Assembly: GCF_040499845.1 (NCBI RefSeq)
Contig: NZ_CP159342.1
Coordinates: 3,968,001 to 4,032,000, forward strand
Direction of reading: 5' to 3'
From: Micromonospora sp. CCTCC AA 2012012
GTDB taxonomy: Bacteria; Actinomycetota; Actinomycetes; Mycobacteriales; Micromonosporaceae
DNA: 64,000 nucleotides
The notes beneath the pieces are model-generated. The model did no database searches, was not told the origin of the DNA, and was given only the letters and a program-made list of their open reading frames with translations. Below are positions 1 to 64,000 of this stretch, in pieces. How positions within the stretch are numbered: the first letter of the stretch is position 1; each line of letters starts with the position of its first letter. The translations under genes were made by a program, and so were the position numbers.

Positions 1-2
1 CG

Positions 3-320
3 TCGCCGCTGAGCCCCTTCTCGGCGGAGTCCTCGGCGGCCCGGGACGCGTCGATCGCGCTCTTCCGCGAGGTGCTGGAGGGCTCCACCGCACGGGTCGA
101 CCCCGAGCTGCGCCCGGAGCTGCCGGACCTGCTCTGGCTCGCCTACCTGGGGATCGTCCTGTACTGGGTGCACGACCGCTCGCCGGAGCAGGCGAAGACC
201 CGGCGACTCATCGACGGCGTGGTCCCGCTGATCGACCGGCTGGTCGGGCTGTCCCGGCTGCGGGTGCTGCGGCCGGTCACCCGGCAGGCGCTCGACCTGA
301 TCCGCACCCTGCGGCACTGA
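3..320 (+). CDS. TetR-family regulator, C-terminal part (5' end outside window)
   Basis: An open frame enters from the left edge and ends with a TGA at 318-320, giving the last ~105 residues of a protein whose start lies outside the window. The visible part is alpha-helical and alternates charged and hydrophobic patches (PELPDLLWLAYLGIVLYWVH, then DGVVPLIDRLVGLSRL), as in the ligand-binding and dimerisation domain of TetR regulators. The DNA-binding helix-turn-helix would be upstream and cannot be checked, so the assignment rests only on the C-terminal pattern. The next gene runs convergently, so nothing here shows a regulatory target. Confidence 0.6.
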   Translation, partial: SPLSPFSAESSAARDASIALFREVLEGSTARVDPELRPELPDLLWLAYLGIVLYWVHDRSPEQAKTRRLIDGVVPLIDRLVGLSRLRVLRPVTRQALDLIRTLRH

Positions 321-348
321 CCCGACCGCCGTCGTCGACCCCGGCGGC

Positions 349-1788
349 TCACCGCGGGGCGGGCAGCACCGGGTCCGCGGCCCGGGCGTCCGCCTCGGTG
401 CCGTCGGCCGGCACCCCGGGCCCGTGCTCGTCGTCGAGCATGGTGACCTCGTCGAACGGGTCGTCGCCGCGCAGCACCGCCAGCGCCCGCTCCCGGTCGA
501 ACTGACCGGTCCAGGTGCCGACGAGCACTGTGGCGACGGCGTTGCCGGCGAAGTTGGTCAGCGCCCGCGCCTCGGACATGAACCGGTCGATGCCGACGAT
601 CAGGCCCACCCCGTCCACCAGGTCCGGCCGGTGCGACTGGAGGCCGCCGGCCAGGGTCGCCAGGCCGGCACCGGTCACCCCGGCCGCGCCCTTGGAGGCG
701 ATCACCATGAACAGCAGCAGCGAGATCTGCTCGCCGACGGCGAGCGGCTTGCCCATCGCCTCGGCGATGAAGAGCGACGCCATGGTCAGATAGATCGCCG
801 TGCCGTCGAGGTTGAAGGAGTAACCGGTCGGCACGGTGATCCCGACGACCGGCCGGGCGACGCCGACGTGCTCCATCTTGGCGATCAGCCGGGGCAGCGC
901 CGACTCCGACGACGAGGTCGACAGGATCAGCAGGAACTCCCGCCCCAGGTAGGCCAGCAGCTTGAAGATCGAGATCCGGGCCACCAGCCAGAGCAGCGCG
1001 CCGAGCACCAGGAAGACGAAGATCGCGCAGGTGGCGTAGAAGCCGAGCATGATCTGGGCCAGGCTCTTCAGCGCGTCCACACCGGTCGCGCCGACCACGG
1101 CGGCGATCGCCCCGAACGCGCCGATCGGGGCCAACCACATGATCATCGCCAGCACCTTGAAGACCACCCGCTGCAACGCCGCGATCGCGTTGATCACCGG
1201 CTCGCCCCGCCGGCCCAGGCTCTGCACGGCGAAGCCGACCAGCAGGGCGACCAGCAGCGCCTGGAGCACGTCACCCTGGGTGAGCGCCGAGAAGAGCGTG
1301 GTCGGGATGATGCCGAGCACGAAGTCGACGGTCCCCTCGGACTCGCCGCTCGCGGCCTTCTGGCCCGCCCCGGCCAGCGCCTCGTTCAGGTGCAGCCCCG
1401 CCCCGGGGTGGATCAGGTTGCCCACCACCAGACCGATCGCCAGCGCCACCGTCGACATGGTGAGGAAGTAGCCCAGCGCCAGGCCGCCGACCTTGCCGAC
1501 CTGGGCGGCCTTGCGTACCGAGCCGACGCCCAACACGATCGTGCAGAAGATGACCGGCCCGATCATCATCTTGATCAGGTTGACGAAGCCCGTGCCGAGC
1601 GGCTTCAGCGACTCACCGAAGTCGGGGAAGAGCAGGCCGACGGCGATGCCGGCCAGCACGGCCAGGATCACCGCCAGATAGAGGTAGCGGGTCCGGTCCC
1701 GCCGACGCGTCGGCTCGACGACCGGGTCCGCGCCCGGCGGATCGGCGGGCACGCGGGGCGACGGTGCGGGTACGTGCTGCTCAGCCAT
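349..1788 (-). CDS. dctA: C4-dicarboxylate:cation symporter (DAACS family)
   Basis: A 479-residue membrane transporter expected to bring succinate, fumarate or malate into the cell with Na+ or H+. About 30 polar residues precede the first membrane segment (YLYLAVILAVLAGIAVGLLF). The diagnostic serine-rich hairpin (STSSSESALPRL, ~res 297-308) and the following GYSFNLDGTAIYLTMASLF segment are both intact; these form the substrate and cation site in this family. Length is normal for DctA/GltP proteins, with a ~45-residue acidic C-terminal tail. It stands alone, convergent with the TetR tail and 46 bp from the acetyltransferase gene. Substrate choice (dicarboxylate rather than glutamate) is family inference. 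Confidence 0.9.
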   Translation of the reverse strand: MAEQHVPAPSPRVPADPPGADPVVEPTRRRDRTRYLYLAVILAVLAGIAVGLLFPDFGESLKPLGTGFVNLIKMMIGPVIFCTIVLGVGSVRKAAQVGKVGGLALGYFLTMSTVALAIGLVVGNLIHPGAGLHLNEALAGAGQKAASGESEGTVDFVLGIIPTTLFSALTQGDVLQALLVALLVGFAVQSLGRRGEPVINAIAALQRVVFKVLAMIMWLAPIGAFGAIAAVVGATGVDALKSLAQIMLGFYATCAIFVFLVLGALLWLVARISIFKLLAYLGREFLLILSTSSSESALPRLIAKMEHVGVARPVVGITVPTGYSFNLDGTAIYLTMASLFIAEAMGKPLAVGEQISLLLFMVIASKGAAGVTGAGLATLAGGLQSHRPDLVDGVGLIVGIDRFMSEARALTNFAGNAVATVLVGTWTGQFDRERALAVLRGDDPFDEVTMLDDEHGPGVPADGTEADARAADPVLPAPR

Positions 1789-1834
1789 GCGGCCACCCCT
1801 ACCCAGTGGCGCCGCTCACCCAAACCGGGCCGGC

Positions 1835-2569
1835 TCAGGGCGGGTCGACCCCGTACGACCGCCAGCCGCGGTCCGGGAAGCCGGCGGCCTCGGCGACCCG
1901 CGCCGACGCGGTGTTGTCGGGATCGTGCCGGTAGGTGGGGATCGCCCCCTCGTCGAGCACCCGCCGGGCCGCCTGGGCGACCAGCCGCCGGGCGAGTCCC
2001 CGCCCCCGGGCCGCCTCGGCCGTGCCGACCGTCAACTCGTGCCCGTGCACGTCGTGCCGCTTGACGCCCACGCCCGCCAGATAGCCGCCGTCGGCGTCGC
2101 GGGCCACCAGCACCGGCCGGTCGAAGAGGCCCAGCCAGGCCGGGAGCCCGGGCGTGGTGGGCGCGATCCACTCCCCGGCGTCGGGCAGCGGGGCCGGGGC
2201 GGCGCTCCACCGGTAGACCGCCCGGTTGGTGGGCCAGTCGGGCAACCCGACCAGCGCCGGCAGGTCGGGCAGCAGCCGCTCGATCGACCGGTCGACGGCC
2301 CGGGCCCGCACCGCCGCCACCCGGTCGGGCGGCACGGAGAGGAGGGCGCACCCCGGGGCGACGACCGCGACGGCCGGGCGGAGCCGACCGTCCCAGGCCG
2401 GCCGCGCGCGGCGGTGCGAACCGACCACGTGCAGCCCGGGACCGGCCGGCCACTGCCCCAGCCAGGTCGCCAGGTGCAGGAACACCCGCCGGTCCAGCAC
2501 CGGGGCCATCTCGTCGTCCGCCATCGTGATCATGGTACGCCCGGTGACCGGATCGAGGTCGGCGTTCAC
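1835..2569 (-). CDS. GNAT-family N-acetyltransferase
   Basis: A 244-residue protein. Its C-terminal half has the GNAT fold: a beta strand (HELTVGTAEAARGRGLARRL) ends in the acetyl-CoA pyrophosphate loop RGRGLA, followed by the helix-strand pattern DNTASARVAEAAGF typical of motif B. The N-terminal half (~res 1-120) resembles the extra domain of two-domain GNATs and may bind substrate, which cannot be named. The GTG start at 2569-2567 overlaps the TGA stop of the DUF4396 gene (GTGA), so the two are translationally coupled and probably share the metal-responsive promoter upstream. Confidence 0.8.
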   Translation of the reverse strand: MNADLDPVTGRTMITMADDEMAPVLDRRVFLHLATWLGQWPAGPGLHVVGSHRRARPAWDGRLRPAVAVVAPGCALLSVPPDRVAAVRARAVDRSIERLLPDLPALVGLPDWPTNRAVYRWSAAPAPLPDAGEWIAPTTPGLPAWLGLFDRPVLVARDADGGYLAGVGVKRHDVHGHELTVGTAEAARGRGLARRLVAQAARRVLDEGAIPTYRHDPDNTASARVAEAAGFPDRGWRSYGVDPP

Positions 2570-3096
2570 CGCCCCGCGTGGTGGTCGTGGCCGGCGGGAG
2601 CACCGGGGTGGTCCGCCCCCGTCCCCGAGGACGCGGAGTCGTGGTCGGCGCCGTGGTGGTAACGGTGCGCCACGGCGTGCCCCCGGCCGCGCCCGATCAG
2701 TGCCCGATTGACCGGCACGGTCACCACGAACGCCACCGCCAGGGCGAGCAGCAGGCTGGCCCAGAAGAGCCAGTCGGCCAGTCCGGCGGTCAGCGCACCG
2801 GGGACGGCCAGCATGACCGCGTTGTCGACGATCTCCATCACCGCGATGCTCACCGTGTCGGCGGCGAGCGCCACGCCGATCGCCGTCCGCAGCGGCAGGC
2901 CCGAGCGGAGCACCGGACGGACGGTCAGCGCGTAGCCGAAGAGGAAGGCCAGCGCGACCGAGAGCAGGACCGTGGCGAGGGCGGACCAGCCGAGCGCAGT
3001 GCCGACGACCATGCCCAGCACCTCGCCGATCGCGCAGCCGCTGAGGCAGTGCAGGGTCGCCGCGATCGCCAGCCGGGTCAGGTTCGAGTTCTGCAT
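2566..3096 (-). CDS. DUF4396 membrane protein with His-rich tail, behind a CsoR-type operator
   Basis: About 176 residues. An opening CxxC-like stretch (HCLSGCAIGEVLG, ~res 15-27) lies in the first membrane segment, three to four further hydrophobic segments follow, and the tail is rich in His and Asp (HRYHHGADHD, then HDHHAGR). This fits DUF4396, a small membrane family with no assigned reaction. The Cys pair, the His tail and the CsoR-like palindrome just upstream suggest copper handling or export; that is inference. Two starts are possible: ATG at 3108 touches the operator, while ATG at 3096 would sit just after the transcription start predicted from the TATATG -10 element, so 3096 is chosen. 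The stop overlaps the downstream GNAT start. Confidence 0.75.
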   Translation of the reverse strand: MQNSNLTRLAIAATLHCLSGCAIGEVLGMVVGTALGWSALATVLLSVALAFLFGYALTVRPVLRSGLPLRTAIGVALAADTVSIAVMEIVDNAVMLAVPGALTAGLADWLFWASLLLALAVAFVVTVPVNRALIGRGRGHAVAHRYHHGADHDSASSGTGADHPGAPAGHDHHAGR

Positions 3097-3109
3097 GCCG
3101 TGGACCATA

Positions 3110-3124
3110 TACCCCCAGGGGGTA
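3110..3124. promoter_or_regulatory. CsoR-type copper operator between -35 and -10
   Basis: Perfect palindrome TACCCCC-A-GGGGGTA, the G-tract form typical of CsoR/RcnR-family operators. Read on the minus strand it fills the 16-bp spacer between a possible -35 (TTCACT, ~3128-3133) and a -10 (TATATG, ~3106-3111) of the DUF4396-GNAT operon. A repressor bound there would block polymerase directly. No csoR gene lies in the window. Confidence 0.7.
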
Positions 3125-3154
3125 ACAAGTGAAGCGATGTCCGTCACTCCCCGG

Positions 3155-3826
3155 TCAGCGGCGGACCAGCTCGACGAACCACCGGCGGTGCGCCGGCAAC
3201 ACGTCGGCGACCCGGAAGCCGGCCGCCGACGCCAGCGGCTCGGCCAGTTCCACGCCCACCCGGGCCCAGCGGAACGACGGCCCGCGCGCCTCGCGGCCGT
3301 CGCCACCGCCGGAGACGACGTGCGCCCGGCCCCGCCACAGGCCCGCGCCGGGCGCCGCCAGCTCCACCAGGGCCGTACCGCCCGGGCGGAGCAGGTCGGC
3401 GCAGCGGCGCAGCAGCCGCAGCGGGTCACCGCCGATGCCGATGTTGCCGTCGACCAGCAGCGCGTGCGCCCACCGCCCCTCACCGGGCAGCGGCCCGAGG
3501 ACGTCCCGGCACAGCGCCACCGCGCCCCGCTCCCGGGCCAGCCGGACCGCCCCGGCGGAGACGTCCACCCCGAGGGCGACCAGCCCCCGGGCGGCCAGCG
3601 CGGCGGTCAACCGGCCGGGACCACAGCCCAGGTCGACGGTGGGTCCGACGCACCGCTGGACCAGCCGCTCCAGGGCCGGTTCGAGTGGACCGTGCCACCG
3701 CCGCACCGGCAACGGCAGCCGCTCACCGTCGGCCAGCACGAGCCAGTGCCGGTGCTCCCCCACCCGGCCCGCCGGCTCGGCCAGGGCGGCGTCGAAGCCA
3801 CCGGCGAGGACCGCCGCCCCGGTCAC
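3155..3826 (-). CDS. Class I SAM-dependent methyltransferase
   Basis: A 223-residue protein with the SAM-binding motif I VDLGCGPGRL (~res 50-59), an acidic loop after strand 2 (LGVDVS) and a later LLRPGGTALVEL strand, as in class I methyltransferases. The GTG start at 3826 overlaps the stop of the upstream DUF2064 gene (GTGA); a longer frame exists but would overlap that gene by ~190 bp. It is the last gene of a three-gene leftward operon with two sugar-nucleotide-type enzymes. In other actinobacteria this trio accompanies cell-envelope or secondary glycolipid genes. The methyl acceptor is unknown. Confidence 0.8.
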   Translation of the reverse strand: MTGAAVLAGGFDAALAEPAGRVGEHRHWLVLADGERLPLPVRRWHGPLEPALERLVQRCVGPTVDLGCGPGRLTAALAARGLVALGVDVSAGAVRLARERGAVALCRDVLGPLPGEGRWAHALLVDGNIGIGGDPLRLLRRCADLLRPGGTALVELAAPGAGLWRGRAHVVSGGGDGREARGPSFRWARVGVELAEPLASAAGFRVADVLPAHRRWFVELVRR

Positions 3827-4596
3827 CGGCCACCCCTCGATCCCACCGGGGGCACGACGCGCTTTGCACCGGCCGCCAACCGCACGTCGGGCTCGGGACC
3901 GGCGGCCGACCGCCCGACAGGCTCGGGACCGAGTGGCGGCCGGGCGGCGAGGCGGCGGACCACGTCGGCGAAGCGGCCGTCCGGCGCGGCGGCGGCGACC
4001 GCCAGTGCCGCCGGCCACTCGTCCACGTCGGCCAGTTCGGGCAGCGCGGCCACCCGCAGCCCGCGCCCGGTCAGCGCCGCCCGGGTCAGCCGGCCGGTCG
4101 CCGGGGTCGACATCGGCACGTCGCGCAGCACCACCGCCGCGCCCGGGTCACGCAGCCCCAGCGCCCACCAGCCGCCGTCCACCGCCGGACCGAGCACCGC
4201 CTCCGTCTCGGCCGACCCGGCGAGCGCGGCGGTGAGCAGCTCGGGGCGGACCTGCGGGGTGTCCATGCCGAGCTGGAGCACCGGCCGGCCGGGGGCCACC
4301 GCCCCGGCGTCGGCGTGGGCGGCGGCCAACCGCTCGCCCAAGCCCCGCCCGCGCTGCGGCAGCAGCGTCCAGCCGGTCAACGCGGCGCGGAGTTCCGCAC
4401 CCCGCACCGCGTCGGCCAGCCGACCGGCGTACGCCAGCACCGGCACCGCGCCGGGCACCGCGCGGACCGCGTCCAGGGTGTCCAGCAGGGCGGCGGCCGC
4501 CACCTCGGCGGCGTCCGTCGGCGTCAACGGCGGGCAGAGCCGGGTCTTCACCCGCCCCGGCACCGGCGCCTTCGCCACCACCAGCAGCACCGTCAT
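3823..4596 (-). CDS. TIGR04282 / DUF2064 family glycosyltransferase-like protein
   Basis: 257 residues. The N-terminus MTVLLVVAKAPVPGRVKTRL is the signature of the TIGR04282 (DUF2064) family, a nucleotidyltransferase/glycosyltransferase fold related to CofC and MobA. A later LQLGMDTPQV strand (~res 105) supplies the acidic residue expected at the metal site. The ATG at 4596 overlaps the stop of the preceding GT2 gene (ATGA); the longer frame to 4908 is not needed. Family members usually lie beside a GT2 enzyme, as here. No substrate has been established for the family that I can state safely. Confidence 0.8.
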   Translation of the reverse strand: MTVLLVVAKAPVPGRVKTRLCPPLTPTDAAEVAAAALLDTLDAVRAVPGAVPVLAYAGRLADAVRGAELRAALTGWTLLPQRGRGLGERLAAAHADAGAVAPGRPVLQLGMDTPQVRPELLTAALAGSAETEAVLGPAVDGGWWALGLRDPGAAVVLRDVPMSTPATGRLTRAALTGRGLRVAALPELADVDEWPAALAVAAAAPDGRFADVVRRLAARPPLGPEPVGRSAAGPEPDVRLAAGAKRVVPPVGSRGGR

Positions 4597-5264
4597 GACC
4601 CGACCCCGGCCCGGAGGACCCCCGTCATGTCCCGGACCGCCCGGGCGGTGCCGCGCACCGACCCGGAGACCTTCGAGCGGGTGCCGGCGGCGCGCGGGGC
4701 GTACGCCACGTCCAGCTCGACGATCCGCCAGCCGGCGGCGGCGGCGCGCAGCAGCAGCTCCAGCGGGTAGCCGAAGGCCCGGTCCGCGACGCCCAGCTCC
4801 AGCAGCGCCGCCCGGCGGGCCACCCGGATCGGGCTCAGGTCGTGCACGGGTACGCCCCGGCGGCGCAACCCGGCCGCGATCACCGCGTTGCCGACCCGGG
4901 CGTGCCACGGCCAGGCGCCCACGGAGACCGGTCGGCGGCGCCCGGCGGTCAGGTCGGCCCGCCCCTCGGCGACCGGCCCGGCCAGCCTCGGCAGCTCCCC
5001 CGGGTCGAAGGAGCCGTCCGCGTCCAGCACGCAGACCAGCTCGGTACGGGCGGCGAGCAGCCCGGTGTGCACGGCCGCCCCGTAACCGCGCCGGGCCTCG
5101 CGCACCACCCGGGCGCCGTACGCCTCGGCCACCTCGGGCGAGCCGTCGGTGGAGCCGTTGTCCACCACGACGGCGCGGTACCCGGGTGGCAGCGCGCTGA
5201 GCACCCCGGGCAGGGCGGCTGCCTCGTCGAGACAGGGCAGCACCACGTCGACCTCTGTTCCCAT
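4593..5264 (-). CDS. Glycosyltransferase family 2 (dolichyl/polyprenyl-phosphate sugar synthase-like)
   Basis: 223 residues with a GT-A fold. The opening strand and helix (VVLPCLDEAAALPGVL) precede the nucleotide motif VVVDNGSTDGS and the metal-binding acidic motif VLDADGSF (~res 78-85). There is no C-terminal membrane anchor, so it should be soluble or peripheral. It begins the three-gene operon ending at 3155. The probable role is transfer of a sugar from an NDP donor onto a lipid phosphate, with the divergent membrane protein at 5411 a possible user of that product; this link is inferred from position only. Confidence 0.85.
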   Translation of the reverse strand: MGTEVDVVLPCLDEAAALPGVLSALPPGYRAVVVDNGSTDGSPEVAEAYGARVVREARRGYGAAVHTGLLAARTELVCVLDADGSFDPGELPRLAGPVAEGRADLTAGRRRPVSVGAWPWHARVGNAVIAAGLRRRGVPVHDLSPIRVARRAALLELGVADRAFGYPLELLLRAAAAGWRIVELDVAYAPRAAGTRSKVSGSVRGTARAVRDMTGVLRAGVGS

Positions 5265-5312
5265 GACCGGGACGCTAGGCCCGCCGCACCCTGTCGGGAG
5301 GCGCTGCGGCGG

Positions 5313-5346
5313 TTACGGAACCCTTACGCCGCAACGGGTTGTTACG
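5313..5346. promoter_or_regulatory. TTACG direct repeats in the divergent promoter region
   Basis: TTACG occurs at 5313, 5324 and 5342, all on the plus strand. The first two are 11 bp apart, one helical turn, the usual spacing of OmpR/PhoB-type half-sites. The repeats lie in the 146-bp gap between the leftward GT2 operon and the rightward membrane-protein gene. Another TTACG and an inverted CGTAA lie before the response-regulator gene (6777-6820), so that regulator is the natural candidate. Confidence 0.4.
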
Positions 5347-5410
5347 AAACTCTGACGAGCCCGCGGAAGTGCCCCCGCACCCCCCGGCGACCCCGTAGCC
5401 TCCGCTCACC

Positions 5411-6769
5411 ATGACCCGCCACCCCAGCGCCGGCCGCCGACGCGACCTGACCGTGCTCGCCGTCGAGGCGGCGCTGCTGGCCGTCGCGGTGGCCGTCGGC
5501 GCGCTGCTCAACCAGCGCGGCGTCGGGCTGCACGCCGACGCCGCCCCGCTCTATGCCAGCTGGGGGCCGCACGTCGGCGCCGGCACCCTCCCCGCGCTGG
5601 CCCTCGCCGTCGCCGTCGTCCGGCACGGCCCGGAACTGGCCCGGCGGCTCCCGTGGGCGCGGCTGCTGGCCGTCGGCTGGCTCGCCGGCGCCGCCTGGAC
5701 GCTCTGCCTGGCGCTGGTGGACGGCTGGTCGACCGGGCTGGCCGGACGGCTCACCGTGCAGGCCGAGTACCTGCACGAGGTGCCCCGGGTGCACGACGTG
5801 CGGAGCATGCTGGCCGGGTTCACCGACCGGATCATCGACTTCCAGCCGGACTCCTGGTCCACGCACACCGCCGGACACCCGCCGGGCGCGCTGCTGATCT
5901 TCGTCGGGCTGGACCGGATCGGATTGGGTGGCGGCGCGGCGGCCGGGCTGGCCTGCGTACTGATCGGGGCGACGGTGTGCGTGTCGGTGCCGGTGGCGCT
6001 GCGCGCACTCGGCGACGAGCCGGCCGCGCGGGTGGTGCTGCCGTACCTGGTGCTGCTGCCCGGGGCGGTCTGGGTGGGGGCGTCCGCCGACGGGATCTTC
6101 GCCGCCACGGTGGCCGCCGGGCTGGCCCTGCTCGCCCGCCCCGGCAGGTGGTCGCCGGCGCTGGGCGGGCTGCTGCTCGGCGTCGCGCTGCACCTGTCGT
6201 ACGGGCTGGTGCTGGCCGGGCTGCTGGCGTTGACCGTGCTGGCGCTGCGGCCGACCGGCCGGCTGGCCGCGCTGCTCGCCGCCGGTCTGGGCGTGGTCGC
6301 GGTGACCGCCGCCTTCGTGGCCGCCGGGTTCTGGTGGCTGGACGGCTACCACCTGGTGGTGCAGCGCTACTACCAGGGCTGGGCCGCCGACCGCCCGTAC
6401 GCGTACTGGGTCTGGGCGAACCTGGCCGCCCTGCTGCTCAGCGCCGGGCCGGTGGCGGGACCGGCGCTGGCCCGTACCGTCGGACCGGCGCTCGCGGCCG
6501 TCCGTGCGCGCCTCGGCGGGCGGACCGGGGCGGCGGAGGGGCGGCCCCGGGGTGCGGCCGTCTGGCTGCCGGTGGCGGCGGCCGGGACGGTGGCCCTGGC
6601 CGACCTCTCCGGGCTCTCCAAGGCCGAGGTGGAGCGGATCTGGCTGCCCTTCGTGGTCTGGCTGCTGGTCGCCGTGGTGCGGCTGCCGGCCGCCGACCGG
6701 CGCTGGTGGCTGGCCGGCCAGGCGGCCACCGCCCTCGCGGTCAACCACCTGCTCCGGACGGTCTCCTGA
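5411..6769 (+). CDS. Polytopic membrane protein, possible GT-C type glycosyltransferase
   Basis: 452 residues with roughly ten to twelve hydrophobic segments. After the first segment comes a polar loop (~res 20-45, NQRGVGLHADAAPLYASWGP), and a long extracytoplasmic loop (~res 115-160) contains AEYLHEVPRVHDV and HTAGHPPGALL. Large GT-C enzymes have this layout, with a conserved first loop carrying acidic residues, but no exact family signature is recognised. Divergence from the GT2/TIGR04282/methyltransferase operon and position just before a two-component system suggest an envelope function. The ATG start follows the TTACG repeat region by 65 bp. Confidence 0.6.
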   Translation: MTRHPSAGRRRDLTVLAVEAALLAVAVAVGALLNQRGVGLHADAAPLYASWGPHVGAGTLPALALAVAVVRHGPELARRLPWARLLAVGWLAGAAWTLCLALVDGWSTGLAGRLTVQAEYLHEVPRVHDVRSMLAGFTDRIIDFQPDSWSTHTAGHPPGALLIFVGLDRIGLGGGAAAGLACVLIGATVCVSVPVALRALGDEPAARVVLPYLVLLPGAVWVGASADGIFAATVAAGLALLARPGRWSPALGGLLLGVALHLSYGLVLAGLLALTVLALRPTGRLAALLAAGLGVVAVTAAFVAAGFWWLDGYHLVVQRYYQGWAADRPYAYWVWANLAALLLSAGPVAGPALARTVGPALAAVRARLGGRTGAAEGRPRGAAVWLPVAAAGTVALADLSGLSKAEVERIWLPFVVWLLVAVVRLPAADRRWWLAGQAATALAVNHLLRTVS

Positions 6770-6846
6770 CCCCGGTCGTAAGAACCTCGCAATAGATCCA
6801 CTCGACCTCCCGTCGTTACGCTGGCCCCCACCGAGGGAGGTACGCC

Positions 6847-7542
6847 GTGGCGCAACGGGTGCTGGTCGTCGACGACGACCGGACGGTCAGCGACGTGGTG
6901 TGCCGCTATCTCGAACACGCCGGCTACCAGGTGGACCACGTGGGCGACGGGGCCGCCGCCCTCGCCGCCGTCGCCCGGCAGCCACCCCACCTGGTGGTGC
7001 TGGACCTGATGCTGCCGGTGCTCGACGGGCTGGAGGTCTGCCGTCGGCTGCGGGAGCGGCCGGACGGCGTACCCATCGTCATGCTCACCGCACGCGGCGA
7101 CGAGGCCGACCGGATCCTCGGCCTGCAACTGGGCGCGGACGACTACCTGAGCAAGCCGTTCTCCCCGCGCGAGCTGGTGCTGCGGGTGCGCTCGGTGCTG
7201 CGCCGGGCGGGCGGCGAGCCGGCCGACGCGGTGCCGGAGGTGCTGGCCGACGGCGGCCTGGAGGTGGAGACCGGGCCCCGGGTGGCCCGGCTGCACGGCC
7301 GGGAGCTGACCCTGACGCTGCGCGAGTTCGACCTGCTGGCCCACCTGATGCGGCATCCGGCGCGGGCGTTCCGCCGGGCGGAGCTGCTGGAGCGGGTGTG
7401 GGGCTGGAGCTTCGGCGACGAGTCGACGGTGACGGTCCACGTGCGCCGGCTGCGGGAGAAGATCGAGGCCGACCCGGCGAGTCCCCGCCGGATCGTCACC
7501 GTCTGGGGCGTCGGCTACCGGTACGAGCCGACCGATGCGTGA
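6847..7542 (+). CDS. OmpR/PhoB-type response regulator
   Basis: 231 residues. The receiver domain (res 1-~115) has the acidic pair in VVDDDRTVS, the phospho-acceptor Asp in VVLDLMLP, the Thr in MLTAR and the Lys in LSKPFSP, so it should be phosphorylatable. The C-terminal winged helix (~res 135-230) carries the recognition-helix pattern TVTVHVRRLREKIE. It starts with GTG behind a clear GAGGGAGG ribosome site. It overlaps the downstream kinase gene by 8 bp, so both are made together. Likely targets are its own promoter and the glycosyltransferase genes just upstream, where TTACG repeats occur. Confidence 0.93.
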   Translation: MAQRVLVVDDDRTVSDVVCRYLEHAGYQVDHVGDGAAALAAVARQPPHLVVLDLMLPVLDGLEVCRRLRERPDGVPIVMLTARGDEADRILGLQLGADDYLSKPFSPRELVLRVRSVLRRAGGEPADAVPEVLADGGLEVETGPRVARLHGRELTLTLREFDLLAHLMRHPARAFRRAELLERVWGWSFGDESTVTVHVRRLREKIEADPASPRRIVTVWGVGYRYEPTDA

Positions 7543-8563
7543 CCTGGCGCTGATCTTCGCCGCCGCGCTCGTCGCGGCCTGCGCGGTCGGGCTGGTCGGC
7601 GCGGCGGCGCTGCGGCTGCTGCGCGGCCGGTCCATCACCCTGCACATCTTCGTGCTGCTCACCATGACCGTCGCCGCGGTGGTCGCCGGGGTGGCGGTGA
7701 TCGCGGAGGCGATGTTCCTCTCGCCGCACGACCTGGAGGTGGTGCTGATCACCGTCTCCGCCGCGGCGGTGGTGAGCCTCGCGGTGGGCTGGCTCTTCGG
7801 GCGGCGGCTGGCCGCCGCGGCGGTCTGGGCGGACCAGGCGCGGGAACGGGAACGGCGGATCGAGAAGGGCCGCCGGGACCTGGTCGCCTGGGTCTCGCAC
7901 GACCTGCGGACCCCGCTGGCCGGGCTGCGGGCGATGGCGGAGGCGCTGGAGGACCGGGTGGTCCGCGACCCGGAGACCGTCGACGAGTACCACCGCCGGA
8001 TCCGGGTGGAGACCGACCGGATGACCCGGCTGGTCGACGACCTGTTCGAGCTGTCCCGGATCAACGCGGGGGCACTGCGCCTGTCCCTGTCGGCGGTGCC
8101 GCTGGGCGACGTGGTCTCCGACGCCCTCGCCGGCACCGCCCCGCTGGCCGCCGCCCGCCGGATCCGGCTGGTGGCCGCCGAGTCGGGCTGGCCGACGGTG
8201 GCCGCCAGCGAGCCGGAGCTGGCCCGGGTGGTCGGCAACCTGCTGCTCAACGCGGTCCGCTACACCCCGGAGGACGGCACCGTACGGGTGGACGCCGGCC
8301 GGGACGCGGACACGGCCTGGCTGGCGGTGGCGGACACCTGCGGCGGCATCCCGGAGTCCGACCTGCCGCGCGTCTTCGACGTGGCGTTCCGGGGCGAACC
8401 GGCTCGCACCCCGCGCCCCGGCAACGGTGGCGTGGAGGGGTCGGGCGGGCTGGGGCTGGCGATCGTGCGCGGGCTGATTGAGGCGCACGGCGGGCGGGTA
8501 GACGTAGAGAACGTCACCGATGGCTGCCGGTTCGTGGTCCGGTTGCCGGTGGCGGGAACCTGA
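7535..8563 (+). CDS. Sensor histidine kinase (partner of 6847-7542)
   Basis: 342 residues. Membrane segments at ~res 5-28 and 38-60 are joined by a very short loop, and a third lies at ~72-90, so there is almost no extracytoplasmic sensor domain; it probably reads a membrane or intramembrane signal. The cytoplasmic part has the phosphorylated His in SHDLRTPLAGL (~res 121), the N box NLLLNAVRYTPEDG, the G1 region CGGIPESD and the G2 box GSGGLGLAIV. Its ATG lies inside the end of the response-regulator gene. The signal is unknown. Confidence 0.92.
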   Translation: MRDLALIFAAALVAACAVGLVGAAALRLLRGRSITLHIFVLLTMTVAAVVAGVAVIAEAMFLSPHDLEVVLITVSAAAVVSLAVGWLFGRRLAAAAVWADQARERERRIEKGRRDLVAWVSHDLRTPLAGLRAMAEALEDRVVRDPETVDEYHRRIRVETDRMTRLVDDLFELSRINAGALRLSLSAVPLGDVVSDALAGTAPLAAARRIRLVAAESGWPTVAASEPELARVVGNLLLNAVRYTPEDGTVRVDAGRDADTAWLAVADTCGGIPESDLPRVFDVAFRGEPARTPRPGNGGVEGSGGLGLAIVRGLIEAHGGRVDVENVTDGCRFVVRLPVAGT

Positions 8564-8621
8564 GACATCGATCGAGCGTCATATCTATTTCCATACATGT
8601 ACAACTTTCTCTGGGACGGTA

Positions 8622-8816
8622 ATGGTCATGCCTCAGAAGCCGAATGACCGGTACCAGCAGGACACCGAGCAGAGCTGGCGGGCGGCCGGTGCCGCCGGTC
8701 GGTTCCCGGCGCAGCCGCCGTACCGGGAGTCACGGACGACGGCGACGCTCTCCTGGGCCGAGCTGAACGCCCTGCCCGCCGGCGCCTCGACCCGGCGCGG
8801 CCTGACCGCCCGGTGA
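8622..8816 (+). CDS. Small unknown protein
   Basis: A 62- to 64-residue frame (MPQKPNDRYQQDTEQSW...) with two possible starts, ATG 8622 and ATG 8628, behind a purine-rich GGGACGG. The protein is polar, has no membrane segment or cysteine, and ends TRRGLTAR. Upstream is an unusually AT-rich patch (~8575-8605) containing the palindrome TACATGTA, a plausible promoter or operator. The codon pattern follows the GC-rich third-position bias of its neighbours, which supports real coding. No family is recognised. Confidence 0.45.
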   Translation: MVMPQKPNDRYQQDTEQSWRAAGAAGRFPAQPPYRESRTTATLSWAELNALPAGASTRRGLTAR

Positions 8817-8927
8817 CCGGGACGACAGCGGCGACACACCCGGGCGCTCCAGCCGCACCGTTCGCACAACTGTCCGGTAGCGTCTCCTGGTCCGAAAAAT
8901 CGGCTCACCACAGGAGATGCTCCGCGC

Positions 8928-9446
8928 ATGGGCAAGAAGACGATCCACGTCTCCGACTTCAGCGGCACGGTTCTGCAGCAGGATGACGAGGTGGTCCGCG
9001 TCGTCGTGCTGGAGCACCCGGACCTGGTCGCCGGCCCCGTGCAGCTGGACGCCACCCCGGTCGAGGTCGAGAGCATCGACGACGCGGCGCTGGACGTGGC
9101 GGTGGTGGAGATCCACGACAAGCACGGGTACGGCGAGCCGCGCCGGGTGGTGCTGACCGCCAGCGAGTTCGACGCGATGGCCACCGACGTGCCGATGGCG
9201 CAGTTGCTGCGTACCGCCGAGCGGGTGAAGCCGCCGAAGGCCCGCAAGAGCGCCGAGAAGATCGACTACGGCACCCTGGAGCACGCCGGGAAGCCGCACC
9301 GGGGCCGGGTCACCGAGGAGGAGTCCCGGCTGGTGCGGGAGCACCTGGACGAGGTCAACAAGCGCCTCGCCGACGCCGGTCTCCGCCAGGTCGACCCGAC
9401 CGACCCCGAGCACGCCCTCCGCTACGGCTTCCCCACCGCCGACTGA
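8928..9446 (+). CDS. Conserved hypothetical protein (Lsr2-like opening, function unknown)
   Basis: 172 residues. It begins MGKKTIHVSDFSGTVLQQDD, which loosely recalls short actinobacterial DNA-associated proteins of the Lsr2 type, but the C-terminal basic DNA-binding part of Lsr2 is not present. The middle (~res 75-110) is rich in Lys and Arg (RVKPPKARKSAEK) and the end is charged and helical (RGRVTEEESRLVREHLDEVN). No signal peptide or membrane segment is present. It sits alone with its own strong terminator at 9448-9479. Function is not recognised; a nucleoid or cytosolic structural role is possible but unsupported. Confidence 0.7.
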   Translation: MGKKTIHVSDFSGTVLQQDDEVVRVVVLEHPDLVAGPVQLDATPVEVESIDDAALDVAVVEIHDKHGYGEPRRVVLTASEFDAMATDVPMAQLLRTAERVKPPKARKSAEKIDYGTLEHAGKPHRGRVTEEESRLVREHLDEVNKRLADAGLRQVDPTDPEHALRYGFPTAD

Positions 9447-9447
9447 C

Positions 9448-9479
9448 GCGCGGCACGGGTGCGCGCCCCCGTGCCGCGC
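9448..9479 (+). terminator. Strong hairpin after the hypothetical gene
   Basis: A perfect 12-bp stem (9448-9459 with 9468-9479) and 8-nt loop starting 2 bp after the stop codon at 9446. There is no U-run, as usual in high-GC actinobacteria. Confidence 0.8.
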
Positions 9480-9504
9480 ACCCGCACACCGGACTCTGCC
9501 GGTC

Positions 9505-9556
9505 GGGAGCGCCCGGGCGCTCCCCGGCGCGGGGGATTCGCTCCCCCGCGCCGGGG
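9505..9556 (-). terminator. Double hairpin after the Clp_N/HTH gene
   Basis: Two adjoining dyads: a 20-bp self-complementary stretch at 9505-9524, and a 14-bp perfect stem (9522-9535 with 9543-9556) around the loop ATTCGCT. The second ends 2 bp from the stop of the leftward Clp_N gene, so it most likely terminates that transcript, while the hairpin at 9448-9479 serves the opposing one. Confidence 0.8.
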
Positions 9557-9557
9557 G

Positions 9558-10280
9558 TCACCGCCCGGTGACCTCCGCGAGGGCCGCGGCGACGGCCTCC
9601 TCGACGCCGGCCTTCGCCAGCCCCAGGCCGGCGAGCACGCCGTCGCCGCCCTCCTCCTCCAGCAGGGCGAGCAGCAGGTGCTCGGTGCCGACGTAGTTGT
9701 GGCCGAGCCGCAGCGCCTCCCGGAAGGTGAGTTCCAGGACCTTCTTGCCGCGCGCGTCGTAGGGGATCAGGTCGGGGACCTGGTCGGCCGGCGCGGGCAG
9801 CGTCGCGGTGACGGCCTCCCGGAACCGCTCCAGGGGTACGCCCCGGGCGACGATCACCCGCGCGGCGATCGCCTCGGGCTCGGCGAGCAGCCCGAGGGCG
9901 AGGTGTTCGGGGCGGATCTCGGGGCTGCCGGCGGCCCGGGCCTCGTTCTGCGACGCCACCACCACGTTGCGGGCGCGCGGCGTGAAGCGGCTGAACCCGG
10001 CGTTGGGGTCGAGCGCGGCGGCCGTCTCGGCCTTGGCGGCGGAGCGCTTCTGGGCGGCCTGCTTGGTCACCCCCATGCTCCGGCCGATCTCCGTCCAGGA
10101 GGCACCGGAGCGGCGGGCCTGGTCGACGAAGTGGCCGATCAGGTGGTCGGCGACGTCGCCGAGGTGGTCGGCGACCAGGACGGCGTTGGCCAGTTGGTCC
10201 AGCGTGTCGGTGTGCACCTTCTTGATGCCCTCGATCAGCTCGTCGAGCCGGACCTGGGGCATCGGAACCGGATTCGTCAT
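9558..10280 (-). CDS. Clp_N-domain protein with N-terminal helix-turn-helix
   Basis: 240 residues. Res ~20-85 form a DNA-binding-like unit containing SWTEIGRSMGVTKQAAQKR, a plain helix-turn-helix pattern. Res ~95-150 and ~165-235 are two copies of the ClpA/ClpB/ClpC N-terminal substrate or adaptor repeat (FTPRARNVVVASQNEA...IRPEHLALGLL and LTFREALRLGHNYVGTEHLLLALL). No AAA+ ATPase domain follows, so it cannot unfold proteins itself. The combination suggests a regulator that senses proteins or adaptors normally seen by Clp. Two identical palindromes directly upstream make autoregulation likely. Its targets are unknown. Confidence 0.85.
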   Translation of the reverse strand: MTNPVPMPQVRLDELIEGIKKVHTDTLDQLANAVLVADHLGDVADHLIGHFVDQARRSGASWTEIGRSMGVTKQAAQKRSAAKAETAAALDPNAGFSRFTPRARNVVVASQNEARAAGSPEIRPEHLALGLLAEPEAIAARVIVARGVPLERFREAVTATLPAPADQVPDLIPYDARGKKVLELTFREALRLGHNYVGTEHLLLALLEEEGGDGVLAGLGLAKAGVEEAVAAALAEVTGR

Positions 10281-10282
10281 GC

Positions 10283-10299
10283 GTCAACCGTAGGTTGAC
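10283..10299. promoter_or_regulatory. Operator palindrome 1 of the Clp_N/HTH gene
   Basis: GTCAACC-GTA-GGTTGAC, a perfect 7-bp dyad with a 3-bp centre, ending 2 bp before the ATG at 10280 of the Clp_N/HTH gene. A protein bound here would block initiation of the gene. Confidence 0.75.
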
Positions 10300-10310
10300 G
10301 ACACCGATTC

Positions 10311-10327
10311 GTCAACCACCGGTTGAC
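10311..10327. promoter_or_regulatory. Operator palindrome 2 of the Clp_N/HTH gene
   Basis: GTCAACC-ACC-GGTTGAC, with arms identical to the first site and its centre 28 bp further upstream. Two identical sites in 45 bp that share arms but not centres point to a dimeric regulator, most simply the adjacent helix-turn-helix protein. Confidence 0.75.
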
Positions 10328-10392
10328 GCACGGCACCCCTCTCCGCTGCCCGCCGGATCCGGGAGCCTTTCGACGACGGGTCGATCCCACCG

Positions 10393-10941
10393 CTATCCGG
10401 CGGAGAGCTTCGCCAGTAGCGCCACCTCGGCCGACCGGGACCGCTCGATGCGCCCGGCCAGCTCCCGGACCCGGTCGCTGGTCCCGGCGGCGACCTGGGC
10501 CCGGGCCAGGCCGGCGGCCGTCCGCTGGTGCGCGCCGAGCACCTCGGCGAGCACCCGGTCGACCTCCCCGGCACCGGCCGCGCGGAGCCGGGCCAGCCCG
10601 GCGACGGCGTCGCTGTGTCCCGAGTGGTCGTGTCGTGCGGCGGCGGCCACCGCCTCGGGTCCGGCGTCGCGCAGCCAGCCCCGCATGGTGGCGATCTCGT
10701 CGGTCTCGGTGACCTTGACCGCGGCGAGCAGCCGGCGCAGGTCCGGGTCCGTGGCCCGGGTGAGCCCCAGCTCGGCGATCTCCAGTGTCTGCTCGCTGTG
10801 CGCGACCATCATGGCCAGGAAGAGCACGTCCACGGTGCTGGCCGAGGGGGCGGGGCGCGGCGGCGGGTCGGCGGCGGCGACACAACCGGCGGTGGCGAGC
10901 TGCGCCACCAGCACGGCGACGGCGAGCAGCAGGCGGGCCAC
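10393..10941 (-). CDS. DUF305-domain lipoprotein
   Basis: 182 residues. A short hydrophobic signal (LLLAVAVLVAQLATAGC) ends at a cysteine that fits a lipobox loosely, so it is probably anchored on the outer face of the membrane. DUF305 follows, recognisable from FLAMMVAHSEQTLEIAELG (~res 48-66) and the second half RAAGAGEVDRVLAEVLGAHQRTAAG; a His-rich stretch (RHDHSGHSD) lies between. DUF305 proteins occur beside copper and other metal-handling genes, but no reaction is assigned. The GTG at 10941 has an AGGA five bases upstream; GTG 11010 is an alternative that overlaps the LPMO stop. It is cotranscribed after a copper-dependent LPMO. Confidence 0.75.
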   Translation of the reverse strand: MARLLLAVAVLVAQLATAGCVAAADPPPRPAPSASTVDVLFLAMMVAHSEQTLEIAELGLTRATDPDLRRLLAAVKVTETDEIATMRGWLRDAGPEAVAAAARHDHSGHSDAVAGLARLRAAGAGEVDRVLAEVLGAHQRTAAGLARAQVAAGTSDRVRELAGRIERSRSAEVALLAKLSAG

Positions 10942-10994
10942 CGGGGTCCTGGGTGCGGCGTGGGGCGCAGCCCCGGAGGACCGCGCCCGCGCCG

Positions 10995-11747
10995 TCAGAC
11001 CTGGGACCACAGCGCCGGCACGTTCGGCGGCTCCCAGCCGGGGAGCGCGGTGTGCGCCTGGATGCAGCGGTACGTCAGCCCGCCGTAGGTCACCCGGTCC
11101 CCGACCTGGTAGGTCCGGCCGGCGGTCCAGGTGCCGGTGGGGGCGGGCGAGCCGGTCGGGCTCGCCGTCGGGCTGGGCGTCGGCGACGGGGCGGTCGGGG
11201 TGGGGGTCGGCGACGGGCTGGGGGTCGGGGTGCCGCCCCCGCCGATCTGGAGGTCCACGCAGGAATAGAAGGCGTTGGCGGTGTCGGCGATGTTCCAGAT
11301 CGCGAGGAGCTTCTGCCGGCCGGTGAACGCGCCGAGGTTGACGGTGTGCGAGACGGTGGCGTCCGGCTGGCGGCCCCCGCCGTCGACGACCGCCACCCGG
11401 GTGTTCCCGATCCAGTACTCCCAGTTGCTGGTGGCGTGCCGGGCGGTGTTGACCCAGGTGAACGTGACCGAGCTGCCGACCGGGGTGGCGGGCCAGCCGC
11501 GGCTGTCGTCGTTGAGCACGGCGAACTGGGTGATGCCCGCGTTGCAGCTGCGCAGCCCCTTCGGGCCCTCGACGCTCTGCGGCTCGTAGGCGATCTGGCC
11601 GCAGTCCGGCACCCGGCCCTGGGCGCAGAGCGCCTGCCGGCTGGGCGGTCCCGAGACGTAGCCGTGGGCCTGGGCGGGCGCGGCGACGGCGAGGGTCGCG
11701 GCGACGACGCCGGTGCTGAGCAGCGGGACGGTGATTCTTCGACGCAT
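10995..11747 (-). CDS. AA10 lytic polysaccharide monooxygenase with C-terminal CBM5/12
   Basis: 250 residues. A Sec signal (to ~res 29, ending APAQA) is followed by His1 of the mature protein (HGYVSGPPSRQALC). That His and the one in NTARHATSNWEYW form the copper-binding histidine brace of AA10 enzymes, which cleave chitin or cellulose oxidatively outside the cell. A Pro/Thr/Ser linker (~res 165-200) leads to a chitin-binding type 3 module (TYQVGDRVTYGGLTYRCIQAHTA). The start at 11747 has an AAGGAG site; the longer frame to 11804 lacks one and would put extra residues before the signal. Chitin versus cellulose cannot be decided by eye, though CBM5/12 leans to chitin. Confidence 0.93.
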   Translation of the reverse strand: MRRRITVPLLSTGVVAATLAVAAPAQAHGYVSGPPSRQALCAQGRVPDCGQIAYEPQSVEGPKGLRSCNAGITQFAVLNDDSRGWPATPVGSSVTFTWVNTARHATSNWEYWIGNTRVAVVDGGGRQPDATVSHTVNLGAFTGRQKLLAIWNIADTANAFYSCVDLQIGGGGTPTPSPSPTPTPTAPSPTPSPTASPTGSPAPTGTWTAGRTYQVGDRVTYGGLTYRCIQAHTALPGWEPPNVPALWSQV

Positions 11748-11795
11748 GACGGCCACTCCTTCGATCGGCACGTGGGGGCGTGCCCATGAAGGTAC

Positions 11796-11811
11796 GTTAA
11801 ACATTGTTAAC
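11796..11811. promoter_or_regulatory. AT-rich imperfect dyad upstream of the LPMO gene
   Basis: GTTAAACATTGTTAAC, with 12 of 16 positions symmetric, about 50 bp before the LPMO start in a short AT-rich patch within GC-rich sequence. It looks like a repressor site or part of the promoter. It does not match the DasR or CebR consensus. Confidence 0.45.
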
Positions 11812-11848
11812 AGTAAAGACTCCTATCGATTCCTTCCCGGGATCGGGC

Positions 11849-14800
11849 TCACCGCAGCGTGAGCGTCACCGACCCGGTCGCCGGACCGGACGGGTCCACC
11901 ACCACGGTGTACGTGCCGGTCTCCGGCAGCACGGTCGCATCGATCCCGCCCGAGCCGAGGATCACGCACCCGCTGTTGATCCGCCGGCCGCCCGGGTCCC
12001 GCAGCTCCAGCGGGGAACACTGGTCGGGCAGGGTGCCGGCGGTGGCGACCAGGCTCACCGACGTCCCGGCGGTGGCCGTGAAGCGGTACGCGCGGATCGC
12101 CCCGGGCTGGTCGACGGTGGCGACGACCGGCGGCCCGCCGACGTCGATGTCACCGGTCCGGTCCCGGGTCGCCACCAGCCGCAGCGTGACGGTGCCGATC
12201 GTCCGGTCCACCGGGTCCACCAGCACCGTGTACGCCCCGTCCGCCGGCAGCAGCGTGCCGTCGACCTCGCCGGAGCCGTTGATCACGCACCCGCTGCTCA
12301 GCGTCCGGCCGTCCGGGCCGCGCAGTTCCAGCGGGGAACACTGGTCGCGCAGGCTGCTCTCCGGCACCTCCAGATAGATCCGCTGCCCGGCGCTCCCGGT
12401 GAACCGGTAGCGGGCCACCGCGCCGGGCTGCTCGATCGAGGCCGACACCGCCGGGCCGTTCGGCTGGAGGGTGCCGACGGTGTCCCGGGCGGCATAGACC
12501 CGTACGGTGGCCCGACCGGTGCCGGCGGCGTCGGCGTCCACCAGCACGGCGTACGTGCCGTCCACGGTCAGCTCGGCGCGGTCGATGTACCCCACGCCGT
12601 TGATGTTGCAGCCGCTGGCGATCTCCTTCCCCGCCGGATCGACCAGCCGGTACGGCGAGCACCGGTCCGGCAGCCCGGGAGCGACGACGTCGACGAAGAC
12701 GGCGTCGCCACGGTGCCCGGCGAAGGTCAGCCGCCCCTCGCCCGGCGTCAACGCGGCGGTGGCGATCGGCGGCGCGACGATCGGCGCGCCGGCCGGCGGG
12801 GCGACCCGCTCCGTGGCGGCACCGCTGACCGCGAACTCGGCGCGGCCGGTCACGCCCACGTCGAAGACGCACTCCGCGAACTGCCACGGATCGGTCAGGC
12901 CGGCCCACCGGCACACCTGCTCCGCCCGCGCCCGCCGGTCCGGGGAGAGGTCGGCGGCGGTCGCCGCCCGGTCGGGGAAACCGCGGTCGGTGAAGGTGCC
13001 CGTGTCCTCCCCGTCGGCATAGCTGAACAGGGAGTTCTGCCCGGTGACCCGCCAGCCGTCCGCGTACGCCGGGTAGAGCTTCTCGAAGGGCACTGGCGGG
13101 GTCAGCGCGGTGCCGGACGCGGTGGCGATGTCGTCGCTCGGGTCACCGTCGAAGTCACCGAGCAGGCCGTGCACCTTCCCGGCCCGGTCGGCCGCCAGCT
13201 TCATCAGCAGCCGGTAGCCGTACGGGCCGATCTGGTCGATCGCGGCGGCGGAGCCGTCGGGCCAGCGCAGGTCGTAGCCGTCCGCCGCGCCGGTGTCGGA
13301 GGGCCGCCGGGCGAGCGTCCCGCCGCCGGGGATGCCCAGCTCGGCGGGGGGCGCGGCGACGACCGCGCCGTCCACGCGTACCTCGGTGGCGCCGTGGGCC
13401 AGGGTGAGGGTGACCCGGTGGTCGCCGAGCCGGAAGGCGACGGCGGAGTTGACCGACACGGTCCGCGAGTCACCCATCGGGGTCTGCCGCACCTGCACGG
13501 TGAGCGGGTCACCGGCTGTCGAGGCGACCAGCACGAACTCGCCGACGGCCTGGAAGTCGTAGTAGTGGCGGTCGAAGGTCACCAGGTGCGGGTCGCCGTT
13601 GGTGCCGCCGCAGCCGGGACCGCCGTCCTCGCAGAGCTTCTTCGGACCCTTGGCCGGCGGCTCCTTCTTCTTGGGCTTCCGGCACTCGTCCATGCTCTTC
13701 GGCAGCGGGTTGCCCTTGTACTCGGTGCGGGGCGACAGGCCCTTGGCCGTCCGGTACCGGTTCTCCGCGAGGGTCGCCTTGACCTCGGCGGTCGGGATCC
13801 CGGTGCCGCCGCACTGGCCCTGCGGCACCGCGTCGCGGGAGATGTCGTCGGCGTGGTTCAGCTCGTGGTAGAGCGCCGCGCAGGGATCCCGGGGCACCCC
13901 GTCGCCGTACGGGTCGACGGAGGTCGGGTTCCAGGTCACCGTGGACGAACCCTTGCCGGCGGGGCTGTCCGGGGTCTCGAAGGCACCCGATTCCCCGACG
14001 TGCGGGATGATCCGTACCCGGGGGGTCTTCTTGTCCTTGAGCCGGGGCAGGATGCCCGCCGGGTCGCCACCGGCCGCGGCGAAGCCGGCGAGGCAGCCGT
14101 CCACCGCCTTCTGGAAGTCGACGCCACTGACCGGGACGCCGGCGTTCGGGTCCACCTCGTAGTCGGCCCGCGCCGGTCGGCCACCCGCGCCGACGGCGAC
14201 ACCGACACCGAGCAGCAGCAGGGCGACGGCGGCGGCCACCGGCCGGCGGCGGCGCCGCACCAGCACGATCACCAGCGCGCCGACGACGAGCAGTGCCAGC
14301 AGGAGCAGCGCGCCGCCGCCGAGCAGCCACCGCCGGTCGACGCCGGGTCCGGTGCCGCCACCGACGGTGAAGGTGGTCGCGCGCAGGGCCGTCGCCCCCG
14401 GGCAGAGGGTGGCCGCGCCGGTGACCGGCAGTGCGACGTAGCCGGCGGTCACCTCGTACCGGCCGGGCACGCCGACCGGCCAGAGCATGTCGAGCCCGGC
14501 GCCGTCCTCGGTGGCGGCCACCGAGCGCAGCACGACGTCACCGGCCGCCGTACCTGAATGCACCCGGAGGCCGGCCAGGGTGACCGCCGCCTTCTCCCCC
14601 GGCTGCACGGTCCGCAGGCCGGCGGTCGCGGCGGCGCCGATGCCGTCGTCGTGGAAGCTGCGGGCGAGGACCGGGACCAGGTCCCGGCCGTCCCGGCGGA
14701 CGCCGGTCACCTGGACGGTGCCGTCGGCGGCGGTCGCCAGCCCGCAGGCCGCGCCGGTCGAGTTGGTGACGGTGAAGGTCAACCGGACCGCGTCGCCCGT

Positions 14801-14938
14801 CGCGTACCCCGACCGGGTGGGACGCAGGTCCAGGCCGAGGCCGCCGTCGGCCGGCGCGGCGGACGCCCCGGCCGGCCACGCCACCAGGGCCGTCACGAGT
14901 ACGGCGAGGCCGCCCGCGAGTCGCGCGATGAGCTTCAT
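11849..14938 (-). CDS. Large surface protein: signal, Ig-like region, two membrane segments, M91-like zinc protease, VWD domain, three C-terminal repeats
   Basis: 1029 residues, start taken at MKLIARLAGG after 17 unlikely residues. Signal peptide ~1-29; beta-rich region to ~190; membrane segment ~204-227; RRRRRP then a second hydrophobic stretch ~233-250 ending GRPARA. Next comes a metalloprotease-like domain (~270-410) with HELNHADD (~358) and the later AENRYRTAKGLSPRTEY, the layout of peptidase family M91 (NleD-like). A Lys/Pro linker precedes a von Willebrand D domain from ~449 (GDPHLVTFDRHYYDF, FDGDPSDD). The last ~315 residues are three ~105-residue beta repeats with paired cysteines (D-C/Q-CSP...SGCNIN). 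The target protein is unknown. A single continuous frame. Confidence 0.75.
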   Translation of the reverse strand: MKLIARLAGGLAVLVTALVAWPAGASAAPADGGLGLDLRPTRSGYATGDAVRLTFTVTNSTGAACGLATAADGTVQVTGVRRDGRDLVPVLARSFHDDGIGAAATAGLRTVQPGEKAAVTLAGLRVHSGTAAGDVVLRSVAATEDGAGLDMLWPVGVPGRYEVTAGYVALPVTGAATLCPGATALRATTFTVGGGTGPGVDRRWLLGGGALLLLALLVVGALVIVLVRRRRRPVAAAVALLLLGVGVAVGAGGRPARADYEVDPNAGVPVSGVDFQKAVDGCLAGFAAAGGDPAGILPRLKDKKTPRVRIIPHVGESGAFETPDSPAGKGSSTVTWNPTSVDPYGDGVPRDPCAALYHELNHADDISRDAVPQGQCGGTGIPTAEVKATLAENRYRTAKGLSPRTEYKGNPLPKSMDECRKPKKKEPPAKGPKKLCEDGGPGCGGTNGDPHLVTFDRHYYDFQAVGEFVLVASTAGDPLTVQVRQTPMGDSRTVSVNSAVAFRLGDHRVTLTLAHGATEVRVDGAVVAAPPAELGIPGGGTLARRPSDTGAADGYDLRWPDGSAAAIDQIGPYGYRLLMKLAADRAGKVHGLLGDFDGDPSDDIATASGTALTPPVPFEKLYPAYADGWRVTGQNSLFSYADGEDTGTFTDRGFPDRAATAADLSPDRRARAEQVCRWAGLTDPWQFAECVFDVGVTGRAEFAVSGAATERVAPPAGAPIVAPPIATAALTPGEGRLTFAGHRGDAVFVDVVAPGLPDRCSPYRLVDPAGKEIASGCNINGVGYIDRAELTVDGTYAVLVDADAAGTGRATVRVYAARDTVGTLQPNGPAVSASIEQPGAVARYRFTGSAGQRIYLEVPESSLRDQCSPLELRGPDGRTLSSGCVINGSGEVDGTLLPADGAYTVLVDPVDRTIGTVTLRLVATRDRTGDIDVGGPPVVATVDQPGAIRAYRFTATAGTSVSLVATAGTLPDQCSPLELRDPGGRRINSGCVILGSGGIDATVLPETGTYTVVVDPSGPATGSVTLTLR

Positions 14939-15222
14939 GGGCCGGACTGTAGGACAGCGACGCCGCCGTTCCCGTCGACTGTCGGGCACCGGTCCCGGCC
15001 GGCCGCGTCGGGTAACCGACGAAGCTCCGGCCGGTGGGGGGAACCACTGGCCAGAGCCCCGGTACGTGGTGCGCCGCCTCGGGCGCAGCGCCGGTGGGTA
15101 GCGTCATGGACGCCTCCCACACCTTCGCCTCCGCAGCTGTGGCGCCGGACTCTCCGGCGCTCCGCCGGATGAGACGGTCAACGACCACCTCCACCACGAC
15201 CAGACGAGATGAAGGCCCGACC

Positions 15223-15615
15223 ATGACGGCTCTGCCCGACGACCTGATCGCTGTCCTCAACGCCAAGGCGATCTGTTTCGTGACCACGCTCATGCCCGAC
15301 GGATCGCCGCAGATCTCCCAGACCTGGGCCGGCACGGACGGCACCCACGTGCTCATCAACACGGTGGACACCCACCAGAAGACCCGCAACGTCCGACGCG
15401 ACCCCCGCGTCGCCATCGGCATCGCCGACCCGGCCGCGCCGTCCCGGTACTGGGCTCTGCGCGGCAGCGTCGTCTCCGTCACCACCGACGGTGCCCGAGA
15501 GCACATCGACGAGCTGTCCCAGAAGTACCTCGGTCGCCCCTATCCCGGGTTCGGCGGCGGTCGGCAGCAGCGCGTCCTGCTCACCGTCAAGGTCGACCGA
15601 CTGCACACGCCCTGA
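15223..15615 (+). CDS. PPOX-class (F420/FMN-dependent) oxidoreductase
   Basis: 130 residues forming one split-barrel domain: CFVTTLMPDGSPQISQTWAGTDG, then VLINTVDTHQKTRNVRRDPRVAIGI, then YWALRGSVVSV. In actinobacteria small proteins of this pattern bind F420 or FMN and reduce diverse substrates; the run THQKTRNVRRDPRVA is the usual cofactor-phosphate-contacting part. The start at ATG 15223 follows GATGAAGG; longer frames from 15034 are not supported by a ribosome site. It stands alone upstream of the tRNA-Lys cluster. The substrate is unknown. Confidence 0.85.
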   Translation: MTALPDDLIAVLNAKAICFVTTLMPDGSPQISQTWAGTDGTHVLINTVDTHQKTRNVRRDPRVAIGIADPAAPSRYWALRGSVVSVTTDGAREHIDELSQKYLGRPYPGFGGGRQQRVLLTVKVDRLHTP

Positions 15616-15653
15616 CCCGGGTCCGGCAGGACCCAGCGCAGCCACCCGACACG

Positions 15654-15693
15654 AAAAGGCCCCGGCCCGGTGGAACCACCAGGTCGGGGCCTT
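15654..15693 (-). terminator. Terminator of the first tRNA-Lys-like copy
   Basis: AAGGCCCCG pairs with CGGGGCCTT; the A-run on the plus strand (15654-15657) gives a U-run on the minus transcript. It lies 7 bp beyond the tRNA 3' end. The same kind of hairpin follows the second copy. Confidence 0.8.
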
Positions 15694-15699
15694 GCTCGT

Positions 15700-15775
15700 T
15701 GGTGCGCCGCCAGGGACTCGAAGCCCGAACCCGCGGATTACGAGTCTGCTGCTCTGCCGGTTGAGCTAGCGGCGC
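15700..15775 (-). tRNA. tRNA-Lys-derived gene with anticodon CGT (possible pseudogene)
   Basis: 76 nt with CCA encoded. It differs from the two tRNA-Lys(CTT) genes downstream at only four places: one D-loop base, one anticodon-stem base (an A-C mismatch), the middle anticodon base (loop CTCGTAA, giving CGT) and one T-stem base next to the loop (a C-C mismatch). The acceptor stem GCGCCGC/GCGGCGC is perfect. By anticodon it would read the Thr codon ACG on a tRNA-Lys body. Two broken pairs argue for decay; intact ends and terminator argue that it is still transcribed. Confidence 0.7.
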
Positions 15776-15864
15776 TCGCCGGCAACGGGATGAAACGTCA
15801 GCATCATCCCGACCGGGCCTGCGTGGGGTCGGCCACCCGGCCCGCAGGATGAGCGCGTAGGTGA

Positions 15865-16863
15865 TCATGAGGTCGACGCGGAATCGACGACACGTCGGCT
15901 GAGCTGATCCGCCCACCCCACGCGGGCGAGAATGTCGGCGGCGACCTCAGCGGGGGTGCGGTCGTTCGTGATCGTGAAATCCTCAACGGCGGTCCCGACC
16001 GGTGCGGGTTGAGGCTGGGCCAGCGCCGCCAGGTGCCGTTCGAGCTTCGGTCCCGTGTCCCGCTGACGCAGCCGGCCACGAACGGTGTCGCTGTCAGCGA
16101 TCAACCTGACCACACTGAGGTCACAACCCGCCAGACTCTCCGCATATCGATGCCGCTGGGCCACGCTCTCCATGGCGGCTGCGGCGACGACGAAGCGCGC
16201 GCCCGCAGCCCTGAAATTTGCCCACACCGCGGCCAGATTCACGCACTTGAGCTCGTCGTACACTCGCCCGCCGGCAGGGCCGAGGGGCCGGGGCGGCCCG
16301 AACTGAGCCAACAGGTCCGTGTCGACGACGGCCGTGACGTGGCCGGCTTCGGTCAGGAGCTGTCCGACAGCCTCCGCGACGGTCGACTTTCCCACCCCGG
16401 CCACCCCGGTGAGCAGCACGGCTCGACAGCCGGAGGGTTCCACAGCCCCGGGTTCCAACTGGAACCAGTAGCTGACCGTGGCGCCCTGTGCGGACGGGCC
16501 ACCGCCCAGCGACTCGTACAGCGCCCGGGCGGGGGCGTTGGCTTCGCCCGTCGTCAGGAACATCCGGCTGGCGCCGGCCTGCGCGCCAGCCGACATGAAC
16601 GCCCGGAGCAGGGAACCGCCGAGTCCCCGCCGACGGTGCTCAGGCGTCACCTCCAGTCGATGGAGATAGAGCATTGAAGAGGCGTCCGGTCGGATCAGGT
16701 GATAGCCCCAGCACCACCCGACGACCTCTTCATCCTCGGACGCCACGAAGGCCAGAGCGCCCGGACTGCCCAGGAACGCCTGGCCGCCGCCCGACACCGC
16801 CCCGAACCTGCCCATGGCACGATCGAAGAGCCAGACGTCGGCCGCTTCCACACGACTCGTCAC
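15865..16863 (-). CDS. GNAT acetyltransferase (AAC(3)-I-like) fused to a P-loop kinase
   Basis: 332 residues, GTG start. Res ~1-135 are a GNAT domain with strand LHRLEVTPEHRRRGLGGSLL containing the acetyl-CoA loop RRRGLG and the end pattern APARALYESLGG; the layout resembles gentamicin 3-N-acetyltransferases of type AAC(3)-I. Res ~145-325 are a small-molecule kinase-like domain with Walker A GVAGVGKST (~res 152), an acidic VVDTD and a lid-like Arg region (SDTVRGRLRQRDTG), as in shikimate or nucleoside kinases. The two-domain design recalls bifunctional drug-modifying enzymes, but drug resistance is only a possibility. It lies between two tRNA-Lys copies and is slightly less GC-rich than its neighbours. 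Confidence 0.75.
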   Translation of the reverse strand: MTSRVEAADVWLFDRAMGRFGAVSGGGQAFLGSPGALAFVASEDEEVVGWCWGYHLIRPDASSMLYLHRLEVTPEHRRRGLGGSLLRAFMSAGAQAGASRMFLTTGEANAPARALYESLGGGPSAQGATVSYWFQLEPGAVEPSGCRAVLLTGVAGVGKSTVAEAVGQLLTEAGHVTAVVDTDLLAQFGPPRPLGPAGGRVYDELKCVNLAAVWANFRAAGARFVVAAAAMESVAQRHRYAESLAGCDLSVVRLIADSDTVRGRLRQRDTGPKLERHLAALAQPQPAPVGTAVEDFTITNDRTPAEVAADILARVGWADQLSRRVVDSASTS

Positions 16864-17042
16864 GCATCATTCTGACCCGCGGCCCGTCCTGATCTCGACC
16901 CTCGGGGAGCGGCGGATCTGCCGCAGATCGCGCGGCTCCCTCCGTGCGCGGTACGGCGTCCGCCAGGCGGGCGAGATGGCGTTGTGGGGGTGCAGGCAGG
17001 GCTAGCTTGGCGGAGGGAGAGCCACCACCCGGACGCAACTGC

Positions 17043-17083
17043 AAAAAGGCCCCGCCCCAGTGAGAACACCAGGTCAGGGCCTT
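17043..17083 (-). terminator. Terminator of tRNA-Lys copy 2
   Basis: AAGGCCC pairs with GGGCCTT around a ~20-nt loop, with five A on the plus strand giving a U-run on the minus transcript. It lies 4 bp past the tRNA 3' end. Confidence 0.75.
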
Positions 17084-17086
17084 CTT

Positions 17087-17162
17087 TGGTGCGCCGCCAG
17101 GGACTCGAACCCCGAACCCGCGGATTAAGAGTCCGCTGCTCTGCCAGTTGAGCTAGCGGCGC
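17087..17162 (-). tRNA. tRNA-Lys (anticodon CTT), copy 2
   Basis: 76 nt with encoded CCA. Perfect 7-bp acceptor stem (GCGCCGC/GCGGCGC), normal D arm (GCTC..GAGC), anticodon stem GCGGA/TCCGC and loop CTCTTAA (anticodon CTT, Lys AAG). The 22 bases before the gene on its own strand match those before the CGT copy, so these two arose by a recent duplication. Confidence 0.95.
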
Positions 17163-17307
17163 TCGCCGGCAACGGGATGAAACGATAGCAGCCACCCGGG
17201 CGGCCGTTCCACGGGGACGGCACCCACGACCGCCCGGTAGCCGGTCGTCACGGGGTGATCTCCGCTCGCCGGCCGCGCAGCCCAGCCCGTCTCGCTCCGC
17301 CTTCCGC

Positions 17308-17327
17308 CTTCTTACCTGCTTCTTACC
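17308..17327 (+). promoter_or_regulatory. 11-bp direct repeat before the YHYH gene
   Basis: CTTCTTACC occurs twice (17308-17316 and 17319-17327), 11 bp apart, in the last 65 bp before the YHYH start. This same-face spacing is typical of OmpR/PhoB-type binding sites. Confidence 0.4.
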
Positions 17328-17370
17328 GTGTTTCCACGCCGCCCTGACGAGGACACGGACTACTGGACGC

Positions 17371-18378
17371 ATGTCGAATAGACGCCTTCTTGGCAAGCGC
17401 GCGGCTGTCACGGCCGGGGTCCTCCCCATCCTGCTGGTGTCGGCCTGCGCGGGAGGGTCGAGCAACGGCCCCGCATGGACCGAGGCCGGCTCGACCGCCA
17501 TCGGTGCCACCAGCCCTCCGGCTCCGCCGTCCCACCCGGACACGGGGGTTCCGGTCGCCTGGTCCGCCGTGACCGACCCGAAGGCGATACCCCTCGGGGA
17601 CGGCAATATCGTCACCACCCCGGTCGCCGGTTCCCTCTACTCGTGCAAGACCGAGTTCGGTGGGCGCGGCGCACCGCACGACGGCCCGTGGATCGACCCG
17701 ACGAACAAGACCTGGGACGCGACCGCGAAAGTGCAGGTCTCGGGCCACCACACCTGGCCGCAGGCGACCTACCAGGAATCGACCCAGGGGGACGTCAGGG
17801 TGATCAGATCCGACGACCTGCCGACGAAGCAGAGCACCGGCAGTTTCCCCATCGCGCAGGACGACCCCGCGTACCAGTACGACCGTAACCCCAACGGCAT
17901 CCAGCGGAAGGTCGTCGAACTACGCCTGCCGCTGCGGCCCGCACCGGCGAGCGAGCCCAGCTGCGTGGGCATGGGTGCGGTCGGCGTACTCAAGAACGGT
18001 GTATTCGTCTACAACGCCCTCGACGCCGCGGGCGGGGACGCCGCGGCGCACGAGACCCAGGACGCCTGCGACGGCCACCCCGACGGCACGGAGGCGTACC
18101 ACTACCACGACGTCCCCTCCTGCCTGCTCTCCGCGGCCTCCGCCAAGGGCGCGACCCTCGTCGGGTACGCCCTCGACGGCTACGGCATCTACGTCGAACG
18201 CGACGAGAAGGGAAACCTCCCGACCAACGCCGATCTCGACGCCTGTCACGGGCGCACCAGCACCGTGCTGTGGAACGGCACGATGCAGCGGATCTACCAC
18301 TACGACGCCACTCTGGAGTTCCCGTACACGGTCGGCTGCTACCGCGGCACCCCGGTCACCCCGCCGGCCCACAGATAG
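17371..18378 (+). CDS. YHYH-domain lipoprotein
   Basis: 335 residues. A lipoprotein signal ends LLVSAC (~res 26), so the mature protein should be anchored outside the membrane. The body carries the family pattern: GVLKNGVFVYNALDAAG, then GHPDGTEAYHYHDVPSCL, then LVGYALDGYGIYVERDEKG, then RIYHYDATLEFPYTVGCYRG. YHYH proteins are secreted and His-rich; metal binding is suspected but no reaction is established. It lies between the second and third tRNA-Lys copies in a patch that looks acquired. A tandem 9-base repeat with an 11-bp period precedes it, suggesting response-regulator control. Confidence 0.85.
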   Translation: MSNRRLLGKRAAVTAGVLPILLVSACAGGSSNGPAWTEAGSTAIGATSPPAPPSHPDTGVPVAWSAVTDPKAIPLGDGNIVTTPVAGSLYSCKTEFGGRGAPHDGPWIDPTNKTWDATAKVQVSGHHTWPQATYQESTQGDVRVIRSDDLPTKQSTGSFPIAQDDPAYQYDRNPNGIQRKVVELRLPLRPAPASEPSCVGMGAVGVLKNGVFVYNALDAAGGDAAAHETQDACDGHPDGTEAYHYHDVPSCLLSAASAKGATLVGYALDGYGIYVERDEKGNLPTNADLDACHGRTSTVLWNGTMQRIYHYDATLEFPYTVGCYRGTPVTPPAHR

Positions 18379-18476
18379 TCCCGGCCCCTCGGGCGGCGCC
18401 GGTGTCCGTGCCTGTCGGCTCCGGCTGCGGCAGGTCGGCTCCGAGCGACCGCACGCCGGGAGGACACCCATGAACA

Positions 18477-18520
18477 GAAATGCTCTGACCTGGCGCGCGA
18501 ACGCCAGGTCAGAGCATTTC
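18477..18520 (-). terminator. Terminator of tRNA-Lys copy 3
   Basis: A 19-bp perfect stem (18477-18495 with 18502-18520) and 6-nt loop, 7 bp beyond the tRNA 3' end on the minus strand. It can also stop transcription arriving from the YHYH gene. Confidence 0.8.
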
Positions 18521-18527
18521 TCACAGG

Positions 18528-18600
18528 TGCGCCGCCAGGGACTCGAACCCCGAACCCGCGGATTAAGAGTCCGCTGCTCTGCCAGTTGAGCTAGCGGCGC
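18528..18600 (-). tRNA. tRNA-Lys (anticodon CTT), copy 3
   Basis: The body is identical to copy 2 (loop CTCTTAA, perfect stems), but the 3' end reads CCT, so CCA is not fully encoded and the last base must be replaced after transcription. The flanks differ from copies 1 and 2, so this copy separated earlier. Confidence 0.95.
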
Positions 18601-18786
18601 TCGCTGACAACGGGGAGAACACTAGCACGCCCTCCGACCGGGCATCCAATCCGATCCCCGCTCCACCCTTCGGCCGAGCTTAACGGGCAAAAACCCCTGA
18701 ACGACGCGTCTCGTCCGGCGAGGGGACCGAGGCGATGGCAACGATGCGGCACGATGTGCGCCAGGCACGCGAGAACAGAGGTGGGG

Positions 18787-20067
18787 ATGGGCAGGTTCGC
18801 GCGGACCGGGGCGATGGTGGGCGCCCTGGTTCTGACGGCGTCACTGGCACTGACCGGGTGCGGTGACGACCAGAAGAAGGCGGAGTTCGTCGGTGGCAAC
18901 CAGCCGGCGGGGGCGTCGGCGGCGCCGGAGACGACCGCCGGACCGACCGGGTCGACCCCGACAGCGGGGGCCGCGGCCGGCCCTGCACTGCAGGTCAGCC
19001 CGGCGGACGGGGCGCAGAAGCGGCCGGTCAGCACCGAGATCAGCGCGAAGATCCCCGGCGGGGGCAAGGTTTCCGAGGTCGTGCTGACGGCGGCCGGCGG
19101 CGACAAGGTGGAGGGCCTGATGCGCCGGGACGGCTCGTCCTGGGTGCCGTCCAGCCCGTTGAAGTACGGGACCCGTTACACGGCCACCGTCACCGGGACC
19201 GGCACGGACGGGCAGACCCATCAGGGCAGCAGCACCTTCACGACCATGGCGAAGCCGAAGTCGATGATCGGCTCGGGGCTCTACCTCTTCGACGGCAAGA
19301 CGTACGGGGTGGCCATGCCGGTGGTCGCCGAGTTCTCCCCCGGCATCCCGGAGAAGGACCGGGCCGCGGTGCAGAAGCGGATGTTCGTGCGGACCGACCC
19401 GCCGCAGCCGGGCGCCTGGCACTGGCTCTACAACGGCACCCAGGCGTACTACCGGGCACCGGAGTACTGGCAGCCGGGCACCACGATCACCGTCCGGCTG
19501 GCGCTGGCCGGGATCCCGTTGAGCAACGGCCGCTACGGCAACCTCGACCGGACGGCGACCGCCAAGATCGGTCGCTCCTTCGTGATGAAGGTCGACAACG
19601 CCACGAAGAAGATGACCGTCTTCGAGGGCGGCGTGCTGACCCGCACCCTGCCGGTGAGCCTGGGCAAGAAGAGCACTCCCTCCTCCAGCGGCACGATGGT
19701 GGTGATGGAGAAGAAGGAGTCGACGGTCTTCGACACCCGGGACGAGCCGGATCCGGACAACCAGTACGTCACGAAGATCGACTTTGCGCAGCGACTCACC
19801 TGGGGCGGCGAGTACATCCACTCCGCGCCCTGGTCCGAGGGCGTGCAGGGCCGGCGGAACGTCTCGCACGGCTGCGTCAACGTCTCCGCGGCGAACGCGA
19901 AGTGGCTCTTCGAGCGGACGCTGATCGGCGACCCGATCACCGTCACCGGCACCGAGCGCAAGCTGGTGCCGGGCAACGGCTGGACGGCGTGGAGCATGAG
20001 CTGGTCGGAGTTCGTTAAGGGCAGCGCCCTGCCGGTGCCCGACGGCGGCGCCGAACCCGCCTTCTGA
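18787..20067 (+). CDS. L,D-transpeptidase lipoprotein (Ig-like domains + YkuD), paralogue 1
   Basis: 426 residues. A lipoprotein signal ends LALTGC (~res 26). Two Ig-like domains follow (~res 60-150 and ~155-260, each with the TMAKPK/GVAMPVVAEFS type of strand), then a YkuD catalytic domain with the nucleophile in SHGCVNVS and the upstream histidine in YIHSAPWSEGVQGR. These enzymes form 3-3 cross-links between meso-diaminopimelate residues of peptidoglycan and give beta-lactam tolerance. The domain plan is that of mycobacterial LdtMt2. The start at ATG 18787 has a GAGGTG site; 18754 would add residues before the signal. It is followed by a close paralogue in the same direction. Confidence 0.92.
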   Translation: MGRFARTGAMVGALVLTASLALTGCGDDQKKAEFVGGNQPAGASAAPETTAGPTGSTPTAGAAAGPALQVSPADGAQKRPVSTEISAKIPGGGKVSEVVLTAAGGDKVEGLMRRDGSSWVPSSPLKYGTRYTATVTGTGTDGQTHQGSSTFTTMAKPKSMIGSGLYLFDGKTYGVAMPVVAEFSPGIPEKDRAAVQKRMFVRTDPPQPGAWHWLYNGTQAYYRAPEYWQPGTTITVRLALAGIPLSNGRYGNLDRTATAKIGRSFVMKVDNATKKMTVFEGGVLTRTLPVSLGKKSTPSSSGTMVVMEKKESTVFDTRDEPDPDNQYVTKIDFAQRLTWGGEYIHSAPWSEGVQGRRNVSHGCVNVSAANAKWLFERTLIGDPITVTGTERKLVPGNGWTAWSMSWSEFVKGSALPVPDGGAEPAF

Positions 20068-20282
20068 CCACCACGCGGTGACCGTGGCCCGGTGCGCCGG
20101 GCCACGGTCGTCGCGCCGCGAGGCGCGCCGCGACGGAGCCGAGCCACACTCGCAGAGTGTCGCGGCGCACCGCGATCGGGTCATCATGGTCGGGGTGTTC
20201 CGCTTCACTTCCGGCAACCGGCACCGCTGCGCGCGCGTCAGTAGGGGACGATGGGCCCGGGATTCACGACTGTGAGGGAATC

Positions 20283-21605
20283 ATGCGCACTGGCCAGGAC
20301 GAGCTGATCCGGCGCGGGACCGCCCGGCGGGGCGGCCGTCGCCGCATGGTGGCGGCGGGGGTGCTCGCCGCCGCGTTGGCGTTCACCTCCGCGTGCACCG
20401 GCGGCGGTGGCGGCGACAAGCCGTCGAGCTGGCAGGGCGGTGGGGAGAGCGGGCCGAAGGCGTCCGCCACCATCACCGAGCCGGCGGCCGACGCCAAGGA
20501 CGTGCCGGCGTCGACCGGCATCACCTTCACCACCAAGGACGCCCGGGACACCAAGGTCGAGCTCAAGGACGCGGCCGGCAAGGCCGTCGAGGGCACTCTC
20601 GCCGAGGACGGGAAGAGCTGGCTGCCCGCCGGCGCGCTGGAGTACGGCGAGACGTACACCGCGACCGTGACGGCGACCGGCGAGGACGGCAAGCCGGCGA
20701 CGACGACCAGCCACTTCACCACCATGGCGCGTCCCGGCAAGCAGGTCCGGATCAGCAGCTTCCTCGCCGACAACCAGGTCGTCGGGGTGGGCATGCCGCT
20801 GATCGTCAAGTTCAGCCGGGCCGTCCCGCAGGACTACCGGGACGACGTCCAGCGCCGGATGACGGTGACGGCCACGCCGGTCCAGGAGGGCGTCTGGCAC
20901 TGGGTGAGCCCCACCGAGGTGCGCTACCGCCCCAAGGAGTTCTGGAAGGCCAACTCCACCGTCTCGTACCGGATCCAGGCCGGCGGTCTGCCGCTCGGTG
21001 ACGGCTGGTACGGCCGCTCCGACCTGACCGTCGACGTGAAGATCGGCCCCTCCTTCGTGATGACCGTCGACAACCGCACCAAGAAGATGACGGTCACCAG
21101 GGACGGCAAGGTGATCAAGACGATCCTGGTGAGCCTCGGCAAGAAGACCACCCCGTCGTCGAGCGGGACGATGGTGGTGATCGAGAAGCTCCGTAAGACG
21201 GTCTTCGACACGCTGGAGGAACTGGGCCCCGAAGAGGGCTACCGGACCAAGATCGACTACGCCCAGCGGCTCACCTGGGGCGGCGAGTACATCCACGCCG
21301 CGCCCTGGTCCGAAGGCGTGCAGGGCAAGGTGAACGTGTCGCACGGCTGCGTCAACGTCTCGATGGCCGACGGCGCCTGGCTCTTCGCCAACACCCGGGT
21401 GGGTGACCCGATCACGGTCTCCGGCACGGAGCGCAAGCTCCAGAACGGCAACGGCTGGACCGACTGGAACATGAGCTGGGACGAGTACGTCAAGGGCAGC
21501 GCCGTGCCGTACGAGCCGCCGACGACCGACGACGCCAGCCCGAGCGCCGACCCGGGCACCGGTGCCACGCCGACCGACGAGCCGAGCCCCACGCCGACCG
21601 CCTGA
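20283..21605 (+). CDS. L,D-transpeptidase lipoprotein (Ig-like domains + YkuD), paralogue 2
   Basis: 440 residues, same plan as the gene before it: lipoprotein signal ending TSAC after a basic stretch (RRGTARRGGRRR), two Ig-like domains, and YkuD with SHGCVNVSMADG. The catalytic segments are nearly identical to paralogue 1 (LTWGGEYIH, PWSEGVQG), pointing to tandem duplication, while the first Ig domain and the 35-residue Thr/Pro/Asp tail (ending PSPTPTA) differ. A 215-bp gap with possible promoter sequence separates them, so the two can be expressed differently. It makes 3-3 cell-wall cross-links. The start is set by the signal peptide. Confidence 0.92.
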   Translation: MRTGQDELIRRGTARRGGRRRMVAAGVLAAALAFTSACTGGGGGDKPSSWQGGGESGPKASATITEPAADAKDVPASTGITFTTKDARDTKVELKDAAGKAVEGTLAEDGKSWLPAGALEYGETYTATVTATGEDGKPATTTSHFTTMARPGKQVRISSFLADNQVVGVGMPLIVKFSRAVPQDYRDDVQRRMTVTATPVQEGVWHWVSPTEVRYRPKEFWKANSTVSYRIQAGGLPLGDGWYGRSDLTVDVKIGPSFVMTVDNRTKKMTVTRDGKVIKTILVSLGKKTTPSSSGTMVVIEKLRKTVFDTLEELGPEEGYRTKIDYAQRLTWGGEYIHAAPWSEGVQGKVNVSHGCVNVSMADGAWLFANTRVGDPITVSGTERKLQNGNGWTDWNMSWDEYVKGSAVPYEPPTTDDASPSADPGTGATPTDEPSPTPTA

Positions 21606-21620
21606 TCCCGCCGCGACGAC

Positions 21621-21653
21621 GAGAGCCCCCTGCGTACACCGGAGAGGGCTCTC
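21621..21653 (+). terminator. Terminator after the second L,D-transpeptidase
   Basis: GAGAGCCC pairs with GGGCTCTC around a 17-nt loop, 15 bp after the stop codon. Confidence 0.65.
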
Positions 21654-21675
21654 GCACGTCCAGGACCGGAAACGG

Positions 21676-21707
21676 CGGAAGCCCCCTCCCGCAGGAGGGG
21701 GCTTCCG
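21676..21707 (-). terminator. Terminator after tRNA-His
   Basis: 14-bp perfect stem (21676-21689 with 21694-21707) and a 4-nt loop, beginning 7 bp beyond the tRNA-His 3' end on its strand. Confidence 0.8.
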
Positions 21708-21714
21708 TCACCGG

Positions 21715-21787
21715 GGTGACTGATGGGAATTGAACCCACGACAACCGGGACCACAACCCGGTGCTCTGCCAACTGAGCTACAGCCAC
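21715..21787 (-). tRNA. tRNA-His (anticodon GTG)
   Basis: The acceptor stem GTGGCTG pairs with CAGTCAC (one G-U), the anticodon loop is TTGTGGT, and the extra G at position -1 required by histidyl-tRNA synthetase is present at 21788. The CCA end is not encoded. Confidence 0.95.
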
Positions 21788-21889
21788 CATGCTCTCCGCG
21801 CCGGTCGACCCGGGCGGGGCGCGGACCAATAATAGCCACACCCCTCCGGGGCCCGTCCAGCGGGTTCCCCTCCGGACGGGCCGGGCCGG

Positions 21890-22480
21890 TCAGAGCTGCG
21901 CGGCGATCGCCTTCGCGGTCTCCACGTCCGGCCCGGGCAGCGGGACGAAGAGGGTCCGCCGGTAGTACTCCAGCTCGCGGATGCTCTCCCGGACGTCGGC
22001 CAGGGCCCGGTGCGCGAGCCCCTTCTGCGGCTGCCCGAAGTACACCCGCGGGTACCAGCGGCGGCAGAGTTCCTTGATCGAGGAGACGTCGATCATGCGG
22101 TAGTGCAGGTGGGCGTCGAGGCGCGGCATGTCGCGGGCGATGAAGCCACGGTCGGTGGCGATCGAGTTGCCGCAGAGCGGCGCGCTGCGCGCGTCCTTGA
22201 CGTGGCTGGTGACGTAGTCGAGGACCATGTCCTCCGCCTCGGCCAGCGTCACGGTGGAGCGCCGGACCTCCTCGGTCAGCCCGGACTTGGCGTGCATCGT
22301 GCGCACGATCTCCGGCATCCCCTCCAGCGCCGCCTCGTCGGCGTGGATCACCACGTCGACGCCCTCACCCAGCACGTTGAGATCGGGATCGGTGACGAGC
22401 GCGGCGACCTCGATCAGCGCGTCGCGCCCGAGGTCCAACCCGGTCATCTCACAGTCGATCCAGACGAGAAGATCAGCCAC
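21890..22480 (-). CDS. orn: Oligoribonuclease
   Basis: 196 residues, the usual length. This DEDDh 3'-5' exonuclease degrades 2- to 5-nt RNAs, including pGpG from c-di-GMP, in the cytoplasm. Exo motifs are in place: [10 protein letters not shown] (Exo I), a mid-protein [16 protein letters not shown] (Exo II) and [11 protein letters not shown] (Exo III with the catalytic His). The C-terminal [15 protein letters not shown]...FVPLPG matches orthologues. It is transcribed leftward towards tRNA-His and diverges from the GT87 gene with only 73 bp between starts. Confidence 0.97.
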
Positions 22481-22553
22481 CGGATCAGACTACGCGCAGC
22501 CCACCTGCCCGCGCCTCGGCACGGTGGCCGGAGGAGACCGCTAGGGTTTCGGA

Positions 22554-23828
22554 GTGCCAGCCGAATCCGTCGCGCCACCCGCCGTCACCGAGGACGACCG
22601 GGGTGGGCGTACGGCACGTCGGGTGGTCACGGTGCTGGCGCTGGTCGCGGTGCTCCCGGCGCTCTATCTGCCGGGGCTGGTGCACGACTTCTTCGACCTG
22701 AAGATCTACATGCGGGCGATGGACTGGTGGGCGGCCGGCCACCCGCTCTACGACTACGTGCAGCCGGACCGGGTGCAGGGCGAGCTCTACTTCACCTACC
22801 CACCGTTCAGCGCCCTGCTGCTGCGGCCGTTCGCGTTGTTGCCGTTGGGCGCCACTGTGGCGATCTTCACCGCGCTGACCGTGCTCGGCGTGGTGGTGAC
22901 GACGCGCTGGCTGGTGCTGCCGCTCGTCGCCCGGCACGACCTGCCCCGGCTCTTCACCGTCACGGTGGCGGTGCTGCTCGCCTTCGCGGTGGAGAGCACC
23001 CGCGAGACGATCACCTTCGGTCAGATCAACATGCTGCTGGTCGTGCTGATCCTGGCCGATCTGCTCTTCGCCGTACCCGGTGCGCGGCGGTGGGCCGGGG
23101 TGGGCGTCGGGCTGGCCACGGCCCTCAAGCTCTTCCCGGGCATCTTCATCGTCTATCTGCTGGCCACCCGGCGGTGGCGGGCCGCGGCCGTGGCGTCGGC
23201 GACGGCCGCGCTGGCGACCCTGCTGGCGGCGGCGGTCGCGCCGGCCGACTCGTGGCGGTTCTGGACGCACGAGCTGTGGGCGACCGACCGGGTGGGACGC
23301 ACCGACTACACCGGCAACCAGTCGCTCTTCGGCCTGCTGAGCCGGATCACCGCGCCGGAGAAGCCGAGTCAGCTTCCCTGGCTGCTGCTGGTCGTCGCGG
23401 TGACCGGGTACGGGTTGTGGCGGGCCGCCCGCGCGGCCCGGGCCGGTGACGCGCTGGCGGGTCTCACCCTGACCGGGCTGGTCGGCGGGCTGGTCAGCCC
23501 GATCACCTGGACGCACCACCTGTACTGGTTCATCCCGGCGGTGGTGGTGCTGGTGGACGCGGCGCTGGGCGCCGACCCCGGCACGCCGGAGGGTGCCCGC
23601 CACCGGCGGTGGATGTGGACGCTGGCCGCCGGCACCGCCTTCGTGATCATCTACGGGGTGGTGACGTTCCAGGACTGGGGTGTCGCGCCGGCCCGGACGG
23701 ACAACCTCGGCGAGTTCGTGTCGCGCAACGCGTACGTGCTGCTGAGTCTGGTGCTGCTGGCGGCGCTGCCGACGCGTCCGGCCGACACCTCGAACAGCAG
23801 CAGCCCCGGAGAGCTGACCACGCCCTGA
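22554..23828 (+). CDS. GT87-family polyprenyl-phosphate mannosyltransferase
   Basis: 424 residues, GTG start, about eleven hydrophobic segments. The first extracytoplasmic loop contains FFDLKIYMRAMDWWAAGHPLYDY, with the conserved Asp of GT-C alpha-1,2-mannosyltransferases (PimE/DUF2029). Later come LYFTYPPFSALL, TFGQINMLLVVLILADLLF and SPITWTHHLYWF, all typical of GT87. It should transfer mannose from a polyprenyl-phosphate donor onto a glycolipid or arabinogalactan-type acceptor on the outer face of the membrane. The acceptor is unknown. Convergent with the next gene. Confidence 0.9.
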   Translation: MPAESVAPPAVTEDDRGGRTARRVVTVLALVAVLPALYLPGLVHDFFDLKIYMRAMDWWAAGHPLYDYVQPDRVQGELYFTYPPFSALLLRPFALLPLGATVAIFTALTVLGVVVTTRWLVLPLVARHDLPRLFTVTVAVLLAFAVESTRETITFGQINMLLVVLILADLLFAVPGARRWAGVGVGLATALKLFPGIFIVYLLATRRWRAAAVASATAALATLLAAAVAPADSWRFWTHELWATDRVGRTDYTGNQSLFGLLSRITAPEKPSQLPWLLLVVAVTGYGLWRAARAARAGDALAGLTLTGLVGGLVSPITWTHHLYWFIPAVVVLVDAALGADPGTPEGARHRRWMWTLAAGTAFVIIYGVVTFQDWGVAPARTDNLGEFVSRNAYVLLSLVLLAALPTRPADTSNSSSPGELTTP

Positions 23829-23933
23829 AACTTGCACCAAATGGACAGATGTCCCGCCACGCCGCGATCGGCGCTAATCTGGTCCCAACTACCTCAAGTG
23901 TCTCCCAGGTAGCACCGATCCCCCGGTGACGGT

Positions 23934-23962
23934 GGCCCTCCGCGTCGGCAGCGCGGAGGGCC
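23934..23962. terminator. Shared terminator between convergent genes
   Basis: 11-bp perfect stem (23934-23944 with 23952-23962), loop TCGGCAG, midway between the GT87 stop and the stop of the leftward membrane-protein gene; it can serve both. Confidence 0.75.
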
Positions 23963-23982
23963 ATCCGCCGTACGGGGGCAGC

Positions 23983-24939
23983 TCAGTCGGTCCCCTCCGG
24001 ATCGTCGGCGGGGTCGTTCGGCCGGTCCACCGGCATCGGCCCGATCGTCCGTTCCATGCTCTGCGGCGGCCAGGACCAGGCGGCACCGCCGGCGGGCAGG
24101 TCGGCCAGCGTCGCGGGGCGACGGGCGGGGACGGCGCCGATGGCGGCCGGGGTGGCGCCGACGGAGGCGAGCTGCCGCTCGGTCAGCACCGACCGCTGCG
24201 CCCCCAGGCCGCTCAGCGAGGTCACGCCGAGCCGGCCGGCGAGCACCGGCACCTGGTCCGGTTCGACCACGAAGACGACTTCCCGGGGGCGGACCGGGCG
24301 CAGCAGCAGCACGAGCGCGAGCACCACCAGCAGGACGCCGCCCGCCAGCAGCGCCCAGGCCACGCCGGGGAACCAGCCGGCCCGCACCTCGGCCCGCACG
24401 GCCAGGCTCAGGTCGGCACCACCGTCGGGACGCATCACCACCAGGCTCAGTCCCCGGCCGGCCAGCTCACCGGGGGTCCACTCCAGCGCGCCGACTCCGG
24501 TGCGTACCCAGAAGGTCTGCTCGCCGGGGACGGCGGGGGCGGTGCCCGGGGCGGGCGGCGCGGGCTGGTCGAGGCGGACCGGGAGCGGGCCCCGGGCCAG
24601 GGCGACCCGCCGCACGGTGGCGTGCGGTACCGGGTCGAGCCAGCGCCGCACCGCGTCGGTGGGTGCCAGCCCGACGAAGGCCGGGCCGTCGGGCGTGCCG
24701 GCGGTGAGGCGGAGTCGGGCCCGCCCGGCCCGGACGAACGGGGCGTCGGCGCGGAGCAGGTCGTCCACGTCGGTGACCAGCACGGCGCGGCCGGGGGTAC
24801 GGATGCTCTCGACGCGGGCGCCGAAGCCACCGTCGGGGTCGGCGTGCCGGGCCACGGCCCAGAGGGCACCGCCGGTCAACAGCGCCGGCACCCCCATGGC
24901 CAGGAGCAGCATTCCGGCGATCGTCCGCACGAACCGCAT
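23983..24939 (-). CDS. Membrane protein of unknown function
   Basis: 318 residues. Membrane segments at ~res 5-30 and ~190-215 enclose an extracytoplasmic region of ~155 residues that is beta-rich and contains FVGLAPTDAVRRWLDPVPH; a cytoplasmic tail of ~100 residues has repeated Ala/Gly/Pro stretches. The loop-and-anchor layout resembles actinobacterial envelope proteins without known function. It has its own promoter region (24940-25092) and shares the terminator at 23934-23962. No family name can be given. Confidence 0.7.
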   Translation of the reverse strand: MRFVRTIAGMLLLAMGVPALLTGGALWAVARHADPDGGFGARVESIRTPGRAVLVTDVDDLLRADAPFVRAGRARLRLTAGTPDGPAFVGLAPTDAVRRWLDPVPHATVRRVALARGPLPVRLDQPAPPAPGTAPAVPGEQTFWVRTGVGALEWTPGELAGRGLSLVVMRPDGGADLSLAVRAEVRAGWFPGVAWALLAGGVLLVVLALVLLLRPVRPREVVFVVEPDQVPVLAGRLGVTSLSGLGAQRSVLTERQLASVGATPAAIGAVPARRPATLADLPAGGAAWSWPPQSMERTIGPMPVDRPNDPADDPEGTD

Positions 24940-25092
24940 TCGCGTCGTTCCCCCTCGGTAGCCGATTTACCCGGCCGACCTTACCGACGCGAACCGCACA
25001 TTCACCGGATATCCACGGCAAGCACGCGAACTACCCCGGAAAGCCCGCCGACCCGCCGGAAGAACCGACGGGCCGGTGGACGTCGACGCAGG

Positions 25093-25818
25093 TCAGGACC
25101 GGGACGCGGGCTCCCGACGGGTGCGCAGGAAGGCCAGGCCACCGAGGACCAGACCGGCCAGACCGGCGACCAGGCCGGCGACGCCGAACGCCGTCCCCGC
25201 ACCGTCGGAGTCGTCGTCACCGGCGGCCGTGGCGGCGCTGTTCGGTGCCGCCGACGCCGACGCCGAGGCCGAGGCCGCGCTCAGGGTGAGCACCGGCGCC
25301 GGGTCCTCCGGCTCCGGGCCGCCCGGCGTCGGCTCCTCGATCCACCGGGACACGTTCTTGTCCGAGTACGTCTGGAGCACCTTGAACACCATCCGGTCCA
25401 CCTGCGGCAGCGGCCCCATCGAGACCGGGAACTCCTGGAACTCGCCCGGCTTCACCCCGGCGTTCGCCGCCGCCGTCCAGGTCAGCTTGGAGACCGCCTC
25501 GGTGAGCTGACTGCCGTGCACCTCGACCGGCGGGTCCACCTTGCGCTTCTCCACCGTCACCGTCCACCCCGCCACCGGCATCGTGGAGACCGAGCCGACC
25601 GGCGCGTTCTCCGGCAGCACCACCTCCACCTTGACCGTCGAGGCCTGGTCGCTCTCGTTCGGCACCCGGAAGGCGAACCGGCCGTAGCCGCCCTGGGTCG
25701 CCTGCTGGGGGTCGATCGTGACGTGCGCCGAGGCGGGCCCGGCCAGGCCCAGCACGGCGGCGGCCACGGCAGTGAGCGCGAGCGCGGCGGCGGTTGCGGT
25801 ACGCCGGAGACGGATCAT
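25093..25818 (-). CDS. YcnI-type copper-binding membrane-anchored protein (DUF1775)
   Basis: 241 residues. A signal peptide ends at ~res 31 (GPASA), leaving an N-terminal His (HVTIDPQQATQGGYGRFAFRVPNE). In YcnI of Bacillus this His and a nearby Trp/Glu bind Cu(II). The DUF1775 domain (~res 32-165) is followed by an Ala/Ser/Asp linker and one C-terminal membrane helix (~res 212-232), so it sits on the outer surface. It is the last gene of the leftward copper operon, 18 bp after CopCD. Probable role: hand copper to, or receive it from, CopC/CopD. Confidence 0.93.
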   Translation of the reverse strand: MIRLRRTATAAALALTAVAAAVLGLAGPASAHVTIDPQQATQGGYGRFAFRVPNESDQASTVKVEVVLPENAPVGSVSTMPVAGWTVTVEKRKVDPPVEVHGSQLTEAVSKLTWTAAANAGVKPGEFQEFPVSMGPLPQVDRMVFKVLQTYSDKNVSRWIEEPTPGGPEPEDPAPVLTLSAASASASASAAPNSAATAAGDDDSDGAGTAFGVAGLVAGLAGLVLGGLAFLRTRREPASRS

Positions 25819-25836
25819 GTGTCGAGGAACCTTCCG

Positions 25837-27507
25837 TTACCTGATCGGCACGGTGACGGTCACCGTGGCCTGGTCGATGTCGGACGTACGGACGGTGAAG
25901 CGGAGCTGCCACTCCCCCGAGGCGGGCAGGCTGATCTCCCCCGTCGCGTGGTTGTCGGTCAGCGGCAGCAGCGGGATGGTGATCGGCTCGATCCCCGCCG
26001 ACGGCAGGGCGGCCGTCCCCTTCCACTCCTGCACCGGCTGCGGCCGGTTGTCCTTCGTGTACGCGTAGAGGTGTACGGAGTTGCTGCCCCGCTCGGCCGG
26101 GTCCAGCTCCACCTGGATCGACGCGACCGGGCTGGAGACCGTGGTGGAGAAGTAGCCGGCGGGCGTACCGGCCACGTCGGCGGCGGCGGTGCGGGCCGGG
26201 GTGGTCTGCACCAGGGTCGCCGAGACGCCGAGCACCACCGCGGTGATCGCCAGCTCCGCCCAGACCGCCCGCCGCATCCGGCCGGGACGCCCCGCGGCGG
26301 TCCGCCGTCGCACCAGCGCCCGGGAGTACGCGGCCACCCCGATCACCACCGCGAAGAGCGCGATCTTGGCGAGCAGCAGCCGCCCGTACGTGGTCTCGAC
26401 CAGGGCCTTCGGGGTGGCCACCTCGATCAGCCCCTGCACGGTGCCGGCGAGCAGCAGCGCGGCGACGGCCAGCGCCGCCCAGCGGGACCAGATCGGCAGG
26501 ATCGCCCCCAGTTCCCGCTCGTCGGCGCGGGGCAGCAGGAACCCGGCGAGCATCACCAGTCCGCCCAGCCAAACCGCCATGCTGCCCAGGTGGACCGCGT
26601 CGACCACCACGGAGACCGCCGGCGCGGGCGACGCGGCCGGGTGCCCGGCCAGCGGCCAGGTGAACAGCGCCGACCCGCCGAGGATGGCCAGGATGAGCCC
26701 GTCGGTCCGGCCGACCGGGCCGGCGACGAGCGGCCGGAGCAGGAACGCCGCCGCGGCCAGCAGCCCGAGCCGGACCAGGTGCGCGGTGCCGAAGGCGCTG
26801 CCCAGCACGTCACCGACACCGGCCCCGGTCACGTCGAACAGCCCACCCCCGGCGGTGTACGGCACCTGCAACCACAGCTCGGCGACGGTGGCGAAGGCCA
26901 GCAGTCCCACCCCGGCCCAGGCCAGCCGGGCCGGCCCTCGACGGGACAGCCGCCGGGGCCAGAGCGCGGCGAGCACCAGCGCCGGGCCGACCAGCAGCAG
27001 CAGACCGACGTAGCCGAGGTACTTCGCCACCTTGACGGCGTTGACCACCACCGGGTCGGCCCGGTTGTCGCCGCCGGAGTCGACCGGGGGCGTGGACGGG
27101 GCGCCCACCGAGTAGGTGAACGCGCCGGAGACCGGGTGGCTGTCGGCGGAGATCACCCGGTAGCTGACCAGGTAGGTGCCGCGCGCGCCGGCCGGGTCGA
27201 CCGGAATGGTCACCACCGCGCCACGGAACGACGGCTCGCCGCGGTCGGCGCGGGAGCCGTCCGGGGCGATCACCCGGATCTTGCCGGGCACCTTGCGGAC
27301 GCCCTCGCTGAAGGTCAGCACCACCTCGGCAGGCCCGCTCGGCACCACCGCCGACGCGGTCGGACTGCTGCTGACCAGCACGGCGTGGGCGCTCGCCGGG
27401 GTGGCCGGGGCGAGCAGCAGGGCGACGACGGTGAGCAGCAGACCGGCGGCGGCACCCACCTGGGCGAGCCATCGACGGTCGTGCCGGCGCGAAACGGCAG
27501 CAGTCAT
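25837..27507 (-). CDS. CopC-CopD fusion, copper transport protein (YcnJ-like)
   Basis: ~556 residues. After a signal peptide comes a CopC domain beginning at the mature His (AHAVLVSSSPTASAVV, ~res 40) with VISADSHPVSGAFTYSVG supplying the second copper-site His. CopD follows with about eight membrane segments (~res 160-430), including VDAVHLGSMAVWLGGL and SRWAALAVAALLLAG. A C-terminal YtkA-like beta domain (~res 450-556) is typical of actinobacterial CopCD. It moves copper across the membrane, probably inward. ATG 27507 or 27516 are equally possible starts; 27507 is used. It follows the zinc-finger protein by 44 bp and precedes ycnI. Confidence 0.93.
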   Translation of the reverse strand: MTAAVSRRHDRRWLAQVGAAAGLLLTVVALLLAPATPASAHAVLVSSSPTASAVVPSGPAEVVLTFSEGVRKVPGKIRVIAPDGSRADRGEPSFRGAVVTIPVDPAGARGTYLVSYRVISADSHPVSGAFTYSVGAPSTPPVDSGGDNRADPVVVNAVKVAKYLGYVGLLLLVGPALVLAALWPRRLSRRGPARLAWAGVGLLAFATVAELWLQVPYTAGGGLFDVTGAGVGDVLGSAFGTAHLVRLGLLAAAAFLLRPLVAGPVGRTDGLILAILGGSALFTWPLAGHPAASPAPAVSVVVDAVHLGSMAVWLGGLVMLAGFLLPRADERELGAILPIWSRWAALAVAALLLAGTVQGLIEVATPKALVETTYGRLLLAKIALFAVVIGVAAYSRALVRRRTAAGRPGRMRRAVWAELAITAVVLGVSATLVQTTPARTAAADVAGTPAGYFSTTVSSPVASIQVELDPAERGSNSVHLYAYTKDNRPQPVQEWKGTAALPSAGIEPITIPLLPLTDNHATGEISLPASGEWQLRFTVRTSDIDQATVTVTVPIR

Positions 27508-27551
27508 GCCCGTCATGCTCGCCGACCGGGGGCGCGAACGGCCAACCGGAG

Positions 27552-28196
27552 TCACCCGCGTCCCGCCGCGAGCACCGCCGGCAGCCGGCGCTCCCGCTCG
27601 CCGCTGACCCGGCCCAGCGCCCAGAGCAGCGCGGCCTGGACCACCGCGGCCAGGTGACCCACCTCGTGCACCAGGGCGGTGGTCGAGTTGGCGATGTCCA
27701 CCGCGCTCGTGCCGGCCAGGCAGACCGCCAGCACCAGCGCCACCGGCAGGAAGGCCCGGGCCCGCTCCGGCCGCCAGGCGGCCAGCGCGAAGCCGACGGC
27801 CAGGGCCGCGTCGAACGAGGCCATCTCCCGGCTGGTGTGCGGGTCCGCGTCGACACCCAGACCGGCCAGCAGGATCGGCAGCGCCACGGCGAGCTGGGCG
27901 ACCGCGGCGACCGCCACGGCCACCCGCAGCACCTGGCGCCGGGCCCGCGCGGTCACCGCCGCCGCCTGCCGGGCCGCGTCCTGCTCGGCGGCCACGGCGG
28001 CCAGCACCGGCGCGGTCAGATCGGGTACGACCACCGCCTGCAACCGGGTGAGCCGGGTCACCCGCTCGGCGCGGGCCAGCCAGGAGCGGCAGCCGGGGCA
28101 GGAGTCGGTGTGGGCGTCGAGCGCCGTCGACGACGCCCCGGGGTCCTCCCCGTCGAGCCGCGCCGACAGCGCCGCACGTACGTCGTCGCATGTCAT
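27552..28196 (-). CDS. Anti-sigma-factor-like zinc-finger membrane protein
   Basis: 214 residues. Res ~1-40 contain an HxxxCxxC zinc-binding motif (HTDSCPGCRSWL, ~res 29-40) preceded by MTCDDVRAALSARLDG, the usual layout of ZAS anti-sigma domains. Res ~90-200 form four to five membrane segments. It lies divergent to an ECF sigma gene 108 bp away, and both sides have similar predicted ECF promoters, so it is a strong candidate to hold that sigma factor at the membrane. It begins the operon with CopCD and YcnI, so its release signal may be copper or redox state; this is inferred. Confidence 0.75.
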   Translation of the reverse strand: MTCDDVRAALSARLDGEDPGASSTALDAHTDSCPGCRSWLARAERVTRLTRLQAVVVPDLTAPVLAAVAAEQDAARQAAAVTARARRQVLRVAVAVAAVAQLAVALPILLAGLGVDADPHTSREMASFDAALAVGFALAAWRPERARAFLPVALVLAVCLAGTSAVDIANSTTALVHEVGHLAAVVQAALLWALGRVSGERERRLPAVLAAGRG

Positions 28197-28206
28197 GAGG
28201 GGGTAG

Positions 28207-28231
28207 TCGGCCCGGACGACGGAAAAGTTCC
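28207..28231 (-). promoter_or_regulatory. ECF-type promoter of the anti-sigma/CopCD/ycnI operon
   Basis: On the minus strand GGAAC (28231-28227) and CGAC (28210-28207) are separated by 17 bp, ending 10 bp before the ATG of the zinc-finger gene. The same elements with the same 17-bp spacing precede the MauE gene. Confidence 0.6.
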
Positions 28232-28303
28232 CGGCGTGGCGCGGACCATCAACGGGCCGAAGGACCCTGTCCGGTCGGTGCGCGCCGCGTAACCTTGGCT
28301 GTC

Positions 28304-28888
28304 GTGATCCCCGCCCCGCGCGACACCGCCGCCGCGACCGACCCGGTGGGCGAGCCTGCGCGGGAGACGGCGACCCGCTGGGCGCTCGCCGCCCGGGACG
28401 GGGACCCGGTCGCCCAGGCCGCCTTCGTCCGGGCCACCCAGGCCGAGGTGTGGCGCTTCGCCGCCGCGCTGGTGGATCCGGACAGCGCCGACGACCTCAC
28501 CCAGGACACCTACCTGCGGGCGTTCCGGGCGCTGCCGTCGTTCGAGGGACGCTCCAGCGCCCGGACCTGGCTGCTCGGCATCGCCCGCCGGGCCTGCGCC
28601 GACCATCTGCGCACGGTGGTCCGGCGGCGGCGACTCGACGAACGGCTCGCCGCGCACGCCTGGACCGACCGGCCGCACCCGGACCCGGCCGGGCACCTCG
28701 GTGCCGCCGACCTGGTCCGCCGGCTCCCCGCCGAGCGGCGGGCCGCGTTCGTCCTCACCCAACTGCTCGGCCTGTCGTACGCGGAGACCGCCGAGGTGGA
28801 AGGGGTGCCGGTGGGCACCATCCGCTCCCGGGTGGCCCGGGCCCGCTGCGAGCTGGTCGAGGCCGTCGACGACGCCCTCACCGGCTGA
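28304..28888 (+). CDS. ECF RNA polymerase sigma factor
   Basis: 194 residues from GTG 28304 (a TTG nine bases earlier is less likely). Sigma region 2 spans ~res 35-100, with DLTQDTYLRAFRALPSFEGRSSARTWLLGIARRACADH; region 4 spans ~res 130-185, with LPAERRAAFVLTQLLGLSYAETAEVEGVPVGTIRSRVARAR. There is no region 3, as in ECF factors, and no C-terminal extension. Neighbours are an anti-sigma-like protein and copper genes on one side and thiol-redox genes on the other. It is likely to direct transcription of both sets from the GGAAC-N17-CGAC promoters. Placement in the SigC-like ECF group is tentative. Confidence 0.9.
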   Translation: MIPAPRDTAAATDPVGEPARETATRWALAARDGDPVAQAAFVRATQAEVWRFAAALVDPDSADDLTQDTYLRAFRALPSFEGRSSARTWLLGIARRACADHLRTVVRRRRLDERLAAHAWTDRPHPDPAGHLGAADLVRRLPAERRAAFVLTQLLGLSYAETAEVEGVPVGTIRSRVARARCELVEAVDDALTG

Positions 28889-28891
28889 TGC

Positions 28892-28917
28892 GGAACTTTC
28901 CTCGGAAACAGGACGAC
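28892..28917 (+). promoter_or_regulatory. ECF-type promoter of the MauE/DsbA operon
   Basis: GGAAC (28892-28896) and CGAC (28914-28917) with 17 bp between, directly after the sigma-factor stop. It lies so close to ATG 28920 that a transcript from it would be leaderless or start at GTG 28926. Confidence 0.55.
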
Positions 28918-28919
28918 CA

Positions 28920-29438
28920 ATGACCGTGACCGCACCGAGCATCCGACGCTGGCCCACCCTGCGGCCCTGGCTCGGCACCGCCGCCCGCCTCGGGCTGGCC
29001 GCCGTCTGGCTGATCGCCGGCGGCGCCAAGGTCGGTGACCTGGCCGGCTCCGGCCGCGCCGTCAACGCCTACCGGATCCTGCCGTACGACGCGGCCACCG
29101 CCGTCGGCGCCGCGCTGCCCTTCGTGGAGCTGGCGCTCGGCGTACTCCTGCTCCTCGGGCTGGCCACCCGACTGGCCGCCGGGGTCTCCGCGGCGCTGCT
29201 GATGGTCTTCATCACCGGCATCGCCTCGGCCTGGAGCCGTGGCCTGGCCATCGACTGCGGCTGCTTCGGCAGCGGCGGGCAGCTCGCCGCCGGGCAGGCC
29301 CCGAGCTATCTCCCGGAGATCCTCCGGGACCTGGGATTCCTGGCGCTCGCCGGATTCCTGCTGAGCTGGCCCCGCACCCCGTTCTCGGTGGACGGCTGGC
29401 TGGCGGGCGAACCACCCGTGGAGGACGAGGATGAGTAG
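28920..29438 (+). CDS. MauE/DoxX-family membrane protein
   Basis: 172 residues with four membrane helices. Opening AARLGLAAVWLIAGGAKV is typical of the MauE/DoxX fold, and AIDCGCFGSGG (~res 112-122) provides the paired cysteines seen in MauE-type redox partners. Such proteins pass reducing or oxidising equivalents across the membrane to thioredoxin-like partners; the next gene encodes one, overlapping by 8 bp. An alternative start is GTG 28926. The ECF-type promoter immediately upstream places it under the neighbouring sigma factor. Confidence 0.85.
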   Translation: MTVTAPSIRRWPTLRPWLGTAARLGLAAVWLIAGGAKVGDLAGSGRAVNAYRILPYDAATAVGAALPFVELALGVLLLLGLATRLAAGVSAALLMVFITGIASAWSRGLAIDCGCFGSGGQLAAGQAPSYLPEILRDLGFLALAGFLLSWPRTPFSVDGWLAGEPPVEDEDE

Positions 29439-30147
29439 TCGCAAGGGGCAGCGGGACGCGGCGCGGGTGGTCCGCGAGCAGATCGCCCGGGAGAAGCGGC
29501 GCAAGCGGACCCTCTGGACGTCGGTGGCCGCGGTGGCCGTGCTGATCATCGCCGGCCTGATCGGCTGGTCGGTCTTCCGCAGCCAGAAGTCGGACACGTG
29601 GACCGCCCCGCCCGGCGCGAACGACCCCGGCACCGGCATCGTCGTCGGCAGCGGCCCGGTCACCATCGACCTCTACGAGGACTACCTCTGCCCGGTCTGC
29701 AGGCAGTTCCAGCAGACCACCGGCCCGACGATCAACCAGCTCGTCAGCGCCGGCAAGGCGAAGGTGGTCTTCCACCCGGTCGCCTACCTGAACCGCTACT
29801 CCACCACGGAATACTCCACCCGGGCGTCGGCCGCCTCCGGCTGCGCCGCCAAGGGCGGCAAGTTCAAGGAGTTCACCGACCAGCTCTTCGCCCGGCAGCC
29901 GGCCGAGGGGAGCGCCGGGCTGAGCAACGACGAGCTGATCGACATCGGGGTCGGCGTCGGACTCGACAGGGACGACTTCGGCTCCTGCGTCAAGGACGGC
30001 ACGTACAAGCCGTGGACCGAGCACGTCACCGACGACGCGAGCAAGGCCGGGGTGACCGGCACCCCGACCATCAAGGTCAACGGCAAGGACGTCGAGGACC
30101 GCAGCCCGGAGGGCGTCACGGCGGCGGTGGAGGCGGCCGGCAAGTGA
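29431..30147 (+). CDS. Membrane-anchored DsbA-type thiol-disulfide oxidoreductase
   Basis: 238 residues. One membrane helix (~res 29-50) follows a basic cytoplasmic start; the thioredoxin-fold domain lies outside the membrane. The active site is CPVC in DLYEDYLCPVCRQFQQ (~res 88-91), and the cis-proline loop GVTGTPTIKVNG is near the end. In actinobacteria such proteins act in oxidative folding or maintain cysteines of copper proteins. It is encoded directly after, and overlapping, the MauE-like gene, its probable electron partner. The downstream gene overlaps by 4 bp (GTGA). Confidence 0.92.
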   Translation: MSSRKGQRDAARVVREQIAREKRRKRTLWTSVAAVAVLIIAGLIGWSVFRSQKSDTWTAPPGANDPGTGIVVGSGPVTIDLYEDYLCPVCRQFQQTTGPTINQLVSAGKAKVVFHPVAYLNRYSTTEYSTRASAASGCAAKGGKFKEFTDQLFARQPAEGSAGLSNDELIDIGVGVGLDRDDFGSCVKDGTYKPWTEHVTDDASKAGVTGTPTIKVNGKDVEDRSPEGVTAAVEAAGK

Positions 30148-31238
30148 TCCCCGTACCGCTGCGTCGGGCGGGACTGGTCGTCACCGCCGCGCTCGCCGCC
30201 CTGCTCGCCCTGGCCACCCCGGCCGCCGCGCACGGCGCGGACGCCCCCGACGGCACCGACTACCGGGTCACCCTGACCGGGCTCAGCCCCGCCCCGGCCG
30301 GGCTGACCGTACGGGTCGTCGAGGCCGGCGCCCGGCTGGAGCTGACCAACCGCACCGGGCGGGACGTCGAGGTGCTCGGCTACTCCGGCGAGCCGTACCT
30401 GCGGGTGGGCCCCGGCGGGGTGTACGAGAACAGCCGCTCCCCGGCGACGTACCTCAACCAGACCCTGGCCGGCGACACCAGCCTCTCCAGCGAGGCCGAC
30501 CCGGCCGCCACCCCGGTCTGGTACCGGCTCGACCCGGGACGGTCGGTGCGCTGGCACGACCAGCGGACCCGCTGGCTGGAGTCGTCCCCGCCGCCCCAGG
30601 TCAGCGCCGACCCCGGCCGGGAACAGCGGATCCGCGACTGGGTGGTGCCGCTGCGGGTCGGTACGGAGACGGTGGAGGTCCGGGGCACCCTGGACTGGGT
30701 GCCGCCGCCCGACGCGTACCCCTGGTGGGTGGCCGCCACCCTCGGCTTCCTGGCGATCGGGGCGGCCGGGCTGGCACCCGCCGGCACGACGGCCGGCACC
30801 CGGGCCCTGCGCGGGGTGGGCGCGCTGCTCGCCCTCGGTGGGGCCGCCGCCGTGGTGTTCACCGTCGGCCGGGAACTGGACGCCGGATCCGCCGGGATCG
30901 GTGGCGTGCTGGTCGGACTGGTCGGCGGGCAGATCTGGGCGCTGCTCACCGGGTTCGGCGCGATCGCCGCCGGCGGGTACGCGCTGACCCGCCGCGAGGC
31001 CGCCGACTTCGCGCTCGCCCTCGCCGGCGCCTGCCTGGCGATCTTCGGCGGATTCGCCAACGTCGCCGTGCTGTCCCGGTCGGTGGTGCCGGTGGCGTGG
31101 CCGCCCACCACCGCCCGGATCCTGGTGACCCTGGTGCTGGCCACCGGGGCCGGCGCGGTCGCCGCCGGGGTCCTGCGGCTGCACGCCGCCGCCCGCACCG
31201 CGCCGCGTCCCGCGCAGCCGGTGCCCACGCCCCGCTGA
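30144..31238 (+). CDS. Membrane protein with exported N-terminal domain, unknown function
   Basis: 364 residues, GTG start overlapping the DsbA stop. A signal peptide ends TPAAAHG, leaving a His near the new N-terminus. An exported beta-rich domain (~res 35-190) has LELTNRTGRDVEVLGYSGEPYLRVGPGGVYENSRSPATYLN, and about five membrane helices follow (~res 195-345). It is the last gene of the sigma/MauE/DsbA operon. Proteins of this design recur beside copper-uptake operons in actinobacteria, but I know no assigned function. Copper-related membrane protein is a reasonable guess only. Confidence 0.75.
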   Translation: MIPVPLRRAGLVVTAALAALLALATPAAAHGADAPDGTDYRVTLTGLSPAPAGLTVRVVEAGARLELTNRTGRDVEVLGYSGEPYLRVGPGGVYENSRSPATYLNQTLAGDTSLSSEADPAATPVWYRLDPGRSVRWHDQRTRWLESSPPPQVSADPGREQRIRDWVVPLRVGTETVEVRGTLDWVPPPDAYPWWVAATLGFLAIGAAGLAPAGTTAGTRALRGVGALLALGGAAAVVFTVGRELDAGSAGIGGVLVGLVGGQIWALLTGFGAIAAGGYALTRREAADFALALAGACLAIFGGFANVAVLSRSVVPVAWPPTTARILVTLVLATGAGAVAAGVLRLHAAARTAPRPAQPVPTPR

Positions 31239-31250
31239 GCGTCGGGGCCG

Positions 31251-32024
31251 TCAGACGGGACGGGCGACCGCGCGGGGGTCGAAGCCGTACGGCAGTTCCA
31301 GCCGGTGCGCGGCCAGCAGCGCCGGGTCGGTGAGCAGCTCGACGGTGGGGGCGTCCGCGACGATCCGGCCGGCGTCCAGGATCACCGAGCGGTCGCAGAG
31401 TTCCGCCGCGTACGGCAGGTCGTGGGTGACCATGAGCAGGGTCACCGGCAGGTCGCGCAGGATCGCCGCCAGCTCCCGCCGGGCCGCCGGGTCGAGGTTC
31501 GACGACGGCTCGTCCAGCACCAGGATCTCCGGGTGCATGGCGAGCACGGTGGCCACCGCCACCCGGCGGCGCTGCCCGAAGGAGAGGTGGTGCGGTGCCC
31601 GGTCCCGGTGCGCGGTCATCCCCACCGCGGCGAGCGCCTCGTCCACCCGGGCGGCCAGTTCCGCGCCGCGCAGCCCCAGGTTGGCCGGGCCGAACGCCAC
31701 GTCCTCGGCGACGGTGGGCAGGAAGAGCTGGTCGTCGGGATCCTGGAAGACGATGCCGACCCGGCGACGGATCTCGGCGAGCGTCGCGCGGTCCCGGCTG
31801 ACCGGCAGGCCGCCGACGGTCACCGTTCCCTCGGTGGCGGCGAGGATGCCGTTGAGGTGCAGCACGAGGGTGGTCTTGCCGGCGCCGTTCGGCCCGAGCA
31901 GCGCCACCCGCTCGCCGCGCGGCACGGTCAGGTCCACCCCGTGCAGGGCGACGTGACCGTCCGGGTACGCGTACCGGACGCCACGCACGTCCAGGGAGGG
32001 CGGGCTCTGCACGGCTCCGATCAT
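31251..32024 (-). CDS. cbiO: Energy-coupling ATPase of the Co/Ni ECF transporter
   Basis: 257 residues. An ABC ATPase with Walker A GPNGAGKTT (~res 43), Q-loop FQDPDDQLFLPTVAEDVAFGP typical of CbiO, signature LSFGQRRRVAVA, Walker B ILVLDEPSSNLD and the H-loop MVTHD. It powers metal uptake through CbiQ and the CbiM/N substrate unit. The start ATG 32024 overlaps the cbiQ stop (ATGA). It is the last gene of the leftward cbiMNQO operon. Nur control suggests nickel is the substrate, though CbiO itself does not decide this. Confidence 0.95.
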   Translation of the reverse strand: MIGAVQSPPSLDVRGVRYAYPDGHVALHGVDLTVPRGERVALLGPNGAGKTTLVLHLNGILAATEGTVTVGGLPVSRDRATLAEIRRRVGIVFQDPDDQLFLPTVAEDVAFGPANLGLRGAELAARVDEALAAVGMTAHRDRAPHHLSFGQRRRVAVATVLAMHPEILVLDEPSSNLDPAARRELAAILRDLPVTLLMVTHDLPYAAELCDRSVILDAGRIVADAPTVELLTDPALLAAHRLELPYGFDPRAVARPV

Positions 32025-32791
32025 GTCAGCACGACGGCGGTGGCGGCGATGGTGGTGGCCAGCAGCGGCACGGTCGCCGCGGTGGCCCACTGCCCGGCGG
32101 TGGCCGCGCCCGCGCCCTGCCAGACGCCCGGCATCCGGCCCGAGTAGCCCCGGGACACCATCGCCAGATAGACCCGCTCGCCCCGCTCGAAGGCGCGCAG
32201 GAAGAGCGCGCCCACCCCGGCGGCGAAGCCGCGCAGCTGCCACAGGAACCGCGGGTCGTCGCCCCGGGACACCCGGGCCACCCGCATCCGCCGGGCCTCG
32301 CCGACCAGCACCTCCAGGTACCGCAGCATGAAGGTGGCGATCTGGGTGAGGATCTGCGGGCAGCGCAGCCGGTCCAGGCCGACGATCAGGTCCCGGGTCG
32401 TGGTGGTCGCGGCCAGCAGGAGCGACACGAGTACGCCGAGTGTGCCCTTGGCGAGGATGTTCCAGCCGCCGAGCAGCCCGTCGACGGAGAGGGGCAGCCC
32501 GGCCACCTCGACCCGCTCCCCCGCCCCGAGGAACGGCAGCGCGAAGGCGAAGAGCACGAACGGCAGCTCGATGAGGGCCCGGCCGAGCAGCCAGCCGGGG
32601 CCGACCCGGGCCAGCGCGGCGACCACGGCCACCAGCAGCGCGTACCCGCCGAAGGCCCAGTACGCCTCGCGCGGGGTGGCCACCACGGCGATGGTGAAGA
32701 CCACCATCGCGGCGATCTTGACCTCGGGCGGGAGGCGGTGCACCGGCGAGGTGGACTCGCGGTAGAGGACGTGCCCGTGTCCGGCACCCAT
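32021..32791 (-). CDS. cbiQ: Transmembrane coupling protein of the Co/Ni ECF transporter
   Basis: 256 residues from ATG 32791, behind GAGGGGG; the longer frame to 32884 would run into cbiN. It has four to five membrane helices and the two coupling motifs of EcfT proteins on the C-terminal cytoplasmic helices: RVARVSRGDDPRF (~res 170) and MVSRGYSGRMPG near the end, matching the A-R-G pattern that contacts CbiO. It forms the scaffold between CbiM/N and the ATPase. Overlaps cbiO by 4 bp. Confidence 0.93.
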   Translation of the reverse strand: MGAGHGHVLYRESTSPVHRLPPEVKIAAMVVFTIAVVATPREAYWAFGGYALLVAVVAALARVGPGWLLGRALIELPFVLFAFALPFLGAGERVEVAGLPLSVDGLLGGWNILAKGTLGVLVSLLLAATTTTRDLIVGLDRLRCPQILTQIATFMLRYLEVLVGEARRMRVARVSRGDDPRFLWQLRGFAAGVGALFLRAFERGERVYLAMVSRGYSGRMPGVWQGAGAATAGQWATAATVPLLATTIAATAVVLT

Positions 32792-32804
32792 CCGACGTAC
32801 CCCC

Positions 32805-33182
32805 TCAGCTCTTCGGGGCGGCGCGGTCGTCGCCGGCGGTGGGCGCGGGGGCGCGGCGGCGGGCCAGCCAGAAGAGACCGCCACCGAGGGCGAAGGTGAT
32901 CAGCACGCCGAGCACCCCGGAGAGGCCGGTGGAGAGGAACCGGTTGTCGACGCCGTGGATGCCGTAGCCGGCCAGCGGGCTGTCGGACAACTCGTGCTGT
33001 TTCGCCTGCTGCGCGGGGCAGCTACCCCCGGTGATCTCCCCCCGGGCGTCGACGGTGCAGCCCTTGAGCAGGGACGAGTCGAGGCCGTCCGGGTGCGATG
33101 AGGCGTAGTTGCTGACCACGCCGGCGAGCAGCAGCGCGACGAGCAGACCGCCGACGAGGAACCACCGGGACCGCCGGTTCAT
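32805..33182 (-). CDS. cbiN: Small auxiliary subunit of the Co/Ni ECF transporter (PDGLE domain)
   Basis: 125 residues. Helix ~8-25, exported loop with the PDGL signature (SSHPDGLDSSLLKG) and two cysteines (GCTVDARGEITGGSC), helix ~83-105, short tail. PDGLE/CbiN subunits sit against CbiM and speed loading of the metal. The loop cysteines could form a disulfide; they are not universal. The frame begins 4 bp before the cbiM stop, giving coupled translation. Confidence 0.9.
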   Translation of the reverse strand: MNRRSRWFLVGGLLVALLLAGVVSNYASSHPDGLDSSLLKGCTVDARGEITGGSCPAQQAKQHELSDSPLAGYGIHGVDNRFLSTGLSGVLGVLITFALGGGLFWLARRRAPAPTAGDDRAAPKS

Positions 33183-33898
33183 CGCACTCCTCCGGCGACC
33201 GGGACCGGGGTGACCGGCGCGACCGGCCGGCGGTTACGCAGCGCGTACACCAGGTCGGGGCGGACCTTGGCGACGGTGAGCACCGTGGTCGCGGTGATCA
33301 GGCCCTCGCCGACGCCGATCAGCAGGTGTACGCCGGCCATCGTGCCGGCCAGCCCGGCCAGGTTGCCGCCGAGGTCGGTGGTGCCGCCGAGCCAGTACTG
33401 CAGGACGAAGCCCTGGCTGGCGACGACGACGCTGACCAGCGCGGAGACGAAGGCGGTGACCGCCAGGCCGGCGTTGGTGCGCGGCAGCACCCGCAGCAGC
33501 AGCGCGATCAGCAGGTACGCGGCGGCGGTGCCGATGATCGCCATGTTGGTGATGTTGAGGCCGAGCATGGCCACCCCGCCGTCGCCGAAGACCAACGCCT
33601 GCACGACGAGGACCACGGCGACGCAGAGCGCGCCGACCCAGGGGCCGACCAGCAGCGCGGCGAGCGCCCCGCCGAGCAGGTGACCGCTGACCCCGGCGGT
33701 GAAGATCGGGAAGTTGAGCATCTGCACGGCGAAGATGAACGCGGCCACCAGGCCGGCCATCGGTGCCAGCCGGTCGTCGAGGTCGCGTCGCCCCCGCAGC
33801 ACGCAGAGCGTGAGCACGGCGAGCGCGAACGCGGCGAAGACCGCGGCCACGGGACCGTCGATGATCCCGTTCGAGATGTGCATCGCGAGGGTTTCCAC
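33179..33898 (-). CDS. cbiM: Substrate-binding membrane subunit of the Co/Ni ECF transporter
   Basis: About 239 residues if started at GTG 33898, 234 from ATG 33883. CbiM/NikM proteins bind the metal through Met1 and His2 of the mature N-terminus plus an inner His, and here MHISNGIIDGP begins at 33883. Yet the only good ribosome site (GGGGAGG) is placed for the GTG at 33898, adding five residues (METLA). Seven hydrophobic segments; the inner metal ligands lie around GVSGHLLGGALAALLVGPWVG. A Nur-type box ~70 bp upstream suggests nickel. First gene of cbiMNQO. Confidence 0.92.
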   Translation of the reverse strand: METLAMHISNGIIDGPVAAVFAAFALAVLTLCVLRGRRDLDDRLAPMAGLVAAFIFAVQMLNFPIFTAGVSGHLLGGALAALLVGPWVGALCVAVVLVVQALVFGDGGVAMLGLNITNMAIIGTAAAYLLIALLLRVLPRTNAGLAVTAFVSALVSVVVASQGFVLQYWLGGTTDLGGNLAGLAGTMAGVHLLIGVGEGLITATTVLTVAKVRPDLVYALRNRRPVAPVTPVPVAGGVR

Positions 33899-33962
33899 TC
33901 GACCTCCCCGGGCGCGGCGGGTGGGTCCACGCCTGCCGGCTCAGCTTATTTGTGGCGGCTCT

Positions 33963-33985
33963 TTGTTGCCAATCCCTTGCAACAA
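33963..33985. promoter_or_regulatory. Nur-type nickel operator between cbiM and the peroxiredoxin gene
   Basis: Perfect 7-bp arms TTGTTGC and GCAACAA around 9 bp. The core TTGCCA-ATCCC-TTGCAA (33966-33982) fits the TTGCAA-N5-TTGCAA form known for Nur, the Fur-family nickel repressor of Streptomyces, with one mismatch. It lies in the divergent promoter region, 65-80 bp before cbiM and ~75 bp before bcp. Confidence 0.7.
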
Positions 33986-34059
33986 GGCATGGTGATCATC
34001 ACGAGCCACGGCGCGTCGCCGTCCCCGACGGCTCGTACGGCGGCGGTATCGTCTGCGCC

Positions 34060-34530
34060 ATGACCGACCGCCTGAACCCCGGCGACGCCGCACCCGAGTT
34101 CACCCTTCCGACCGACAGCGACGGGACGCTCTCCCTGGCCGACCTCCGGGGTCGCCGGGTGATCCTCTACGCCTACCCGGCCGCCATGACGCCCGGCTGC
34201 ACCAAGCAGGCCTGCGACTTCCGCGACTCGCTCGCCTCCCTCCAGGCCGCCGGCTACGAGGTCGTCGGCATCTCGCCGGACAAGCCGGCGAAGCTGGCCA
34301 AGTTCCGCGAGCGCGACGCGATCACCTTCCCGCTGGTCGCCGACACCGACAAGGCGGTCCTCACCGCCTACGGCGCGTACGGCGAGAAGCAGATGTACGG
34401 GAAGACGGTCACCGGGGTGATCCGGTCGACCTTCGTCATCGACCCCGACGGAAAGATCGAGCGGGCGTTCTACAACGTCAAGGCCACCGGGCACGTCGCC
34501 AAGCTGCGCCGCGACCTCGGGCTGGACTGA
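34060..34530 (+). CDS. bcp: Thiol peroxidase of the Bcp/PrxQ type
   Basis: 156 residues. The peroxidatic Cys is in PAAMTPGCTKQACDFRD (~res 46), with the second Cys five residues on, as in PrxQ enzymes using an intramolecular disulfide. The thioredoxin-like fold continues through VVGISPDKPAKLAKFRERDAITFPLVADTD. It reduces organic and hydrogen peroxides with electrons from thioredoxin. Start ATG 34060. Sharing the promoter region with a nickel-regulated operon could tie it to metal stress, but no direct sign of that is seen. Confidence 0.93.
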   Translation: MTDRLNPGDAAPEFTLPTDSDGTLSLADLRGRRVILYAYPAAMTPGCTKQACDFRDSLASLQAAGYEVVGISPDKPAKLAKFRERDAITFPLVADTDKAVLTAYGAYGEKQMYGKTVTGVIRSTFVIDPDGKIERAFYNVKATGHVAKLRRDLGLD

Positions 34531-34584
34531 GCGGGGAACAGCCGCTCCACGCCGTGGCGGCGACGTTCTAGACTCAGCGGGTCC

Positions 34585-34671
34585 GCGGGAGTGGCGTAAT
34601 AGGCAGGCGCGATAGGTTTAGGTCCTATTGTCCGAAAGGACGTGGGGGTTCGACTCCCCTCTCCCGCACCA
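34585..34671 (+). tRNA. tRNA-Leu (anticodon TAG)
   Basis: 87 nt with encoded CCA. Acceptor GCGGGAG/CTCCCGC, anticodon loop TTTAGGT between ATAGG and CCTAT, and the long variable arm (TGTCCGAAAGGACGT) of leucine tRNAs. Confidence 0.97.
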
Positions 34672-34734
34672 GCAGCGGTGTCGCAAGGATCACGGCCCCC
34701 ACCCCGGACCGGCCCGTTCGCCGAAGATGGGGCC

Positions 34735-35265
34735 GTGAACCTGCGTTTCGTCCTCGACCCCGAACTCACCACCGAACTGCGGGAACGCGTCATCTCGCTC
34801 TGGGTGGACGTCACCAACGCCGGTGGCGCGGTCGGCTTCGTCGCCCCGGTGACGGCGGCCGAGGTACGGCCCGTCGCCGAGGCGACCTTCGGCGAGATCG
34901 CGGCGGGACCCGACCGGCTGCTGGTCGGCTACGAGGGTGACCGTCCCGTGGGCGTCCTGATCATCACGGACAACCGGTTCCGGCTGAAGGCCCACTACCG
35001 GGTGCTCAAGCGCGTGATGGTCCATCCCGACACCCAGGGACGAGGCCACGGCGCCGCGCTCATGCGCGAGGCCGAACGGATCGCCCGCGAGTCGGGCCTG
35101 GACGCGTTGCACGTGACCGTCCGCAGCGGGCTCGGCCTGGAGTCGTTCTACGAGCGGCTGGGCTACCGCGAGGTCGGTCGCCTACCGGGTGCGCTCCGGG
35201 TCGCTCCCGGCGACGACCGGGACGAGATCTTCATGTGGCTCGACCTGGCGACCCCCGCCGGCTGA
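34735..35265 (+). CDS. GNAT-family N-acetyltransferase
   Basis: 176 residues, GTG start at 34735. Strand-loop-helix KRVMVHPDTQGRGHGAALMREAERIARESG holds the acetyl-CoA motif QGRGHG (~res 101-106), followed by DALHVTVRSGLGLESFYERLGYREVG, a standard GNAT ending. The N-terminal ~50 residues are helical (ELTTELRERVISLWVDVTNAGGAVGF), suited to substrate recognition. Substrate unknown. It stands just after tRNA-Leu with no operon partners. Confidence 0.8.
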   Translation: MNLRFVLDPELTTELRERVISLWVDVTNAGGAVGFVAPVTAAEVRPVAEATFGEIAAGPDRLLVGYEGDRPVGVLIITDNRFRLKAHYRVLKRVMVHPDTQGRGHGAALMREAERIARESGLDALHVTVRSGLGLESFYERLGYREVGRLPGALRVAPGDDRDEIFMWLDLATPAG

Positions 35266-35391
35266 CGCCCCTCTCTTCACACGACCCGACCACCACCCGC
35301 ACCGTTCCATCCGGCCGCCGCATCCCCACCGTTCCGCCCGGCGAGCCGGATCGAACGCGCTTGCCGGACCCGGGCGTGTGAGGCGGACTCG

Positions 35392-35517
35392 GGGTCTGAG
35401 TCGGACCCGGAGTTCGGAGCCGCGCCCGAGTTGCGAGCCGGACCGGAGTTGCGAGCCGGACCGGGGCGCAAGCCCGACCGGAGTTGCGAGCCGGACCGGG
35501 ACGCAAGCCGCACCAGC
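35392..35517. repeat. Degenerate 18-bp tandem repeat
   Basis: GAGTTGCGAGCCGGACCG occurs exactly at 35428, 35446 and 35481, with diverged copies between and on both sides, keeping an ~18-bp period. An 18-bp period keeps every frame open for six-residue repeats, but no ribosome site or start supports a gene. Confidence 0.8.
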
Positions 35518-35576
35518 GGGCGTCCGGCGGGCAGCTCGGTGGCGTCGGGTTCCGCCGGGAGGGGACACGGTCGGGA

Positions 35577-35916
35577 CGCTACGAACTTGATTACAAAGAT
35601 GAATCACGGATGGAGTGGACCGAGCGCAGGTTCGCTCGTCGACGAACCGGGATCAGGACCAGCACCGGACGGAACGGGGGACCAGGACCGGACCGGGGAC
35701 GACGGCCCGACCGGGGACGACGGCCCGACCGGGGACGACGGCCCGACCGGACCAGGACCGACACGGAACCGAGAACCGGACCAGGACTGGGCCAGGCAGG
35801 ACCGCGGGGCCGGGACCGAAACCACGGACAGCGCCAAGACCGGGACCAGTGCCAGTGCCAGTGCCAGTGCGTCGATAGACCGTGGGTGACCCATCTTTGT
35901 AATCAAGTTCGTAGCG
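35577..35916. repeat. 340-bp element bounded by perfect 25-bp inverted repeats
   Basis: The left arm is 35577-35601 and the right arm 35892-35916; they are exact reverse complements with no extension. The arms are far more AT-rich than the surroundings and each contains GATTACAAAGATG pointing inward. The 290-bp interior holds three exact copies of an 18-bp unit (35691-35744) and a short AGTGCC run (~35850-35870). Neither transposase nor target-site duplication is seen. Nothing in 35266-35967 can be called a gene with confidence. Confidence 0.85.
35691..35744. repeat. 18-bp tandem repeat, three exact copies, inside the inverted-repeat element
   Basis: The unit GACCGGGGACGACGGCCC is repeated at 35691, 35709 and 35727 with a partial fourth. 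On the plus strand one frame would read TGDDGP three times. It has the same period as, but a different sequence from, the repeat at 35392-35517. Confidence 0.85.
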
Positions 35917-35967
35917 CGCTTAGTGCACCCCTATCCCTCCGTGGTGACTCCAGGAGGCGGGGCCAGC

Positions 35968-37029
35968 TCAGTGTCCGCAGCCGGTACGTACCAGGGCGGG
36001 CGTCGGGGGTGCGACCGCCGCGTCCACGACCTGGCGGCGATCGGTGGACGAGGTGAGCGGGCTGACCGTGGTGCTCGGCGGGGCGGTCGGAGCGGCACTG
36101 GCGGAGGCGCTGGGTGAGGCCGACGGGGAGCGGGTGGGCGTCGCCGACCGGGAGGCGGCCGGGGTGGCGCCGCCGTACATCCGGACGGCGCTGCGTTGGA
36201 CCTGGCCGGGGGCCATCCGGATGCCGGTGGCGGTGGCGCGGTGGCCGTACACGTCGGTGACCCGGATGGCGTACGGGCCGGGGCCGGCACCGGAGTCGAT
36301 CAGCCAGTAGTTGTAGTCCTGCCGGGTCGCGCCACGCCAGTTTCCGCCCTGGCGCACCTCGACCGAGCGCAGCGGGTTGCCGTGCTCCCCGACCAGCACG
36401 GCGAACCACCACTGGGACGCGCCCTCCTTCATCCGGAAGGTGAGCGGTCCGGGCAGCGGCGGGTTCACCACCGCCCGGTAGCTGACCGGGACGACGCCCT
36501 TGACGGGGTCGGCGATGCGGGCGAACGCCTCCGCCGAGAGGTCCAGGTGACCGGGCTCGCACTCCGGGCACTGGTCCATCACCAGGACCCGGACGGTGCC
36601 CTTCGGGCCGGTGACGTCGAGGAAGCCGCCGCAGGCCGCGCCCTCGGCGTACTCGCCGGGGCCCAGCGCGACATACAGCCGGTTGGTGGGGGCGGCCGGG
36701 CGGGAGCAGTTGCCGCCAGCGCCCTGCGAGTCGTAGAAGGTGGCCTTTCCCTGGTGGACGGTGCCACCGAGCGGCGGAGCGGCCAGTGCCCGGGGCGCGG
36801 CGGCGGCCGGCGCGTTGCGGGCCGGGGCAGCCGCGCAGGCGGGTTCGGCGCCGGTGCGGACGGCGAGGACCAGGCCGGTGAACGCGGCCAGCGCCACCAG
36901 CCCACCACCGGCCAGCCAGCGTCCGGTGCGGACGGCCGCCCGTCGGCGCCCCCGCCCGGAGCGCACCTGAGGGTCGGGCTCGGTGGAGGGGGAACTGTCG
37001 GGGCCGGTGGGAGCGCTGCCGTCGGTCAC
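35968..37029 (-). CDS. Bacterial expansin (EXLX1-like), membrane-anchored or secreted
   Basis: 353 residues, GTG start. After ~35 basic residues, one hydrophobic segment (GGGLVALAAFTGLVLAV) serves as signal or anchor. The six-stranded double-psi barrel (~res 88-190) has GKATFYDSQGAGGNCS and the Asp of MDQCPECEPGHLDLS, the residue needed for wall loosening in Bacillus EXLX1. The second domain (~195-300, CBM63) has the aromatic stretch SQWWFAVLVGEHGNPLRSVEV. The last ~55 residues are Ser/Thr/Pro/Ala-rich and end TGCGH, longer than usual expansins. It loosens plant cellulose networks without hydrolysis and fits with the LPMO and CebR-box gene elsewhere in the window. Confidence 0.9.
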   Translation of the reverse strand: MTDGSAPTGPDSSPSTEPDPQVRSGRGRRRAAVRTGRWLAGGGLVALAAFTGLVLAVRTGAEPACAAAPARNAPAAAAPRALAAPPLGGTVHQGKATFYDSQGAGGNCSRPAAPTNRLYVALGPGEYAEGAACGGFLDVTGPKGTVRVLVMDQCPECEPGHLDLSAEAFARIADPVKGVVPVSYRAVVNPPLPGPLTFRMKEGASQWWFAVLVGEHGNPLRSVEVRQGGNWRGATRQDYNYWLIDSGAGPGPYAIRVTDVYGHRATATGIRMAPGQVQRSAVRMYGGATPAASRSATPTRSPSASPSASASAAPTAPPSTTVSPLTSSTDRRQVVDAAVAPPTPALVRTGCGH

Positions 37030-37083
37030 GACGATCGATCGTGCCGGACCGCAGCGGCACCGGACAAGCCGGCTAAGCGAAAG

Positions 37084-37401
37084 CTAAGACGCGGGGGCGA
37101 CGGACCGGGTACGCAGCAGGCCGGCGGTGATGACGGCGAGCGACCGCAGCTCCTCGGCGACCTCGGGCCGGTCGCGCAGGGTGTCCTCCAGGCGTACCCG
37201 CCACCTGCCGGCTTCGATCGGTGCGTGGTGGTCGCCCTGGCGGAGGCGGAGCCGGGTGAACTCCAGCGCGTCCTCGACGGTGGGGCCGAGCAGGTCACCG
37301 ACGCGCTGGCTGAACCAGCGGAAGACCTCGTCGTCGCGCGCCGCGTCGACGATCACCCTGGCCGTGTCCCAGGCCACCCGGGGTTGATGGATCACCGGCA
37401 T
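37084..37401 (-). CDS. Hypothetical protein
   Basis: 105 residues, mainly alpha-helical and soluble (AWDTARVIVDAARDDEVFRWFSQRVGDLLG, then DRPEVAEELRSLAVITAGLL). No cysteines, membrane segments or known motif are visible. It lies between the expansin and MOSC genes on the same strand with 54- and 70-bp gaps, so it may have its own promoter. Codon use matches its neighbours. Function unknown. Confidence 0.6.
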   Translation of the reverse strand: MPVIHQPRVAWDTARVIVDAARDDEVFRWFSQRVGDLLGPTVEDALEFTRLRLRQGDHHAPIEAGRWRVRLEDTLRDRPEVAEELRSLAVITAGLLRTRSVAPAS

Positions 37402-37471
37402 CTCGACTCCCCTGTCGACGGACCGCTCCCCCCATCATCTGTCCCGGGCTGACCAGGGACAAGGCCGGTGG

Positions 37472-38287
37472 TCAGTCGACCAGGGTCACCGGGTCGCCGA
37501 CGGCCACCCGACCCGGACCCTCGGGGACGAGGTGCAGTCCGAAGAGGAGCTTCTGCCCGATGTTGCGGTGCCGGGCCAGGGTGCGCAGGGGCTCCTTGCC
37601 GCGTACCCCGGTCTCCTGGTCGGTGGTGGTGACCACGCAGCGGTCGCACGCCCCGGCGGCCCGCAGGACGACCCCGCCGACGCGGAGCCGGCGGCCGACC
37701 CACGCGTCCTCCTGCCAGGCGGCGGCGCCGTCGACCACCAGGTTGGGACGGAACCGGGTCATCTCCACCGCAGGCTCGCCAGCGTCGGCGAGCCAGCCGT
37801 TGAGCGCGTCGAGGGAGGCGGCGTTGGCCAGCAGCAGCGGGTACTCGTCGGCGAAGCTGACCTGGTCACCGGTGTCGTGGTCCCGCTCGTCGGGGCGCAC
37901 GTGCCGGGTCGGGTCGCGCAGCCAGACCAGCCGGACCGGGCGGCCGAGCAGCGCGCCGAGCCAGTCGTCGGCGGCCGGCCCGGCGGGCAGCGCGGCGACC
38001 GGCAGCCGGCTGCGGAAGACCCGCACCGGGACCGGCTCGGCGGTCGTCGGCTCCGGCACGTCGAGGTCCGGACGGCCGGGTGCGCGCAGCAGCAGGCCGC
38101 CGTCGCGTGGGGTGGCGTGGAGGGTGACCAGCTCGGTCGCCTCGCGCTGGGTGACGCCGACGCCGTGCTCGTCGAGCACCATCCAGCGGCGGTCGCCGGC
38201 CAGGCCCCACGGCTCGACCCGGGCGCCGTCGTGGTCGAGGCGGTGGCAACCCTTGACCGGGTACGTGTGCACGGACGCGAGCTTCAC
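37472..38287 (-). CDS. MOSC-domain protein
   Basis: 271 residues. The N-terminal beta barrel (~res 1-95: LASVHTYPVKGCHRLDHDGARVEPWGLAGDRRWMVLD) is followed by the MOSC domain (~110-265) with MTRFRPNLVVDG and the catalytic-type cysteine in GACDRCVVTTTDQETG. MOSC proteins handle molybdenum-cofactor-bound sulfur or, in mARC-like forms, reduce N-hydroxylated compounds using the cofactor. The CDRCVVTT form is that of the mARC/YiiM-like group. The start overlaps the end of the preceding methyltransferase gene by 4 bp. Electron partner not seen nearby. Confidence 0.9.
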   Translation of the reverse strand: MKLASVHTYPVKGCHRLDHDGARVEPWGLAGDRRWMVLDEHGVGVTQREATELVTLHATPRDGGLLLRAPGRPDLDVPEPTTAEPVPVRVFRSRLPVAALPAGPAADDWLGALLGRPVRLVWLRDPTRHVRPDERDHDTGDQVSFADEYPLLLANAASLDALNGWLADAGEPAVEMTRFRPNLVVDGAAAWQEDAWVGRRLRVGGVVLRAAGACDRCVVTTTDQETGVRGKEPLRTLARHRNIGQKLLFGLHLVPEGPGRVAVGDPVTLVD

Positions 38288-39117
38288 CAGGCCACCCCGA
38301 TCCCGTCGCCCGGGTACCAGTGCCCGGCGGGGGTCTCACGGTACGCGAGGAAACGCCGGCCGGTGCGCTCCGCGTGCTCGGCCAGGACATTGGTGGCGGT
38401 CACGTTGTCGGTGAGCAGCATGGCCCCCGGGGCGAGCTTCGCCTCGACCGCCTCGAACTCGCGCTTCTCGTGGACCCGGCTGTGGTCGCTGTCGTGCAGG
38501 AACAGGTCCACCGGGCGGTCCAGCGCGCCGATCGAGGCGACCGAGTCGCCAATCACCAGGTCGATCACGTCCGCCCACGGGGTGGCCCGGGCCAGGTAGC
38601 CGGCCTCGGGGTTGATGTCCAGCGAGGTGAGCCGGCCGGGGTGCCCCTCGGCCGCGTTCCGCAGCAGGGCGGCGGCGAGGACGCAGCTGCCCAGCCCCTT
38701 GTCCACCCCGGTCTCGACCACGTGCGCGGGGCGGCGGGCGCGGACGATGGCGTACCAGCCGATGCGGCGGGCGTACCGGACGTGCCTGTCGGCGAGGCCG
38801 CGACGGGGGGCGGCGGCGGTGGCCCGTTCGATGTGCCGGCGCAGCTCCTGGTCGCCCTCGATCTCGGCGAGACAGGCCCGCACCCGCGTCACCGGCACGT
38901 CGCAGACCACGCTGACGAACCAGGCCAGGTGGTGTCGGCTCAGGGTGGTCAGCTCGTACGTGTAGTTGTGGTGCTCACGGGAGGTGACCAGCCAGCGGGC
39001 CGAGGTGCGCAGCACGCGCGCGTCGTGCCGGGCGACCCGGGCCAGCCGCTTCGGGAACGCGGCCACCGGCGCCAACGGGGTGCGGGCGATGGCCCGCCGA
39101 AGCTTCGTTGCGTCCAC
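38284..39117 (-). CDS. Class I SAM-dependent methyltransferase (Methyltransf_24-like)
   Basis: 277 residues. Res ~1-110 are basic and helical; the Rossmann-type domain starts at HVVETGVDKGLGSCVLAAAL (motif I, ~res 132), continues with TSLDINPEAGYLARATPW and VDLFLHDSDHSRVHEKREFEAVEAKLAPGAMLLTDNV, a pattern shared by Methyltransf_24 and cephalosporin-hydroxylase-like proteins. The HDSDHS acidic/His cluster suggests a metal-dependent O-methyltransferase or hydroxylase-like site. Its stop overlaps the MOSC gene start. The two may act on one small molecule, which is unknown. Confidence 0.8.
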   Translation of the reverse strand: MDATKLRRAIARTPLAPVAAFPKRLARVARHDARVLRTSARWLVTSREHHNYTYELTTLSRHHLAWFVSVVCDVPVTRVRACLAEIEGDQELRRHIERATAAAPRRGLADRHVRYARRIGWYAIVRARRPAHVVETGVDKGLGSCVLAAALLRNAAEGHPGRLTSLDINPEAGYLARATPWADVIDLVIGDSVASIGALDRPVDLFLHDSDHSRVHEKREFEAVEAKLAPGAMLLTDNVTATNVLAEHAERTGRRFLAYRETPAGHWYPGDGIGVAW

Positions 39118-39200
39118 GGGAGCGTTCTACCAGGCGATCGGGACGCCTGACGAGGATTGTTCGGGTTGTCTTTGAAATTCTTCATGCATAGAGTCGCGTC

Positions 39201-40055
39201 ATGAATGAAAGCGGTGTCGTCGCGGCGCCGACCGAACGCGTGCTGGACCTGTTCCACGGAGTCCGGCTCACCCCCACCCAGCGGCGGATCGCGCACTGCC
39301 TGGTGCAGCACGCCGGAGCGGCGGCGTACCTGTCGGCGGCCGAGGTGGCCGAACTGGCCGGAGTCAGCCAGCCGTCGGTGACCCGGTTCGCGATGGCGCT
39401 CGGCCACGACGGCTACCCGGCCCTGCGCCGCCGGCTGCGCGAGCTGACCGCCACCGGGGCGGGCGGACCGGTCGACACCGACAACGAACTCCAGCGGGCC
39501 GTCCGCACCGAGTCGGGCAACCTCGACCGGCTGGCCGGGCAGCTCGCCGACCGGGAGCGGATCACCGAGGTCGGCGCGCTGCTGGCCGCCAGCCGGCCGC
39601 TGCCGGTGCTCGGACTGCGCGCCGCCGCGCCGCTCGCGGCGTACTTCGCCTTCTTCGCCGCGAAGGTGCATCCGGACGTGCGGGTCCTCGACGACGGCGG
39701 CAGCCTGCTGGCCGACCGGCTCGAACAGGCCGCCGCGGCCGGCGCGACCGCCCTGCTCGCCTTCGTGCTGCCCCGCTACCCCCGGGAGACCCTCGACGCG
39801 CTGCGCGAGGCCCGCACCGCCGGGCTGACCGTCGTGGCGATCACCGACTCCCCGGTCAGCCCCGCCGCCGAGCACGCCGAGGTGGTGCTCCCCGCCGCCG
39901 TCGGCACCGACCTGGTCTTCGACCTGCACACCGCCCCGATGACCCTGGCCATGGTGGTGCTCCAGGCGATCTGCGACGCCACCCCCGCCGAGACCCAGGC
40001 CCGACTCGAGGCGTTCGAGTCGTCCGCCGCCCGCCGCCAGTTGTTCCTCGGCTGA
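39201..40055 (+). CDS. MurR/RpiR-family regulator of the hut operon
   Basis: 284 residues. N-terminal HTH_6 domain (~res 15-85) with LTPTQRRIAHCLVQHA and the recognition helix VSQPSVTRFAMALGHDGYP; C-terminal sugar-isomerase (SIS) domain (~115-250) with ADRLEQAAAAGATALLAFVLPRYPRETLDALREAR and VVAITDSPVSPAAEHAEVVLPA. RpiR members upstream of hut genes usually respond to urocanate or another histidine breakdown product. Only 12 bp separate it from hutU, so it is the first gene of the hut operon and probably regulates itself. An AT-rich patch with TGAA-N4-TTCA (39172-39183) before the ATG is a candidate site. Confidence 0.9.
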   Translation: MNESGVVAAPTERVLDLFHGVRLTPTQRRIAHCLVQHAGAAAYLSAAEVAELAGVSQPSVTRFAMALGHDGYPALRRRLRELTATGAGGPVDTDNELQRAVRTESGNLDRLAGQLADRERITEVGALLAASRPLPVLGLRAAAPLAAYFAFFAAKVHPDVRVLDDGGSLLADRLEQAAAAGATALLAFVLPRYPRETLDALREARTAGLTVVAITDSPVSPAAEHAEVVLPAAVGTDLVFDLHTAPMTLAMVVLQAICDATPAETQARLEAFESSAARRQLFLG

Positions 40056-40067
40056 GAGGAGTACGAG

Positions 40068-41729
40068 ATGCACCAGCCCGTCCGCGCCGCCCGCGGCACC
40101 GTACGCACCGCGAAGGGGTGGCCGCAGGAGGCCGCCCTGCGCATGCTGATGAACAACCTCGACCCGGAGGTGGCCGAGCGCCCCGACGACCTGGTCGTCT
40201 ACGGCGGCACCGGCAAGGCCGCGCGGGACTGGCCGTCGTACCACGCGCTGGTGCGGACGCTGACCGAGCTGCGCGACGACGAGACGATGCTGGTGCAGTC
40301 CGGCCGCCCGGTCGGTGTGATGCGGACCCACGAGTGGGCGCCCCGGGTGCTGCTGGCCAACTCGAACCTGGTCGGCGACTGGGCCACCTGGCCGGAGTTC
40401 CGCCGCCTCGAACAGCTCGGCCTGACCATGTACGGGCAGATGACCGCCGGTTCGTGGATCTACATCGGCACCCAGGGCATCCTCCAGGGCACGTACGAGA
40501 CCTTCGCCGCGGTGGCCGCCAAGCGCTTCGGCGGCACCCTCGCCGGGACGTTGACGCTGACCGCCGGCTGCGGCGGGATGGGCGGGGCGCAGCCCCTCGC
40601 GGTCACCATGAACGGCGGCGTCTGCCTGATCGTGGACGTGGACCGGACCCGGCTGGACCGCCGGGTGCACGACCGCTACCTCGACGAGGTGGCCGACTCG
40701 CTGGACGACGCCGTCGAGCGGGTGCTCGCCGCGAAGCGGGACCGTCGGGCGCTCAGCGTCGGCGTGGTCGGCAACGCGGCGACGGTCTTCCCGGAGCTGC
40801 TGCGCCGGGGCGTCGAGATCGACGTCGTCACCGACCAGACCAGCGCGCACGACCCGCTGTCGTACCTGCCGGAGGGGGTGGAGGTCGCCGACGCCCGGGA
40901 CTACGCGACAGCGAAGCCGGCGGAGTTCACCGACCGGGCGCGGGCGTCGATGGCGAAGCACGTCGAGGCGATGGTCGGCTTCCTCGACGCGGGCGCGGAG
41001 GTCTTCGACTACGGCAACTCGATCCGCGGCGAGGCGAAGCTCGGCGGCTTCGAGCGGGCGTTCGACTTCCCGGGCTTCGTGCCGGCGTACATCCGGCCGC
41101 TGTTCTGCGAGGGGAAGGGTCCCTTCCGGTGGGCGGCGCTCTCCGGCGACCCGAAGGACATCGCCGCCACCGACCGGGCGATCCTGGACCTGTTCCCGGA
41201 GAACGAGTCCCTCGCCCGGTGGATGCGGATGGCCGGCGAGCGGGTCGCCTTCCAGGGCCTGCCGGCGCGGATCTGCTGGCTCGGCTACGGCGAGCGCGAC
41301 CGGGCCGGGGTGCGGTTCAACGAGATGGTCGCGTCGGGCGAGCTGACCGCCCCCGTGGTGATCGGCCGGGACCACCTGGACTGCGGCAGCGTCGCCAGCC
41401 CCTACCGGGAGACCGAGGCGATGGCCGACGGCTCCGACGCGATCGCCGACTGGCCGCTGCTCAACGCGCTGGTCAACACGGCCAGCGGGGCATCCTGGGT
41501 GTCCATCCACCACGGCGGCGGGGTGGGCATCGGCCGGTCCATCCACGCCGGGCAGGTCTGCGTCGCCGACGGCAGCGCCCTGGCCGGGCAGAAGATCGAG
41601 CGGGTCCTGACCAACGACCCGGCGATGGGCGTCATCCGGCACGTCGACGCCGGCTACGACGACGCCCGCGAGGTCGCCGCGCGGACCGGCGTGCGGGTGC
41701 CGATGACGGAGACCGGGGCCCCGGCGTGA
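40068..41729 (+). CDS. hutU: Urocanate hydratase
   Basis: 553 residues, normal for urocanase. It adds water to urocanate, giving 4-imidazolone-5-propionate, with NAD as an unusual electrophilic catalyst. Identifying stretches: [21 protein letters not shown] near the start, [20 protein letters not shown] (~res 165-184, NAD-binding Gly/Cys region), [16 protein letters not shown] and [18 protein letters not shown] with the conserved Cys near the active site. An AGGAG site precedes the ATG. The stop overlaps the next gene by 4 bp (GTGA). Second enzyme of histidine breakdown. Confidence 0.98.
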
Positions 41730-42925
41730 CCGACCTGGCCGAGCGGTTCCGCAAGCTCTGGGACGAGATCGCGTCCGTCGGGCGGGACGCCGGCAGCGGC
41801 GGCTACCTGCGCTATGCGCTCACCGAGCCGGAGCTGACCCTGCGCGCCTGGTTCCGCGAGCAGGCCGACGAACGCGGGATGCCGGTGCAGGAAGACGGCA
41901 ACGGCAACCTCTTCGCCTGGTGGGGTGACCCGGCCGCCGGAGAAGCGGTGCTCACCGGCAGCCACTTCGACTCGGTGCCGCACGGCGGGGCGTACGACGG
42001 GCCGCTCGGCATCGTCAGCGCGTTCCTCGCCGTGGACGAGCTGCGGGCGGCGGGCGTCACGCCCGACCGGCCGGTGGCGGTGGCCGCGTTCGTGGAGGAG
42101 GAGGGGGCGCGGTTCGGCGTACCCTGCCTGGGGTCGCGGCTGCTCACCGGGGAGATCGCGGTGGACCGCGCGGCCGGGCTGCGCGACGCGGCCGGGGTGA
42201 GCTTCGCCGAGGCGCTGGGCGACCGGCCGGCGGGCGCCGACCCGACCCTGCTCGGCCGCTTCGCGGCCTTCGTGGAACTGCACGTCGAGCAGGGCCGCGC
42301 GCTGGTCGAGCAGGCCGCGCCGGTCGCGGTGGCCAGCGCGATCTGGCCGCACGGCCGTTGGCGCTTCGACTTCCACGGCGAGGGCAACCACGCGGGTACG
42401 ACCCGGATGGCCGACCGCCGCGACCCGATGCTCACGTACGCGTTCACGGTGCTCGCCGCGAACAAGGAGGCCCGGCTGCGCGACGCGCACGCCACCGTGG
42501 CCCGGGTCGCCGTCGAGCCGAACGCCACCAACGCCATCCCGGCGAAGGTGACCGGCTGGCTGGACGCCCGGGCGGCCGAGCCGGCGACGCTGCACGGCCT
42601 CGTCGAGGCGGTGCAGGCCAAGGCCACCGAGCGGGCGAGACGGGACGGCACGGCGCTGACCTGCACCGAGGAGTCGGCGACCCCCCTCGTCGCGTTCGAC
42701 GGCGGGCTGGCCGACCGGCTGGCCGCGCTGCTGGACGCGCCGGTGCTGCCCACCGGGGCCGGGCACGACGCGGGGGTGCTGGCCGCGCACCTGCCCACCG
42801 CGATGCTCTTCGTCCGCAACCCGACCGGGGTGTCGCACTCCCCGGCCGAGTCCGCCACCGACGTCGACTGCGCCGCCGGGGTGACCGTTCTGGCCCGGGT
42901 GCTGGAGGAGCTGGCATGCCGTTGA
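41726..42925 (+). CDS. M20-family amidohydrolase in the hut operon (probable N-formylglutamate or carbamoyl-type hydrolase)
   Basis: 399 residues, GTG start overlapping the hutU stop. Zinc ligands of the M20 / allantoate amidohydrolase / hydantoinase-like group are seen: [15 protein letters not shown] (His, Asp), [10 protein letters not shown] (Glu pair) and [11 protein letters not shown] (His), with the dimer-site [15 protein letters not shown] and a last His in [11 protein letters not shown]. These enzymes cleave N-carbamoyl or related amide groups from amino acids. In this operon HutF yields N-formylglutamate and no HutG is present, so the likely substrate is N-formyl-L-glutamate. That is inference; the family name alone would say allantoate or N-carbamoyl amino acid. 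Confidence 0.85.
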
Positions 42926-44271
42926 GATGGCTCGCCGAGTACGCCTGGCTGCCCGACCACGCCGAGCCCACGCCCGACGTGCTGATCGAGGCCGACGCGG
43001 GCCGGATCACCGCCGTCACGCCGTTGACTGCCGGGGGCCGGCCGGCCGCCGGCGTCGAGGTGCTCGGTGACGCGACCCGACTGCCGGGGCTGACCCTGCC
43101 GGGGCTGGCCAACTCCCACTCGCACGCCTTCCACCGGGCGCTGCGCGGGCGTACCCACGCCGGTCGGGGTGACTTCTGGAGCTGGCGGGACGCCATGTAC
43201 GCCGTCGCCGCCCGGCTCGACCCGGACAGCTACCTGGCCCTGGCCCGGGCCGCGTACGCGGAGATGGCGCTCGCCGGGGTCACCTGCGTCGGCGAGTTCC
43301 ACTACCTGCACCACGGCCCCGACGGCACCCCGTACGACGACCCGAACGCGATGTCGGCGGCGCTGGTGGAGGCGGCGGCGCACGCCGGCATCCGGCTCAC
43401 CCTGCTGGACGCGTGCTATCTGACCGCCTCGGTGGACGGTGCGCCGCTCGCGGGACCGCAGCGGCGGTTCGGCGACGGTGACGCGCTGCGCTGGGCGGCG
43501 CGGGTCGCCGCGTTCCGCCCGGAGAACGAGCACGCCCGGGTCGGTACGGCCATCCACTCCGTCCGCGCGGTGCCGGCGGAGCAGTTGGCGACCGTCGCGA
43601 ACCTGGCCGACCGCGCCGGGGTGCCGCTGCACGTGCACCTGTCGGAGCAGCCCGCCGAGAACGACGCCTGTCGGTCCGTGCACGGCGTCACCCCGACCCG
43701 ACTGCTCGCCGAGCACGGGGTGCTCGGCGCGCACACCACCGCCGTGCACGCCACCCACCCCACCAGCGCCGACGTCACGCTGCTCGGGGACAGCCGGACC
43801 GGGATCTGCCTCTGCCCCACCACCGAGCGGGACCTGGCCGACGGGATCGGGCCGGCGCGGCGGATGGCCGAGGCGGGCAGCCCGCTCACCCTGGGCAGCG
43901 ACAGCCACGCCGTGGTCGACCTCTTCGAGGAGGCGCGCGCCGTCGAGCTGGACGAGCGGCTGCGGACCCGCCGACGCGGGCACTTCACCGCCGCCGAGCT
44001 GCTGACCGCCGCCACCGTCGCCGGGCACGCCGCACTGGGCTGGGGAGACGCCGGCCGGCTGGCAGTCGGCGACCGGGCCGACCTGGTCACCGTACGGCTG
44101 GACAGCGCCCGCACCGCCGGGGTGCCGCCGGTCGGGGCGTTCTTCGCCGCCACCGCCGCCGACGTGACCACCGTGGTGGTCGACGGCCGGACGGTGGTCG
44201 CCGAGGGCCGGCACCTGACCGTCGACGTGCCGACCGAGCTGCGGCACGCCATCGCGGAGGTGGTCTCGTGA
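42916..44271 (+). CDS. hutF: Formimidoylglutamate deiminase
   Basis: 451 residues, amidohydrolase superfamily. It removes ammonia from N-formimino-L-glutamate to give N-formyl-L-glutamate. Metal site motif: [18 protein letters not shown] (~res 57-74); further ligands in [10 protein letters not shown] and [12 protein letters not shown], and the final Asp in [16 protein letters not shown]. The RGRTHAG...FWSWRDAMY stretch is characteristic for HutF as opposed to HutI. The ATG lies 10 bp inside the end of the M20 gene. Its presence fixes the operon to the two-ammonia (HutF-HutG type) route. Confidence 0.96.
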
Positions 44272-45521
44272 GCGGCTTTCCGACCCGCCCGGACGGGCCG
44301 ACGCGGCGGATCGCGCGCAACACCGGCAGCCTGCTCGTGGACGACATCGGCGAGTTGGTCACCAACGACGGCCGGGCGGGCGACCCGCTGGGGATCCGGC
44401 GGGACGCCGCCGTGCTGATCGAGGACGGCGAGGTGGCCTGGGTCGGGCCGGCCCGGGACGCCCCGGCCGCCGACCGACGGATCGACGCCGGGGGCGCGGC
44501 GGTGCTGCCCGGCTTCGTGGACAGCCACGCCCACCTGGTCTTCGCCGGGGACCGGGCCGCCGAGTTCGCCGCCCGGATGGCCGGCGAGCCCTACACCGGC
44601 GGCGGCATCCGCACCACCGTCGGCGCCACCCGGGCCGCCTCCGACGACGAACTGCGGGCCACCGTGGGCAGGCTGCGTGCCGAGGCCCTGCGGCAGGGCA
44701 CCACCACCATGGAGATCAAGAGCGGGTACGGCCTCACCGCCGCCGACGAGGCCCGCTCGCTGCGGATCGCCGCCGAGTTCACCGACGACACCACCTATCT
44801 CGGCGCGCACGTCGTCCCCGCCGAGTACGCGAACCGCCCCGACGACTACGTGGGCCTGGTCTGCGGCCCGATGCTCGCCGCCGCCGCCCCGTACGCCCGG
44901 TGGATCGACGTGTTCTGCGAGCGCGGCGCGTTCGACGTGGACCACGCCCGGGCGATCCTCGCCTGCGGGCAGGCCGTCGGACTGGGCCTGCGGGTGCACG
45001 CCAACCAGCTCGGCCCCGGGCCGGGCGTGCAACTCGGTGTGGAACTCGGCGCGGCCAGCGTCGACCACTGCACCCACCTGACCGACGCCGACATCGACGC
45101 GCTCGCCGCGCACCGGATCGACTGCATGTGCGCGGACGGCTCACACACCACCACGGTCGCCACCCTGCTGCCGGGGGCGGAGTTCTCCACCCGGTCGCCG
45201 TACCCGGACGCGCGGCGGCTGCTCGACGCGGGCGTGACGGTGGCGCTCGCGACGGACTGCAACCCCGGGTCGTCGTACACGTCGTCGATGGCGTTCTGCG
45301 TCGCGCTCGCCGTACGCGAGATGCGGATGACCCCGGCGGAGGCGGTGTGGGCGGCGACCGCCGGCGGGGCGGCGGCGCTGCGCCGCACCGACGTCGGCCG
45401 GCTGCGGCCCGGCGCCCGGGCCGACCTCATGATCCTCGACGCCCCTTCCCACCTGCACCTGGCCTACCGGCCGGGGGTTCCCCTGATCCGCCAGGTTCTG
45501 CACAACGGAGTGCCGCAATGA
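44268..45521 (+). CDS. hutI: Imidazolonepropionase
   Basis: 417 residues, GTG start overlapping the hutF stop. It hydrolyses 4-imidazolone-5-propionate to N-formimino-glutamate. Zinc-site motif [23 protein letters not shown] (~res 83), [11 protein letters not shown], further His in [16 protein letters not shown] LRVHANQLG, and the catalytic Asp in [13 protein letters not shown] (~res 327). Length is normal. Chemically it acts between HutU and HutF, while its gene lies between hutF and hutH. Confidence 0.97.
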
Positions 45522-47053
45522 CCGTGACCATCCAGCCCACCGGGGTCTCCCCCGCCGACGTGCTCGCCGTCGCGCGCGGCACCGCCAAGGTCGTCCTCGA
45601 CCCGTCCACCGTGGACGCGATGGCGACCAGCCGCGCCATCGTGGACGGCATCGAGGCCGCCGGCCGCCCCGTCTACGGCGTCTCCACCGGCTTCGGGGCG
45701 CTCGCCAACACCTTCGTCGCGCCGGAACGGCGGGCCGAACTCCAGCACGCGCTGATCCGCTCGCACGCCGCCGGGGTGGGCGCGCCGATGCCCCGCGAGG
45801 TGGTCCGGGCGATGATGCTGCTGCGGGTCCGCTCCCTCGCGCTGGGCCGCTCCGGCGTCCGCCCGCTGATCGCCGAGGCGCTGGTGGACCTGCTCAACCA
45901 CGAGGTCACCCCGTGGGTGCCGGAGCACGGCTCGCTCGGCGCCTCCGGCGACCTGGCCCCCCTGGCGCACTGCGCGCTGGTGCTGCTCGGCGAGGGCTGG
46001 GTGCTCGGGCCGGCCGGGGAACGCCTCGACGCCGCCGAGGCGCTGCGCCGGGTCGGGCTGGCCCCGATCGAGCTGGCCGCCAAGGAGGGGCTGGCGCTGA
46101 TCAACGGCACCGACGGCATGCTGGGCATGCTGCTGCTCGCCATCCACGACGCCCGGCACCTCTTCGCCATGGCGGACGTCACCGCCGCCCTCGCCATCGA
46201 GGCGATGCTCGGCTCGGAGCGGCCGTTCCTGCCCGAGCTGCACGCCATCCGGCCGCACCCCGGGCAGGCCGTCTCGGCGGCGAACATCCACCGGCTGCTC
46301 CAGGACTCCCGGGTGATGGACTCGCACCGCGACGACCTGGCGCACGCGGTGCAGGACGCGTACTCGATGCGCTGCGCGCCCCAGGTGGCCGGCGCGGCGC
46401 GGGACACCCTCGACTTCGTCGAGACGGTCGCCGGCCGGGAACTGCGCTCGGTGGTGGACAACCCGGTGGTGCTGCCCGACGGGCGGGTCGAGTCCACCGG
46501 GAACTTCCACGGCGCGCCGCTCGGCTTCGCCGCCGACTACCTGGCCATCGCCGCCGCCGAGGTCGGCGCCATCGCGGAACGCCGGGTCGACCGGCTGCTC
46601 GACGTGGCCCGCAACCGGGAACTGCCCGCCTTCCTCTCCCCCGACGCCGGGGTCAACTCGGGGCTGATGATCGCCCAGTACACGGCGGCCGGGATCGTCG
46701 CGGAGAACCGGCGCCTCGCCGCGCCCGCCTCGGTGGACTCGCTACCCACCAGCGGCATGCAGGAGGACCACGTCTCGATGGGCTGGGCGGCGACCAAGAA
46801 GCTGCGTACCGTGCTGGACAACCTGACCAGCGTGCTCGCGGTGGAGCTGCTGGCCGGGGTACGCGGCCTCCAGCTGCGCACCCCGCTGGAGCCGTCGCCG
46901 GCCGGTCGGGCCGCGCTCGCAGCGCTCGGCGAGGTGGCCGGCGAACCCGGGCCGGACGTCTTCCTCGCCCCGGTCATGGAGACCGCGCGGGAGGTGCTGC
47001 GCGGCCACGCCCTGCGCGCCGCCATCGAACGCGAGATCGGCCCCCTCGGCTGA
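45518..47053 (+). CDS. hutH: Histidine ammonia-lyase
   Basis: 511 residues. It removes ammonia from L-histidine, forming urocanate, the first step of the pathway. The Ala-Ser-Gly triad that cyclises into the MIO prosthetic group is in [15 protein letters not shown] (~res 136-150). Other family marks: [13 protein letters not shown] near the N-terminus and [14 protein letters not shown] late in the chain. ATG 45518 overlaps the hutI stop. It ends the hut operon; a hairpin at 47133-47155 follows. Confidence 0.98.
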
Positions 47054-47132
47054 TCACCCCACCCGGCATCGTCCGCCCCGCCCGCCCGGCGTCACGCCTC
47101 CCGCCCGGCGTGGCCACTCCCGCCCGGCGTGG

Positions 47133-47155
47133 CCACTCTTTCCGGGAAAGAGTGG
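47133..47155. terminator. Hairpin after hutH
   Basis: An 11-bp perfect stem (CCACTCTTTCC with GGAAAGAGTGG) and minimal loop, followed by TTAAT. The core CTCTTTCCGGGAAA recurs unpaired at 47177-47190, so this may be one of a family of interspersed repeats as well as a terminator. Confidence 0.6.
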
Positions 47156-47199
47156 TTAATCCGCGCAGGATAAGCCCTCTTTCCGGGAAATTGCGGGGC

Positions 47200-47298
47200 G
47201 AGGACGGGCGGGCGAGGACGAGGCGGGGCGAGGACGAGGACGGGCGGGCGAGGACGGGCGGGCGAGGAGGAGGCGGGGCCAGGACGGGCGGGTCGGGG
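47200..47298. repeat. G-rich GAGGACGGGCGG-type repeat downstream of rdgB
   Basis: About 95 bp of imperfect GGCGAGGAC / GGGCGGGCGAGGAC units, with G-runs on the plus strand. It lies in the gap between the converging hutH and rdgB genes and could form a four-stranded G structure or act as a transcription roadblock. No gene. Confidence 0.7.
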
Positions 47299-47916
47299 TC
47301 AGGGGGTTGGGGGGAGGACCTTGGCGGCGAGCTTGGCGAGGTCGCGCAGGGCCTTGCCGCGGTGGCTGATGGCGTCCTTCTCCTGCGGGGTCAGCTCCGC
47401 GTTGGTGCGCTCCTGACCGTCGCCGAGGAAGATCGGGTCGTACCCGAAGCCGCCCTCGCCGCGCGGCGCGCGCAGCAGCCGACCGGTCTGCCGGCCGTCG
47501 ACCAGGTGCTCCTTGCCGCCGGGCAGCACCAGCGCCACCGTGCAGACGAAGGCCGCGCCCCGGTGCTCGTCGGGCACGTCGGCCACCTGGTCCAGCACCA
47601 GCTGGAGGTTGGCCTGGTCGTCGCCGTGCCGGCCGGCCCAGCGGGCGCTGAACACGCCCGGCATGCCGTTGAGGGCGTCGACCGCGATGCCCGAGTCGTC
47701 GGCGATGGTGGGCAGGCCGGTACGCCGGCAGCCCTCCCGCGCCTTGATCAGCGCGTTCTCGCCGAAGGTCAGGCCGGTCTCCGGCAGCTCCGGGTATTCC
47801 TCGACGTCGTCGAGGCCGAGCAGGGCGATCCGGTGCGCGCCGAGCGCGCCGTCGAGGATCCGCTGGAGCTCGACCAGCTTCTTGCGGTTCCGGGTGGCGA
47901 GCAGGACCTTGTTCAT
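47299..47916 (-). CDS. rdgB: dITP/XTP pyrophosphatase (RdgB/HAM1)
   Basis: 205 residues. It hydrolyses non-canonical purine triphosphates (dITP, XTP) to monophosphates, keeping them out of DNA and RNA. The N-terminal LLATRNRKKLVELQRIL is the substrate-gripping signature; PELPETGLTFGENALIKAREGCRRTGLPTIADDSGIAVDALNGMPGVFSARWAGRHGDD carries the catalytic Asp (~res 78); GEGGFGYDPIF and the final SHRGKAL complete the family pattern. Last gene of the leftward MBL-rph-rdgB operon, 52 bp after rph. Confidence 0.97.
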   Translation of the reverse strand: MNKVLLATRNRKKLVELQRILDGALGAHRIALLGLDDVEEYPELPETGLTFGENALIKAREGCRRTGLPTIADDSGIAVDALNGMPGVFSARWAGRHGDDQANLQLVLDQVADVPDEHRGAAFVCTVALVLPGGKEHLVDGRQTGRLLRAPRGEGGFGYDPIFLGDGQERTNAELTPQEKDAISHRGKALRDLAKLAAKVLPPTP

Positions 47917-47968
47917 GCGGTGACGTCTCCGTTCACGACTGCGGGGCTCGCAAGCTCACTCCTCGCGT

Positions 47969-48694
47969 TCACTGGAGTGCCTTCCGCTGCGCGTCCGCCA
48001 GTTCCAGGCAGCCCAGCACGCCGAGGTCGAGCAGCGCGTCGAGCTGCTGACGGGAGAAGACGCCGTCCTCACCCGTCCCCTGCACCTCGACGAAGTCGCC
48101 CGTCCCGGTGCAGACCACGTTCATGTCCACCTCGGCGGCCACGTCCTCGGTGTAGCAGAGGTCCAGCCGTGGCTCACCGGCGATGATGCCGACGCTGACC
48201 GCGGCCACCGACCGGTGCATCACGTTCTCCACCTTGCCGGCCAGCGACTTCCGCCCGGCCAGCCAGGTCACCGCGTCGTGCAGCGCCACGTACGCGCCGG
48301 TGATCGCCGCGGTACGGGTGCCGCCGTCGGCCTGGAGCACGTCGCAGTCGAGCACGATCGAGTTCTCGCCGAGCGCCTTCAGGTCGATCGCGGCCCGCAG
48401 GCTCCGCCCGATCAGGCGGGAGATCTCATGGGTACGCCCACCGACCCGCCCCTTGACGCTCTCCCGGTCGGAGCGGGTGTTCGTGGCGCGGGGCAGCATC
48501 GCGTACTCGGCGGTCACCCAGCCCAGCCCGGAGCCCTTGCGCCAGCGGGGCACGCCCTCCGTCACGCTCGCCGTGCAGAGCACCCGGGTGTCGCCGAACT
48601 CGACGAGGACCGAGCCCTCCGGGTGGGTGCTCCAGCCCCGGGTCAGGGTCACCGGTCGGAGTTGGTCGGGCAGCCGCCCGTCAGGTCGCGCCAT
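47969..48694 (-). CDS. rph: Ribonuclease PH
   Basis: 241 residues, normal length. A phosphorolytic 3'-5' exonuclease that trims tRNA and rRNA 3' ends. Characteristic regions: [32 protein letters not shown] at the N-terminus, the phosphate-binding [29 protein letters not shown] (~res 74-102) and [22 protein letters not shown]. It lies between the MBL enzyme and rdgB, the standard actinobacterial order. Confidence 0.98.
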
Positions 48695-48749
48695 CCCTGC
48701 ACCCTATGCGGTGCCGTGATCGATCCGCTCCCGGGTGTGCCCGTGCGGG

Positions 48750-49496
48750 TCAGACGTCGTAGGAGGCACCGGGGCGGGCCACCTCGAGCGGCCCGTCATA
48801 GGCGGACGCGGCCGACGCGACGGTGTGCGCCTCGCTGCCCCAGGCCGCCACCAGGTGGGTGAGCAGCAGCCGGCCGACGCCCGCCTTGGTCGCCACCTCG
48901 CCGGCCTCCCGGCCGGTCAGGTGCAGGTCGGGCGGGTTGTCCACCCCGTCGAGATAGCTGGCCTCGCAGAGGAAGAGGTCGGCGTCCTGCGCCAACCGCA
49001 GCAGCGCCTCGCAGGGCGCGGTGTCGGAGGAGTAGCAGAGCACCCGGCCGTCGTGCTCCAGCCGCACGCCGTACGTCTCGACCGGGTGGTTCACCCGGTC
49101 GACGGTGACCGCGAAGGGGCCGATCGGGAAGGTCCCCGGTTGCAGGGCGTAGAACTGGTAGACGTCGTCGACGGTGCTGTCCTCCTGCCCGTACGCGGCG
49201 GCCAACCGGTCGGGCGCGCCGGCGGGCGCGTAGACCGGCAGGGGCGGGTACGGTCCGTCCGGGGCGTACCGGCGCACCACCACGTACGACACGGCGTCGA
49301 GCATGTGGTCGCAGTGCAGGTGGGTGAGGAGGATGGCGTCGGGGGCGTGCAGCCCCACGTACCGCTGGAGGGTCGAGAGCGAGCCGGAGCCGAAGTCGAC
49401 CAGGAGGCGGAAGCCCGCCACCTCCACCAGGTAGGCGGAGCAGGGGGACTCGGGGCCGGGGAAACTGCCCGCGCAGCCCAGCACGGTCAGTCGCAT
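48750..49496 (-). CDS. MBL-fold hydrolase related to mycobacterial Rv1339 (possible cAMP phosphodiesterase)
   Basis: 248 residues. Metallo-beta-lactamase fold with zinc motif LTHLHCDHMLD (~res 57-67), further ligands in VNHPVETYGVRL, YSSDTAPC and the final LLLTHLVAAWG. The opening LTVLGCAGSFPGPESPCSAYLVE and late DLFLCEASYLDG...NPPDLHLTGREAGEVA match Rv1339 of M. tuberculosis, described as an atypical class II cAMP phosphodiesterase, in the same place before rph. ATG 49496 and GTG 49499 are both possible. It begins the MBL-rph-rdgB operon here. Confidence 0.88.
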   Translation of the reverse strand: MRLTVLGCAGSFPGPESPCSAYLVEVAGFRLLVDFGSGSLSTLQRYVGLHAPDAILLTHLHCDHMLDAVSYVVVRRYAPDGPYPPLPVYAPAGAPDRLAAAYGQEDSTVDDVYQFYALQPGTFPIGPFAVTVDRVNHPVETYGVRLEHDGRVLCYSSDTAPCEALLRLAQDADLFLCEASYLDGVDNPPDLHLTGREAGEVATKAGVGRLLLTHLVAAWGSEAHTVASAASAYDGPLEVARPGASYDV

Positions 49497-49679
49497 CACG
49501 TCATCCCGTTGTCACGCAACGTAGTCCACACGCCGGCACCCGCCTCGTCGATGATCTTTACCGACGCGTACGCCACGCTGCGCAGCCTACGCTGACGCGC
49601 TGCGGCGCAAGAATCATCTACCGGAAGATGTCATCAACGTGACACCCGTACACGTCCGGTGACCGGCCGGGAACGGCGC

Positions 49680-49709
49680 GGGGCCGGCGACGCTCCGTCG
49701 ACCGGCCCC
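49680..49709 (-). terminator. Terminator after cysM
   Basis: GGGGCCGG (49680-49687) pairs with CCGGCCCC (49702-49709), 11 bp past the cysM stop. The rest of the gap 49500-49720 holds no gene; it includes a short CATCT/AGATG dyad near 49620. Confidence 0.65.
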
Positions 49710-49720
49710 ACGCTGCGTCG

Positions 49721-51068
<1,348 letters not shown>

Positions 51069-51136
51069 GATGTCGTGCTCCTTGGTCGGGTCGTGCCAGG
51101 TGACGGGAAGAAAGAAAAGGTGCCGGCGCTGAACGG

Positions 51137-51625
51137 TCAGCTGCCGGAACACTCGTAGTCGACCGTCGCCGGGCTCTGCCCGAACATGTAGGACTGGACG
51201 GCGTGCGGGTCCACGGCGGCATCCACGATCCGGACCGGCTCCTCGGTGACCACGCCGTCGACGATCCGGAAGGAGCGGATCTCCTCGGTGTCGGGCTCAC
51301 GGGTCGAGACGAGCAGGTAGTGCGCTCCCGGCTCACCGGCGAAGGAGACGTCCGTCCGGGACGGGTAGGCCTCGGTCGCGGTGTGCGAGTGGTAGATGAC
51401 GACCGGTTCCTCGTCGCGGTCGTCCATCTCCCGCCAGACCCGCAGCTGCTCCATCGAGTCGAACTCGTAGAACGTCATCGAGCGGGCGGAATTCTCCATC
51501 GGGATGTGCCGGGTCGGGGTGTCGCTGCCCACGGGACCGGCGACCACGCCGCACGCCTCGTCCGGGTGGTCGCGGCGCGCGTGGGCCACGATCGCGTCGA
51601 CGATCGACCGGTCGATGCTCAGCAC
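51137..51625 (-). CDS. mec: JAMM-type zinc peptidase of the CysO pathway
   Basis: 162 residues. The MPN+/JAMM metal site is complete: an early Glu (DHPDEACGVVAG) and VIYHSHTATEAYPSRTDV (HxH...SxxD, ~res 77-94). In M. tuberculosis Mec cuts the CysO-cysteine isopeptide-like adduct to release cysteine. Here CysO carries a tail past its Gly-Gly, so Mec might also have to expose the GG terminus. The gene lies between DUF2017 and cysO, with 68 bp to cysO. Confidence 0.95.
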   Translation of the reverse strand: MLSIDRSIVDAIVAHARRDHPDEACGVVAGPVGSDTPTRHIPMENSARSMTFYEFDSMEQLRVWREMDDRDEEPVVIYHSHTATEAYPSRTDVSFAGEPGAHYLLVSTREPDTEEIRSFRIVDGVVTEEPVRIVDAAVDPHAVQSYMFGQSPATVDYECSGS

Positions 51626-51680
51626 GTCGCCCAGCCTAGCGCCTGCCGGTCGTCACCGGCGAGGTGGCGACCGTCACGGG

Positions 51681-52190
51681 TCAGTCGATCAGGGCGTTGA
51701 GCAGGGATTCCTGGAGATAGCCCAGGTAGGCGTAGACCGACAGTTGGAACACCCGGGACGAGGACGGGTCCTCGGCGACCGCGTCGTCCAGCTCCTCCCC
51801 CAGGTCCGTGCCGTCCTTGATCTCCAGCCGGACGCCCATCGCCAGCCGGGCGTCGTTGAGCGCCCGCAGCCACGCCTCGGCCGCCTCGGCGTCGAGGCGT
51901 ACCTCGCCGCCCGCGCCGCCGGCCTCGTCGGGCAGGGCGGCCAGGATCGCGCCGGCCTGGTCGATCTTCGCGGTCTTGAGGTCGCCCTCGGTGTACCGGC
52001 GGAACTCGGCGGTGCTCGCCGAGTCGTCCGGATAGACCTCGGGGAAGAGCCGGCCGACCACCGGGTCGGTGTGGTCGAAGCCGTCGGTGAGCAGGCCGAC
52101 CACCTCGGAGGCGACCTTGCGCAGCACCCGCACCTCGTCCACGGCGAAGGTGGCGACGTAACGGTCGCCCTGGCGCCGGAACATGCTCAT
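51681..52190 (-). CDS. DUF2017-family protein
   Basis: 169 residues, soluble and mostly helical ([22 protein letters not shown]..., [25 protein letters not shown], ending [18 protein letters not shown]). It matches the actinobacterial DUF2017 family, always encoded next to clpS. The ATG overlaps the clpS stop (ATGA), which suggests a shared role in N-end-rule or Clp-mediated protein turnover, but no biochemical function is established. Confidence 0.9.
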
Positions 52191-52477
52191 GACCGGTCCA
52201 CCGTGGCCCACAGCCCGTACGCGTGCAGCTGCGACGCGTCGTGCTCCATCCGCTCCCGGGCGCCGCTGGAAACCACCGCCCGCCCCTTGTGGTGCACGTC
52301 GAGCATCAACTGCTCCGCCTTCTCCTTGCTGTATCCGAAGAGCTTCTGGAAGACCCAGGTCACGTACGTCATGAGGTTGACCGGGTCGTCCCAGACGATC
52401 GTCACCCACGGCCGGTCCGAGACCGGCACCTCGTCGGTGTCCGGCGTCTCGACCGGTGCAACCTGTGGAGCCGCCAT
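52187..52477 (-). CDS. clpS: Clp protease adaptor ClpS
   Basis: 96 residues. The core [45 protein letters not shown] has the Asp/Asn and hydrophobic pocket residues that bind N-terminal Leu, Phe, Tyr or Trp of substrates, and the His of HHKG. It delivers N-degron proteins to ClpC/ClpP. ATG 52477 follows a G-run; ATG 52486 is an alternative. First gene of the leftward clpS-DUF2017-mec-cysO-cysM run. Confidence 0.96.
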
Positions 52478-52592
52478 GCCCCCCATCGTGCCACCGGTTC
52501 CGGGGAACCGATGAACCGGAACGCCGGGTGGGCGCGGATCACCCGCCCGGGCGGCGGGAAACGGCCCGGGGCGACGGTCGGCCGCGCCGCCC

Positions 52593-54149
52593 TCAGGCGA
52601 GCAGGATGCCGTGGTCGACAGCATCGGTGAGCACCGCGCCCAACGAGAGACGGATCACCTCGAAGCGGCGGGACACCTCGCGGCACAGTTCGAGTTCCAC
52701 CTCGCGCAGCGCCCGCTGCGCCCAGGACCGCGCGGAGTTCGGGTCCTCGTTGCCGGGGCTGCGCCAGTGCTGCCAGCAGCCGCCGGAGAGCGCCACACCG
52801 ACCGGTGGCAGCACCTCGTCGCGCGTCGCGCCCGGGAAGCACTCCAGCGCCTCCATCGCCCCGGTGCCGCTCAGGCCGGCCACCCCGGCGGTGCTGGTGA
52901 CCAGGAGCACCCGGTCCAGTTCCCGGCCGGACGGGTGGTCGCCGAGCCCCCAGCGCACCGCCTGGGTGATCCGGCGGCGTACGCCCTCGGCCAGCGGCGC
53001 GCCGAAGACCCGCGCGGCGGCGTCGTCGACGATGCCCCGGACGGCCTCGTCGCACTGCGCCGTGGCCAGCAGGGACAGGGCCGCCATCTCGCCGTCGAGC
53101 AGCTGCGGCAGGCCGGCGCAGCCGACCCCGAAGACGATCTCCTGCACCACCCGCAGGTGGATGTTGGCCAGTTCCAGGGCGAGGTGCTGGCGGATCCGCC
53201 GGGCGCAGGACCGCGCCTGCCGGTCCAGCCCCTCGACGAGGTCGCCCGGGTCGAGCCCGGGCAGGACGTTGACCCGGCCGTGCGCTCCGGCCGGCACCGG
53301 CGGCTCCGCGCTGGCCCGGCGCAGTCCCTCGTCGGCGGCCCAGCCGACCAGCGCCCGACGCAGGGCGGCGTGCTCGGCCGGACGGACCGGGTGCCAGCGG
53401 GCACCGGCGAGGCCGGGCACGGCGGCGAGCAGTGCGGCGCGGTGGGCCGCCACGCAGACCTCGACCGGGTCGACCCGACGGGTGACACCGCGCGGGGCGG
53501 GTGGCCCACCGCGGCCGGGGGCGCCGGCCTCCCCCGGCCCCGCGCCGTCCGGCCCGGTCGGCCAGCCGTTCGCTCCCGGGGTGACGGCGAAGACCACCTC
53601 CACCGGGGCGCGGGAGATCTCGGTCAGCAGGTGCAGCTCGGCGGCGGTGAAGGCCTGGTCCGCGGAGATCACGAAGAGCAGCGCACCGGCCCGGCGGACC
53701 GCGTCGAGCAGGATACGGCCGCCGGCCACGCCGAGCGCACCGGTGTCGGGCGTGTCCAGGACGGCGAAGTGGCGCAGCAGCGGGTCGGGCAGGCTCAGCT
53801 CCACCCGGCGGGGCGGGCGGGCCAACGCCGGACCGGCCGCCAGCGGGTCGGCGCCGTACGAGTGCGGCTGGCGGTAGCCGGGGACGTACGCGGCGCGGGT
53901 CGGCACCCGGGCGTGGTTCACCACCAGGCAGCTGCCGGCGGGCACGGCGAGCATGCCCGGTTCGAGTTCGAGCAGGGCGGCGAGCACCTCGCGCCGGCCG
54001 GCGCCGGCCGGACCGGCGGCCACCACGGCCAGCGGTTCGTCCGGCCCCGGGGTGGTCTCGATCCGGTCGGGGCGCGGCGTCGCGCGTGGCCGGTCGGTCG
54101 ACCCGCCCGGGCCGGGCACGTCGACCGAGGGGAGAGGACCCGGCTTCAT
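52593..54149 (-). CDS. GTPase/dynamin-like protein with degenerate P-loop
   Basis: 518 residues. After ~40 Pro-rich residues, [22 protein letters not shown] (~res 42-63) looks like a Walker A loop whose Lys-Ser/Thr is replaced by Arg-Arg. [20 protein letters not shown] (~res 122-141) resembles the DTPG (switch II) region and [23 protein letters not shown] the next strand-helix of dynamin-like or Era-type GTPases; [11 protein letters not shown] sits where NKxD would be. The rest (~res 260-518) is helical with [18 protein letters not shown] near the end. Nucleotide hydrolysis is doubtful. Divergent from the LuxR regulator gene. Start ATG 54149 is best, as 54260 lacks support. Confidence 0.6.
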
Positions 54150-54349
54150 CAGCGGCCTCCCGGTCGGGCGATCGGGTTGCGGTCCGATCGCGGGGAATGA
54201 TCCGGCGTCGGGGCCCGGATGCGGGAAGAGTACGGGCGATGCGGACGCATCGCTGAACACCTCGGATACTCACCAGTAATGGCCAGATTACTCAACTTCA
54301 GAGCGTGACGGTCCCCCTGCGGACGGAATTCCATCGATATGCTGCTCGG

Positions 54350-57028
54350 ATGAGTCGGTGGGACTTCGTCGGCCGAACGGATGAGCTCAACCGTCTGTTG
54401 TCGGCGGTCGGCCGCCCCCAGGGGCGCGGACTGCTCTTCAGCGGCAGCGCGGGGGTCGGCAAGAGCCGACTCCTGAGAGAGGGAGTCGCCGCCCTTCCGA
54501 CGGACCGGTACGCGGTCTGGTCCGCCTCCGCCAGCGCCACCACCGCCGCCCTCCCGTTCGGCGGGATGGTCCAGGTGCTCCCGGCCGACCAGCCGCAGGG
54601 GCTCTCCCCCGCCGGCATCCTCCGGTGGGCGGTGGACGTGCTCCAGGAGCAGGCCGCCGGGCGCCCCATCGTGCTGGCCGTCGACGACGCCCACCTCCTC
54701 GACCCACCCTCGGCCGCGCTGGTGCACCTGCTCGCCCGGGCCGAGAACACCACCGTCGTCGGGACGCTGCGCAACGGCGAACAGCTCCCCCTGCCGATCC
54801 GTGCACTCTGGACCGACGACCTGGTCGAGCTGGTCGAACTCGGCCCGCTCGGCGCGACCGAGACCACCGGGCTGCTCGCCGCCATCCTCGGCGGCCCGGT
54901 CGACGCCGGATCGGCCGAGCGGCTGTTCCGGCTCTCCGCTGGCAACCCGCTGCTGCTGCGCGAGCTGGTCCTCGCGGCGGCCGGCGGCGGCGAGCTGACC
55001 CGCACGTACGGGATCTGGAAGTGGACCGGCCGGCTGGAGCTGGCACCGAGCCTCACCGACCTGATCGACACCCGGATCGGCCAGCTCACCGACGGGGTCC
55101 GTTCGGTGGTCGAACTGGTCGCCTTCGGTGAACCGCTCGGCCTGCACCTGCTGGAGCGGGCGGTCGACCCGGCCGACGTGGAGACCGCCGAGGAGCGCGG
55201 CCTGATCAGCCTGGTCCACGACGACCGGCGGCTCAACGTCCGGCTGGCCCACCCGCTCTACGGCGAGGTGATGCGCCGGCAGTGCCCGGTGAGCCGGACC
55301 CGCCGCCTCCAGGCGACGCTGGCCGAGCTGCTCCAACAGGTCGGCACGCGGCGCCGCGACGACCTGCTCCGGGTGGCCGTCTGGCGGCTCGCCTCCGGCA
55401 CCGCCCAGGACCCGGCCCTGCTCCTCGACGCCGCCGCGCAGGCCTTCGGCCGGTACGACGTACCCCTGGCGACCCGGCTGGCGCGGGCGGCGCTGGACGC
55501 CGACGGCGGGTTCGACGCCGCGGAGCTGCTCGCCACCATCCTGATGTTCGGCGACCGGCCGGACGAGGCGATCCGGGTGCTCGACTCGGTCGCCGGGGAG
55601 ATCCGGTGCGACAGCCGGCGCAGCCGCTGGCTGACCGTGCGCGGCATGGTCAGCTACTGGGGGCTCAGCCGGGAGTCCACCGTGGAGGAGATCGCCGCGC
55701 GGGCCGACGAGCTGGCCGACCCGGCCCACCGGACCAGGGTCCGGGCGTTCGAGGCGATCATGCGGCTGCACCGCCTCGACACCGACACCGCGGTCCGGCT
55801 CGCCCAGGCGGTGCTGGACCGGCCCGCCGCCCCGGTCGCCGCCCGCGAGCTGGCCCGCTGCACGCTGGCCCACCTCCAGGCGGCGCAGGGCCGGTTCCGG
55901 CGCAGCGCCACCGCGATCGCCCGGGTGCAGGCCGAGGTGACCCGCTGGCGGGGCGACATGCCCTACCTCCAGCTTGCGATGGAGCTGGCCCGGGGCACCC
56001 GGCTGGCGCTCGCCGGCGACCTGGCCGGCATCGACGCGATCGTGGCCGACGAGTTCGCCGACCTCGCCGGGGCCGGCGACTTCCGGCTCGGCACCGGCTA
56101 CCTGGCCATCCTCCAGGCGTACGCGGCGCGGCTGCGCGGGCAGAGCGACAGCGCCCTGAAGACCAGCCTGGGCGCGTGCGCGGTGCTCGCCACCAGCCGG
56201 GTCTACGCCGGGCTGGCGCACGCCGAGCGGGCCCAGGCGGCCGCCCAGCGCGGCGACGCGGCGCACGCCGCCGAGGCGATGGCGGAGGCGGACCGCACCC
56301 ACGCGCCCGGGATGGCCGTCCTCTATCCGTGGCTGGAGCAGGCCCGGGGCGCGGTGCTCGCCGCCGGGGGTGACCTGGCCGGTGCCGCCAAGCACCTCGC
56401 CGCCCTCGCCGACCGGCTGCGCGCGGACGGGCTCGCCGGCCACGAGGTGCTGGCCCTGCTCGACCTTGTCCGGCTCGACCAGGCCACCACGCCGGTCGGC
56501 CCGACCTGCACCGACGGCAGCCGGCGTACGGTGGCGCAGCGGTTGACCGAGCTGTCCGAGCAGGTGGACGGGGTGCTGCCGCCGCTGCTCGCCCGCTACG
56601 CCCGGGCCGCCGCGGACGGCACCGCCGCCGAGCTGCTCGCGGTGGCCGACGGGCTCGCCGCCCTGGAGCTGACCGTCTACGCCGCCGAGGCGACCGCGCT
56701 GGCGCTGCACCGGCTGACCCGGGACCGCTCCGTCGCCTCGGGTGCCGCCCGGGAACGCCTCGCCGTCCTGCTCGGCGGCGCGGACGAGATCTCCACCCCG
56801 GCGCTGCGGCTGCTCCGGCCGGCGCTCACCGACCGGGAGTGGCAGGTGGCACGGCTCGCCGCCGACGGGGTGACCAGCCGCGCGATCGGGGAGCAGCTCT
56901 TCCTGTCCAGCCGGACGGTGGAGAACCACCTGCAACGCGTCTACAGCAAGCTGGGCGTGGCGGGGCGGGGTGAGCTGCGGGCCGCCCTGCGGTCGATGCC
57001 GGGCCACGACGGCGAGGATCCGGTCTGA
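54350..57028 (+). CDS. LuxR-family regulator with AAA+ ATPase domain (LAL-like)
   Basis: 892 residues. N-terminal STAND/AAA domain: FVGRTDELNRLLSAV, Walker A GSAGVGKSRLL (~res 33), Walker B RPIVLAVDDAHLLD (~res 104-117), then winged-helix and helical-repeat region (~330-800, TPR-like). The C-terminal LuxR helix-turn-helix (~830-885) reads LTDREWQVARLAADGVTSRAIGEQLFLSSRTVENHLQRVYSKLGV. Such LAL proteins are often pathway-specific activators of secondary metabolism or sugar use. No biosynthetic cluster adjoins; the divergent GTPase-like gene across ~200 bp is the nearest candidate target. Start ATG 54350; the frame from 54305 is less likely. Confidence 0.88.
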   Translation: MSRWDFVGRTDELNRLLSAVGRPQGRGLLFSGSAGVGKSRLLREGVAALPTDRYAVWSASASATTAALPFGGMVQVLPADQPQGLSPAGILRWAVDVLQEQAAGRPIVLAVDDAHLLDPPSAALVHLLARAENTTVVGTLRNGEQLPLPIRALWTDDLVELVELGPLGATETTGLLAAILGGPVDAGSAERLFRLSAGNPLLLRELVLAAAGGGELTRTYGIWKWTGRLELAPSLTDLIDTRIGQLTDGVRSVVELVAFGEPLGLHLLERAVDPADVETAEERGLISLVHDDRRLNVRLAHPLYGEVMRRQCPVSRTRRLQATLAELLQQVGTRRRDDLLRVAVWRLASGTAQDPALLLDAAAQAFGRYDVPLATRLARAALDADGGFDAAELLATILMFGDRPDEAIRVLDSVAGEIRCDSRRSRWLTVRGMVSYWGLSRESTVEEIAARADELADPAHRTRVRAFEAIMRLHRLDTDTAVRLAQAVLDRPAAPVAARELARCTLAHLQAAQGRFRRSATAIARVQAEVTRWRGDMPYLQLAMELARGTRLALAGDLAGIDAIVADEFADLAGAGDFRLGTGYLAILQAYAARLRGQSDSALKTSLGACAVLATSRVYAGLAHAERAQAAAQRGDAAHAAEAMAEADRTHAPGMAVLYPWLEQARGAVLAAGGDLAGAAKHLAALADRLRADGLAGHEVLALLDLVRLDQATTPVGPTCTDGSRRTVAQRLTELSEQVDGVLPPLLARYARAAADGTAAELLAVADGLAALELTVYAAEATALALHRLTRDRSVASGAARERLAVLLGGADEISTPALRLLRPALTDREWQVARLAADGVTSRAIGEQLFLSSRTVENHLQRVYSKLGVAGRGELRAALRSMPGHDGEDPV

Positions 57029-57044
57029 ACTCTAGGCTGGCACG

Positions 57045-58331
57045 GTGAGCACCCTTCGCCCCGCGCTGCTGACCGACCACTACGAGCTGACCATGGTCAG
57101 TGCCGCCCTGCGGGACGGCACCGCCCACCGCCGCTGCGTGTTCGAGGTGTTCAGCCGGCGGCTGCCCGCGGGCCGTCGCTACGGCGTGGTCGCCGGCACC
57201 GGCCGGCTGGTCGACATGATCCGCGAGTTCCGGTTCGACGCCGAGGAGGTCGACTTCCTGCGCCGTACCGGGGTGGTCGACGGGCCGGCCGCCGAGTGGC
57301 TGACCAACTACCGCTTCACCGGCGACGTCGAGGGGTACGCCGAGGGTGAGCTCTTCTTCCCCGGCTCCCCGATCCTCACCGTCTCCGGCGGCTTCGCCGA
57401 GTGCGTGGTGCTGGAGACGCTGGTGCTGTCGGTGCTGAACCACGACTGCGCGGTGGCCGCGGCGGCCGCCCGGATGGTCACCGCGGCCCGGGGCCGGGCG
57501 CTGATCGAGATGGGTTCCCGGCGGGCGCACGAGGAGGCGGCGGTGGCCGCGGCGCGGGCCGCGTACCTGGCCGGCTTCCGGTTCACCTCGAACCTGGCCG
57601 CCGGCCAGCGGTACGGCATCCCGACCGCCGGCACCGCCGCGCACGCGTTCACACTGCTGCACGACGACGAGAAGACGGCGTTCGCCTCGCAGGTGGCCAC
57701 CCTCGGCAAGGACACCACGCTGCTGGTCGACACGTACGACATCAGCCAGGGCATCCGGAACGCCATCGAGGTGGCCGGGCCGGAGCTGCGGGCGGTCCGG
57801 ATCGACTCCGGCGACCTGGCGGTCATCGCCCAGCAGTCCCGGGAACTGCTCGACTCGCTCGGCGCCACCGAGACGAAGATCATCGTCTCGGGTGACCTCG
57901 ACGAGTACGCCATCGCCTCGCTCGCCGCCGAGCCGGTCGACATGTACGGCGCGGGCACCGCGGTGGTCACCGGCTCGGGCGCCCCGACCGCCGGCCTGGT
58001 CTACAAGCTGGTCGAGGTCGAGGGGCGGCCGGTGGTCAAGCGGTCCGAGCACAAGGCCACCATCGGCGGCCGGAAGGTGGCCGTCCGCCGGCACAAGCCG
58101 ACCGGCACCGCCACCGAGGAGGTCATCGTGCCGCAGGGGGTGCCGGACCGGCAGGCCAACGACCGGCTGCTCCAGCGCTCGTTCGTGGTCGACGGCGAGC
58201 CGGTGGCGCTGCCCACCCTCGACCAGTCCCGGGAGCACCTGCGGGAGTGCCTGATCTCCATCCCCTGGGAGGGCCTGAAACTCTCCGGTGGCGACCCGGC
58301 CATCCCGGTGACCGTCGTACCCGCGAGCTGA
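57045..58331 (+). CDS. pncB: Nicotinate phosphoribosyltransferase
   Basis: 428 residues, GTG start. It joins nicotinate and PRPP to make nicotinate mononucleotide for NAD salvage. Family marks: LLTDHYELTMVSAALRDGTAHRRCVFEVFSRRLP at the start, GSRRAHEEAAVAAARAAYLAGFRFTSN, LLVDTYDISQGIRNAI and VRIDSGDLAVIAQQSRELLD (phosphate-binding region). It is followed 16 bp later by pncA, making a salvage pair. In mycobacteria pncB lies beside clpS; here two genes are inserted between them. Confidence 0.97.
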   Translation: MSTLRPALLTDHYELTMVSAALRDGTAHRRCVFEVFSRRLPAGRRYGVVAGTGRLVDMIREFRFDAEEVDFLRRTGVVDGPAAEWLTNYRFTGDVEGYAEGELFFPGSPILTVSGGFAECVVLETLVLSVLNHDCAVAAAAARMVTAARGRALIEMGSRRAHEEAAVAAARAAYLAGFRFTSNLAAGQRYGIPTAGTAAHAFTLLHDDEKTAFASQVATLGKDTTLLVDTYDISQGIRNAIEVAGPELRAVRIDSGDLAVIAQQSRELLDSLGATETKIIVSGDLDEYAIASLAAEPVDMYGAGTAVVTGSGAPTAGLVYKLVEVEGRPVVKRSEHKATIGGRKVAVRRHKPTGTATEEVIVPQGVPDRQANDRLLQRSFVVDGEPVALPTLDQSREHLRECLISIPWEGLKLSGGDPAIPVTVVPAS

Positions 58332-58347
58332 CAAGGAGCCGCTTCGG

Positions 58348-58929
58348 ATGAGCAACGCGCTGATCATCGTGGACGTGCAGAACGACTTCTGTGAGGGCGG
58401 CTCCCTCGCGGTGGCCGGCGGGGCGTGGGTGGCCGCCGGCATCTCCCGGCTGCTGGCCGCCGAGCCGGACCGGTGGGACCACGTGGTGGCGACGAAGGAC
58501 TACCACGTCGACCCGGGCGCCCACTTCGGCAACCCGCCGGACTACGTCGACTCCTGGCCCCGGCACTGCGTGGTCGGCACGCCCGGCTCCGAGTTCCACC
58601 CCGAGCTGGCGACCGCGCGGGTGGAGGCGATCTTCCACAAGGGCGAGCACGCCGCCGCGTACTCCGGTTTCGAGGGGCACGCCGACGACGGCGAGGGCCT
58701 GGCCGACTGGCTGCGCCGGCGCGGGGTGGACCGGGTGGACGTGGTGGGCATCGCCACCGACCACTGCGTGCGGGCGACCGCGCTGGACGCCGCCCGGGAG
58801 GGCTTCGCCACCACCGTGCTGCTCGACCTGACCGCCGCCGTGGCGCCGGCGACGCTCGACGTCGCGCTGCGGGCGTTCGAGGGCGCCGGGATCACCACGG
58901 TCGGCGATCCGGTGATCCGTACCGCATGA
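58348..58929 (+). CDS. pncA: Nicotinamidase
   Basis: 193 residues. It converts nicotinamide to nicotinate for PncB. Catalytic triad present: Asp in LIIVDVQNDFCEGGSLAV (~res 10), Lys in VVATKDYHVDPGAHFG and Cys in VVGIATDHCVRATALDA (~res 140); metal-site residues lie in DYHVDPGAHF. An AAGGAG site precedes the ATG. It forms a two-gene NAD-salvage unit with pncB. The same enzyme activates pyrazinamide in mycobacteria. Confidence 0.96.
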   Translation: MSNALIIVDVQNDFCEGGSLAVAGGAWVAAGISRLLAAEPDRWDHVVATKDYHVDPGAHFGNPPDYVDSWPRHCVVGTPGSEFHPELATARVEAIFHKGEHAAAYSGFEGHADDGEGLADWLRRRGVDRVDVVGIATDHCVRATALDAAREGFATTVLLDLTAAVAPATLDVALRAFEGAGITTVGDPVIRTA

Positions 58930-58994
58930 CCCGGTAACTGGTTTGCCGGTTGTCGTACCCGGCGTCGAGGATGACGCCGGAGGTACGGACCGTC

Positions 58995-60218
58995 ATGAAC
59001 CTGAAGCCTTACCGGGAGGCGCTCGCCCTGCCCGGTCTCCGGTCGCTGCTGCTGGTGTCGGTGCTGGCGCGCATCCCGCTGACCGCGGCCGGGGTGGTGC
59101 TCACCTTCCACGTGGTCCTCGACCTCGGGCTGAAGTACGCCGCGGCCGGCCTGGTCGGGGCCGCGTCGACCGTCGGCGCGGCGCTGGGCTCGCCGCTGCT
59201 CGGTCGGCTGGTGGACCGGCGTGGGCTGCGACCGGTGCTCGCCCTGACCACGGTCGCCGAGGGCGTCTTCTGGTTCAGCGCCCCGACGCTCTCCTACCGG
59301 GTGTTGCTGCCGGCGGCCTTCCTCGCCGGGCTGCTCGCCCTGCCGGTCTTCTCGGTGGTCCGCCAGTCGGTGGCCGCGCTGGTCCCGGCGCAGCGGCGTC
59401 GCCCGGCGTACGCGCTGGACTCGATGTCGGTGGAGCTGTCGTTCATGGTCGGCCCGGCGCTGGCCGTGGCGCTCGCCACCGCCGTCTCCCCGCGTACCAC
59501 CCTCTGGGCGGTCGGTGCCGGGATGGTCGCCGCCGGGGTGGGTTTCTGGCTGCTGGACCCGCCCATCCGCAGCGCCGACGAGCCGGCCGGCCCGCACCGG
59601 AAGGTCCCCCGCCGCGAGTGGCTGACCCCGCGGCTGCTCGCCGTGCTGGCGGTCAGCCTGGCGGCCACCCTGGTGCTCGGCGGGACCGACGTGGCGGTGG
59701 TCGCCGTGCTCCGGGCGGGCGGCGAGCTGAGCTGGACGGGCGTCGTCCTGGCCAGCTGGGCGGTCGCGTCGCTGATCGGCGGCTTCGCGTACGGGGCGGT
59801 CAGCCGCTCCTTCTCGCCGCTGCTGCTGATGGCCGCGCTGAGCCTCTGCACCATCCCGGTGGGGCTGGGCGGGGCGCACTGGTGGCTGCTCTGCCTGGCG
59901 CTCGTGCCGGCCGGCGCGCTCTGCGCCCCGACCATCGCCGCCACCTCCGACGCGGTGAGCCGGCTCGCCCCGGCCGGCGTACGCGGTGAGGCGATGGGCC
60001 TGCACGGCTCGGCGGTCACCGTCGGCATCGCGGTGGGCGCCCCGCTCGCCGGTGCGGTGATCGACGCCTCGGTGCCGCTGTGGGGGTTCGCGGTGACCGG
60101 CGCGATCGGTGCGCTGGTCGCGTTGGCGGTGCTCCCCGTCGAGCTGCGCCACCGCCGGTCCGCGCCGCCCACCGACGCAGCAGCGCCGGAACTGGCCCCC
60201 GCCCCCGCCTCGCTCTGA
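58995..60218 (+). CDS. Major facilitator superfamily transporter
   Basis: 407 residues with twelve predicted helices. The loop between helices 2 and 3 has GRLVDRRGLRPVL, the MFS motif A, and helix 5 begins GPALAVALATAV. The family is that of drug:H+ antiporter-type efflux carriers; no substrate can be read from the sequence. ATG 58995 with GGAGGT upstream is preferred to 58971 or 58950. Though it follows pncBA by 65 bp on the same strand, a link with NAD salvage (for example nicotinate uptake) is only possible. Confidence 0.85.
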   Translation: MNLKPYREALALPGLRSLLLVSVLARIPLTAAGVVLTFHVVLDLGLKYAAAGLVGAASTVGAALGSPLLGRLVDRRGLRPVLALTTVAEGVFWFSAPTLSYRVLLPAAFLAGLLALPVFSVVRQSVAALVPAQRRRPAYALDSMSVELSFMVGPALAVALATAVSPRTTLWAVGAGMVAAGVGFWLLDPPIRSADEPAGPHRKVPRREWLTPRLLAVLAVSLAATLVLGGTDVAVVAVLRAGGELSWTGVVLASWAVASLIGGFAYGAVSRSFSPLLLMAALSLCTIPVGLGGAHWWLLCLALVPAGALCAPTIAATSDAVSRLAPAGVRGEAMGLHGSAVTVGIAVGAPLAGAVIDASVPLWGFAVTGAIGALVALAVLPVELRHRRSAPPTDAAAPELAPAPASL

Positions 60219-60497
60219 CCCCACCCGCCCGCAGCGGCGGCCTCCACCCCGCACCATATCCGGCGTGCCTCGGTGCGCCCCGACGTGCCCCGGCGTGCCC
60301 CGCAGCACCACGGCGGGCCTCGCCGCACGCCGCGACGGGCACCCCACCCGCCGGACGCCCGAGCCCCGCCCGCCGCCCGCCGAACGCCACGCGCCGCATG
60401 CCACCCGCCGGACGCCGCACGCCAGCCGCCGGACTCCGGACGCCGGCCCAGATCGTGCTCGATCCAGGAACTAGTGGCCTCCGGGCCCGTCCGACAC

Positions 60498-60518
60498 CAC
60501 TCGATCCCGGATCGAGTG
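60498..60518. terminator. Perfect hairpin in the gap after the MFS gene
   Basis: CACTCGATCC-C-GGATCGAGTG, a 10-bp stem. It sits 280 bp beyond the MFS stop, so it may be a terminator or a binding site. Confidence 0.4.
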
Positions 60519-60526
60519 CCAAACTG

Positions 60527-60640
60527 CGGACGCCACACGGACGCCACACGGGAGCGGGCGGACGCCACACGGACGCCACACGGACGCCACGCGGGAGCGG
60601 GCGGACGGCGCGCGGGAGCGGGCAGCGGGTGCGGGGAGGG
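60527..60640. repeat. 11-bp CGGACGCCACA repeat array
   Basis: CGGACGCCACA/G units recur at ~11-bp steps, broken twice by CGGGAGCGGG. Together with low-complexity C-rich sequence from 60219 this makes ~450 bp between the MFS and ctaD genes without a believable gene. Confidence 0.7.
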
Positions 60641-60662
60641 CGCGCAAGGAGGCACAACGGCG

Positions 60663-60698
60663 ACGGGCGCCGCACCCGGTTGGGATTGCGGCGCCCGT
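60663..60698 (-). terminator. Terminator after ctaD
   Basis: 12-bp perfect stem (60663-60674 with 60687-60698) and 12-nt loop, ending 18 bp past the ctaD stop. Confidence 0.8.
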
Positions 60699-60715
60699 GG
60701 CGCGGTGAGTGCGGG

Positions 60716-62473
60716 TCAGCGCTGGTCGAGGTTCCCGACCGTGTCCTCGCGGTAGCTGGCGCCACCGTTGGACTCGCTGGTCAGCGGCTTGGCGCCGCCC
60801 TCCGGCGGACCGGCCAGGCTCTGCCCGGCGGCCAGCTCCGGGAACTTCAGGTCGAACGCGGGCCGCTCGGAGCGGATCCGCGGCATCCGGTCGAAGTTCC
60901 GCAGCGGCGGCGGGCAGCTGGTGGCCCACTCGAGCGAGTTGCCGTGACCCCACGGGTCGTCGACCTCGACCACCGGACCGGTCTTGTACGACTTCCAGCA
61001 GTTCCAGATGAACGGCAGGGTCGAGATGCCGGTGATGAAGGCACCGATGGTGGAGATCGTGTTCAGCGTGGTGAAGCCGTCGCTGGGCAGGTAGTCGGCG
61101 TACCGACGCGGCATGCCCTCGTTGCCCAGCCAGTGCTGCACCAGGAACGTGGTGTGGAAGCCGATCATGGTGAGCCAGAAGTGCACCTTGCCGAGCCGCT
61201 CGTCGAGCATCCGGCCGAACATCTTCGGGAACCAGAAGTAGATGCCGGCGAAGACGGCGAACACGATCGTGCCGAAGAGCACGTAGTGGAAGTGCGCCAC
61301 CACGAAGTACGAGTCGTGCACGTGGAAGTCGATCGGCGGGCTGGCCAGCAGCACACCGGTCAGACCACCGAAGAGGAAGGTCACCAGGAAGCCGATGGAG
61401 AAGAGCATCGGCGTCTCGAAGGTGATCTGGCCCCGCCACATGGTGCCGATCCAGTTGAAGAACTTCATGCCGGTCGGTACGGCGATCAGGTAGCTCAGGA
61501 AGCTGAAGAACGGCAGCAGCACCTGGCCGGTGGCGAACATGTGGTGCGCCCAGACGCTCATCGACAGCGCGGCGATGGAGATGGTCGCGGCGACCAGTCC
61601 CTTGTAACCGAAGATCGGCTTCCGGGAGAAGACCGGGATGACCTCGGTGACGATGCCGAAGAAGGGCAGCGCGATGATGTAGACCTCGGGGTGCCCGAAG
61701 AACCAGAACAGGTGCTGCCAGAGCATCGGCCCGCCGGTGGCCGGGTCGTACACGTGGGCGCCGATCAGGCGGTCCGCGGCGAGCGCGAAGAGCGCGGCGG
61801 CCAGCAGCGGGAAGACCAGGATCGCCAGCAGGCTGGTGACCAGCATGTTCCAGGTGAAGATCGGCATCCGGAACATGGTCATGCCGGGGGCGCGCAGGGT
61901 CAGGATCGTGGTGATCATGTTGACCGCGCCGAGGATGGTGCCCAGACCGGAGATGGCCAGGCCGACCACCCACATGTTCGCGCCGACGCCCGGCGAGTGC
62001 TCGCCGGTGCTCAGCGGCGTGTACGCCGTCCAACCGAAGTCGGCCGCGCCACCCGGGGCGATGAAGCCCGCGGTGGCCATCGTGCCGCCGAACAGGTACA
62101 GCCAGTACGCGAAGGAGTTGAGTCGGGGGAACGACACGTCGGGCGCGCCGATCTGCAGCGGCACCACGTAGTTCGCGAAGGCGAACACGATCGGCGTCGC
62201 GAAGAACAGCAGCATGATCGTGCCGTGCATGGTGAAGAGCTGGTTGTACTGCTCGGGCGAGAGGAACTGCAGGCCCGGCCGCGCCAGCTCGGCCCGCATG
62301 ATCAGGGCCATCAGGCCGCCGATCATGAAGAACGCGAACGCGGTGACCATGTACATGATCCCGATCTGCTTCGCGTCCGTGGTGCGCAGCAGCCGCGCGA
62401 TGGCCGACCCCTTGACCGGCTCTCGGACCGGCCAGGGCCGGGTCACGACCGGCTTGGGTGCGACGGTGGTCAC
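60716..62473 (-). CDS. ctaD: Cytochrome c oxidase subunit I
   Basis: 585 residues, GTG start. The twelve-helix heme-copper core of the aa3 oxidase, which reduces O2 to water and pumps protons. Key pieces: heme a His in [12 protein letters not shown], the HPEVY stretch ([19 protein letters not shown]) with the CuB His and cross-linked Tyr, the His-His pair in [11 protein letters not shown] and the heme a3/a ligands in [16 protein letters not shown]. The C-terminal ~40 residues are polar. It stands alone, as ctaD often does in actinobacteria; other subunits are elsewhere. Terminator at 60663-60698. Confidence 0.98.
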
Positions 62474-62612
62474 GAGTGGCCTCCGGTTCTCGGTTGTCCC
62501 GCTCGGCGCGCGCTGAATCTGCGAGCCGTCATCCGCAAGGAGGATAGTCCCCGGTAGGTGGGGGTGCTGAGTGGGGTGGGCGGCTACGATCGCCGGCCCG
62601 CGACCCGGGGAG

Positions 62613-63719
62613 TCAGACCGGGTCGACCAGCAACCGGTAGTGCTCCTGGAAGATCCGTCCGCCGCGTCCGCGCAGCAGGGGGTCGCGCAGCGCCGGGGGC
62701 ACGTCCCGGGTGCGGTTGCGGTCCCGGGTCCGGTCCCGCACCCATCGGGTACGCGGCCGGCGACGACTCTCGTACGCCAGCAGCGCGGCCTCGACGCTGC
62801 CGGCCGCCGTCAGCGACTCGGCGAGCACGACGGCGTCCTCCAGCGCCATGGCGGCCCCCTGGGAGAGCGTCGGCGCGGTGGCGTGGGCGGCGTCACCGAC
62901 GAGCAGCACCCGGCCGTGGAACCAACGCCCCAGTTCGACCTCCTCGGTGGTCCCGACGTGCACCCGCTCCAGCGCCGTGAGCGCCTCGGGGACCGGGCCG
63001 CCGTAGTCGCCGAAGAGGTCGCGGAGCCGGGCGAGCGGGTCGGCGGGCGGTACGGTGCCGGCTTCGTCGGCATAGCAGTAGAGCCGGCCGGCGCCGATCG
63101 GCACCAGCAGGAAGCCGGCTCGCTGGCCGAGCAGGGCGGTCCAGTCGGCGACGCGCGGGCCGTCGCGCAGCACCGCCCGGTAGACCACCTGACCGGCGGG
63201 TCGGGGCGGGCCGCCGAGCGCGGCGAGGGTACGCACCGCCGAGCGCGGCCCGTCGGCACCGATCACCAGGTCGTACTCGGCGTGGGTGCCGTCGGTGAAG
63301 CCGACCCCGACGCCGGCCGGCAGCGGCTCGACGCGGCTCACCTCGGCGCCGTGCCGGACGGCGCCGCCGGCCCCGGTGAGCAGCACCCGGTGCAGTTCGG
63401 CGCGGGGCAGCGCCCGGCACTCCCCCACCCCGCCCCAGAGGGCGTCGAGGTCGACCTCGCAGAGCGGCGCCCCGGTGGCGTCGAGGAACCGCTGCCGGTG
63501 GATCACCTGGCCGAGGGGGCGTACCGGGCCGTCGAGGTCGAGCCGGCGCAGCGCCCGGGCGGCGTTGCCGGGCAGATAGAGACCGGTGTCCACCAGCTCG
63601 GCGGGGGGCAGCTTCTCGGTGACGTCGGGCCGGAACCCCGCCAGCCGCAGCGCCCGGGCCACGGCGAGACCGGCGATGCCCGCGCCGACGACGAGGATGC
63701 GCAGGGGGAGACCACCCAT
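62613..63719 (-). CDS. FAD-dependent aromatic monooxygenase (PHBH-like)
   Basis: 368 residues. The FAD-binding GxGxxG is in [17 protein letters not shown] (~res 8-24), the DG motif in [16 protein letters not shown] (~res 165) and the ribityl-binding GD motif in [33 protein letters not shown] (~res 270-303). These are the three fingerprints of para-hydroxybenzoate-hydroxylase-type flavoproteins. GGAGG lies 12 bp before the ATG. Substrate unknown; the next gene diverges, with two palindromes in the 248-bp region between. Confidence 0.9.
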
Positions 63720-63855
63720 CGTGGTGTACGCCTCCGGAGGGGTTCGGCACGCGTTGGAGGCAAGACCTTACTCGCCGCAATTGCCGCACGGTAGAGCCCA
63801 TCCGGCGTGTCGAGATCCTCACGGTGGGTCGATTTTATAGATCAACTTAACCGGT

Positions 63856-63871
63856 ACAGTTGCGCAACTGT
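63856..63871. promoter_or_regulatory. Perfect 16-bp palindrome
   Basis: ACAGTTGCGCAACTGT, with a TTGCGCAA core of the kind bound by LacI-family and some other dimeric repressors, in the 248-bp divergent region between the monooxygenase gene and the secreted-protein gene. It sits 45 bp before the CebR-type box. Confidence 0.55.
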
Positions 63872-63900
63872 TTCAGGCATGTAAATGTGTCCGATGAACC

Positions 63901-63914
63901 TGGGAGCGCTCCCG
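63901..63914. promoter_or_regulatory. CebR-type cellulose-responsive operator
   Basis: TGGGAGCGCTCCCG, one base off the 14-bp TGGGAGCGCTCCCA box bound by the LacI-family repressor CebR, which controls cellulase and cellobiose uptake genes in Streptomyces and relatives. It lies 53 bp before the gene at the window's right edge. Confidence 0.85.
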
Positions 63915-63967
63915 GCCGTATCCCCCGTCATGTCCCCGGCGCCCCCGCGCCGAAGCCAAGGAGCATC

Positions 63968-64000
63968 ATGAAGCGTCCACTGAGGGCCATCGCGGCCGCC
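63968..64000 (+). CDS. Start of a secreted protein gene, probably a cellulase or other glycoside hydrolase
   Basis: Only the first 11 codons are visible (MKRPLRAIAAA), with the basic start and Ala-rich run of a signal peptide and an AAGGAG site 4 bp before the ATG. The CebR-type box 53 bp upstream makes a cellulose-degrading enzyme or cellobiose-binding protein likely. The rest lies outside the window. Confidence 0.6.
   Translation, partial: MKRPLRAIAAA

Follow-up and report, generated by a model that had tools for sequence, protein, structure and literature searches.

REPINs, among the described systems closest to the element considered here, are doublets of REP sequences associated with RAYT transposases, and 430 REP doublets have been reported in the part of Bertels and Rainey (2011, PMC3116915) drawn on here. 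In the sections consulted of that paper and of PMC3733652, REPs and REPINs appear as inverted doublets with lone units as remnants, with lineage-specific variants and with sites downstream of genes; an excerpt of PMC8049555 describes their long persistence, and REP targets are treated in a section of PMC1525189. REPs tagged with GTAG or CGTC are palindromes of 20-40 bp in which the tag lies beside the unit's own stem-loop, according to the relevant section of Di Nocera et al. (2013, PMC3733652), and none of six actinobacterial names for which its text was searched occurs in it. Among miniature transposable elements (MITEs), Correia elements are placed mostly upstream of genes in part of a review (PMC10969869), and sites of the regulators CRP and LeuO lie between convergent genes in the portion of PMC4892627 considered here. 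A literature search by topic and by arm sequence, mainly of open-access papers, returned no description of the arms reported below, and the family of paired DNA marks that they form is apparently undescribed.

The window, by which the whole analysed stretch of 64,000 nucleotides is meant, comes from a Micromonospora genome of 6.73 Mb (G000) and contains a perfect inverted repeat of 25 bp (35577-35601 against 35892-35916) that extends to 31 nt at 94%. The 25-mer has a G+C content of 40% (10/25, counted) against 73-75% across the window, and GATTACAAAGATG points inward in both arms. Exact inverted ends, AT-rich relative to their surroundings and each with an inward-pointing sequence, had been described in the initial annotation, and all of this is confirmed. 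The unit of the family is a 28-bp arm, which in this genome takes the form CTACGAACTTGAT(TA/GG)CANNNATGRRTCA. In the window the left arm, CTACGAACTTGATTACAAAGATGAATCA, occupies 35579-35606 on the plus strand, with its outer end at 35579 inside the perfect repeat, and the right arm, CTACGAACTTGATTACAAAGATGGGTCA on the minus strand, occupies 35887-35914. Between them lies an interior of 280 bp (35607-35886) with an 18-bp tandem repeat in 3.3 perfect copies (35691-35750) and a run of the hexamer CCAGTG in 4.2 copies (35846-35870). The element sits in a gap of about 700 bp into which two genes converge, a GNAT acetyltransferase gene upstream (34735-35265, plus strand), whose stop is 313 bp from the left arm, and a gene for a DPBB/expansin-like protein downstream (35968-37029, minus strand), whose stop is 53 bp from the right arm. 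Five tRNA genes were also seen in the window, at 15703-21787 (minus strand) and at 34585-34668 (plus strand), the latter just upstream of the GNAT gene. The internal 18-bp repeat to which the initial annotation had drawn attention is real, but just beyond the left arm (35398-35499) there is a comparable GC-rich array of 18-bp units, and in the nearest relative found (G313) the orthologous element lacks the repeat, its interior being 74 bp long and without clear alignment (z 2.0). The repeat is therefore a property of this spacer and not a conserved feature.

Searched against its own genome, the 340-bp element recurs at 46 places, at most of them by its arms only. An arm 22-mer with up to 3 mismatches gave 35 matches against 0 for the reversed pattern, so the arm family is not a product of chance. 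The 28-mer pattern gave 51 matches (control 0), and a sequence-only covariance model built from 112 arms gave 69 at E up to 1, of which the weakest may be chance; a reversed weight matrix found nothing at 8 bits or more in 839 kb of scanned loci. Base counts over 150 candidate arms, a few of which are chance matches, place sharp motif edges at positions 1 and 28. Each arm holds about 38 bits (hand-summed), with next to none inward of position 28 and little outward of position 1, where sequence preference just outside the arms reaches at most 0.26 bits per position. The arm seems bipartite: its outer part is a box, CTACGAAC, and its inner part, TGAT(K)(R)C(R)NNN(A)(Y)GRNTCR, has some inner dyad. 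Readings of the ends as attC-like sites or LexA boxes were dropped, since the ends do not fit those consensus sequences.

The family is concentrated in one genus. With 1 mismatch, a general pattern matched in 93 of 160 Micromonospora genomes, against one match in each of five for the reversed control. A second, species-tuned pattern matched in 105 of the 160 and in 1 of 194 genomes from other genera of the bacterial family, where it had a single match, as the control did; its matches per genome run from dozens in some species (87 in G147) to one to three in others. The covariance model, run on 397 genomes of the order, matched in 18 genomes of the genus, several of them with at least 18 matches, and gave one weak match in each of three others. 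Exact CTACGAACTTGAT pairs with a gap of 31-91 bp were found in 24 stretches among 84,980 named species genomes, all of them Micromonospora (MP36, PLK6-60, CB01531, RP3T, M. solifontis and M. chaiyaphumensis). Two arm patterns had no exact match in viral contigs and a 35-nt arm had no blastn match at E up to 1 in plasmids, and a viral or plasmid origin was rejected on these grounds. Elsewhere in the genus a second palindromic family was noticed, whose arms, AGATCTTGGA / GATCTTGGACAGTT, form inverted pairs at distances of 33-50 bp, in some cases around a GC-rich hairpin (L061 ~1411-1461; L070 ~1405-1455; L164 ~1408-1455, in G269; L188 ~2765). In G269 and G301 it occupies the gap after glmM in which G000 has a CTACGAAC pair.

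Arms occur mostly in pairs. A chosen sample of 109 arm loci from 14 genomes, comprising most G000 sites, one G313 set and selected sites of 12 other genomes, contained 77 inward-facing pairs with outer CTAC ends and 32 single arms. The 36 intergenic arm loci examined in G000 were divided into 26 pairs and 10 singles. The initial annotation had counted against its own reading a confinement of the arms to this place or to coding genes, together with a lack of conserved spacing between paired copies; arms do occur elsewhere and outside genes, and the spacing of pairs is not conserved, varying from 32 to 478 bp, start to start, with 4-450 bp of enclosed DNA over all genomes. An invertible promoter was set aside, loops as short as 4-6 bp being unlikely to invert. 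Within 700 bp of the lone arms no hidden partner was found by score in 30 of 32 cases, and two G000 singles (109640 and 4126140) have a sub-threshold partner, a GTGTAATC variant. Three further pairs of apparent singles face each other 1.0-1.8 kb apart. Arms 1.0 kb apart in G291 enclose a 66-codon GntR-type reading frame (Pfam), those 1.75 kb apart in G289 enclose two genes that by eye look SDR-like and TetR-like, and those 1.5 kb apart in G313 enclose open frames, that interval having been checked for open frames only. No transposase lies between the arms in G291 or G289, and no autonomous parent element was recognised there. Two loci in GAGCTGATGTCG-class species, L281 (G294, ~1410-1737) and L275 (G223, ~1443-1798), have several tandem arms in the same direction followed by an inverted partner. 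Downstream of three lone arms of G000, L043 (1383577), L092 (1265364) and L099 (6547165), there are paralogous genes (IPHGVQG...SLGLFQQRPSSGWG), in each case at a distance of about 420-480 bp; one copy was scanned and had no Pfam match.

Pairs favour the 3' sides of genes, above all convergent gaps. Gene calls by a codon-position heuristic leave 108 of the 109 arm loci outside genes, and at the copy at 3553037 a TAA stop falls in the frame in which both ends of the window element translate to TNLITKM. The peptide that the initial annotation had read from the ends thus looks incidental, and a coding origin of the arms was rejected. The 77 pairs are divided into 34 in convergent, 34 in tandem and 9 in divergent gaps, against 11, 80 and 63 of 154 control gaps, which were at least 150 bp long, came from the same fetched loci and rest on the same heuristic calls; convergent gaps are enriched (Fisher 9e-11) and divergent gaps depleted (4e-6). 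The enrichment is also seen in G000 alone, where 10 of 26 pairs but 4 of 61 gaps are convergent (p 6e-4). In tandem gaps, the closer of the two neighbouring gene ends is the upstream stop for 29 of 34 pairs, the median distances being 122 bp to that stop and 280 bp to the downstream start.

Many of these positions are common to species whose neighbouring DNA is 82-96% identical. Of 29 arm loci of G313, two of them selected by position, 17 can be aligned with arm loci of G000, and the same genes enclose the element in both. When both neighbours were required to correspond, a stricter test, 15 of 31 are orthologous to a G000 arm locus, the remainder having no counterpart among the G000 arm loci examined. 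In 12 further genomes 18 of 42 arm loci, three of the 42 picked for position, have both neighbours orthologous to those of a G000 arm locus. The window locus itself has a pair in G313, G312 and G326 and an arm in G257, and in the last three genomes the site is, from its coordinates, just downstream of the same GNAT gene. Different species have both the position and the arms in common, and the recent origin suggested in the initial annotation is not borne out. One arm that stands alone next to a conserved gene pair does so in three genomes (L055 6394757, L213 1777649, L112 136063), so that retention may extend to lone arms.

Conservation is focused on the arms. At six alignable G313/G000 loci (four pairs and two singles, orthologous loci not being independent), 245 of 280 arm positions are identical (88%), against 78 of 121 in the interior (64%) and 468 of 748 in the flanks (63%; p 4e-16), an excess that is partly due to ascertainment because the loci were chosen for arms in both genomes and orthologous sites that had lost their arms were not collected. 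Similarity of the interiors was clear in three of 15 ortholog pairs (z above 3), and in a fourth pair, L216, the alignment runs through the whole element.

A further distinction lies within the arm itself. Most G000 arms have the core AACTT-GATTACA/GATGGCA, while G313 has AGTTT-GATGACG beside AAC(C/T)T, G257 and G312 have AAGCT-GATG(A/T)CG and many other genomes have GAGCT-GATGTCG. Arms that form a pair resemble one another more than arms shuffled within the genome do at positions 5-10 and 14-17 (0/2000 shuffles, 71 pairs), weakly so at positions 18-21 (p 0.016) and not at positions 22-28 (p 0.95). Core positions go with the species (0.760 within species, 0.711 for orthologous arms and 0.689 otherwise) and have no locus signal (p 0.37), whereas the inner arm positions keep a memory of their locus across species (0/1000 permutations). 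At 11 loci where the class has switched between G000 and G313, the core has no locus memory (p 0.99) and the inner positions retain it (0.656 vs 0.576 by permutation, p 0.002). Core and inner positions alike have locus memory at four loci of the same class (p 0.008 each). That the outer core shifts in concert while inner positions remember their locus argues against replacement of whole elements. The pattern speaks for a core altered site by site, at fixed positions, under a common demand.

Based on these observations, the window element is read with moderate confidence as an inward-facing pair of putative 28-bp DNA recognition sites at the 3' sides of genes, mainly in convergent gaps. A putative sequence-specific protein, or two paralogues with differing core specificity, would bind both arms, probably bridging them, looping out the DNA between them or recognising them in an extruded cruciform. 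The bound factor would then act alike on both strands, perhaps as a road-block in both directions, as an insulator separating transcription units or as a site that structures the chromosome. The set of sites and its putative binder may have co-evolved, leaving each species with its own arm consensus. Like CRP and LeuO sites, the arms are sequence-specific and found between convergent genes; unlike them, they represent a single site type, mostly in inverted pairs of 28-bp arms and in one genus so far. Several observations count against this reading. The roughly 38 bits per arm are more than a usual regulator needs and look like a transposon end, and 9 of 77 pairs lie in divergent gaps. Copying within a small G000 subfamily and the absence of arms from 9 of 14 glmM loci with both neighbours, both described below, also count against it. 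The initial annotation had offered a miniature transposable element, a recombination or binding site and an RNA hairpin; what was found is a repeated, intergenic, paired element for which a binding site fits best, and the other two options fared less well.

Alternatively, the arms could be the ends of REPIN- or MITE-like non-autonomous elements read in trans by a putative transposase; the copies would have spread long ago, persisted by descent and come to cluster at gene ends because insertions do little harm there. This account is possible, if doubtful, and stays the main rival because arms that match and are rich in information would be suitable for a transposase too. With REPINs the Micromonospora elements have in common a short conserved unit that lies between genes, occurs singly as well as in inverted doublets whose spacer is less conserved, and varies by lineage, and both the downstream placement (PMC3116915 and PMC3733652, in the sections cited above) and the long persistence described in the excerpt of PMC8049555 would agree with such an origin. 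Further agreement comes from four G000 elements of ~101 bp that have some interior sequence in common as well as an asymmetric right arm with TGTAATC at its end (L090 109640, L093 1776890, L095 3463132, L097 4789343), an indication that copying within the genome took place at least once. Presence and absence at the glmM site point the same way: among 30 loci examined, 14 have both neighbours, with a pair in 4, a single arm in 1 and no arm in 9, although the matrix used favours the CTACGAAC class, so that arms of other classes may have been overlooked, and one of the nine armless loci was only partly scanned.

Other features set these elements apart from REPINs. Single arms do not self-fold (seven folded as DNA, z -1.6 to 0.6), the spacer is free in length and structure, there are about 30 pairs in this genome, and the outer core and inner half evolve differently. 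A transposase search of the genomes for the Y1 family (PF01797) only gave 0 matches in G000; matches were present in 6 of 15 arm-rich, 2 of 9 arm-poor and 5 of 14 control genomes, so that 9 of the 15 arm-rich genomes have none. In 30 Y1 loci (2.1-3.4 kb each, of 33 matches) no arm was found at up to 2 mismatches, while the same scan was positive in 30 of 30 arm loci. Membership in the REPIN/RAYT group was rejected for the missing RAYT, the armless Y1 loci and the arm that does not self-fold; the likeness is kept. GTAG/CGTC REPs also lie in convergent and tandem gaps downstream of coding regions, often in opposite orientation, and their tag recurs in the GTAG outer end of the Micromonospora arm (GTAGCG in most copies of this genome), but these arms are not palindromes. 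MITEs of the Correia/NEMIS kind resemble the present elements in inverted ends of 25-30 bp, non-coding content, lengths of mostly 60-340 bp and intergenic position, but here the arms are kept at orthologous places, the elements are enriched after genes and the interiors are mostly unrelated and unconstrained in length. Of 72 interiors compared, a 20-bp match was found within the G000 subfamily and a 31-bp match between orthologues (G291, G270), the other matches being 11-20 bp long, some of them between orthologues. Target duplication does not exceed that in shuffled pairs: flanking matches of at least 3 bp occur in 14 of 77 pairs against a shuffled mean of ~10.6, and matches of exactly 2 bp in 40 pairs against 32.9, the flank itself preferring CG. 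A MITE with target duplication is thus not supported. Neutral relics would also not be expected to hold their arms so far above the surrounding sequence in identity, subject to the ascertainment described above.

An element acting as RNA, its arms pairing within mRNA 3' ends to form a terminator for both directions or a hairpin that protects or processes the mRNA, is unlikely. Sites between convergent genes and after stops would suit such a role, as would the co-variation of the outer core between the arms of a pair and the strong predicted fold of the window element (z -5.0). This fold, however, is a consequence of the inverted repeat, and co-variation is missing at positions 22-28. Arm-to-arm transitions in tandem elements have no G-U strand bias (56 sense against 64 antisense wobbles), leaving the RNA hairpin option without strand-specific support. 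Interiors are unstructured (55 of 77 tested, mean z -0.14 vs -0.35 outside). Intrinsic-terminator features are also absent, the arms having 43% G+C and a T run above 2 occurring in 1 of 77 elements within the 20 nt beyond the right arm, the only side scanned; an intrinsic terminator, with its GC-rich hairpin and T run, was rejected. Rfam searches of the window and 10 loci gave only tRNAs at gathering scores and one weak sub-threshold match outside the element, and a known structured RNA was rejected for the elements searched. It is very improbable that different elements inserted repeatedly at the same intergenic hot spots and so mimicked conserved position, as differences in both arm class and interior at about ten G000/G313 loci might suggest, since the inner positions of class-switched loci remember their locus, the arms are still better conserved where the interior aligns and there is little sequence preference outside the arms.

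Dispersed palindromic repeats are usually explained as mobile relics driven by RAYTs or insertion sequences. The family described here, in an antibiotic-producing genus, combines the lack of a RAYT match in this genome with many shared orthologous positions, conservation focused on the arms and a concerted shift of the core. Tentatively, its members may represent a punctuation system in which dozens of paired 28-bp marks, fixed in place where transcription units end, are read by a co-evolving recogniser, whose shifts in specificity would be followed by most sites, both arms together, without a RAYT or other mobile partner. With a defined DNA bait, about a hundred genomes that differ in their consensus and convergent-gene reporters, whether such repeats serve their host becomes directly testable.
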